NCBI GenBank assembly: GCA_011390345.1 | Contig: JAABSP010000050.1 | Coordinates: 1-36,691 of the forward strand | Reading direction: 5' to 3' | DNA length: 36,691 bases | DNA from: Desulfobacteraceae bacterium | GTDB taxonomy: Bacteria > Desulfobacterota > Desulfobacteria > Desulfobacterales > JAABSP01 | In this document: positions 1 to 36,691 of the stretch, in pieces | How the letters are laid out: the number at the start of each line of letters is the position of its first letter | Numbering within the stretch: position 1 is the stretch's first letter | The notes under the pieces: generated by a model | The model's database searches: none | What the model saw: the letters and a program-made list of their open reading frames with translations, nothing else | Told to the model about the DNA's origin: nothing | Translations under genes and position numbers: made by a program

Positions 1-36
1 TGAAAAGGGGAGGGATTCGATTTTTCGTCGATCCTT

Positions 37-66
37 CTGCCTCTTTTCAAACTGCCTCTTTTCAAA
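37..66. repeat. 15-bp perfect tandem duplication
   Basis: The unit CTGCCTCTTTTCAAA occurs twice, back to back, at 37-51 and 52-66. The start of the window (TGAAAAGGGG) is a near reverse complement of part of the unit, so weak pairing is possible. No function is implied. Confidence 0.8.
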
Positions 67-144
67 ACGAGGGGGCATCGCTTCTTTCCTTGAAAAATAA
101 CTTGCATATGGCCGACGCAATCTCCCGATCCGGATTTATCCGGG

Positions 145-175
145 TTTATCCGGCTTATTGCCGGTAGAGCGTCAA
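145..175. repeat. short dispersed repeat, copy 1
   Basis: A 31-bp segment beginning TTTATCCGG and ending GTCAA, with an internal CCGG dyad. It aligns with small gaps to 20461-20487, which also starts TTTATCCGG and ends AAGTCAA. TTTATCC also recurs directly upstream, just after position 133. It could be a REP-like element, but two copies in one window is weak evidence. Confidence 0.35.
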
Positions 176-432
176 CCGCCAATCAATTATGTTTTTTCAG
201 CATATGCAAAAGAGGTTCTCTGCTGATAGAGTAACGATTCATGGTTATATCCGCGTCTTTCGGCAGATACTGCCGTCGATCCCGCGGGAAACGTCTCCTT
301 TTGCATCTGCCATTTGAAACCGGTAAACTCGCCGTTTCAGCGTCACAACCCTTTGCTCTGTACAAAGACCGATTTCACATCCGAAACTTTCACCTCATCG
401 GTGATTACTATAAACTTTCATATCCGGCAAAG

Positions 433-1203
433 TCAAGCGATTTTCCCGGCTTTTAGAGATAGGATTTTCTCAACATATCGAAGATTTTCCAAAGTATTGA
501 CGCCGACGAACTCGTCCGGGTCATCCGCGACCGTCGCACCGATCTTCCATTCCCGCCCCCGGCCCACTTCGATGATGTCGGTCAGGTAGTATTCCCCCTG
601 CCGGTTGTCCGCGTCGATCGCGGAAAGGGCCTCTTCGATGATACTCCGGTCGATGCAGTAGATCCCGGTATTGACATCGGGGATGGCCTTCTGTTCGTCA
701 TCTGCATCGGCCTCCTCCACGATGGCGGTGATCTCCCCGGTTCCGTCGAAGATCAGCCTTCCGTACCCGGTCGGGTCATCCAGGCGCACACCCAGCACCG
801 AGATATCCCGGCCCTCGGCTATATGGTCGTCGATGAAGCGGCGCAGGGTCTCCTTCCGGGTCAGCGGCACATCCCCGCAGAGGATGAGCAGGTGCTTTGC
901 ATGGGCCGGCACGGCCGACAGGGCAGAGCGGACCGCGTGGCCAGTTCCCAGTTGCTCCTCCTGGAGGGCGTAGCCGGCATCGAAGGCTTGGGAGACCACG
1001 GCCTCCACCTTTTCGGCCTGATGCCCCACCACCACTATCATGCCATTGTCGGCCACCGCGGCCGCGGTACCCGCGACATAAAGAATCAGCGGCTTTCCCA
1101 GGGCCTCGTGCAGCACCTTGGCCTTGTCGGACTTCATCCGGGTGCCGAGACCTGCGGCCAGGATCACAGCAGCTATCCCTCGGTTTTTCTTTGTCGAAAC
1201 CAT
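433..1203 (-). CDS. GlmU-like UDP-N-acetylglucosamine pyrophosphorylase domain protein
   Basis: A 256-residue nucleotidyltransferase matching the N-terminal uridyltransferase half of GlmU, which makes UDP-GlcNAc from GlcNAc-1-phosphate and UTP for peptidoglycan and LPS. Visible signatures are LAAGLGTRM near residue 16 with the following KAKVLHE, the metal/sugar-binding CGDVPLT, VNTGIYC and GEYYLTDII. Bifunctional GlmU is about 450 residues with a left-handed beta-helix acetyltransferase half; this protein ends just after the GVNTLENL segment, and no hexapeptide repeats follow in any frame. The ATG start is preceded by GAGG at good spacing. It lies after the ATP synthase operon but beyond a strong terminator, so it probably has its own promoter (1251-1279). 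A complete GlmU or separate acetyltransferase may exist elsewhere; it could also act on another sugar phosphate. Confidence 0.85.
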   Translation of the reverse strand: MVSTKKNRGIAAVILAAGLGTRMKSDKAKVLHEALGKPLILYVAGTAAAVADNGMIVVVGHQAEKVEAVVSQAFDAGYALQEEQLGTGHAVRSALSAVPAHAKHLLILCGDVPLTRKETLRRFIDDHIAEGRDISVLGVRLDDPTGYGRLIFDGTGEITAIVEEADADDEQKAIPDVNTGIYCIDRSIIEEALSAIDADNRQGEYYLTDIIEVGRGREWKIGATVADDPDEFVGVNTLENLRYVEKILSLKAGKIA

Positions 1204-1250
1204 CGCAACCCCTCTTTCCGATCGAACATGATCCCTGTAAACAAAGTTTT

Positions 1251-1279
1251 ATTGTCTCACGCATTCCCAGGGAGATCAA
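1251..1279 (-). promoter_or_regulatory. possible sigma70-type promoter for the glmU-like gene
   Basis: Reading the minus strand, TTGATC (1274-1279) is separated by 17 nt from GACAAT (1251-1256). It lies between the atp operon terminator and the ATG at 1203. The -35 and -10 each match the consensus only partly, so this is a tentative call based on spacing and position. Confidence 0.35.
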
Positions 1280-1281
1280 AA

Positions 1282-1329
1282 CAAAAAAGGGGCTGACCCG
1301 ATCATGATGAGAAGGTCGCCCCTTTTTTG
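1282..1329. terminator. bidirectional intrinsic terminator after atpC
   Basis: A perfect 12-bp stem pairs CAAAAAAGGGGC (1282-1293) with GCCCCTTTTTTG (1318-1329), with a 24-nt loop. On the minus strand the 3' arm ends in a T tract followed by more T residues, as expected at the end of the ATP synthase operon. Confidence 0.85.
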
Positions 1330-1347
1330 AATTTGAACTTCCGCGGT

Positions 1348-1396
1348 GCAGGGCCCGGATCTGAACCGGATCGAAAGGGTATCGATCCGGCCCTGC
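1348..1396. terminator. GC-rich hairpin directly downstream of atpC
   Basis: GCAGGGCCCGGATC (1348-1361) pairs with GATCCGGCCCTGC (1384-1396) through a 13-bp stem with one bulged C. It follows the atpC stop by 13 nt on the minus strand and precedes the U-rich terminator at 1282-1329. It has no U-tract of its own, so it may protect the 3' end of the mRNA or act as a first pause site. Confidence 0.5.
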
Positions 1397-1409
1397 TCAC
1401 GGCCCTTTT

Positions 1410-1826
1410 TTACATGGTTTTTCGCGTCTCCGCGACACTGAGCCTATGCATTGCTCTTTCGAGCGCCGCCCTGGCCCGTACAAAGTCGATGTCATCCCGC
1501 TTTTCCGCCAGACGCTGCTGAGCCCGTTCCAGTGCGGTACGGGCACGCTCCGCATCGATATCGGTTCTGCGTTCGGCCGATTCCGCAAGAATCGTCACCT
1601 TGTCGGGAAGGGCTTCGGCAAACCCGCCGCTCACAAAGATGTACCGCTCTGTGCCGCCGGCATCCTTGTAGCGAACGGTTCCCAGCTTCAATGTGGTCAG
1701 AAAGGGTGTATGCCCTACCAGCACGCCGAATTCTCCCATCGTTCCGGGCGCCACCACGATCTGGACATCTTCGCTGACAACCGACTTCTGCGGGGTCACG
1801 ACTTCCAGTCGAATGTTTTCAGCCAT
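1410..1826 (-). CDS. atpC: F1 ATP synthase subunit epsilon
   Basis: A 138-residue epsilon subunit, a central-stalk component that couples c-ring rotation to F1 and can inhibit ATP hydrolysis. The N-terminal beta-sandwich is recognisable from [38 protein letters not shown] and [19 protein letters not shown]. The C-terminal half is the usual Arg/Ala-rich pair of helices ([18 protein letters not shown]). Length is normal for the family. It is the last gene of the atp operon, 15 bp after atpD, and is followed by two hairpins that close the transcript. Confidence 0.97.
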
Positions 1827-1841
1827 AATCCGCCCCCCAGG

Positions 1842-3260
<1,419 letters not shown>

Positions 3261-3295
3261 CTAAAGACCTCCTGTTCCCATATATCGAAGTCGGT

Positions 3296-4186
3296 TTACC
3301 CTTTGAGTGCTTCGGCCCCGCCGACGATGTCCATCAGCTCTGCGGTAATGGCCGCCTGCCGCGCCTTGTTATAAACGAGCGTCAGATTCTCGATCATGTC
3401 GTTGCACGCCTTTGTCGCATTGTCCATTGCAGTCATCCGCGCGGCATGTTCGCTGGTCGATGTCTCCAGCAGCGCGCTGTAGATCTGGACATAGACGCTT
3501 CTGGGAAGCATCTCGCCCAGCAGCTCCTCCGCGGAGGGCTCTGCAATATGCTCGGCCAGATAGGGCGCGTTATCGTCTTTTGTCTCCTCTGCGGTCTCCA
3601 GCGGAGGAATCGGAAGAAGCTGTTTCGCCTTTGCCACCTGACGGGCCATGCCCTGAAATTCCGAATAGATCACATAGACCTCGTCATAGGTTCCAAAAAT
3701 AAACTTCTCGATGAACTTCCTGCCCGAGATCGAGGCCACGCTGAACTCGAAGCTTGAGCCCACCACACCGAGGTATTCGTCTATGATGGTGTGCCCCTTC
3801 TTCCGGGCCCAGTCCCGTCCTTTTTTGCCGAAGTTTGTAAAGGAGACCTCTTTGCCCTCGGCCTTCAGCTCCTTTAACAGCGCATCGGCCCTGGCATTGA
3901 GATTGGTGTTGAATCCGCCGCAAAGGCCCTTGTCCGATGTATTCAAGATGATATGGACATTTTTGACCGTCTCTTTGGGAACGAGCAGCGGGTTTGCCTC
4001 CTCTCCGGCCTTGTCGGCCAGACTTCCCAAGACATCGGCAAACTTGCCGGCATAGGGGCGGAACGCTTCCATCGTGGACTGGGCGCCCCGAAGCTTCGAA
4101 GCCGCCACCATATTCATGGCCTTTGTGATCTGCTTTGTCTTTTTGACAGCACTGATCTTGTTTTGTACATCTTTTAAAGTCGCCAT
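3296..4186 (-). CDS. atpG: F1 ATP synthase subunit gamma
   Basis: The rotor shaft subunit, 296 residues. The N-terminal helix signature is LKDVQNKISAVKKTKQITKA followed by MVAASKLRGAQ. The Rossmann-like middle contains SDKGLCGGFN, and the C-terminal helix ends in ARQAAITAELMDIVGGAEA. These are the hallmark terminal coiled-coil segments that insert into the alpha3beta3 head. Length is typical. Gaps to atpA and atpD are 15 and 35 bp, so it is co-transcribed. Confidence 0.98.
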   Translation of the reverse strand: MATLKDVQNKISAVKKTKQITKAMNMVAASKLRGAQSTMEAFRPYAGKFADVLGSLADKAGEEANPLLVPKETVKNVHIILNTSDKGLCGGFNTNLNARADALLKELKAEGKEVSFTNFGKKGRDWARKKGHTIIDEYLGVVGSSFEFSVASISGRKFIEKFIFGTYDEVYVIYSEFQGMARQVAKAKQLLPIPPLETAEETKDDNAPYLAEHIAEPSAEELLGEMLPRSVYVQIYSALLETSTSEHAARMTAMDNATKACNDMIENLTLVYNKARQAAITAELMDIVGGAEALKG

Positions 4187-4201
4187 AAAATTCCGCCCTT
4201 T

Positions 4202-5745
<1,544 letters not shown>

Positions 5746-5746
<1 letters not shown>

Positions 5747-6297
5747 TAGACACTCTCACCCCTTTTCAAAGATTCTCTCATATTGACAAGCTGTGTCTTC
5801 ACACTCCCGTCCAACACAAGGTCTCCAATCCTCGTCACAATCCCTCCTATCAATGAGGGATCCTGCTCCACATCCAGACGCACTGTTTTGCCGGTTCGCT
5901 TCGAAAGCGCACTCTTGATCCGATCCACGGTCTCCTCGGAGAGTTCCGCGGCCGAAACCAGGGAGGCCTGAGCCACACCCTTCAGCTCATCGGCCAGGTT
6001 CCCGTAGAAGTCGTTGATGCTGTCGAGAAATCCGATCCGCCCCTTGTCGAAGAGCAGAAGAAGAAAAGATTTCATCACCCTGGACAGCTCCTGGTTTTCG
6101 ATGACGGTCTTCAGCACCCGTCTCCGGCCGGCCGCGTCGTACAGCGGGTTGGAAAGGGCCTGGTCCAGCTCCTTGTTCTCCTTGAGCAGATTCGCGATCC
6201 CCTCCAGTTCCTCCCGGTACGTCTCGGCCTGACCGTCCTCCTTCCCGATCAGCAGAAGTGCTTTGGCATACCGCCTTGCGATTGCGAGATTTTTCAT
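5746..6297 (-). CDS. atpH: ATP synthase subunit delta
   Basis: A peripheral-stalk connector, 183 residues, linking the b subunits to the top of F1. The N-terminal helical domain begins [16 protein letters not shown]. The C-terminal region has [25 protein letters not shown] in pieces typical of the OSCP/delta family, especially GGIVTRIGD and DGSVKTQL. It starts immediately after the atpF stop (TAA followed by ATG) and overlaps atpA by one base. Confidence 0.97.
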
Positions 6298-6861
6298 TTA
6301 CGCCACCACCTTCTCTAAATATTCATCAACGAGCCGTTCCTGATCGTCGGCCGTAATCTTCTGCTTGATGATCGCCTCGGCCTTTGCCAGCGCTTTTTCC
6401 AGAACCTCTTCATGAAGTTCGGTCTTGGCCCGGGTAAACTCGTTTTCGATGTTGCGCCTGGCCTGCTCCTCGAGCTTGTCGGCCGATGCTTCGGCCTCCT
6501 GAAGGATTCTCGCCTTGGCATCTTCCCCCTGGCGGATATACTCCTCTACGATCCCCTGGGCCTCCTCATCGAGCTTGGCAAGCCTTTCATTGTACTTGGC
6601 CAGCTCTCCCTCCGCGGCCTTCTTCTGGGTCTCCAGCTCCCGGAGCTGCTCGCGGATAGCCGCGATCCGGGCATTGAGCCCATTGGCCACAGGCTTGCGC
6701 AGCAGAAAGAAGAGCGCAACCGCCAGTACCGTGAAGTTCATCACCCGGTAGGTGTCGGTGGCGACCCAGCCCTTGGGTTCGCCGCCGGACGCGGCAAATA
6801 GAGGCCCTGCTGCCAGCATAAGGATTCCGATTACCAGAACAATTCTACTCCATCGAAGCAT
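6298..6861 (-). CDS. atpF: F0 ATP synthase subunit b
   Basis: The longer of two b-type stator subunits, 187 residues. An N-terminal hydrophobic stretch (about residues 6-24, ending ...PLFAASGG) looks like a cleavable signal peptide. A second segment (about 41-57) is the membrane anchor, followed by a long charged helix rich in Glu, Lys and Ala that forms the stator coiled coil. Deltaproteobacterial b subunits often have such an extra N-terminal segment. Its start overlaps the stop of the upstream b' gene as TAATG. No a or c subunit genes are present in this window. Confidence 0.93.
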   Translation of the reverse strand: MLRWSRIVLVIGILMLAAGPLFAASGGEPKGWVATDTYRVMNFTVLAVALFFLLRKPVANGLNARIAAIREQLRELETQKKAAEGELAKYNERLAKLDEEAQGIVEEYIRQGEDAKARILQEAEASADKLEEQARRNIENEFTRAKTELHEEVLEKALAKAEAIIKQKITADDQERLVDEYLEKVVA

Positions 6862-7286
6862 TAAACCGCCCTCCCCAGTATTTTTTGGCCGATCTCCTCG
6901 GCAAAGGCATCGACATCCTTCATCAGGGTCTGCCGCACCTCGTCCGCCTCCCGTGCAATCTTCTCTTTCACCTTGGAAAGCTCTTCCTGGGCTCTGGCAT
7001 TGATCCCGGCAACCACCTCCCGCTCTTCGTCCTGGGCCTGCTGGATCAGGGCTTCCTTCTCCTGCAGCCCCTTGGCTCTGGCGGCCTTGATGCCGGAGGC
7101 GAAGGCATCCTCTTTCTCCTTTACACCGACCTGAAAGGTCTCGATGTTCTGCTCCAGTCCGGTGACCTTCTCCTTGCGCTGCCGCAATATTCCCCGGATC
7201 GGTCGGTATAGGACGAGATTAAGAATCCAGATCAGCACAATAAAGTTAATGATCTGTATGAACAATGACCCATCTACATTAACCAT
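6861..7286 (-). CDS. atpF': F0 ATP synthase subunit b' (second b-type stator subunit)
   Basis: A 141-residue b-type subunit with one N-terminal membrane helix (FIQIINFIVLIWILNLVLY, residues 9-27) followed by PIRGILRQRKEKV and a long amphipathic helix, the organisation of b/b' stator subunits. It is the first gene of the atp operon. The ATG is preceded by GGAGG at 7-nt spacing. A heterodimeric b/b' stalk is the likely arrangement with the next gene. Which of the pair is called b or b' is a matter of convention. Confidence 0.93.
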   Translation of the reverse strand: MVNVDGSLFIQIINFIVLIWILNLVLYRPIRGILRQRKEKVTGLEQNIETFQVGVKEKEDAFASGIKAARAKGLQEKEALIQQAQDEEREVVAGINARAQEELSKVKEKIAREADEVRQTLMKDVDAFAEEIGQKILGRAV

Positions 7287-7366
7287 AAGCTTTCCTCCAG
7301 TAAATCCGGTTGGTTAAACATTTTCGCCCTTTTCCGTTACTCGCCAAGGCTCTAAAATTTTGGCGT

Positions 7367-7395
7367 ATGTAACATCTGAATTCATATTTTGTCAA
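7367..7395 (-). promoter_or_regulatory. candidate promoter of the ATP synthase operon
   Basis: On the minus strand a consensus TTGACA (7390-7395) lies 17 nt before TTACAT (7367-7372), leaving about 80 nt of leader before the atpF' start. The -35 sits inside the last codons of the bactofilin gene. The -10 is a weak match, so it is a candidate only, but the 95-bp gap here is among the largest in the rodA-to-atpC run. Confidence 0.45.
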
Positions 7396-7846
7396 AGGTT
7401 TTTTGCAAAATGTTGCTTTTCTCGTCAGGTTCTTGTATATTTGGTTTTTCTGACAATCTCTTTTTTTCTTCCGGCGCGGCGGTGGTCTTTTTCATGCCGC
7501 AGTTCCCGTTGAAGACCGCGCCCGGATCGATGGCAATGACCGGGGAGCAGATCTCGCCCGTCACATAGCCGGGGGGAAAGACCTCGATCTGCTCTGTCGC
7601 CTCGATGGTTCCGTGGAACTCGCCCTTGATGATGGCCCGGGCCACCCGTACATCGGCTTCGATTCTGGCCCGCTCCCCGATGATCACGGTCCCCTCTTTG
7701 CTGCGGATCTTTCCCTTCAACCGTCCGTCGAGCCATACGATTCCCGTAAAGGTGAGGGTTCCTTCGAAGAAGGCCTCGGGCCCCAGAAAGGTGGAGATCC
7801 CTCCTGGCCCCGGGGTCGAAGATTTTTTTTTCCATTTGATCGGCAT
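7382..7846 (-). CDS. bactofilin (polymer-forming cytoskeletal protein)
   Basis: A 154-residue bactofilin. The central beta-helical DUF583 core is made of short glycine-spaced turns (FFEGTLTFTG, VWLDGRLKGKI, ATEQIEVFPPGYVTGEI, IDPGAVFNGNCGM), flanked by a short basic N-terminus and a charged, disordered C-terminus. Bactofilins self-assemble without nucleotide into filaments near the membrane and help set cell shape and the location of wall enzymes. The ATG at 7846 is chosen because it lies 8 nt after the rodA stop and opens the conserved core; a longer open frame upstream overlaps rodA and is unlikely. Last gene of the mre-rod cluster, just before the atp operon. Confidence 0.92.
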   Translation of the reverse strand: MPIKWKKKSSTPGPGGISTFLGPEAFFEGTLTFTGIVWLDGRLKGKIRSKEGTVIIGERARIEADVRVARAIIKGEFHGTIEATEQIEVFPPGYVTGEICSPVIAIDPGAVFNGNCGMKKTTAAPEEKKRLSEKPNIQEPDEKSNILQKTFDKI

Positions 7847-7854
7847 TTTAATTT

Positions 7855-8961
7855 TTACTCCGCGGCAAACCGCCGCATGCTGATATTGAGCAGAATGCTC
7901 GCACAGATCATGATCGTGATCACAGATGATCCGCCGTAGCTGACAAAGGGCAGCGGCACCCCCACCACCGGCATCAGCCCCATCACCATGCTGATATTGA
8001 TGATCACCTGCCAGAAGATGATCGCTGTAACGCCGACGGCCAGGATCGTTCCAAAGGGCTCCTTGCAGGCATAGGCGATGTTGAGCCCCCAGATGATCAG
8101 CAGCATGAAGAGAAAGACCATGAAAAAAGAGCCGATGAACCCCCACTCTTCGGCCCAGACCGCAAAGATGAAGTCGGTATGCTGTTCCGGCAGGAAGCTG
8201 AGGGTATTCTGGGTTCCCAGGAAAAGCCCCTTGCCGGAGATCATTCCCGAGCCGATCGCGATTTTAGACTGGATTATGTGGTATCCGGCCCCCAGGGGGT
8301 CCCGTTCCGGATCCAGAAACGTCAGTACCCGCCGTTTCTGGTAGGATTTGAGAAGCGTGAACCAGGCCAGGGGTACACTCATGACCCCGGTCAGAACGAT
8401 CGTCAGAAGGGTTTTCTTCTCCACCTTGACAAACAGCGTCATGGAAGCAGCGATGAGCATCATCACCATCGCGGTTCCCAGATCCGGCTGGATGAGAATC
8501 AGGAAAAAGGGAACCGCCACCAGAATCATCGGTTTTAACAGTTGATAGAAATTGAGCCCTTCGGTGGAAAGTGTACTCGAATAACAGCGGGCCAAAAGGA
8601 TCACGATGGCCACCTTGATCAGCTCCGAAGGCTGAATGGAAATGAATCCCAGGCTCAGCCAGCGCTGGGAGCCGCCGGCCTGCCGGCCCACAAAAAGAAC
8701 TGCAATCAACAGCAGAATGCATCCGATATAGATGAAATAGGCTCCCCCTTCCAGACGCCGATAATCGATCAAAATCGTGACCAGCAGGATGCTGTACCCT
8801 ATCCCGAACCAGATCATCTGTTTGACATACAGCACCTGTTCCGGTGAAGGATCTCCTCCGCTCACTGCACTGTACAGGGTCAGAACTCCAAGCCCCGAGA
8901 GCAGCAGGACCAGCCCGGCAAAGCCCCAGTTGAAGTATTGTATCAGTCTTCGATCGAACAT
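7855..8961 (-). CDS. rodA: RodA, SEDS peptidoglycan glycosyltransferase
   Basis: A 368-residue integral membrane protein of the SEDS family that polymerises lipid II during cell elongation with its partner PBP2. About ten hydrophobic segments are visible. Family signatures include LYSAVSGG after the first helix, GSQRWLSLGFISIQPSELIK, QPDLGTAMV, HTDFIFAVWAEEWGF and the C-terminal PFVSYGGSS. It begins 6 nt after the mrdA stop and ends 8 nt before the bactofilin start, fitting one elongasome operon. Confidence 0.96.
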   Translation of the reverse strand: MFDRRLIQYFNWGFAGLVLLLSGLGVLTLYSAVSGGDPSPEQVLYVKQMIWFGIGYSILLVTILIDYRRLEGGAYFIYIGCILLLIAVLFVGRQAGGSQRWLSLGFISIQPSELIKVAIVILLARCYSSTLSTEGLNFYQLLKPMILVAVPFFLILIQPDLGTAMVMMLIAASMTLFVKVEKKTLLTIVLTGVMSVPLAWFTLLKSYQKRRVLTFLDPERDPLGAGYHIIQSKIAIGSGMISGKGLFLGTQNTLSFLPEQHTDFIFAVWAEEWGFIGSFFMVFLFMLLIIWGLNIAYACKEPFGTILAVGVTAIIFWQVIINISMVMGLMPVVGVPLPFVSYGGSSVITIMICASILLNISMRRFAAE

Positions 8962-8967
8962 CGGCTT

Positions 8968-10815
8968 CTATCCGTCAACCTTGAGATAGTGGCGAATCAA
9001 CTCCCTTGCAATGGGGGCCGCCGTACTCGAACCATGTTCGCCATTTTCCACCAGCACCGAAACGGCAATCTTCGGCGCCTGGGCCGGCGCATAGGCAACA
9101 AACCATGCATGGGCCCGATAATGGGCCGGGACGTTCTCTTTTACCTCTTTTTCTCCGGTTTTTCGGCTCACCACCTGACCGGTCCCAGTCTTTCCGCAGA
9201 TCTCTACACCTTCGAGACGGGAAACCCGAGCAGTTCCCCGGGTTCCGTTAACCACCCGCCAGAGCCCCTCACGGACGATATCCATCGTCTCCCGGCTCCA
9301 TTCGAGATAATGCTCAGCCTCCTTTTGCTCCATCTCCGGGGCCGCTTCGGCAGGGAGATCCGGATCGGCCGGCGCCAGGCGAGACAAGATCCTTGGCTTC
9401 AACACCCTCCCGCCGTTCGCCACTGCCGAGGTCAGAACCGCCATCTGCAGGGGCGTCACAAGATTATATCCCTGCCCGATGGCAAGAGAAAGGGTCTCTC
9501 CTTCCATCCAGGGAATGCCTGTGCGTCTCCGCTTCCATGCCGCGGTGGGAATCAGCCCCTGGGACTCCCTGTCCAGGGAAATGTCGGTATACTGCCCCAG
9601 CCCCATCTCTTTTGCATACGCGGCCAGCCGATCCACCCCCAGTTTCTGCCCCACCTGGTAGAAGTAAACATCGCAGGACTGGCTCAACGCGCTCTTTACA
9701 TCCATAGTTCCGTGACCTCCCCGCCGCCAGCACCGGAAGACCCGGTTGCCGAAGGGATAGTAGCCGGGACAGAAGATGCGGGTCTTCTCATCGATCACCC
9801 CTTCCTCCAGCCCTGCTATGGCCGTAACGATCTTATAGGTGGAGGCCGGAGCATACTCCCCCTGAACCGCCTTGTTCTCCAAAGGCCGGTAGGGGTGTCC
9901 GATCAGATACTCCCACTGGGAATTGGAGAGCCCCCCTAAAAAAATGTTGGGATCAAAGGAAGGGCTGCTGACCATCGCCAGAATATCTCCCCGATTCGGC
10001 TCCATTACAACCACAACGGCTGCAATCTCTTGGGTCAGTTCTTCGGCCTTCTGCTGAAGCCTTCGATCCAGTGTCAGATAGATGTTTCCCCCGGGTTTTG
10101 CCGGAATCTCCTGCAGCACATGAACCACCTGTCCCGAGGCATTCACCTCCACCTGTCTTCCGCCGGGTTTTCCCCTTAAAAAACCATCAAAAGCCCTTTC
10201 CACACCGAATTTTCCCATAAGATCTCCGGACCGGTATCCGAGTTCTTTGGGCTGCCGCTTCAGTTCAGCCTCATTGATCTCCCCCATATAGCCCAGAAAA
10301 TGCGCCGCAGTATCCCCGAAGATATACTGCCGGCGAGGCTCGATCTCCACTGAAACACCGGGAAGATCGAAGCTGTTGACTTCGATTGCGGCAACCGCAT
10401 CCCGGTCGATATCCTGACGCAGCAGAACCGGCTGATAGGAGGGGACGGAGCGGCTGTTTTTCAGGGTCTCCTGCAGCTCTTCAGGAGCAGTATCAAGCAG
10501 CGCGGCAAGCTTTTCCAGGGTCTCTTCCAGCGGATCAGCGTCTTTGACAACGATTTTGAGGTTGAATGCGGGCCGATTGTCAACCAGCAGCTCTCCGTTT
10601 GCATCATAGATCAGTCCCCGAGAGGGGGGAATGCTCTGGAGCCGGATGCAGTTGTGTTCTGACAGTCGTCGGTATTCTGCGCCTTCGATGGCCTGAAGTT
10701 GAAAGAGTCGGACAATGATGACCAGAAAAGCGCCGGCCACAATGATGATCGAGCCGATCAGGCGTCTTCGGTACCATTCCCGATCTTCGATCTTTATGTA
10801 AAAAGAGTTCCTCAA
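8968..10815 (-). CDS. mrdA: penicillin-binding protein 2 (elongasome transpeptidase)
   Basis: A class B PBP of 615 residues that crosslinks peptidoglycan with RodA. It has one N-terminal membrane helix (about residues 19-38), a PBP dimerisation domain beginning near SIPPSRGLIYDANGE, and the transpeptidase motifs STYK (325-328, catalytic Ser325), SCD (380-382) and KTG (542-544). No ATG fits the conserved start. I chose TTG at 10815, giving MRNSFYIKIEDREW, with GGA-type Shine-Dalgarno pairing upstream; the frame stays open further up but runs over mreD without family similarity. It starts 13 bp after the mreD stop. Confidence 0.95.
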   Translation of the reverse strand: MRNSFYIKIEDREWYRRRLIGSIIIVAGAFLVIIVRLFQLQAIEGAEYRRLSEHNCIRLQSIPPSRGLIYDANGELLVDNRPAFNLKIVVKDADPLEETLEKLAALLDTAPEELQETLKNSRSVPSYQPVLLRQDIDRDAVAAIEVNSFDLPGVSVEIEPRRQYIFGDTAAHFLGYMGEINEAELKRQPKELGYRSGDLMGKFGVERAFDGFLRGKPGGRQVEVNASGQVVHVLQEIPAKPGGNIYLTLDRRLQQKAEELTQEIAAVVVVMEPNRGDILAMVSSPSFDPNIFLGGLSNSQWEYLIGHPYRPLENKAVQGEYAPASTYKIVTAIAGLEEGVIDEKTRIFCPGYYPFGNRVFRCWRRGGHGTMDVKSALSQSCDVYFYQVGQKLGVDRLAAYAKEMGLGQYTDISLDRESQGLIPTAAWKRRRTGIPWMEGETLSLAIGQGYNLVTPLQMAVLTSAVANGGRVLKPRILSRLAPADPDLPAEAAPEMEQKEAEHYLEWSRETMDIVREGLWRVVNGTRGTARVSRLEGVEICGKTGTGQVVSRKTGEKEVKENVPAHYRAHAWFVAYAPAQAPKIAVSVLVENGEHGSSTAAPIARELIRHYLKVDG

Positions 10816-10828
10816 TACCCTTTTCCGC

Positions 10829-11344
10829 TCATGTATTTCTCTCGGACAGCCGGGCAATCCATTTGTTCCACAGACGGTCCAGACGGACAAATCCAGCCAG
10901 AAAGATCCCTCCGGTAATGAGCGCTCCGAAGGTCTGCTCGAAAATCCAGAACATCGCATCGGGGGGCGGCTCCAGAACCCGGCCCGAGAGGAGAAAGGTG
11001 GCAAAAAAGAAGAGGTTTTCCAACAGAACTCCCCCTGCGATCAGAAACGGAATCAGCAGTCGATTCCCGGTGTGCAGAAAGCGGCTCAACCAGCGTCCTG
11101 CCGCCAGCAGCCAGAGATAGGTTGAGAGATAAACCCCGAAGGGGCCCACCGACAGGCTGTCCATGAGAAATCCCGCGGCAAGAACCGCGGGGAGACTGAT
11201 CCGCAGAGGATGAAAAAGGATCATATAGAGAACCAGCGGTATGAGAAGATCGTATGCCCACCGGGAGATCGGAAAATGGGGCAGCAGAGAGGTCTGAATC
11301 AGCGTCAGCAGGAATCCGTTGAGAAGAAAAAAGATGGCGATCAT
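10829..11344 (-). CDS. mreD: MreD, rod shape-determining membrane protein
   Basis: A 171-residue polytopic membrane protein, with about five or six hydrophobic segments and few charges (for example IAIFFLLNGFLLTLIQTSLL at the N-terminus). Family-typical GFLMDSLSVGPFG lies near the middle. MreD links MreC and MreB to PBP2 and RodA. The start overlaps the mreC stop as ATGA, so translation is coupled. Identification rests on topology, size and the fixed mreB-mreC-mreD-mrdA-rodA order as much as on sequence. Confidence 0.93.
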   Translation of the reverse strand: MIAIFFLLNGFLLTLIQTSLLPHFPISRWAYDLLIPLVLYMILFHPLRISLPAVLAAGFLMDSLSVGPFGVYLSTYLWLLAAGRWLSRFLHTGNRLLIPFLIAGGVLLENLFFFATFLLSGRVLEPPPDAMFWIFEQTFGALITGGIFLAGFVRLDRLWNKWIARLSERNT

Positions 11345-12210
11345 GGCTTCTCCGGGTCCGCCGGCAGTCCGGAAGCGGCTGTTTCTTCTCCATCCGCGGC
11401 CGGCGGAGAGATGACCACAAGGACTTCCTCCATGCGATTAAAATCGACAAAAGGGGTGATGATCACCTCCTGAAAAACACCCGAATCTGCCGGAATCACA
11501 TTGGAAACCTCGCCGATCCGCAGTCCTTTGGGAAAGACGCCATCCAGCCCCGATGAGATCACGGTATCTCCTACCTCGATCCGATGTTTTCGCAGGACAT
11601 AATCGAGCCGACACCGGTCTGCGGATTTACCTTTTACAATCCCCCGGGCCCGGCTCTGCTGGATGATGGCATCCACTGCGCTGTTCTGGTCGATGATCAA
11701 AAGGACTTTTGCATAATGGAACCAGGTCTCCGTCACCATACCCACAATCCCTTTGGAGATGACCACTGGCAGCCCCTTTCTGACCCCCTCCGCGCTCCCC
11801 TTGTCGATGACCACGCTTTTAAACCAGGGAGAGGGATCCTTGCCGATGATCTCGGCCGGCAGATACTGATTCGGACGCTGTCTCTGAAAATCGAGCAGGT
11901 CCCGCAGACGGGTGTTGGCCCGTTCGACCTCGGTATACCGGGTATTTCTCTCCAGAGCCTCGCCAAGAGCATTCTCCATGATTTCGTAGGATTGGGCCAG
12001 GGAGACCAGATAGAAATACTGACGCCAGATGTCTTTGATCAGCCAGATGGAACGGGAGGCGATCTCCTGAAAGGGGCCGAAGACGGAAATGATGACGCCG
12101 CCGGGGCCTGTAAAAGAGAATCTGCGGTTCCCGGAAATGGAGAGGACCAAGACGTTGACCACGATCAGTATGGCAACGGCCACCACAATCAACGTCTTTT
12201 TGGAAAACAT
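11341..12210 (-). CDS. mreC: MreC, rod shape-determining periplasmic protein
   Basis: A 289-residue bitopic protein: a membrane helix at about residues 7-26, a short coiled coil around residues 60-105, and the MreC beta-barrel domain with PAEIIGKDPSPWFKSVVIDKGS and GLPVVISKGIVGMV. It scaffolds PBP2 and RodA in the periplasm. The C-terminus carries a short low-complexity tail after VLVVISPP. It starts 4 nt after the mreB stop and overlaps mreD. Confidence 0.96.
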   Translation of the reverse strand: MFSKKTLIVVAVAILIVVNVLVLSISGNRRFSFTGPGGVIISVFGPFQEIASRSIWLIKDIWRQYFYLVSLAQSYEIMENALGEALERNTRYTEVERANTRLRDLLDFQRQRPNQYLPAEIIGKDPSPWFKSVVIDKGSAEGVRKGLPVVISKGIVGMVTETWFHYAKVLLIIDQNSAVDAIIQQSRARGIVKGKSADRCRLDYVLRKHRIEVGDTVISSGLDGVFPKGLRIGEVSNVIPADSGVFQEVIITPFVDFNRMEEVLVVISPPAADGEETAASGLPADPEKP

Positions 12211-12214
12211 CGGA

Positions 12215-13267
<1,053 letters not shown>

Positions 13268-13384
13268 TTATCGACAATCATTGGCATATCTCCGACGGAA
13301 TTCTGCCCCATCCGCAATCTATCTTGCTACCAGAAATTCTTCTCCGTTACAAGTCAAAAAGAGAGCTTATCGCAACCCTTGCTG

Positions 13385-14470
13385 CTATGCAACCCTTTTC
13401 ATCCAAGATTCCATCACAAGATCGTGGAGCCGGGGCCGAAATCGACGGATTCCCATATTGGTGCGGCAGGGATGAACCCGATTGGTCAACAGAATAATGA
13501 TCCTTTTTTTATCCAGATCCATCCAAAAGGATGTCCCGGTAAAGCCGAGATGGCCTGCGCTGTTTTGGGAAAAACAGTCTCCTGAACTCGATCCGCCAAA
13601 AGAGGGCGCATCAAAGCCGAGCCGCCGTTTTGAATCTGTCCGGAGCCCCAGAAAAGTCTGTACCGTCTTTGGATGGAAGACCGATTCCAATCCATCATAT
13701 GCTCGAAGGAGCGCCAGAAGAAGGCGATGGATATCGGCAGCATCGCCAAAAAGACCCGCGTGGCCCGCTATCCCGCCGAGGATATCCGCGTTTTCATCAT
13801 GAACTGTCCCTTTAATCATCCTTTTCCGCCAGGGACAGTACTCTGTGGCCGCGATCTCCCCCATGCCGGGCTGCAGTCGCGGATTTCGGTGAAGATCCAC
13901 AAAGAAAAGTTTAGCCAGCCCCAGCGGCTCATAGATTGTCTCTTGAACAAACCGGTCAAGACGCGTTCCGGAGCACTCTTCCACAATCCACTGCAACAGC
14001 AGAAAGCCTACATCGCTGTACAGAGTCCGGGCCCCCGGCTTATGGATCAGAGGCTCTCGCGCGAGAAAGCCATGCACCATTTTTTTCCGGCTTTTGAAAG
14101 GGGCTTCGGAAAGGGGGATGAAATAGGGACGATAGTCGATGAGTCCGGAGCGGTGGAGCAGCAGGTGGCGGATCGTGATTTCCTGAAGAGGAGAATCCTT
14201 CAGTTCCGGCAGAAGATTGCCGATAAAAAGATCGAGGGAGAGCTTTTTTTGTTCCAGAAGTCGCAGAACCGCAAGGGTCGTGGCCAGGGGTTTGGTCAGA
14301 GAGGCCAGATCATAGATCGTCTCCCGGGTCACCGGCTTCTGAGTTCTTTGATCGGTGATCCCGCAGGCTCGAAAAAATCGGATTTCTGCCTCTTCCGCGG
14401 CAAGAAGCACGGCTCCGGGAAAAATCCCTTTCCCAATCCCCTCCTCCATGAGCCTATGAACAGCATCCAT
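13385..14470 (-). CDS. beta-lactamase-fold serine hydrolase
   Basis: A 361-residue member of the class C beta-lactamase / penicillin-binding esterase superfamily. The catalytic SLTK motif (Ser-x-x-Lys) is near residue 56, the second motif is YSD (in place of Tyr-x-Asn) in TLYSDVGFLLLQW, and the third is HLGFTGTSFWMD. No signal peptide is evident, so a cytoplasmic location is likely. The ATG at 14470 overlaps the TGA of the LD-carboxypeptidase gene (TGATG), which fixes the start and couples translation. With that partner, a role in muropeptide recycling or cell-wall amide/ester hydrolysis is plausible. True beta-lactamase activity is not implied. Confidence 0.85.
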   Translation of the reverse strand: MDAVHRLMEEGIGKGIFPGAVLLAAEEAEIRFFRACGITDQRTQKPVTRETIYDLASLTKPLATTLAVLRLLEQKKLSLDLFIGNLLPELKDSPLQEITIRHLLLHRSGLIDYRPYFIPLSEAPFKSRKKMVHGFLAREPLIHKPGARTLYSDVGFLLLQWIVEECSGTRLDRFVQETIYEPLGLAKLFFVDLHRNPRLQPGMGEIAATEYCPWRKRMIKGTVHDENADILGGIAGHAGLFGDAADIHRLLLALLRAYDGLESVFHPKTVQTFLGLRTDSKRRLGFDAPSFGGSSSGDCFSQNSAGHLGFTGTSFWMDLDKKRIIILLTNRVHPCRTNMGIRRFRPRLHDLVMESWMKRVA

Positions 14471-15411
14471 CAGACCCGATTTTCCCGCGGCGCGGTGGCC
14501 GGCATCCGGTACTCCAGAAGGGACCGATCCGCATCCAGAAGAGCTGGAAGTCCCAATGGAAATACCCGATTGGGATGGGTATGGCCTGCGGCCATCCCTC
14601 CAAGAATCGGGATATCGGTTCCCGCAAAGCATTGGGAGACAAGCCGGATCACCTCCTCGACAGGGGCTCCTTCCGTAAATGCGCCCAGCACCACCCCCCG
14701 AATCCCGGCAAAGCATCCGGCAAGCTTCATCTGGGTCAGCATCCGGTCGATCCGGTAGGGGGGTTCGCCCCGATCCTCCAGGAAAAGAATCCGGCCCGAA
14801 AAGCTGGGATGGAACGGCGTCCCCACCAGATGGCAGAGGGTGGCGAGGTTCCCCCCCAAAAGCGGCCCTTGGGCCCGGCCCCCTTGGATCATGATGCCAT
14901 CGGGTATTTCATACTGAAGTGGCTCATTTGCGGTGAGGGCTTTTTTCAGGGCGTTGCGGGAATCCCAATCCTCCAGAGGCAGTGTGGTGGCCAGGGGTCC
15001 GTGGAATGTGACCCATCCGCAAGCCTTATATAATGTATAGAGCAGCGCGGTGATATCACTGAATCCGATCACCGCCTTGGGGGAATTTCTGATCCTTGGA
15101 TAATCGAGCAGAGAAAGGATCCGCAGAGTCCCGTATCCGCCCCTTGCACAGAATATGGCCTTGATCCCGGGGTCGGCAAGAAGCGCCTGAATGCCCTCTG
15201 CCCGATGCTTATCGGGCCCGGCAAGATACCCCTCCCGGGCATGAATCCCTTCCGGAATCACCGGTTCAAAACCCATCTCCGCAATGATGGCGCACCCTTC
15301 CAGAAGCGCCTCCCGGTCAAATCCGCCGGAGGGAGCCGCAATCCCCACCCGATCTCCGGGGGCAAGCCGGGGCGGAAGGAGCGTTTTTTGATCTATATCT
15401 TCCAATTCCAA
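14470..15411 (-). CDS. muramoyltetrapeptide LD-carboxypeptidase (peptidase family S66)
   Basis: A 313-residue S66 peptidase, the family of LdcA (removes the terminal D-Ala from tetrapeptides in peptidoglycan recycling) and MccF. The triad can be placed: Ser118 in GFSDITAL, Glu212 in LFLEDRGE and His277 in AAGHTHPNR. The GDRVGIAAPSG start and FCARGGYGTLRIL loop are typical. The start appears to be TTG at 15411 with GGAAAAG upstream; a second TTG lies two codons later. An upstream TGA in frame limits extension. It is likely cytoplasmic and co-translated with the serine hydrolase below it. Confidence 0.93.
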   Translation of the reverse strand: MELEDIDQKTLLPPRLAPGDRVGIAAPSGGFDREALLEGCAIIAEMGFEPVIPEGIHAREGYLAGPDKHRAEGIQALLADPGIKAIFCARGGYGTLRILSLLDYPRIRNSPKAVIGFSDITALLYTLYKACGWVTFHGPLATTLPLEDWDSRNALKKALTANEPLQYEIPDGIMIQGGRAQGPLLGGNLATLCHLVGTPFHPSFSGRILFLEDRGEPPYRIDRMLTQMKLAGCFAGIRGVVLGAFTEGAPVEEVIRLVSQCFAGTDIPILGGMAAGHTHPNRVFPLGLPALLDADRSLLEYRMPATAPRENRV

Positions 15412-15439
15412 ATCTTTTCCAAAAAACCGATATCACATG

Positions 15440-15469
15440 TTGACAAGTGCGTCTGGAAAGTATTATATA
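15440..15469 (+). promoter_or_regulatory. promoter of tRNA-Pro, with a divergent -10 on the other strand
   Basis: TTGACA (15440-15445) is followed after 15-18 nt by the AT-rich run TATTATATA (15461-15469), which can supply a -10 at optimal spacing. The start would fall just upstream of the tRNA 5' end at 15481. The same run reads as a perfect TATAAT on the minus strand (15462-15467), in position to serve the LD-carboxypeptidase gene, although its -35 would lie inside the tRNA and is poor. Confidence 0.7.
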
Positions 15470-15480
15470 GTTACCCGTGT

Positions 15481-15557
<77 letters not shown>

Positions 15558-15600
15558 GAATTCAGACCAGAGTCTAAAAGTTATTCAATAAAAATATTAA

Positions 15601-15640
15601 AAAAGCGGTTGCGGCAATTCTGCCCCAACCGCTTTTCTTT
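15601..15640. terminator. bidirectional terminator shared by tRNA-Pro and the coiled-coil gene
   Basis: AAAAGCGGTT (15601-15610) pairs with AACCGCTTTT (15627-15636), with further weak pairing inside, and is flanked by T-rich sequence on the right and A-rich sequence on the left. It can therefore end the tRNA transcript on the plus strand and the converging gene at 15652 on the minus strand. Confidence 0.85.
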
Positions 15641-15651
15641 TCTCGATTTGC

Positions 15652-17214
15652 CTACTGTTTTCCCAGCTCTCTCTGCGGGAACATGGTGATTCCCGGAGCC
15701 GCCTGGTTTCGCTCCTTCCGCTCTCCGGGCGTCAGATAGATGGAGGTGAAGCGCTGGCTCATCCCATGAAGGGAAGATCCCAAAGGATTGGGACGGTAAT
15801 CGGAAGGAAATCTCAATGCCTCCTGATGGTCCCGCTGGGACAGCCGATTGCGGATATAGGCCTCCCGATCGGAGATGGCTTTATCCACATCCGTTCCCGT
15901 CTCCCTTTGCCTTTCGGATCGAGTTCCCCGCGCAGGTTGTCTTGGCCCCTCTCCACCCGGCGCTGGCGAACGCTTCAAGCGCTGCAGACGGTTTTGGATA
16001 TACGCTTCTCTGGAGGCAATGACTCTTTCAGCAGCAGCTTTCCCTGCCCCATCAGCACTCTCTCGGATCCCTTCTCTGCCGGGCCCGGTTCCGGCAGACG
16101 CCATCTCTGGAGATTCTCTTCCGGTTTCCCTTCTAACCCTTGTTCCCGGCGTGGTAACGCCCCTTTCTCCGATCCCTTCTCTGCCGGGTCCGGTTCCGGC
16201 AGACGCCATCTCTGGAGACTCTCTTCCGGTTTCCCTTCTAGCCGTTGCTCCCGGCGTGGTAACGCCCCTTTCTCCGATCCCTTCTCTGCCGGGCCCGGTT
16301 CCGGCAGACGCCATCTCTGGAGACTCTCTTCCGGTTTCCCTTCTAGCCGTTGCTCCCGGCGTGGTAACGCCCCTTTCTCGGGTACCTTCGGTTTCTGCTC
16401 CGGCCCGGGTCTCCCTTGAAGGACGATCTGAGGGTGCAGCCTGTGCATCTGTTCCCCTTTCTCGATCCGCGTCTCGGGCCGGCCTCTGCCCCGGAGCCCG
16501 TTCACGAAGATCCCGCATACGATCTCCCGGAGAAGTCTCTCCTTCGGGCCCGGGCAGAGCGGCTGCCAGATCTCCCACCGGTCTCCCGGATGGCTCGGCC
16601 TCTTCTCTTCCGGAGGCTGTTTCCGGTCTGCTGAAGGGCTCTTGCATCTCCGCCGCCTGCCCCGTCCCGGTTCCTGCGGTCCCGGTCCTACCTCGGGCGG
16701 TCCGGGCTGCTGTGAGATCCTCGACCTGAGAGGGGCTAAGCCCCAAAACAGGAGCTGCGGCCGCTACAGCCGACTCCAGCCGGTCCAACCGGCCGATCAG
16801 ATTCTCCAAGGTATGATACCCCTCATCCAGACGGGCCAGCCGTTCATCAATGCGGTCCATCACTGCCATGCGCCCCTCCATTCGATTCAGACGCGCATTG
16901 AAAGAGAGAAGATCTCCCGGATCCGGGGCTTCACCCTCTGTAGGTCTGACCACTGTCACCTGATTCTTATGTGCCCGGGCAAGGTCCTCCTGCATTTTGT
17001 CGATCTTCTTGACAAGAACGGTCTTCGGAGGAACCGGGGGCCGGCCCTGGGGCATATTCGTGTAGAGAATGATAAGCAGCACCGTCAGTGCAACCAACCA
17101 GATCCCAAGCAACAGGCGCGGGAAAATCCCTTTCTTTTTCCCAGACCTGCCCCCAGAGTTCCCCTGTGGATTCCCGCCTCCGCTGTCTGTAAATGCCCCC
17201 TTTTTGCGTTTCAT
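15652..17214 (-). CDS. uncharacterised single-pass membrane coiled-coil protein with tandem repeats
   Basis: A 520-residue protein I do not recognise. It has a basic, glycine-rich cytoplasmic N-terminus (1-30), one membrane helix (about 31-51), predicted coiled-coil segments at about 65-85 and 102-152 (RMEGRMAVMDRIDERLARLD has regular hydrophobic spacing), then a long Arg/Glu/Gly/Pro-rich disordered region. Residues 280-384 are three 35-residue repeats containing ERGVTTPGATARRETG and SPEMASAGTGPGRE. The C-terminus holds two copies of (S/D)REAYI(Q/R)NRL, at 401-410 and 449-458, then a Pro/Phe-containing tail. The start is set by AGGAGGT: an ATG at 17220 is one base from it, while the ATG at 17214 has normal spacing. 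Type II topology would place the repeats in the periplasm. An envelope-spanning tether or scaffold is conceivable, but this is inference. Confidence 0.85.
   Translation of the reverse strand: MKRKKGAFTDSGGGNPQGNSGGRSGKKKGIFPRLLLGIWLVALTVLLIILYTNMPQGRPPVPPKTVLVKKIDKMQEDLARAHKNQVTVVRPTEGEAPDPGDLLSFNARLNRMEGRMAVMDRIDERLARLDEGYHTLENLIGRLDRLESAVAAAAPVLGLSPSQVEDLTAARTARGRTGTAGTGTGQAAEMQEPFSRPETASGREEAEPSGRPVGDLAAALPGPEGETSPGDRMRDLRERAPGQRPARDADRERGTDAQAAPSDRPSRETRAGAETEGTRERGVTTPGATARRETGRESPEMASAGTGPGREGIGERGVTTPGATARRETGRESPEMASAGTGPGREGIGERGVTTPGTRVRRETGRESPEMASAGTGPGREGIRESADGAGKAAAERVIASREAYIQNRLQRLKRSPAPGGEGPRQPARGTRSERQRETGTDVDKAISDREAYIRNRLSQRDHQEALRFPSDYRPNPLGSSLHGMSQRFTSIYLTPGERKERNQAAPGITMFPQRELGKQ
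16063..16377 (-). repeat. three tandem 105-bp in-frame repeats
   Basis: Copies lie at 16273-16377, 16168-16272 and 16063-16167 and encode three 35-residue units. The first two differ at a single visible base. The third differs at a handful of positions, mostly in the segment for the ATARR part. The near-identity points to recent duplication by slippage or unequal recombination, and the unit is a multiple of three, so copy-number change keeps the frame. Confidence 0.95.
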
Positions 17215-17369
17215 CGACATACCTCCTGGATGAGCCGCTGTTTTATCAACGGCCCCTGCCGGATAATCGTTTCGGAATAGCCTCTACTGAACATAAATCA
17301 ACAACGCCATAAATATCAAGGGAAATTCTCCTCTTGTGCTTCATCGGAAAGAAATGATAAAAATAATCT

Positions 17370-18413
17370 ATGAAGTCAATGGAAAAAGAAGCTGCCCTTC
17401 TTGCCCTTGAAAAAGAGCCCGAAAACCTGAAATGGCTCCGGGACCAACTCCTTTTGACGACAAAAGAATATGATCTTTGTTTTTCCCCCGGCTTCGGGAC
17501 AGAGCCGGAGATCGGGGGAAAGCAGATCAGCCCGGAAAAGATCATCATCGAATCGGAAAATCTGCTCCGCCGGCTGATGGAAAAGAGCAGGAGAAAGGCC
17601 GAAACCTTCCCTGCAGAAGCCCTCTGGAGACTGCCCAACCGTTATCCGTGGACTTTTTCCGGAGGTTCGGGATCGCTGGAAACGCAATTGCGCGAGGAGA
17701 CACGGGTCATCCGGAGGACATGGAAATGGCTCCACCGCATCTCCGACCGATTTCGGCTGTTGATCATCCCCAATGAGACCACTCCCACCGACTATCTCAT
17801 CGGGACGCTTCCAAAATGGTGCGCGCTGGCCGATGAAGGGAGAGATGATGCTCGAGCACTGCTGCTGAGGGGGGTTAAAATCGCCTCATCAGAACACCGG
17901 GTTCCCCTCGAGGAGACCCCCGAGGGCAGGACCCTTTCACAGGCCATGAAGAAAGCTTTTGACTGCCGACGTGTGCCGCTGCTGATCGATTTCTCCCGGC
18001 GCCGTTTTCCGAGGGCATTCCTTCGGGTCTGGCGGTTTGCCCGGAACATGGGATGGGGGATCAACCCCATTGAAAAGGTACAGGGAAGAGCGGGAAGCCG
18101 GGCCCCGGGGGCAAAATCCCCACGAGGGCTTCCGCCTCTTCCCGGAGCGCCGACGCTGCTGCTTCTGGACCCCTGGCCTATCTCCGACCCGAAGATTATT
18201 TCAGGGCTCAGGCCCGATATTCGCCCCCGGTTCTGCGGAATCCCGGAGACCAAACCCTGGCAGGATGACCGGATCGGTGCGCGGCGGGAGATGGAGATGG
18301 ATGAAAACGGAATCTATCGCTTTCAGAAAGAGCCCTGGGTCGTGCCAACGCTTTCCGGTTGGATACGCGCGGATCTTCTCTTCAGAAATTTACTCCGCAG
18401 TTTTCTTCTCTGA
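17370..18413 (+). CDS. hypothetical protein, 347 residues
   Basis: A long plus-strand frame of 347 residues with no family I recognise. It begins MKSMEKEAALLALEKEPENL, is rich in Arg, Trp and Leu, and looks soluble, with no signal peptide or membrane helix. The N-terminal half appears helical; the C-terminal third has Pro/Gly-rich linkers and ends in basic and hydrophobic residues (LLFRNLLRSFLL). A second ATG three codons in is an alternative start; no strong ribosome binding site precedes either. It is transcribed away from the coiled-coil gene across a 149-bp spacer and converges on the PP2C gene with only 8 bp between stops. Codon use and length favour a real gene over a chance frame, but no function can be offered. 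Confidence 0.65.
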   Translation: MKSMEKEAALLALEKEPENLKWLRDQLLLTTKEYDLCFSPGFGTEPEIGGKQISPEKIIIESENLLRRLMEKSRRKAETFPAEALWRLPNRYPWTFSGGSGSLETQLREETRVIRRTWKWLHRISDRFRLLIIPNETTPTDYLIGTLPKWCALADEGRDDARALLLRGVKIASSEHRVPLEETPEGRTLSQAMKKAFDCRRVPLLIDFSRRRFPRAFLRVWRFARNMGWGINPIEKVQGRAGSRAPGAKSPRGLPPLPGAPTLLLLDPWPISDPKIISGLRPDIRPRFCGIPETKPWQDDRIGARREMEMDENGIYRFQKEPWVVPTLSGWIRADLLFRNLLRSFLL

Positions 18414-18421
18414 ATCCGTTT

Positions 18422-19186
18422 TTAGAAGGAGAAGGTGGTGCGGAGAAAGGGGTCCTGGGATTCCTCATACTGGACCAGCACCATGGAGACATTGTCTCTG
18501 CCGCCCTTTTTGTTGGCCCCTTTCACCAGCAGATCCGCAAGATCATTGAACCGCTCCTCCCGATGCCGGGAGACGACCGTATAGATCTGTGCATCGGTGA
18601 GCATATCGGTCAGCCCGTCCGTACACATCAACAAAATATCCCCCTCTTCAAGATCCAGGGTTTGGATATCGGGTGCGATGGTCTCTGTCACCCCGATAGC
18701 CTGCTTCAGCACATGGTGCATCCGGGGCTTGATCTCATCCGGGGATCTCTTCTCCACGTCAAGGAGATAGTTGGCCCAGGTATGGTCATTGGTGAGCTGC
18801 CGGATCTCATCCCGGATCAGGTAGGCCCGGCTGTCTCCCACATGGCCGATATGGGCTTTCCCGTTTCTGAGGACCGCCAACACCAGGGTCGTGCCCATTC
18901 CATACATGAGGGGGTTGTTCTGGGTGCTCATCTTGACGATCTCGTGGACCGATTGAAAGGCCACTCCCATCTGCAGTACGATATCGGCATCGGTCGCCTC
19001 TCGCTTCACATGGGTGGAAAGAAAATCGAGCGCCACCTCGCAGGCCATCCGGCTGGCCATCTCTCCGGCCTTGTGGCCGCCGATGCCGTCGGCTACGATA
19101 TAGATATCCCGAAGGCCGTCCACCAGGATACAGTCCTCGTTGTTCTTGCGCCGTCTGCCGGGATGGGTATGGGAGGAGACTTTCAT
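18422..19186 (-). CDS. PP2C-family serine/threonine protein phosphatase
   Basis: A 254-residue soluble metal-dependent phosphatase of the bacterial Stp/PrpC type. Metal-binding and core motifs are all present: RRKNNEDCILVD, VADGIGGHKAGEMAS, GMGTTLVLAVL, HVGDSRAYLIR, LLMCTDGLTDML and GRDNVSMVLV. A conserved aspartate is found at each metal-ligand position, so it should be active. The ATG follows the stop of the MFS gene by one base (TAA, G, ATG), implying translational coupling. No Hanks-type kinase partner lies in this window. It reverses Ser/Thr phosphorylation of unknown targets. Confidence 0.93.
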   Translation of the reverse strand: MKVSSHTHPGRRRKNNEDCILVDGLRDIYIVADGIGGHKAGEMASRMACEVALDFLSTHVKREATDADIVLQMGVAFQSVHEIVKMSTQNNPLMYGMGTTLVLAVLRNGKAHIGHVGDSRAYLIRDEIRQLTNDHTWANYLLDVEKRSPDEIKPRMHHVLKQAIGVTETIAPDIQTLDLEEGDILLMCTDGLTDMLTDAQIYTVVSRHREERFNDLADLLVKGANKKGGRDNVSMVLVQYEESQDPFLRTTFSF

Positions 19187-19187
19187 C

Positions 19188-20384
19188 TTATGGCTCCAGG
19201 GGCTCGGTTTTTCGGATCAGAAGGCCGATGACGCCCACAAGGGTCAGGGAGATCAGGGAGAGCGCGATGAAAACGTCGTCGATAACCGATGCCTTCTCGA
19301 TCCACTTGACCATCTTCACCGACAGCGCGCCGACCCCGAAGGTGAGGACGAATTTGGTCCCGAACGCGGCATGGTGAAACCGCTTGGGCGTGAATCTTGC
19401 CACGATGGTGTTCTCGATGGGCTGCATCCCCAGCAGAAAGAAGATGTAGAAGATGCTGACCCCGACCAGGGGAAGGTTTGCGGCCGCGGACATGAAAAGC
19501 GCCGCGGGAACCGTGAGCGCATGAAAGATTAAGTAGCACCATCGAAGCTCGAACCGCTCTGCCATTCGTCCGCCGGTATACTGCCCCAGCATTCCCACAA
19601 CATAGATAAAGGAGGTGACGCCTGTGGCCAGCAGGTTTTCCGACAGGGAACCGCCGAAAAAGCCGGAAATCATGGCAAACATCTCCCCGTTTTTCAGCTC
19701 GAAATAGGCCGGCAGCGTAACGGTCGCGCCCCGGTAGGCCATTCCGCCGAGCATCATGGCAAACAGGAGAATGACAAACCCCTTCACGCTCTCGTCTCCC
19801 CGGCTCTTTGTCTCCTTTGAAAGGTGCTTCAGATCGGTTTTCGGGGCAAAGAGAATCAGCAGCACCCCGACAAGGTTTAGCCCGCCCACCGCAATATAGA
19901 CCGCCTTCACCCCCCAGAGCCAGTTGACCAGCCCGGCCAGCAGCGGCGCCGCGGCCAGCCCGAGATTTCCGAAGATCCCGTTGTAGGCCATCCCGAGGCT
20001 GACCCGCTCGATCTCCTTGGAGATCCATCCGAGTCCCGCGGGATGGTAGATCCCCGTAAAAAGGCCGATGCCGGCCAGCCATAAAGTTAAAATCGCGGGA
20101 TTGTCGATCGAGTAGGCGGCCCCTATGGCACAGAGCCCTGCGCCGCCGTAGAAGAGCCCAAGAAATGGAATCGCGCCCCAGCGATCCGTGGCCAGCCCCC
20201 AGGGAAGGGCGGTGACGCCGAAGAGAAGATACATCCAGAAAGAGAGATCCAGGGTCTGGGCCATTCCCATCCCGAGCCGGTCTGCCAGGGGCAGGAGGAC
20301 TGCTGGAAAGACGAGCATGTTGAAATGGCTCAGGAAATGGCCGAAGCAGGTGGCGGTCAGTATGGCGCGTTCACGGGTGTTCAT
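19188..20384 (-). CDS. major facilitator superfamily transporter
   Basis: A 398-residue polytopic protein with about 12 hydrophobic segments. Typical MFS features include GVTALPWGLATDRWG between helices 2 and 3 (the conserved G-x-x-x-D-R-x-G loop), FTGIYHPAGLGWIS in the first half and YTGGRMAERF at the matching position of the second half. The substrate cannot be read from sequence. The loop and helix-4/5 region vaguely resembles fosmidomycin-resistance-type permeases (HPAG motif). It is followed by the PP2C gene one base later. A hairpin at 20405-20432 separates it from the TRAP operon. Confidence 0.88.
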   Translation of the reverse strand: MNTRERAILTATCFGHFLSHFNMLVFPAVLLPLADRLGMGMAQTLDLSFWMYLLFGVTALPWGLATDRWGAIPFLGLFYGGAGLCAIGAAYSIDNPAILTLWLAGIGLFTGIYHPAGLGWISKEIERVSLGMAYNGIFGNLGLAAAPLLAGLVNWLWGVKAVYIAVGGLNLVGVLLILFAPKTDLKHLSKETKSRGDESVKGFVILLFAMMLGGMAYRGATVTLPAYFELKNGEMFAMISGFFGGSLSENLLATGVTSFIYVVGMLGQYTGGRMAERFELRWCYLIFHALTVPAALFMSAAANLPLVGVSIFYIFFLLGMQPIENTIVARFTPKRFHHAAFGTKFVLTFGVGALSVKMVKWIEKASVIDDVFIALSLISLTLVGVIGLLIRKTEPLEP

Positions 20385-20404
20385 GACATTTTCTTCAGGC
20401 AGAA

Positions 20405-20432
20405 AGCCCCCACGGGTTGATTCATGGGGGCT
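20405..20432. terminator. hairpin between dctP and the MFS gene
   Basis: AGCCCCCA (20405-20412) pairs perfectly with TGGGGGCT (20425-20432) around a 12-nt loop. On the minus strand it follows dctP and is succeeded by TTTCTG, a short U-tract. It probably ends or attenuates the TRAP operon transcript before the MFS gene. Confidence 0.6.
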
Positions 20433-20460
20433 GAATTCAACAACAGTTTACCGGTAGGTA

Positions 20461-20487
20461 TTTATCCGGTTATGCCGATAAAGTCAA
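20461..20487. repeat. short dispersed repeat, copy 2
   Basis: TTTATCCGG followed by TTATGCCGATAAAGTCAA lies directly against the dctP stop and resembles 145-175 with short gaps. The inner part TATCCGG...CCGATA forms an imperfect dyad. Confidence 0.35.
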
Positions 20488-21591
20488 TCATCCTTTAAGG
20501 GAATACTTATCCGCGATCACATTGTAGTAGGCGTTCTCCGAGACCGATCCCCAGACCCCGACCTGCTCTTTGAACTTCTTGAAGGATTCGTGGACCTTTC
20601 TCGACACCGGGTCTTTTTCGGCCTCCTCCTCCATGGTCTCCTTGGCCATCTTCCGCAGCTCGTCCAGCAGCGGATCGGGAAAGCGGATCAGCTCCACCTT
20701 GTGCTTGGTGATCAGCTCCTGGAGGGCCGCGCCGTTGCCGGCCTCGAACATGGAGAGGCTCCAGAGGTTGGTCTCCATCGCGCACATGTCGATGATCCCT
20801 TTCAGGTCTGCCGGCAGTTCATCATATTTTTTCTTGTTGAACATCACCTCCAGGCAGGTCCCGGGCTCATGCCATCCCGGATAGTAGTAGTATTGGGCCG
20901 CCTTGTAAAAGCCCATCCGGAGATCGTGCATGGGCCCAAGCCACTCGGTGGCATCGATGACGCCCCGCTCCAGGGAGGTGAAGATATCCCCCACCGGCAG
21001 CAGCACCACGGTTCCGCCGGCCTTTGCAATCACCTTTCCCCCCAGGCCCGGGATCCGCATCTTGAGCCCCTTGAAATCATCTATGGTCTCCATCTTCTTC
21101 CGGAACCAGCCGCCCATCTGCACCCCGGAATTGCCCTGGGGCCTGGCGATCAGGTTGAATGGAGCATAGACCTCCTCCCAGAGTTTGAGCCCGTCGCCGC
21201 CGTAGAACCAGGCATTGATCCCCTGGGCGTTGAGGCCGAAGGGGACCGAGGTAAACCACTGGGCTGCGGGAACCTTTCCGGCCCAGTAGTAGGCTGCGCC
21301 GCTGCCGCACTCCACAGTCCCCTGGGAGACCGCATCAAAGACGCCGAGGGCCGGAACCAGCTCTCCTGCCGCAAAGACCTGGATCTTCATCCGGCCCTCG
21401 CTCACCTCCTCCACCCGCTTGGCAAAGCGCTCTGCACCGACCTGGAGCACCGGCAGATTGGGCGGCCATGTGGTGACCATCTTCCACCGGTACTTCTTCT
21501 GGGCCAGCACGGCCGGGGCAGCCACGGCAGTAGATGCCACCGCGGCCGCGGCCGCCACACCTGTCTTCTTTAGAAATTCTCTTCTTTCCAT
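20488..21591 (-). CDS. dctP: TRAP transporter substrate-binding protein
   Basis: A 367-residue periplasmic solute receptor for a TRAP system. The N-terminus MERREFLKKTGVAAAAAV followed by an Ala-rich stretch and AVLAQ is a signal peptide of twin-arginine style, although the pair here is RR in ERREFLKK. The mature part matches the DctP/TakP class: WKMVTTWPPNLPVLQ, RMKIQVFAAGELVPALGVFDA, the arginine in the GLKMRIPGLGG segment that normally binds a substrate carboxylate, and SLERGVIDATEWLGP. This class binds 2-oxo acids, lactate and similar monocarboxylates, so an organic acid is the likely ligand. The start at 21591 is favoured over an upstream ATG by AGGAG 10 nt before it and by the signal peptide. 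Confidence 0.93.
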   Translation of the reverse strand: MERREFLKKTGVAAAAAVASTAVAAPAVLAQKKYRWKMVTTWPPNLPVLQVGAERFAKRVEEVSEGRMKIQVFAAGELVPALGVFDAVSQGTVECGSGAAYYWAGKVPAAQWFTSVPFGLNAQGINAWFYGGDGLKLWEEVYAPFNLIARPQGNSGVQMGGWFRKKMETIDDFKGLKMRIPGLGGKVIAKAGGTVVLLPVGDIFTSLERGVIDATEWLGPMHDLRMGFYKAAQYYYYPGWHEPGTCLEVMFNKKKYDELPADLKGIIDMCAMETNLWSLSMFEAGNGAALQELITKHKVELIRFPDPLLDELRKMAKETMEEEAEKDPVSRKVHESFKKFKEQVGVWGSVSENAYYNVIADKYSLKG

Positions 21592-21681
21592 TCGCTTCAA
21601 GCTCCTTTCTGGTTTGGAAGTAAACCCCATCAAAAGCGGCTCAACCCCGCTTGAACAGGAACAGAGCCGCAGGAAAGCGCA

Positions 21682-23007
21682 TCAGCGGGCAAAAACCACC
21701 GTCGGCAGCCAGGTGACCAGAACCGGGAAAAAGATCACGATTAAAAGCCCGATCAACTGGAAGATTACAAAGGGAATGATCCCTCGATAGATGTCCCCCG
21801 TACTGATCTCCGGCGGCGTCACCGCCTTGAGATAGAAGAGTGAGAACCCGAAGGGCGGTGTCATGAACGAGGTCTGAAGGTTGACCGCGATCAGGATGCA
21901 GAACCAGACCGGGTCGAAGCCGAACTCTATCATGATCGGGGCCAGCACCGGCACATGGATGAAGGTGATCTCGATGAAATCGAGGAAAAAGCCGATGACG
22001 AAGATCAGCCCCATCACCACCGCCAGCACGAACCATTTGCCGTGGGTCTCCGCGATCCCCCCCAGAAAATGTCTCACCAGCTCATCGCCGCCCATGCCCC
22101 GGAAGACCAGGCCGAAGGCCGCGGCCCCCACCAGAATGATGAAGACCATGCAGGTGAGCTGCATGGTGGCATACATCACTTCATGAAGGATCTGCAGGTT
22201 GAAGCGGCCGTTGGCGATGGTCAGGATGGTGGCCCCCACCGCGCCCACGGCAGCGGCCTCTGTAGGGGAGGCCACACCCGCGAAGATGGAGCCGAGCACC
22301 GACACCATCAGAAACAGGGGCGGAAAAAGCGCAAGACACATCCGCTTGAACATCATGAACGGGGTGATGCCGTCGAGTTCCTCCCGGGGAAGGGCCGGAG
22401 CCCTGTCGGGCCAGATCAGTGCGGCCAGCAGAATATAGAGCATATAGAGTCCGACCAGCACCAGCCCCGGAAAGACCGCTCCCATGAAAAGATCCCCCAC
22501 CGATACCCCCACAATGTCGCCGATGAGAACCAGCACAATGCTCGGGGGGATGATCTGCCCCAGGGTTCCCGAAGCCGATACGGTTCCCGTGGCCAGCTCG
22601 TGCTGATATCCCCGCTTGAGCATCGTCGGAACCGCGAGCAGCCCCATAGTCACCACCGTGGCCCCGACAATGCCGGTGGAGGCTCCCAGAAGCGCTCCCA
22701 CCAAAACCACCGAGATGGCAAGCCCCCCGCGCATCCGGCCGAAGAGAAGCCCCATCGTATCCAGCAATTCTTCAGCCAGCCCGGACCGCTCCAGCATCAC
22801 CCCCATGAAGACGAAGAGTGGAACCGCCAGCAGGGTGACGTTGGTCATGACGCCCCAGATCCTGAGCGGCAGCAGGTTGAAAAAGCCCCAGCCGAACCCT
22901 ATGAGACCGAAGAAGAGGGCTGTCCCCATGAGCGTGAAGGTGACGGGAAAGCCGAACATCAAAAGGATGGTCAGTGCAAGAAACATCCAGGCAGGCAGGT
23001 ATTCCAT
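21682..23007 (-). CDS. dctM: TRAP transporter large permease
   Basis: A 441-residue membrane protein with about 12 hydrophobic segments, the ion-coupled channel subunit of TRAP transporters. Recognisable DctM features include VPLFVFMGVMLERSGLAEEL, GASTGIVGATVVTMGLLAVP, GTLGQIIPPSIVLVLIGDI, FAGVASPTEAAAVGAVGA and the C-terminal FMTPPFGFSLFYLKAVTPP. Length is in the family range. It sits between dctQ (21 bp upstream) and dctP (about 90 bp downstream) in the order Q-M-P. Confidence 0.96.
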   Translation of the reverse strand: MEYLPAWMFLALTILLMFGFPVTFTLMGTALFFGLIGFGWGFFNLLPLRIWGVMTNVTLLAVPLFVFMGVMLERSGLAEELLDTMGLLFGRMRGGLAISVVLVGALLGASTGIVGATVVTMGLLAVPTMLKRGYQHELATGTVSASGTLGQIIPPSIVLVLIGDIVGVSVGDLFMGAVFPGLVLVGLYMLYILLAALIWPDRAPALPREELDGITPFMMFKRMCLALFPPLFLMVSVLGSIFAGVASPTEAAAVGAVGATILTIANGRFNLQILHEVMYATMQLTCMVFIILVGAAAFGLVFRGMGGDELVRHFLGGIAETHGKWFVLAVVMGLIFVIGFFLDFIEITFIHVPVLAPIMIEFGFDPVWFCILIAVNLQTSFMTPPFGFSLFYLKAVTPPEISTGDIYRGIIPFVIFQLIGLLIVIFFPVLVTWLPTVVFAR

Positions 23008-23028
23008 GGAAAATCTCCTCTTTATTCC

Positions 23029-23847
23029 CTATGGGGTTTCCGCATCGACAAGAATTTCAGCCTCTTTCAGGATCAGGGCGCGGTACCGGCCCACAAGCGC
23101 GAGCTTGATCCGGATCTCCTCGGACTCTGCAGACATATCCACGATCTCCGGTTTTACCATATCATCCTCACCGGTTTTGCAGATCCTTCCTTTCAGGGCA
23201 TTTATAAAGGTATCTTTTTCCTTGAAGGAGTGGTTTTGAAGGGACCTGAACTCCGGCTCGATCATCTCTGCTGAAACCCCTTTTCCCTTCAGCCGCATCA
23301 GCAGCCGATCAAGAACATGTTCGTCGATCCCGTACCGGATCTCCCTGCCCCTGATTCCGAAAAAGCTCTTGATCCCCAGCGAGATCCCCTGAAGGGTGAT
23401 GAGGATAAAGCCGGCCGGAATGGTCCCCTTAATGATAAAGCGGTAGGGAATGCCGCCAGGGTCCGGCGAGCCTTCGTATATGACCCAGGAATTGTAGACA
23501 AAGTTGTAGGAGCTTACCATGATCATGTAGCAGCCCGGCAGCAGGAAGATGAAGACGCCGAGAAAGTTGATCCAGGCCTGGCCCTTGGGGCTGAGCTGCT
23601 GATAGAAGATATCCACCCGGACATGGCCGTCTTTGAGCAGGGTGTAGCCGGCGCCCATGAGAAAGATGAACGCGAAAAGATGCCATTCCAGCTCCTGGAC
23701 GAAGACGTAGCTGGTATTCAAGGCATAGCGCATCACCACATCCACGAAGACCACTATCACGACGAGAAACGTCACCCACGCCACAACATAGCCGACCCAC
23801 TCATTGAGCTGGTCGATCCACCGGCAGATCGCTTTTAGAAATTTCAT
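23029..23847 (-). CDS. dctQ: TRAP transporter small permease with a long C-terminal extension
   Basis: The small membrane subunit of the TRAP system, 272 residues, with four hydrophobic segments at about 20-38, 57-72, 92-112 and 138-160. The family motif region FVQELEWHLFAFIFLMGAGYTL and the following KDGHVRVDIFY are clear, with TLQGISLGIKSF closing the last helix. DctQ proteins are usually about 160-200 residues. Here roughly 107 residues continue past the last helix (about 166-272) as a charged, soluble, partly helical segment (RLLMRLKGKGVSAEMIE; EEIRIKLALVGRYRALILKE). It should lie in the cytoplasm. I see no frameshift or second start, so the extension seems native. First gene of the TRAP operon. 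Confidence 0.92.
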   Translation of the reverse strand: MKFLKAICRWIDQLNEWVGYVVAWVTFLVVIVVFVDVVMRYALNTSYVFVQELEWHLFAFIFLMGAGYTLLKDGHVRVDIFYQQLSPKGQAWINFLGVFIFLLPGCYMIMVSSYNFVYNSWVIYEGSPDPGGIPYRFIIKGTIPAGFILITLQGISLGIKSFFGIRGREIRYGIDEHVLDRLLMRLKGKGVSAEMIEPEFRSLQNHSFKEKDTFINALKGRICKTGEDDMVKPEIVDMSAESEEIRIKLALVGRYRALILKEAEILVDAETP

Positions 23848-23991
23848 GGCCTTTGCTCAACTTTCATCGATCGTGAACCGATCCGGTTTAAGAATCCATT
23901 TGTTTTTCAAAAAGAATTTCATGGGCCCATCCCCGACTGCTCTCCTCCGAATTCTTCCGATTCTTCCGGCACAGGAATTACACCAGATTTT

Positions 23992-24020
23992 TTAATACGA
24001 TATTATTTACTAAAGATCAA
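23992..24020 (-). promoter_or_regulatory. candidate promoter of the TRAP operon
   Basis: On the minus strand TTGATC (24015-24020) and TATTAA (23992-23997) are spaced by exactly 17 nt. The segment is markedly AT-rich compared with its surroundings and lies in the 257-bp divergent gap between dctQ and the argA-like gene, giving a leader of about 140 nt. Confidence 0.5.
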
Positions 24021-24104
24021 TAGATAGACTGAATAAAATTTAATTTTATGGGGGAGAAGATCCCTCTTTTTCTTTATCCTCTATCCGTGTTATAACCCCT
24101 CTCC

Positions 24105-24611
24105 ATGATCCGAAAAGCGACCATACAGGATGTCAAAACAATATACGGACTTCTCCAGATCTTCGGAAAACAGGGGGATCTGCTGCCCCGGCCCCTGACC
24201 CGGATCTATGATCATTTGAGAGACTTCTGGGTCTATGAGGATGAGGCCGAGATGAAGGTGAGAGGCTGTTGCGCACTACAGTTCTGCTGGGAGGATCTGG
24301 CCGAAGTCCGCTCGCTTGCGGTCCATCCCGAGGTTCAGAGGGCGGGCATCGGGGAGAAGCTGGTCATGGCGGCCATCGAGGAGGCCATCTCCTACGATAT
24401 CAAGAAGCTCTTCACCCTGACCTATCGGCCCGACTTCTTCTCCCGCTTCGGCTTCTTCCGGATCGACAGGACCGATCTGCCCTTAAAGATATGGGGAGAC
24501 TGCCTCTTGTGCGTCAAGTTCCCGGATTGCGACGAGACCGCCATGATGCGGGAGTTGAATGGGGGCATGAGCCTTCCGGAAACGCCCCTTTCGGATCAGC
24601 TTCCCGAATAG
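24105..24611 (+). CDS. GNAT N-acetyltransferase, short ArgA-type (probable N-acetylglutamate synthase)
   Basis: A 168-residue GNAT protein. The acetyl-CoA-binding loop is VHPEVQRAGIGEKLV after EVRSLAV, and the C-terminal segment DLPLKIWGDCLLCVKFPDCDETAM resembles that of the short, single-domain N-acetylglutamate synthases found in several bacterial groups, which start arginine biosynthesis by acetylating glutamate. It lacks the amino-acid-kinase domain of classic ArgA. Other arginine genes are not nearby, so the substrate is not proven. No strong ribosome binding site is visible before the ATG. Its 3' end overlaps the converging gene at 24596 by 16 bp. Confidence 0.8.
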   Translation: MIRKATIQDVKTIYGLLQIFGKQGDLLPRPLTRIYDHLRDFWVYEDEAEMKVRGCCALQFCWEDLAEVRSLAVHPEVQRAGIGEKLVMAAIEEAISYDIKKLFTLTYRPDFFSRFGFFRIDRTDLPLKIWGDCLLCVKFPDCDETAMMRELNGGMSLPETPLSDQLPE

Positions 24612-25666
24612 ATGATATTGATGGGCAGGGGCGGATACTTCCAGACCCCGGGCTTGGGCATGATCTGCTGCCGTCCCACGGTGAGCCAGTTTAGATCCGG
24701 CTTCATCTCCCTGAGCTTTCCGTCCTCCGGGGGCCGGGCCTGTTCCGTCGGGAAATAGGTGGTCTGAAAGATGCAGACCCCATGGTCGTCTTCCTTTGCC
24801 ACCATATAGTTGTTCCGGAAGGTGCGGACGCCGAGTTGATTGGCCTCCGCGATCTGCTGGGTCTCTTTGGGGTTGAACCGGACCAGCACCGATTTGTTGA
24901 CCCCACGCTCGGAGATCCGGATGATGGCCCGGCTCTCGCTGCTGCCGGCATAGACTGTGGTGATGCAGGGGATCCGCTTGAGATACTGGGCCGCGACAAT
25001 GGCCGCGGTTCTCCTTCCCCCCACCATCACCGGCAGGCCGTAATACTCGAAGAACTTCTTCTGGATGTCCTCGGCGTACTTGTCCCCCTTCTCATACAGA
25101 TCCTTGGAGATATACCGGAGGCTTCGAGCCAGACCCTCGGCCCCGTCCGCGATGGGCCAGTCGATGCGGACGTGGAAATGGCTCAAAGAGTAGCGGCACC
25201 GGGTCTGGGAGCTGGGGTCCCGCTGGATCAGCAGGGCATAATCCACCGGCAGCAGGGTCTTTAAAAAATCGAAGAAGTGCGCGGTATCCAGATACTTGTG
25301 ATACCGGTCGAACTCCTTTTTCATGGGCAGGGTCTTGGAGCGCAGGAGGTTGGTCTTGGTGGTCCGGTTGACGTCGAAGAACCGGATATACTTCTTGTGA
25401 ATGGCCGGAATCGTATCCTCGACAAAGATCACAAGAAATGCGTTGTGGCACTCGTACTCCACATCGGGCAGGAGGGCCCGGGGCTTGAGTTCCCGCTTCT
25501 CCACAAAGGGATAGGGGATGTTCCGTTCCATGAAATTGTTGTAGGAATCGAGCAGGCCATAATCCATGATGAACTGGTCGAGTTCATCCCGCAGCAGTTC
25601 ATAGTAGGACCGCCGCAGGCGGTTTGCATGACTCAGTTCCTCCCTTACGCTCCAGTGCGACAACAT
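24596..25666 (-). CDS. uncharacterised protein, 356 residues
   Basis: A soluble-looking 356-residue protein I cannot assign. The N-terminal third is helical (RRSYYELLRDELDQFIMDY). The middle contains aromatic- and histidine-rich stretches (HKKYIRFFDVNRTTKTN; SLSHFHVRIDWPIADGAEGL), and a C-terminal region has beta-type segments (GVNKSVLVRFNPKE; DDHGVCIFQTTYFP). No signal peptide or membrane helix is present. The ATG follows GGGAG closely. Balanced composition and length argue for a real gene. It overlaps the converging argA-like gene by 16 bp at the 3' ends, and has its own upstream gap with a possible promoter. Confidence 0.8.
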   Translation of the reverse strand: MLSHWSVREELSHANRLRRSYYELLRDELDQFIMDYGLLDSYNNFMERNIPYPFVEKRELKPRALLPDVEYECHNAFLVIFVEDTIPAIHKKYIRFFDVNRTTKTNLLRSKTLPMKKEFDRYHKYLDTAHFFDFLKTLLPVDYALLIQRDPSSQTRCRYSLSHFHVRIDWPIADGAEGLARSLRYISKDLYEKGDKYAEDIQKKFFEYYGLPVMVGGRRTAAIVAAQYLKRIPCITTVYAGSSESRAIIRISERGVNKSVLVRFNPKETQQIAEANQLGVRTFRNNYMVAKEDDHGVCIFQTTYFPTEQARPPEDGKLREMKPDLNWLTVGRQQIMPKPGVWKYPPLPINIIYSGS

Positions 25667-25698
25667 TCACTCCCGCTCTTTTCGAATCTTCGACAAAT

Positions 25699-25729
25699 GT
25701 TATAAAGAAAAAATTCCGGCTGGGGCCAA
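25699..25729 (-). promoter_or_regulatory. weak candidate promoter for the 356-residue protein
   Basis: On the minus strand TATAAC (25699-25704), one mismatch from TATAAT, sits 33 nt upstream of the ATG. A TTGGCC (25724-25729) lies upstream at a long 19-nt spacing. The -10 is the persuasive part. Confidence 0.3.
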
Positions 25730-25829
25730 TATGCACCGATCGAAACCTGGGGTCAATGGGACGGCAGCAGTAATCGCCGGTAGAAAAACCCTGCTTTGTC
25801 TCATCATTTTTTCACCGCCTCAAGCGCAA

Positions 25830-25869
25830 TCCACCATCATCCACCAGCCACTATCCACCAACCACCATT
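25830..25869. repeat. cluster of ATCCACCA-like microrepeats downstream of pgk
   Basis: Just after the pgk stop (reading the minus strand) several near-copies of (A)TCCACCA occur in tandem with small variations: ATCCACCATC, ATCCACCAGC, ATCCACCAAC and CACCATTC. They form a low-complexity C/A-rich tract, with a G/T-rich transcript on the minus strand. No terminator hairpin is seen here. Confidence 0.55.
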
Positions 25870-27060
25870 CTACCCTTTCCCCACCCCATCCAGCGCCGCA
25901 ACCCCCGGCAGCGGCTTCCCCTCCATCAGGGTCAGAAACGCGCCGCCCCCTGTGGAGATGAAGTCGATCTTGTCGGCCTGGCCCGACATATGGACTGCGG
26001 TGTCGGTATCGCCGCCGCCCACAATAGATAGGGCATCGGCATTTGCCACGGTCTTGACCAGGGAAAGGGTTCCCCTGCTGAAGGGCTCCATCTCGAAGAC
26101 CCCCATTGGGCCGTTCCAGATAATCGTCTTGGCATCGGCCAAGGCTTTGTCATACTCCTTCGTAGTCTCCGGGCCGATGTCGAGGGCCATCCACCCATCC
26201 GGAATCTCCTGTGCGGAAACCGTTTTGGTCTCAGCGCTCTTTTCCATCTTCTGCGCCACCACGAAATCGGTCGGCAGATAGAAGTCGATGCCGGCCTTTT
26301 CCGCTTTTTCCATCACCGATCCGGCCGAATCGAGCAGGTCGTCCTCCACCTTGGATGACCCTACGGAGATCCCCTTCTTCTTTAAAAAGGTGTTGGCCAT
26401 CGCGCCGCCGATGATGATTTTGTTCACATGGGAGAGCATGTTCTCCAGAGCCTTGAGCTTGCTGGAGACCTTGGCCCCGCCGATGATCGCGACCAGGGGC
26501 CGCTTGGGATCGGCCATCGCCTTTTCGAAATAGTCGAGTTCCTTCTGCAGCAGCAGACCCGCGCCGGCTTCGGAAACATGTTTCGTGATCGCGGAGACCG
26601 AGGCATGTGCCCGGTGGCAGACCGCAAAGGCATCATTTATATAGACATCGCAGAGCGCGGCCAGTTCTTTAGCAAAGTCGTCGCTGTTCTTCTTCTCCCC
26701 CGGATGGAACCGGAGATTTTCCAGAAGGAGGACATCTCCTGCATTCATTTCGGAGACCATCTTTTTGACATCCTCGCCGATGCAGTCGGGCGCGAGCTTC
26801 ACCTTTTTTTCCAGAAGCTTTTCCAGACGCTCGGCCACGGGAGAGAGGCTGAACTTGTCATCGGGCTTTCCGTCGGGCCTTCCCATGTGAGACATGAGAA
26901 TGACCTTGGCCTTTTTGTCCACGGCCTTCCGAATGGTGGGAAGGGCTCCGGTGATCCGGGAATCATCGGTGATCTTTCCTTCATCATCCAACGGCACATT
27001 GAAATCGACCCGGCAGAGCACCCGCTTTCCGTCGATCTTCAATTCATCCATCCGCTTCAT
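25870..27060 (-). CDS. pgk: phosphoglycerate kinase
   Basis: A 396-residue glycolytic/gluconeogenic enzyme that interconverts 1,3-bisphosphoglycerate + ADP with 3-phosphoglycerate + ATP. Signatures: [19 protein letters not shown] with the substrate-binding Dx[61 protein letters not shown] and the C-terminal [12 protein letters not shown] and [21 protein letters not shown] split over the nucleotide site. Normal length. The first ATG has AGGAGG at 5-nt spacing. It follows the small cysteine-rich gene by 55 bp and is the last gene of the run from the AI-2E-family permease. Confidence 0.98.
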
Positions 27061-27115
27061 GATCTCCTCCTTTCGGTTTTTGGATTCCGATTATTTGAGC
27101 CGATCTTTCTTCGGC

Positions 27116-27376
27116 CTATCTATCTTTCTTTAATTGATGGAGTGCCTTCTTTTTGGCCCAGCGCTCGAAAAATCCCATTCTGCCGGACCTGTAGCTCCGG
27201 TCCACCTTTTCCTCCTGCACCTTGGGGCCGTCGGGGCCGTTGATGGCCTCACGCAGGCAGGGGGTCTTTTCGGGGCAGGCCATGCAGGATTCCGGGGTAT
27301 GGCGGAGCCCGTCATCGCCCATGGGAAATACTTTTTCCATCTGACCGAAGCAGGAACATTTTTCTGGGTCCGTCAT
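27116..27376 (-). CDS. small cysteine-rich protein, unknown function
   Basis: An 86-residue soluble protein. Five cysteines are clustered in the first half (7, 9, 31, 34, 40: KCSCF and CMACPEKTPC), a pattern that could bind Zn or an Fe-S centre. The C-terminal half is basic and helical (GFFERWAKKKALHQLKKD). The start is the ATG at 27376, with AAAGGAG 6 nt upstream; an in-frame TTG at 27424 that touches the radC stop is less likely. It lies between radC and pgk on the same strand, so co-transcription is likely. No family is recognised. Confidence 0.75.
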   Translation of the reverse strand: MTDPEKCSCFGQMEKVFPMGDDGLRHTPESCMACPEKTPCLREAINGPDGPKVQEEKVDRSYRSGRMGFFERWAKKKALHQLKKDR

Positions 27377-27420
27377 GCCTTCTCCTTTGCATTTCTCTGT
27401 TTCCGGCTTCTCTTTGGGGC

Positions 27421-28188
27421 TCAAACGTCGCTGGTCTCCTTTTTCATCCGCGCAATATAGCCGGCATCCGCGAAGCTGAAATATCGGTTGTCGCCGATGA
27501 CCAGATGCTCATGAACCGTGATCCCCACGATCCCGCAGGCCGAGACGAGCTGCCGGGTGATCGCGATGTCCTCGGCTGAGGGCTGAGGATCTCCCGAAGG
27601 ATGGTTGTGGGCGAAGATCAGGGCCGCGGCATGGTGATCCAGCGCGGCCTTCACCACCTCTCTCGGATAGACAGCGCTTGCCGTCAGTGTCCCCTCGAAG
27701 AGGGTTTCAGCCGCGATGATCCGGTTTTTGGCATCCAGAAAGAGTACCTTGAAGCACTCCCGGGTCTTGTGCTGCAGGGTCTGGTAGAGGTAGTCGAACA
27801 GCTCTTTGGAGTTGTGGACATCCTTTGCCTCCTGAACCCGGGCCTCCATATACCGGTCTGCCACCGCCTTGATCAGCTTGATGCCCAAAACATTGGTTGG
27901 CCCGATGCCGTCGATCTCCTGCAGTTCCTTTGGGGAAGCCTCCAATACTCCCTGCAGGGTCTTGAACCGCTTCAGCGCCGCCTTTGCCCGTTCCTTGCAG
28001 TCCTTTCTCGGCGTCGCCAGCGTCATCAGCAGCTCGATGACTTCATAGTCGGCAAACCCGTCGATCCCGGACCGGAGAAACCGCTCTCTAAGCCGCTTCC
28101 GATGGCCTGCGCCCTTATGCTCTTCAGGCTTCTCTTTCGGCAGATCTACCCGCGTGTCGGCAACTTTCAGGCCGTTCTTACCGCTCAT
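27421..28188 (-). CDS. radC: RadC/YicR-family JAB-domain protein
   Basis: A 255-residue RadC protein. The N-terminal helix-hairpin-helix-like part (ELQEIDGIGPTNVLGIKLIKA) is followed by the JAMM/MPN+ metalloprotease-like domain with HNHPSGDPQPSAED (His-x-His, Ser and Asp ligands), then VGITVHEHLVIGDNRYFSFAD. Despite the name, a role in DNA repair is not established for this family. The N-terminal 25 residues are extra and Lys/Glu-rich. Its ATG lies inside the last codons of gpsA (11-bp overlap), so it is translationally coupled. Confidence 0.93.
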   Translation of the reverse strand: MSGKNGLKVADTRVDLPKEKPEEHKGAGHRKRLRERFLRSGIDGFADYEVIELLMTLATPRKDCKERAKAALKRFKTLQGVLEASPKELQEIDGIGPTNVLGIKLIKAVADRYMEARVQEAKDVHNSKELFDYLYQTLQHKTRECFKVLFLDAKNRIIAAETLFEGTLTASAVYPREVVKAALDHHAAALIFAHNHPSGDPQPSAEDIAITRQLVSACGIVGITVHEHLVIGDNRYFSFADAGYIARMKKETSDV

Positions 28189-29191
28189 CCAGCTCGTCCT
28201 TGAGATCCCGAGTCATCAGCCGGTAGAGCGCCTCCTGGGGAGATGTATCTTCATATAGAATATGGTAAACCTCTTCTGTGATCGGCATCTCAACCCCGAC
28301 CTTTCTGGAGAGGTTATAGACCGATTTTGCCGTCTTCACCCCTTCGGCCACCATCCGCATCTCGGCCAGGATCTCGGGAAGCTTTCTCCCCTCCCCCAGC
28401 TTCTTGCCCACGGTATGGTTCCGGCTAAGATCGCCGGTGCAGGTGAGCACCAGATCCCCGATGCCGGCCAGGCCCGTGAAGGTTCTCGGGTTTGCCCCGA
28501 GCTTCAGCCCCAGTCGCCGCATCTCGGTCAACCCTCTGGTAATCAAAGCGGCCCGGGTGTTCAGCCCCAGCCCGAGGCCGTCTACGATGCCGGCCGCCAG
28601 CGCGATCACGTTTTTCACCGATCCGCCAAGTTCCACCCCGATAACATCGTCGTTGGTATAGACCCGGAAGTGGGGCGTGACAAAGACCTGCTGCACAAAA
28701 CGGGCCGTCTCCATATCTTTGGAGGCCGCTGTCACCACCGTCGGCACAAGCCGCGCCACCTCCCTCGCGAAGCTCGGACCGGAGAGCACCGCAAGACGGC
28801 CCTCGTCGATCCCGAGATTCTCCTTCAGCACCCCGGACATGGTGAGATGGGTCTTGTTCTCGATCCCCTTTGAAGCCGAGACCACCACCGCTTCCTCATT
28901 TAAAAACCCCCGCATCCGGCCCGCCATATCCCGCATGAAATGGGAGGGAACCACCACCAGCACCAGATCCTTGTCCCGGACAACAGCTTCGAGATCATCT
29001 GTGGGATGGAGGTTTTCCGAAAGGGGGATATCGGGCAGAAAGACCCGGTTGACCCGCTCGGTTATGATCTGCTCCCGGACATCGGCCTCAAATGTCCAAA
29101 GATCGATGGCGTATCCCTTCATTCCCAGCAGATTGGCCAGTGCGGTCCCCCAACTGCCCGCGCCCACCACGCCGATCTTTACCGCTTCCAT
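28178..29191 (-). CDS. gpsA: NAD(P)-dependent glycerol-3-phosphate dehydrogenase
   Basis: A 337-residue enzyme that reduces dihydroxyacetone phosphate to sn-glycerol 3-phosphate for phospholipid synthesis. Motifs are IGVVGAGSWGTALANLL (Rossmann fold), VVSASKGIE, LSGPSFAREV, ELGGSVKNVIALAAGI with the catalytic lysine, and GLAGIGDLVLTCTGDLSRN. The start at 29191 has GAGGTG 8 nt upstream and opens directly on the Rossmann strand; a longer frame running into gyrA has no support. It begins 7 nt after the gyrA stop. Confidence 0.96.
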   Translation of the reverse strand: MEAVKIGVVGAGSWGTALANLLGMKGYAIDLWTFEADVREQIITERVNRVFLPDIPLSENLHPTDDLEAVVRDKDLVLVVVPSHFMRDMAGRMRGFLNEEAVVVSASKGIENKTHLTMSGVLKENLGIDEGRLAVLSGPSFAREVARLVPTVVTAASKDMETARFVQQVFVTPHFRVYTNDDVIGVELGGSVKNVIALAAGIVDGLGLGLNTRAALITRGLTEMRRLGLKLGANPRTFTGLAGIGDLVLTCTGDLSRNHTVGKKLGEGRKLPEILAEMRMVAEGVKTAKSVYNLSRKVGVEMPITEEVYHILYEDTSPQEALYRLMTRDLKDELDER

Positions 29192-29198
29192 ATCCAGA

Positions 29199-31859
29199 TC
29201 ACCTCTCATCATCTTCCTCCCCCGCGTCTTCATCCGCGTCTTCCCCGGCGTCTTCATCAGGTCTCTCTTCGGATTCCTCCGGCAGTCTATCGGAAATACC
29301 GATCTCTCCCTCCTCGCCAGCCATCTCCTCTTCGGAAATACCGATCTCTCCCTCCTCGCCAGCCATCTCCTCTTCGGAAATACCGATCTCCCCCTCCTCG
29401 CCGGCCATATCCTCTTCGGAAACCTCCTCCTCCTTTTCCACCAGCCGCGCCGCGCCGGTCAGCCGCTCATTCGGATCGAGATCCATCAGCTTCACCCCCT
29501 GAGTATTGCGGCTGATCACCGACATGCTCTCCACCGGAATCCGGATGATCTTTCCGATGTCGGTCATGAGCATGAGATCGTCATCCTCTTCGACCAGAAG
29601 AATGGCCACCACATTGCCGTTACGCGCACTCGTCTTGATGGTGATGACGCCCTTGCCCCCCCGCTTCCGCAACGGATATTCGTCAATGGAGGTTCGCTTG
29701 CCGTAGCCGCGCTCGGTCGCGGCAAAAAGGGTCTGGCCGTGGCTCAGGACCTGCATCCCCACCAGGTAGTCGTCCGGGTCCAGACTCATCCCCCGAACCC
29801 CCTGGGTGGCCCGTGCCGCCGACCGGACATCCGACTCCAGAAACCGGATCGACTTGCCTTTTGCCGACCCCAAAAAGACATTCATGGTCCCGTCCGTGAC
29901 CCGGGCCGCGATCAGCTCATCCTCCGGCAGCAGATTGAGCGCGATGATCCCCCCGGTCCGGGGCCGGCTGTAGGCCATCACGTCGGTCTTCTTCACCAAT
30001 CCGTTCTTCGTGGCCATAAGGATAAAGGAACCAGGCTCGAAATCGGGCACATTGAGCACGGTCGTCAGCCGCTCATCCTTGTCGAACTCCAGCAGGTTGA
30101 CGATGGCCTTGCCCCGGCTGGTCCGGCTCGCCTGGGGGATGTCGTAGACCTTGCACCAGTAAACCCTTCCCTGGTTCGTGAAGAAGAGAAAGGTATGGTG
30201 GGTGGAGGCAACGAAGAGCAGCTCGACAAAATCATCGTCTTTGGTTCCCATCGCGGTCTTTCCCTTGCCGCCCCGCTTCTGGCTCTGGTACAGGGTGATC
30301 GGGTTGCGCTTGATATAGCCGGTGCGGGTGATGGTCACCACCATATCCTCTTCCGCGATCATATCCTCGATGGTCAGAGCCCGGCTCTCCTCGATGATCT
30401 CGGTGCGCCGGTCATCCCCGTACATCTCCTTGATCTCGGTCAGCTCATCCTTGATGATCCCGAGCACTATCCGATCGCTGCCCAGAATCTCCTTGTACCA
30501 GGCGATCTGCTTTAAAATCTCCCGGTACTCCTCCAGGATCTTCTCCTGCTCCAGGCCCGTGAGCCGGTGCAGCCGCATATCTAAAATCGCCTGTGCCTGA
30601 ATCGGGGTGAAGCCGAACCGGTCGATGAGCCCGTCCTTTGCCTCGGCCGGGGTTTTGGATGCCCGGATCAGGGCCACCACATCGTCGAGATGCTCCAGCG
30701 CGATCTTCAAGCCCTCCAGAATATGGGCCCGGGCCTCGGCCTTATCCAGATCATACCGGGTTCGCCGGATCACGATCTCCTTGCGATGGCGGATGAAGTG
30801 GTCCAGCAGCTCCTTGAAGGAGAAGAGCCGGGGCTGGTTGTTCAGCACCGCGAGAAAATTGATCCCGAAGCTCGTCTCCAACTGGGTCTGTTTGTAGAGC
30901 TGGTTGCTCACAACTTCTGCGAACTGATCTTTTTTCAGCGCGATCGCGATTCGCATCCCTTTTCTGTCCGACTCGTCCCGGACATACCGGATGCCCTCGA
31001 TATGCTTCTCCTTCATGAGCTGCGCGATCTTCTCGATGAGCCGGGCCTTGTTCACCTGGTAGGGGAGTTCATAGACCGCGATAGTCTCGGTGCCGTTATT
31101 CTTGTCCTGCTCCACCTCCACCCGGGCCCGGATCCGGATGATCCCCCTTCCGGTCCGGTATGCGTCGATGATCCCGATCTTGCCGTGGATGATCCCGGCC
31201 GTGGGAAAATCGGGGCCAGGCACGATCTCGATCAGCTCCTCCCAGGTAATTTGAGGATTGTCGATGAGCGCGATGCAGGCATCGACCACCTCCGAGAGAT
31301 TGTGGGGCGGAATGTTGGTAGCCATGCCGACTGCGATCCCCGATGATCCATTGATCAAAAGCGACGGCAGCTTCGCGGGCAGCACCGAGGGCTCGGACAG
31401 GGACTCGTCATAGTTGGGCGTGAAATCGACCGTCTCCTTTTCCAGATCCAAGAGCATCTCGTGGGCCATCTTCGACATCCTCACCTCGGTATAACGCATT
31501 GCGGCCGGGGGGTCCCCGTCCACGGAGCCGAAGTTGCCCTGCCCATCCACCATCGGGTAGCGCAGGGAGAAGCTCTGGGCCATCCGGACGATGGTATCAT
31601 AGACCGCGGAATCGCCGTGGGGATGGTATTTACCGATCACATCCCCCACCACCCGGGCCGATTTCTTGTACGGCTTGTTCCAGTCGTTCCGCAGCTCGTG
31701 CATGGCAAATAGCACCCGCCGATGCACAGGTTTGAGGCCGTCTCTCACATCCGGCAGTGCGCGCCCGATGATCACGCTCATGGCATAGTCGAGGTAGGAG
31801 CGCTTCATCTCGCTTTCGATGCTGATCTCGGGCAGTCTATCTGTTTCGATTGCGTCCAT
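29199..31859 (-). CDS. gyrA: DNA gyrase subunit A with acidic repeat tail
   Basis: The breakage-reunion subunit of gyrase, 886 residues. The catalytic tyrosine is Tyr123 in [10 protein letters not shown]. The quinolone-resistance region has the wild-type Ser84 and Asp88 (PHGDSAVYD). The GyrA box QKRGGKG in the C-terminal pinwheel shows it is gyrase rather than topoisomerase IV. After residue 806 an 80-residue, strongly acidic tail follows: three 14-residue units (E-E-(D/E)[11 protein letters not shown]; residues 815-856), then an Asp/Glu/Ala-rich end. Acidic GyrA tails are known to modulate DNA wrapping in other bacteria; this one is unusually long and repetitive. Partner gyrB is not in the window. 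Confidence 0.98.
29291..29416 (-). repeat. three tandem 42-bp in-frame repeats at the gyrA 3' end
   Basis: Copies at 29291-29332, 29333-29374 and 29375-29416. The first two look identical and the third has three visible substitutions. A looser GCGTCTTC(A/C)TC-type repetition continues at 29224-29262. All keep frame and encode acidic residues. Confidence 0.95.
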
Positions 31860-31885
31860 ATTCTATTATCTTTTCCAAATAAAGG

Positions 31886-32977
31886 TTACAACAGTTTGAT
31901 CGGCCGGTCGTCGGGCTCCACCAAAACCTGGTAGCTCGTGTGGTAGATGTCGGTCAGGGTGAGAAATGCGGTGACCACCAGCGGGCCGTAGATGATTCCC
32001 AGTATCCCGAAGAGCTTCAGGCCCCCCATGATGGAAAGAAAGACCAGAAGCGTATGCATCTGCACCCGGCGCCCAACCAGCTTGGGCTTGAACAGGTATT
32101 CGATACCACCGGAGATTATACCATAAAAGATCAAAAATGACAGGCCGGAAATGATCCGCCCCGTCAAAAAAAGATAGGCCGCGGCCGGCACGAATACCAG
32201 GCCGATCCCCAGAATCGGCAGAAACGCGAGCAGGGCCATTACCACCCCCCATAAAAACGCGGAATGGAACCCGAACATGGCAAAGATGGTCCCGCCGAGA
32301 ATCCCCTGGATCATCCCGCAGAGGCCGTTTCCGATGAGAATCGCGCCGGCCATGTCCTTGAACTTTCCGATCAGCTTCTTGTCCTGGTCTTCGGGCAGAG
32401 GGGAGAGATCCATGATAAAGGAGATGAGCCGGTTCCCGTCGATGAGCATAAAGTAGATGATCAAGAGCATAAAGAAGAAATTGATTAGAAACCGGAGGAT
32501 ATTGGAGGCGATCGCGTTGGCCTGCTCATAGAGAAAAAGCCCTACAATCTTCCCGATCTCGGGGATGGCCTCCTGAAAGAGTTCGCCGGTCATCCGGATA
32601 TTGAATCCCGACAGCAGGAGATTGATCCGCTCCACCCAGCGGCTGCTCTGGATCAGATCCTGGATCTGATTCTGCAGATCGAGGCCCCGGGCAGAGAGAT
32701 AGACATCATAGGCCTCCTTGGAGATGATCCCCACCAGCAGAAGAATCGGGATGAAAAGAACAAAGAAGATGATGACGCAGGTGAGAGCAGAGGCCATGGT
32801 CGGCCCCATTCTCTTCCGGAAAATGGTGTAGAGCGGGCTGAAGACCCCGGCCACCACCAGGGCCACCACAATGGTGGAGAGAAAGGGGAGCAGCAACCAT
32901 CCGAGCAGGAAAGAGGAGAGCAGAAAAATGGCCAGAAAAAACCATAGGATCGCCTTCCGGGAAATCATCTCCTGCAT
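31886..32977 (-). CDS. AI-2E transporter family (PerM-like) permease
   Basis: A 363-residue membrane protein of the AI-2E transporter / UPF0118 family. It has about seven or eight hydrophobic segments, the pattern FLSTIVVALVVAGVFSPLY near the N-terminus, a soluble loop at about residues 90-150, then GNGLCGMIQGILGGTIFAMFGF, LAFLPILGIGLVFVPAA and the C-terminal GILGIIYGPLVVTAFLTLTDIY signature. Members have been linked to export of autoinducer-2, to Na+/H+ exchange or to unknown solutes, so the substrate is open. The first ATG has GGAGG at 5-nt spacing. It ends 26 bp before gyrA and probably leads that operon. Confidence 0.9.
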   Translation of the reverse strand: MQEMISRKAILWFFLAIFLLSSFLLGWLLLPFLSTIVVALVVAGVFSPLYTIFRKRMGPTMASALTCVIIFFVLFIPILLLVGIISKEAYDVYLSARGLDLQNQIQDLIQSSRWVERINLLLSGFNIRMTGELFQEAIPEIGKIVGLFLYEQANAIASNILRFLINFFFMLLIIYFMLIDGNRLISFIMDLSPLPEDQDKKLIGKFKDMAGAILIGNGLCGMIQGILGGTIFAMFGFHSAFLWGVVMALLAFLPILGIGLVFVPAAAYLFLTGRIISGLSFLIFYGIISGGIEYLFKPKLVGRRVQMHTLLVFLSIMGGLKLFGILGIIYGPLVVTAFLTLTDIYHTSYQVLVEPDDRPIKLL

Positions 32978-33032
32978 ATTTTCCTCCCGTTATCCGATTG
33001 GATCAGGAATTGGAATGGTGTTGTCCTGCCTG

Positions 33033-33083
33033 CCGTAAAAAGGCTCCGATACGCGAAGATTGCGCACCGGAGCCTTTTTACGG
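33033..33083. terminator. strong inverted repeat downstream of the 53-residue gene
   Basis: A perfect 16-bp stem pairs CCGTAAAAAGGCTCCG (33033-33048) with CGGAGCCTTTTTACGG (33068-33083) around a 19-nt loop. On the minus strand it follows the small membrane protein gene. The five T residues lie inside the 3' arm, so it can act as a terminator in either direction, insulating the AI-2E-family gene from the upstream unit. Confidence 0.75.
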
Positions 33084-33130
33084 GGGGTTTTAAAAAAAGG
33101 GGGATAAAAAAGCAGAAAGTAAGGGCCCTT

Positions 33131-33292
33131 CTATCGGCTGCTGACCAGCCCCCCTGCGGCAATCAGCAGCATGAACTCAAACGCGACAACAGCCGCATAA
33201 CTGCCGTTGAAGATCGCAAAGACCACACCGCCGCCGACAATGGCCGGCACGCCGCAGACCACGAGCATTCCGAGCTTTCTTGGAATATCCAT
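33131..33292 (-). CDS. small hydrophobic membrane protein, 53 residues
   Basis: A short gene easily missed by length cut-offs. The start ATG at 33292 is preceded by AGGAG at 7-nt spacing and it ends with TAG at 33131. The product starts MDIPRKLGMLVVCGVPAIVG and has two hydrophobic stretches (about 8-27 and 33-49) separated by a short FNGSYA turn, ending in a basic SSR. A two-helix hairpin in the cytoplasmic membrane is the natural reading. It sits 172 bp after the acetyl-CoA acetyltransferase gene and before a strong hairpin. Function is unknown. Confidence 0.75.
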   Translation of the reverse strand: MDIPRKLGMLVVCGVPAIVGGGVVFAIFNGSYAAVVAFEFMLLIAAGGLVSSR

Positions 33293-33464
33293 CTCTTTTC
33301 TCCTTCTCCGCTACATCCGAAATTTGCGTTGACGTTGGCCACCCCTTTTCATAAAAGCGGTTTTACAAAAAAGAGCGTCTTTTCGGCCCGAAAAAGGCCG
33401 ATCACTTTTCCGATCCCAACCCCTTATAAAAAAGAATGGCCGATTTTGCAACCACCAATCGCGG

Positions 33465-34751
33465 CTACCGCTCCACGATCATGGCAAAACCCATGCCGCC
33501 GCCGATGCACATGCTCACAAGACCGGTTCCGTAACCCTTGCGCTTCATCTGGTTCATCAGCGTCACCATCTGTCGGGCCCCGGTCGCGCCAATGGGGTGT
33601 CCAAGGGAGATCCCGCTGCCCAGCTCGTTGGGCTTATCGGCCTCAACCCCAAGCTCCCGGCAGCAGGCAATGGCCTGGGCCGCAAATGCCTCGTTCAACT
33701 CGATCGCGTCGATATCGCCCATCTTCATACCGGTTCTTTTCAGCACCTTGCGGACAGACGGCACAGGGCCAAGACCCATATATGCCGGATCGAGCCCGCC
33801 CCCGGCAAATCCCTTGATCTTTACCAGCGGTTCAAGTCCCAGCTCCTTTGCCTTCTCGGCCGTCATCAGAAGAACTGCCGCGGCCGCATCATTGATGCCC
33901 GAGGCATTTCCCGCGGTCACGGTTCCATCCTTTTTAAATGCGGGCCTGAGCTTTCCCATCCGGGCCATGTCGGTCTCCATGGGCCGCTCGTCCGTATCAA
34001 AGACGGTCTCGCCCTTCCGGGATTTAATGATCACCGGCGCGATCTCCTCTTTGAAGATCCCCTTGTTGATCCCCTTCATTGCCCGCTGGTGGCTCAATAC
34101 CCCCAGCTCATCCTGCTCCTCGCGGCTGATGCCGTACATCTCCGCGATGTTCTCCGCAGTCAGCCCCATGTGATAGCCGTAGAAGATCTCGTAAAGGCCG
34201 TCAAAGACCATCAGGTCATGCACCTCGCCGATGCCGGTGAGCGCCATCCGGTACCCCCACCGCGCGCTCAGCATAGCCATCGGCACAAGGCTCATGTTCT
34301 CCTGGCCGCCTGCCATCACCACATCGGCCTCACCGCTCATGATGGCTGAAGCCCCCAGCGCGATCGCCTTGAGACCCGAGCCGCAGACCTTGTTGATGGT
34401 GAGAGCCGGGGTCTCCTTGGGAATCCCCGCGCGGATCATGGCCTGCCGCCCCGGGTTCTGCCCCTGACCGGCCTGGAGTACGTTGCCCATGATCACCTCG
34501 TCGATCATCACGGGCGCAGCAGATGAATCCCACTCCATGAAGCCCTTCTCCAGCTCGGTGACGCCCTGGTCTTTGAGCTTGTCCGGGGCAAAGCTCATGG
34601 CCGCATCATCTGCGACAGGCCGAAGCCCTGCCCGCTTCAGGGTATCCTTCATCACCAGTGCGCCCAGTTCCACAGCCGGAACGGTCTTCAATCCGCCTCC
34701 GAAAGAACCGATCGGGGTTCTTGCCCCGCTGACGATCACAACTTCTCTCAT
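33465..34751 (-). CDS. acetyl-CoA C-acetyltransferase (thiolase)
   Basis: A 428-residue thiolase that condenses or cleaves acyl-CoA via Cys123 (INKVCGSGLKAI), with the second-site histidine in SLGHPIGATGARQ and the C-terminal active cysteine in SMCIGGGMGFAM. Typical members have about 390-395 residues. The excess lies in one insertion at about residues 45-82 (RPVADDAAMSFAPDKLKDQG and beyond), between helix 1 and the DEVIMGNVLQAG motif. The short-chain biosynthetic/degradative class (acetoacetyl-CoA) is the best guess. The ATG follows AGGAGG at 8-nt spacing. Apparently a single-gene unit. Confidence 0.95.
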   Translation of the reverse strand: MREVVIVSGARTPIGSFGGGLKTVPAVELGALVMKDTLKRAGLRPVADDAAMSFAPDKLKDQGVTELEKGFMEWDSSAAPVMIDEVIMGNVLQAGQGQNPGRQAMIRAGIPKETPALTINKVCGSGLKAIALGASAIMSGEADVVMAGGQENMSLVPMAMLSARWGYRMALTGIGEVHDLMVFDGLYEIFYGYHMGLTAENIAEMYGISREEQDELGVLSHQRAMKGINKGIFKEEIAPVIIKSRKGETVFDTDERPMETDMARMGKLRPAFKKDGTVTAGNASGINDAAAAVLLMTAEKAKELGLEPLVKIKGFAGGGLDPAYMGLGPVPSVRKVLKRTGMKMGDIDAIELNEAFAAQAIACCRELGVEADKPNELGSGISLGHPIGATGARQMVTLMNQMKRKGYGTGLVSMCIGGGMGFAMIVER

Positions 34752-34884
34752 ATGTCTATCCTCCTGTTTTTCATATCGATACGAAACAGATCCAAGTTAA
34801 AAGGGTATAGCATAGCATGAATGGCGGAGGGAGGTCAATGAGGAGATGGCTGAAATAGTGTGTCATGGAATTGATGTTGTCGAT

Positions 34885-35121
34885 TTACAATTCATCACCC
34901 GCTGATGGTTTCCGATCAGCCACTCTGTTTAAAATTGCCTCCATATCATCGATATCGGCTCTCTCTCTTCTCTCTTTCAGGTAATCTTCTGTCATAAGCG
35001 CAGAGATTTTTTCAGAAACGGCAGATGAAATAAGCTGGTTGATCGATACTCCCTCCATTCTGGCAATTTCCCGGATATGGCGATGAATGGATTCGGGTAA
35101 CCGAAGGCTTAAAGTTCCCAT
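34885..35121 (-). CDS. ribbon-helix-helix antitoxin of a PIN-type toxin-antitoxin module
   Basis: A 78-residue protein with an N-terminal ribbon-helix-helix: the strand GTLSLRLPESIHRHIREIA followed by the helix EGVSINQLISSAVSEKI, the classic order of CopG/HicB-like antitoxins. The C-terminal part (DYLKERRERADIDDMEAILN) is charged and would wrap the toxin. It overlaps by 13 bp the stop of a truncated PIN toxin fragment upstream, the usual toxin-then-antitoxin order of this family. It looks intact and so is an orphan antitoxin; it could still bind its own operator or protect against related toxins. Confidence 0.85.
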   Translation of the reverse strand: MGTLSLRLPESIHRHIREIARMEGVSINQLISSAVSEKISALMTEDYLKERRERADIDDMEAILNRVADRKPSAGDEL

Positions 35122-35339
35122 TCTGTTTCCTCCAATAGTTGTTTGGGACCGATAATTTTTACCCCGAATTTTTCACTACCTTTGAAATCCCTGATATTGA
35201 AAGTCGTAATGGTATTTACATTTGAGGCAACAGCCAGTTCAAGCACATGATCATCTTTGGGGTCCGGCAAAAAAGGTGCCAAATGAATACCGGCCTGTTT
35301 TCGGCTTCCGGGATTGAGAATTGCGCGGGTATCTGTTTT
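35109..35339 (-). pseudogene. C-terminal half of a PIN-domain toxin
   Basis: An open frame of 76 codons without a proper start. Its reading matches the end of PIN-family toxins of the COG1569 type: HLAPFLPDPKDDHVLELAVA, then ITTFNIRDFKGSEKFGVKII and GPKQLLEETEWEL. The conserved D-P-K-D-D and the N-x-x-D-F acidic positions are present, but the N-terminal half with the first catalytic aspartate is missing. The frame is stopped upstream by the TGA at 35340, which is also the end of the Rpn-like fragment. It ends TAA at 35109, 13 bp inside the antitoxin gene. It has lost function unless it is expressed as a fragment. Confidence 0.8.
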
Positions 35340-35594
35340 TCAGAGATCGATCTGTTTTTGGAAATTATGCAGATTCCCGTTGGTCATTGATTCAATGACA
35401 TTCATAATCTGCTCGAGCCTCAAAGGATCTTCGATTTCCTGAATTCGATCAATCAGTTTCAGATCCGCTTCACCGAATTTCATCTTGAGTCCGAATCGAA
35501 TGGATCGACGCAGCAATTCCACTCTTTCTTCTTTCCGGCCGATCTCTATTCCATCTTGTTTTCCTTCTTCATAAAGCATCTGCCGTAATCCCAT
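35340..35594 (-). pseudogene. C-terminal part of an Rpn/PD-(D/E)XK nuclease family protein
   Basis: An 84-residue frame beginning MGLRQMLYEEGKQDGIEIG, with the repeated Gly-x-x-x-Gly-like helix followed by LLRRSIRFGLKMKFGEADLKLIDRIQEIEDPLRLEQIM. This is the typical C-terminal region of Rpn recombination-promoting nucleases and DUF4351-type proteins; the nuclease core is absent. A good GAGGAGG precedes the ATG, so it might be translated on its own. It abuts the PIN toxin fragment exactly at its stop and lies 26 bp from the N-terminal remnant. Confidence 0.7.
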
Positions 35595-35620
35595 AACATC
35601 CTCCTCGAGTTGAATTGAAC

Positions 35621-35767
35621 TCAGATATTCCCGACGATCACCTTCAGACCCGCGGCCTCCGGTTCCGCAAAGAATTCAAGGGAATCTTCGGGATAGTCGA
35701 TGATCAGGTTCTTGAAATTCTGGTCGTGGGAGGTCGGCGGTGTTTTCTTTTCTCCGCTTCCGGACAT
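35621..35767 (-). pseudogene. N-terminal remnant of an Rpn/PD-(D/E)XK nuclease family protein
   Basis: A 48-codon frame: MSGSGEKKTPPTSHDQNFKN then LIIDYPEDSLEFFAEPEAAG and a short run to TGA at 35621. The HDQNFKNLI...FF pattern is the conserved opening of Rpn-type proteins. It has its own AGGGAG ribosome binding site 8 nt upstream and a plausible promoter (35806-35834). The catalytic middle of the family, well over 100 residues, has been lost between this fragment and the C-terminal one. Confidence 0.7.
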
Positions 35768-35805
35768 TAGCATATCTCCCTTTCCGTATTCGATACCACA
35801 GGGTC

Positions 35806-35834
35806 AATATATCGGATCTTGGGGATGACGGCAA
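35806..35834 (-). promoter_or_regulatory. promoter in front of the Rpn remnant
   Basis: On the minus strand TTGCCG (35829-35834) and TATATT (35806-35811) are separated by 17 nt, 39 nt before the ATG of the Rpn remnant. Good spacing and a good -10. Confidence 0.5.
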
Positions 35835-35847
35835 CCGGCTTTTTCTG

Positions 35848-35945
35848 CCCCGGACGACGCGGATGAACGTGATGGACATGATGACAGATGAAAAGAGAAT
35901 GCCCACCACAGCCCATCATAAATCATCACATTCATCCGGGTCCGG
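35848..35945. repeat. long imperfect inverted repeat
   Basis: CCGGACGACGCGGATGAACG at the left and, on the opposite strand, CCGGACCCGGATGAATGTGA at the right can fold into a stem of about 30 bp with a few mismatches and a loop of about 35 nt that itself contains GCCCACCACAGCCC. No coding frame explains it. It could be a foldback element or part of the leader of the Rpn gene. Confidence 0.55.
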
Positions 35946-35966
35946 AACATTTGTAAAACCGGCTTT

Positions 35967-36152
35967 TCATTTTTCCCCGGCAGTGTTATCCAACAGTGCG
36001 GCGCTGCCGGACAGGGCGATCAGGGCTTCGTCGGCCAGGCGGCCCAGATCCAGAAGGCGGAGAGAACGCGAATATTAATCCTGTCTTACCTTCCGGGAAT
36101 GACCTCGTGCAAACAATTCCGCAAGTTCTTTGCGCTTAAAGCTTTTGATCAT
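35967..36152 (-). pseudogene. HigB/RelE-like toxin gene with an in-frame stop
   Basis: From the ATG at 36152 the frame reads MIKSFKRKELAELFARGHSR then KVRQD and a TAA (36075-36077), and continues in the same frame as YSRSLRLLDLGRLADEALIA to a second stop at 35967. The opening MIKSFK-K-L--LF and the following R--LR-LD segment are typical of the small HigB/RelE-superfamily ribonuclease toxins, which are about 90-100 residues. The later part no longer matches and the GDR-GQ/W-I core strands are missing. The gene is therefore broken twice. No HigA-type antitoxin follows. Confidence 0.6.
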
Positions 36153-36164
36153 AGTGGCAAGAGT

Positions 36165-36189
36165 AACATGATATGTTGTCATGTCAACA
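36165..36189. promoter_or_regulatory. overlapping palindromes upstream of the HigB-like pseudogene
   Basis: AACAT-GAT-ATGTT (36165-36177) and TGTTG-TCATGT-CAACA (36174-36189) are two adjoining dyads. They contain a TATCAT -10-like hexamer (minus strand, 36168-36173) and a TTGACA (36182-36187). Arranged over the start region of a toxin gene, they look like the operator of an autoregulated toxin-antitoxin module. Confidence 0.5.
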
Positions 36190-36235
36190 GCTACACGATG
36201 CGCTTTTGGAAAGCATTGAAAGAGAAAATCGTGGC

Positions 36236-36296
36236 AAAAAAAGGCGGCGGGAGGTCGGGCCTAATTTCTTCGATTAGAGTCCCGCATTCCGCCGCC
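36236..36296 (-). terminator. intrinsic terminator of the dockerin-containing gene
   Basis: GGCGGCGG (36243-36250) pairs with CCGCCGCC (36289-36296), with an inner stem CTAAT/ATTAG plus neighbouring G-C pairs around a TTCTTCG loop. On the minus strand the hairpin is followed by seven T residues (36236-36242), 32 bp after the stop at 36329. Confidence 0.9.
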
Positions 36297-36328
36297 GACT
36301 ATCGATACGGATAATTCGCGTTCTGGAT

Positions 36329-36691
36329 TTACCGGGCGATCTCCCGCAGAATATGGAGCGCCTCCTCAAGCCCCACTTTGTCGTCGCCGCTCACGTCGGA
36401 TTCCTTGTGAGCGGTGTAGAATGTATTGCCGGCGAGGGTGTTCAGGACCCGGATGAGGTCGCCCAGGTCCATGCGGCCGTTCCGGTTGAAATCGCCGGGG
36501 ATCGGCTCGAACGGGAAGACCAGGTCTTCTTTGAACAGCGCCGATGAATAGACCACCACGATCCGGGGGTTGACCTTTTCCGATGCGTCAAGCAGCGCCG
36601 TGGGCTTCTCCAGGCCGTTGTGGAAAACCGATGTTGCGTATTCGACAACAATCCGGGGTTCGACTTTGCCGGCTGCGTCGATCAGCGAGCT
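36329..36691 (-). CDS. C-terminal end of a repeat protein with a dockerin-type module (cut by window edge)
   Basis: The frame is open to the window edge, so only the last 120 codons are visible. Two imperfect repeats of about 30 residues come first: LIDAAGKVEPRIVVEYATSV and LLDASEKVNPRIVVVYSSAL, each followed by a short variable part. The C-terminus is a dockerin-like module with two EF-hand-type calcium loops, DFNRNGRMDLGD and DVSGDDKVGLEE, each followed by a helix (LIRVLNTLAG; ALHILREIA). Dockerins bind cohesins in cellulosomes, but in many non-cellulolytic bacteria they close secreted or surface proteins with unknown partners. A secreted location is likely. A GTG at 36559 is only an internal codon. 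Confidence 0.85.
   Translation of the reverse strand, partial: SSLIDAAGKVEPRIVVEYATSVFHNGLEKPTALLDASEKVNPRIVVVYSSALFKEDLVFPFEPIPGDFNRNGRMDLGDLIRVLNTLAGNTFYTAHKESDVSGDDKVGLEEALHILREIAR

What the first reader, a model, noticed from the sequence alone, without database searches (positions are those of the whole stretch)
16063..16377. Three near-identical 105-bp repeats inside that protein
Two copies differ by one base, so the array expanded very recently. The unit keeps the frame, making copy number, and hence stalk length, likely to vary between strains or even within a culture.
Basis: seen in the sequence. Interest (0 to 1): 0.5.

Follow-up and report, generated by a model that had tools for sequence, protein, structure and literature searches.

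The report
Repeats in a membrane protein's linker
Three near-identical 105-base repeats lengthen a probably floppy linker in an unnamed envelope protein of a Desulfobacteraceae-like bacterium; the related species examined have different repeats in their versions of the protein, so this looks like ordinary repeat growth in a stretch where sequence and length are loosely constrained.

Summary
Three head-to-tail 105-bp copies lie at 16063-16377, in frame in a minus-strand gene (15652-17220, 522 aa). Two copies differ by one silent base and encode identical 35-aa units; the third differs at 5-6 bases. The protein has one predicted transmembrane helix, a coiled-coil-like helix, a roughly 213-residue linker predicted to be disordered (the array is inside it), two short helices sharing a REAYI motif, and a C-terminal tail. 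All 3 other family genomes held encode a homologue with a conserved N-terminus; the tail is conserved in the 2 that are complete. Linkers do not align, and each carries its own in-frame array with a different unit (78, 15, 12 bp). A more distant homologue in the same place beside ileS has a LysM domain, so the family probably derives from transmembrane-coiled-coil-LysM proteins and lost LysM. Best reading: ordinary repeat birth and turnover in a tolerant disordered linker. The gyrA tails of the same four genomes carry differing arrays in 3 of 4, which argues against a device special to this gene. Strain-level copy-number variation could not be tested: one genome, no same-genus relative held, no reads.

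The parts
15652..17220 (-). Host gene, 522 aa; no Pfam match above its cut-off, no NCBIfam match
   Evidence: homologues in 3 of 3 other same-family genomes held
17059..17124 (-). Predicted transmembrane helix (aa 33-54) after a K/R-rich N-terminus (net +7), so N-in/C-out by the positive-inside rule
   Evidence: aligned in 4 of 4 family members. Topology is inferred
16756..16920 (-). Predicted long helix, coiled-coil-like (aa 101-155)
   Evidence: block mean pLDDT 63-80
16057..16695 (-). Predicted disordered linker (aa 176-388), R/G/E/P/A/T-rich
   Evidence: block mean pLDDT 32-42; 92% disorder-promoting residues over aa 165-395; no consistent alignment among homologues
16273..16377 (-). Repeat copy R1 (aa 282-316)
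16168..16272 (-). Repeat copy R2 (aa 317-351), 1 silent difference from R1
16063..16167 (-). Repeat copy R3 (aa 352-386), 5-6 differences from the others
15970..16056 (-). Predicted helix 1 with REAYI motif (aa 389-417)
   Evidence: block mean pLDDT 74-93 over 391-420
15817..15894 (-). Predicted helix 2 with REAYI motif (aa 443-468), a diverged second copy; the two complete homologues have one REAYI motif each
   Evidence: block mean pLDDT 68-91 over 441-470
15664..15774 (-). C-terminal tail, SLHxxxxRF ... APGxTxFPxRxL (aa 483-519), conserved in the two complete homologues
15481..15557 (+). tRNA-Pro(GGG), neighbour beyond the 3' end of the gene

Best explanation
The array is an in-frame coding minisatellite in the disordered periplasmic linker of a single-pass inner-membrane protein. 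The protein is probably anchored in the inner membrane, spaced by a coiled coil, and reaches through the linker to a partner held by the C-terminal helices and tail (inferred). The linker is selected for being open, flexible and about long enough, not for its sequence, so duplications whose length is a multiple of three survive. Here a 35-codon unit was duplicated at least twice, the last time recently (or the copies were homogenised), by replication slippage or unequal recombination (inferred). Sister lineages grew other units in their own linkers. Shown: the array, the frame, conserved ends, non-aligning linkers with a different array in each homologue. Predicted: helices and disorder. Inferred: cell location, tether role, mutational mechanism.
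For: Array and frame. Predicted helices 33-54 and 101-155, then low-confidence coil across the array, then two helices of good confidence; the G003 homologue gives the same plan with one C-terminal helix. N-terminus aligned in 4 of 4 family members, tail in the 3 complete ones. 5 of 5 proteins compared (window, G001, G002, G003, and the more distant G062) carry a TRF array inside this gene, units 105, 78, 12, 15 and 15 bp, all multiples of three: 5 arrays in 5,538 bp against 8 in the other 76,694 bp of the same records (binomial p 0.001; leaving the window out, 4 arrays in 3,969 bp against 5 in 41,572 bp, p 0.005). The gyrA C-terminal tails carry differing arrays in 3 of the 4 family genomes, as expected if disordered stretches in this lineage generally tolerate repeat growth. 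PMC7230257 (passages seen, including from its abstract; [quoted passage not shown]
Against: The enrichment test was made after the array was known, on few sequences, and compares a disordered gene with mostly structured neighbours, so it does not show that this gene is special. Arrays in three of the five are modest (TRF scores 62, 66, 90), and weak arrays are not rare: 26 TRF rows of period 12 or more with score at least 50 in a 255,672-bp sample of the same genome, though only one above 75. In G062 the array lies, by alignment, between the transmembrane helix and the coiled coil, not after it. The LysM proteins of other families were not scanned for arrays. The structure models are poor overall (mean pLDDT 51 and 53; 4 sequences each) and low pLDDT is only a proxy for disorder. 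No partner, localisation or copy-number data exist here.
Confidence: 0.75

Rival explanations
1. Length-tuning device: copy number changes often within the species and adjusts how far the C-terminal binding part reaches across the periplasm, with selection acting on length.
For: Near-identical copies with 85 bp of exact homology between neighbours; lengths of 522, 406 and 328 aa in the complete family members; an array in all 5 proteins compared. Middle-domain length also varies widely in TonB (40-245 residues) and TolA (110-335) (PMC12204202, passages seen).
Against: No variation within the species could be looked for. The gyrA tails, which are not spacers between two anchors, behave the same way in 3 of 4 genomes, so no special role is needed.
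Confidence: 0.12
2. The repeat unit itself is a binding module present in several copies (avidity).
For: Protein-identical R1 and R2 and a conserved core in R3; the REAYI helix downstream is also duplicated.
Against: The unit is predicted disordered, is not seen in the homologues' linkers, and the R1/R3 differences are mostly amino-acid changes (4 of 5).
Confidence: 0.06
3. Assembly error: the copy number is wrong (collapsed or falsely duplicated).
For: Fragmented assembly of 199 contigs; a further copy identical to R1 or R2 could be invisible to a short-read assembler.
Against: The copies carry distinguishing differences and neighbours share at most 85 bp exactly, which larger assembly k-mers or paired reads can span. 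The frame is kept.
Confidence: 0.07

Closest known systems
In-frame coding minisatellites (VNTRs) in disordered protein regions (PMC7230257: passages seen)
   Same: Head-to-tail, frame-keeping, nearly identical units in a region rich in disorder-promoting residues.
   Different: Polymorphism, which is part of the VNTR idea, is not shown here.
Transmembrane-coiled-coil-LysM proteins of the same order (for example G062 at L011 865-1899, G088 at L016 1045-1749)
   Same: N-terminal transmembrane helix and coiled coil; the window protein's relatives in G001 and G003 lie in the same place beside ileS as the G062 protein.
   Different: No LysM match in the window protein or the two other complete family members; instead a longer linker, REAYI helix or helices and a tail. 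The window genome also encodes a separate short protein of the LysM kind (L031 1492-2085).
TonB and TolA (periplasm-spanning proteins with a variable middle domain; PMC12204202, passages seen)
   Same: One transmembrane helix, a long middle region of variable length and composition, and a conserved C-terminal part.
   Different: No TonB/TolA C-terminal domain by Pfam; the coiled coil comes before the linker; no tie to ExbBD/TolQR was sought.

Membership tests
In-frame coding minisatellite / VNTR | Head-to-tail copies of a unit of tens to about a hundred bp with high identity | tested here: met
   period 105, 3.0 copies, 96% matches
In-frame coding minisatellite / VNTR | Unit length a multiple of three, open frame through the array | tested here: met
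In-frame coding minisatellite / VNTR | Copy number differs between strains | not testable with these tools
   one genome; no same-genus relative among the 4 family genomes held; no reads
Transmembrane-coiled-coil-LysM protein | LysM domain (PF01476) | tested here: not met
   absent from P0001 at E<=1 and from the G001 and G003 proteins at E<=0.1; the C-terminal half of the G002 protein is off its contig, so it says nothing; present in G062 at 7.2e-13
Transmembrane-coiled-coil-LysM protein | N-terminal transmembrane helix and coiled coil homologous to the family | tested here: met
   BLASTP to the G062 protein, single comparison: E 1e-6 (P0001) and 4e-7 (P0003); hhalign 96% probability
Transmembrane-coiled-coil-LysM protein | Same genomic place (next to ileS) | tested here: inconclusive
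   met in G001, G003 and G062; not in the window genome, where ileS is on another contig with a different upstream gene
TonB/TolA | TonB/TolA C-terminal domain | tested here: not met
   no such Pfam match for P0001 at E<=1
TonB/TolA | Partner motor ExbBD/TolQR | not tested
   no search made

The most novel reading that the evidence does not exclude
A small Desulfobacterales-type family replaced the peptidoglycan-binding LysM domain of an old inner-membrane tether with a new helix-and-tail anchor, and its linker is a hypermutable, repeat-built spacer whose length varies within populations and is selected to match the periplasm.
Probability: 0.1. Interest if true: 0.5.

Novelty: new member of a known kind. 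Interest (0 to 1): 0.2.

Why it matters
It gives a small, clean example of a protein conserved at its two ends whose disordered middle is rebuilt with different tandem repeats in each lineage, next to a relative that still has the presumed older domain (LysM). If copy number proved to vary within the species, it would be a natural length series for asking how envelope tethers tolerate or use linker length.

Tried and rejected
Named families: Pfam gave only sub-threshold matches for P0001 (BatA 0.022, iPGM_N 0.23), NCBIfam none at E<=1, solved structures none at E<=1, PHROGs none for P0001 and nothing better than 0.0014 (coiled-coil region) for P0003 and P0004, plasmid records no DNA match. PADLOC, phage and E. 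coli collections were not searched.

First genome-contig scan with the window protein alone: 35 pattern hits, no relative by tblastn. The second, with a family alignment, gave three named records from 47 pattern hits.

Degenerate LysM: MAFFT placed the REAYI segment against the G062 LysM region, but hhalign and BLASTP give no significant match there, and AlphaFold2 shows lone helices. I do not claim a LysM relic.

Shared tail with G062: the score was reached by 4, 51 and 310 of 2000 shuffles for P0001, P0003 and P0004; suggestive for one, weak or absent for the others. Kept as a hint only.

Weak hits elsewhere in the order: besides the four family genomes and G062, 52 of 291 genomes and 84 of 389 had a match, with most matches listed over the coiled-coil part of the profile. 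I read seven of these proteins (L005, L007, L012, L014, L016, L041, L042): all seven end in what looks like LysM, confirmed by Pfam for the two tested (L016, L041). I did not count them as family members and did not scan them for arrays.

Literature: searches listed no paper on this protein or these records; listings were capped (60: 20 of 77; 68: 20 of 31; 84: 10 of 93), and there is no bioRxiv. Opened: PMC8824477 (passages; nothing on repeat linkers), PMC6821194 (abstract and section list only), PMC7230257 and PMC12204202 (passages).

Full report
Observation. Window 16063-16377 holds three head-to-tail copies of a 105-bp unit (TRF 16061-16379, 3.0 copies, 96% matches, score 596). They lie in a minus-strand open frame of 522 aa, 15652-17220. 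In reading order R1 (16273-16377) and R2 (16168-16272) differ by one silent base and encode identical 35-aa units; R3 (16063-16167) differs at 5 bases from R1 and 6 from R2, four of the five R1/R3 changes altering the amino acid. Identity at lag 105 is 96.7% over 210 nt; 200 codon shuffles, each searched over in-frame lags from 30 to 300, reached at most 43.8%. The longest exact stretch shared by neighbouring copies is 85 bp. The whole gene has one match in its genome.

How unusual in this genome. In 17 other stretches of the same assembly (255,672 bp, a convenience sample) TRF listed 26 rows of period 12 or more with score at least 50; one scored 288 (57 bp x 2.9) and the other 25 scored 75 or less. 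Among 258 open frames of at least 120 aa in 319,498 bp (a set that includes the window, the ileS stretch and four LysM loci, with small overlaps between some), 7 had a 90-residue stretch with at least 82% disorder-promoting residues, and 3 of these 7 carried arrays: the protein here, GyrA, and the one with the 57-bp array. Some of the other four may be wrong-strand frames; I did not check.

Protein anatomy. AlphaFold2 on a four-row alignment (mean pLDDT 50.7, pTM 0.20, so only local features are used) gives helices at 33-54 (transmembrane by composition), 69-87, 101-155, 163-175, 389-417 and 443-468; from 176 to 388 the model is coil with block mean pLDDT 32-42. The array (aa 282-386) ends just before the first C-terminal helix. 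The two C-terminal helices share I-x-x-REAYI-x-NRL. The tail, conserved in the complete homologues (SLHxxxxRF ... APGxTxFPxRxL), is not confidently folded. The K/R-rich N-terminus (net charge +7 over 33 residues) suggests N-in, so linker and tail would be periplasmic (inference).

Relatives. All three other held genomes of the same family have a homologue: G003 (328 aa), G001 (406 aa; same genus as G003) and G002 (another genus; cut by its contig end). Their contigs have the same lengths as public records JAABTD010000049.1, JAABTM010000227.1 and JAABTE010000077.1, titled Desulfobacteraceae bacterium MAGs. The N-terminus aligns in all four; the REAYI segment and the tail align in the three complete ones; the linkers do not. 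The G003 protein is predicted with the same plan and one C-terminal helix (mean pLDDT 53.3).

Each relative has its own array in this gene: G001 78 bp (with 39-bp substructure, TRF 289), G003 15 bp (90), G002 12 bp (66), and the distant G062 homologue 15 bp (62). All unit lengths are multiples of three. Over the five records compared, 5 arrays fall in 5,538 bp of this gene and 8 in the other 76,694 bp (p 0.001); without the window 4 in 3,969 and 5 in 41,572 (p 0.005). This test is post hoc and does not control for disorder.

Origin. In G003 and G001 the gene sits between a PAC2-family gene and ileS (PAC2 and ileS identified by Pfam in G003, and by likeness of sequence in G001). In G062, of another family of the order, the place beside ileS (again by likeness) holds a protein with a homologous N-terminus and coiled coil (BLASTP E 1e-6 and 4e-7 in single comparisons) that carries a LysM domain (7.2e-13) and then a tail. 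An S33-type hydrolase gene lies just upstream in G062 and one gene further upstream, beyond PAC2, in G003 and G002 (Pfam only for G003); I did not see it in the G001 contig. Seven weaker relatives that I read from other families of the order all look like transmembrane-coiled-coil-LysM proteins, two of them checked by Pfam. The simplest history is that the family lost LysM and kept or gained the helix and tail. Against a tidy story: the tail likeness between G062 and the family is weak (4, 51 and 310 of 2000 shuffles), only one bridging genome was found, and the window genome also encodes a separate short LysM protein of the same general plan elsewhere (L031 1492-2085), so paralogues are in play. 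In the window genome the gene is not beside ileS, which lies on another contig with a different upstream gene; it sits next to tRNA-Pro(GGG), so it appears to have moved.

Mechanism. I take the protein to be an inner-membrane-anchored envelope tether: anchor, coiled-coil spacer, flexible linker, C-terminal binding part. Partner and localisation are not known. Repeats arise by slippage or unequal recombination; those that keep the frame are tolerated because the linker is disordered. The gyrA genes of the same four genomes point the same way: their C-terminal tails carry arrays of differing units in 3 of 4 (G000 42 bp, G001 24/8 bp, G002 24 bp; G003 none). A general tolerance of repeat growth in disordered tails therefore explains the finding without a special length-tuning role, though it does not exclude one.

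What could not be tested. Copy number between strains, within a culture, or in reads. The claim of recent expansion rests on one silent difference between R1 and R2; homogenisation of older copies would look the same.

Noticed in passing
window 29290-29422 (and 29206-29264): The acidic C-terminal tail of GyrA carries an in-frame 42-bp x 3.2 array ([14 protein letters not shown] units) and a shorter 24-bp one; relatives G001 and G002 carry different arrays in the same tail, G003 none.
   Followed up: partly
L077 1485-1567 (G001 gyrA tail): A period-8 tract (7.9 copies) near the 3' end of gyrA; 8 is not a multiple of three, so a single-unit change would alter the frame of the tail.
   Followed up: no
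L063 2701-4506 (same genome, C40): A 601-aa frame with a 57-bp x 2.9 in-frame array near its start and two long, closely similar halves; it resembles Ysc84/DUF500 proteins (name recalled, not tested).
   Followed up: no
window 15817-16056: The REAYI helix next to the array is itself duplicated and diverged in this species, while the two complete homologues have one.
   Followed up: partly
window 17370-18413: Plus-strand 347-aa frame upstream of the gene with no Pfam match at E<=0.001.
   Followed up: no
L075 5213-5277, 6966-7089, 7910-8015: The short G002 contig carries three further arrays outside this gene, so that genome may be rich in repeats.
   Followed up: no
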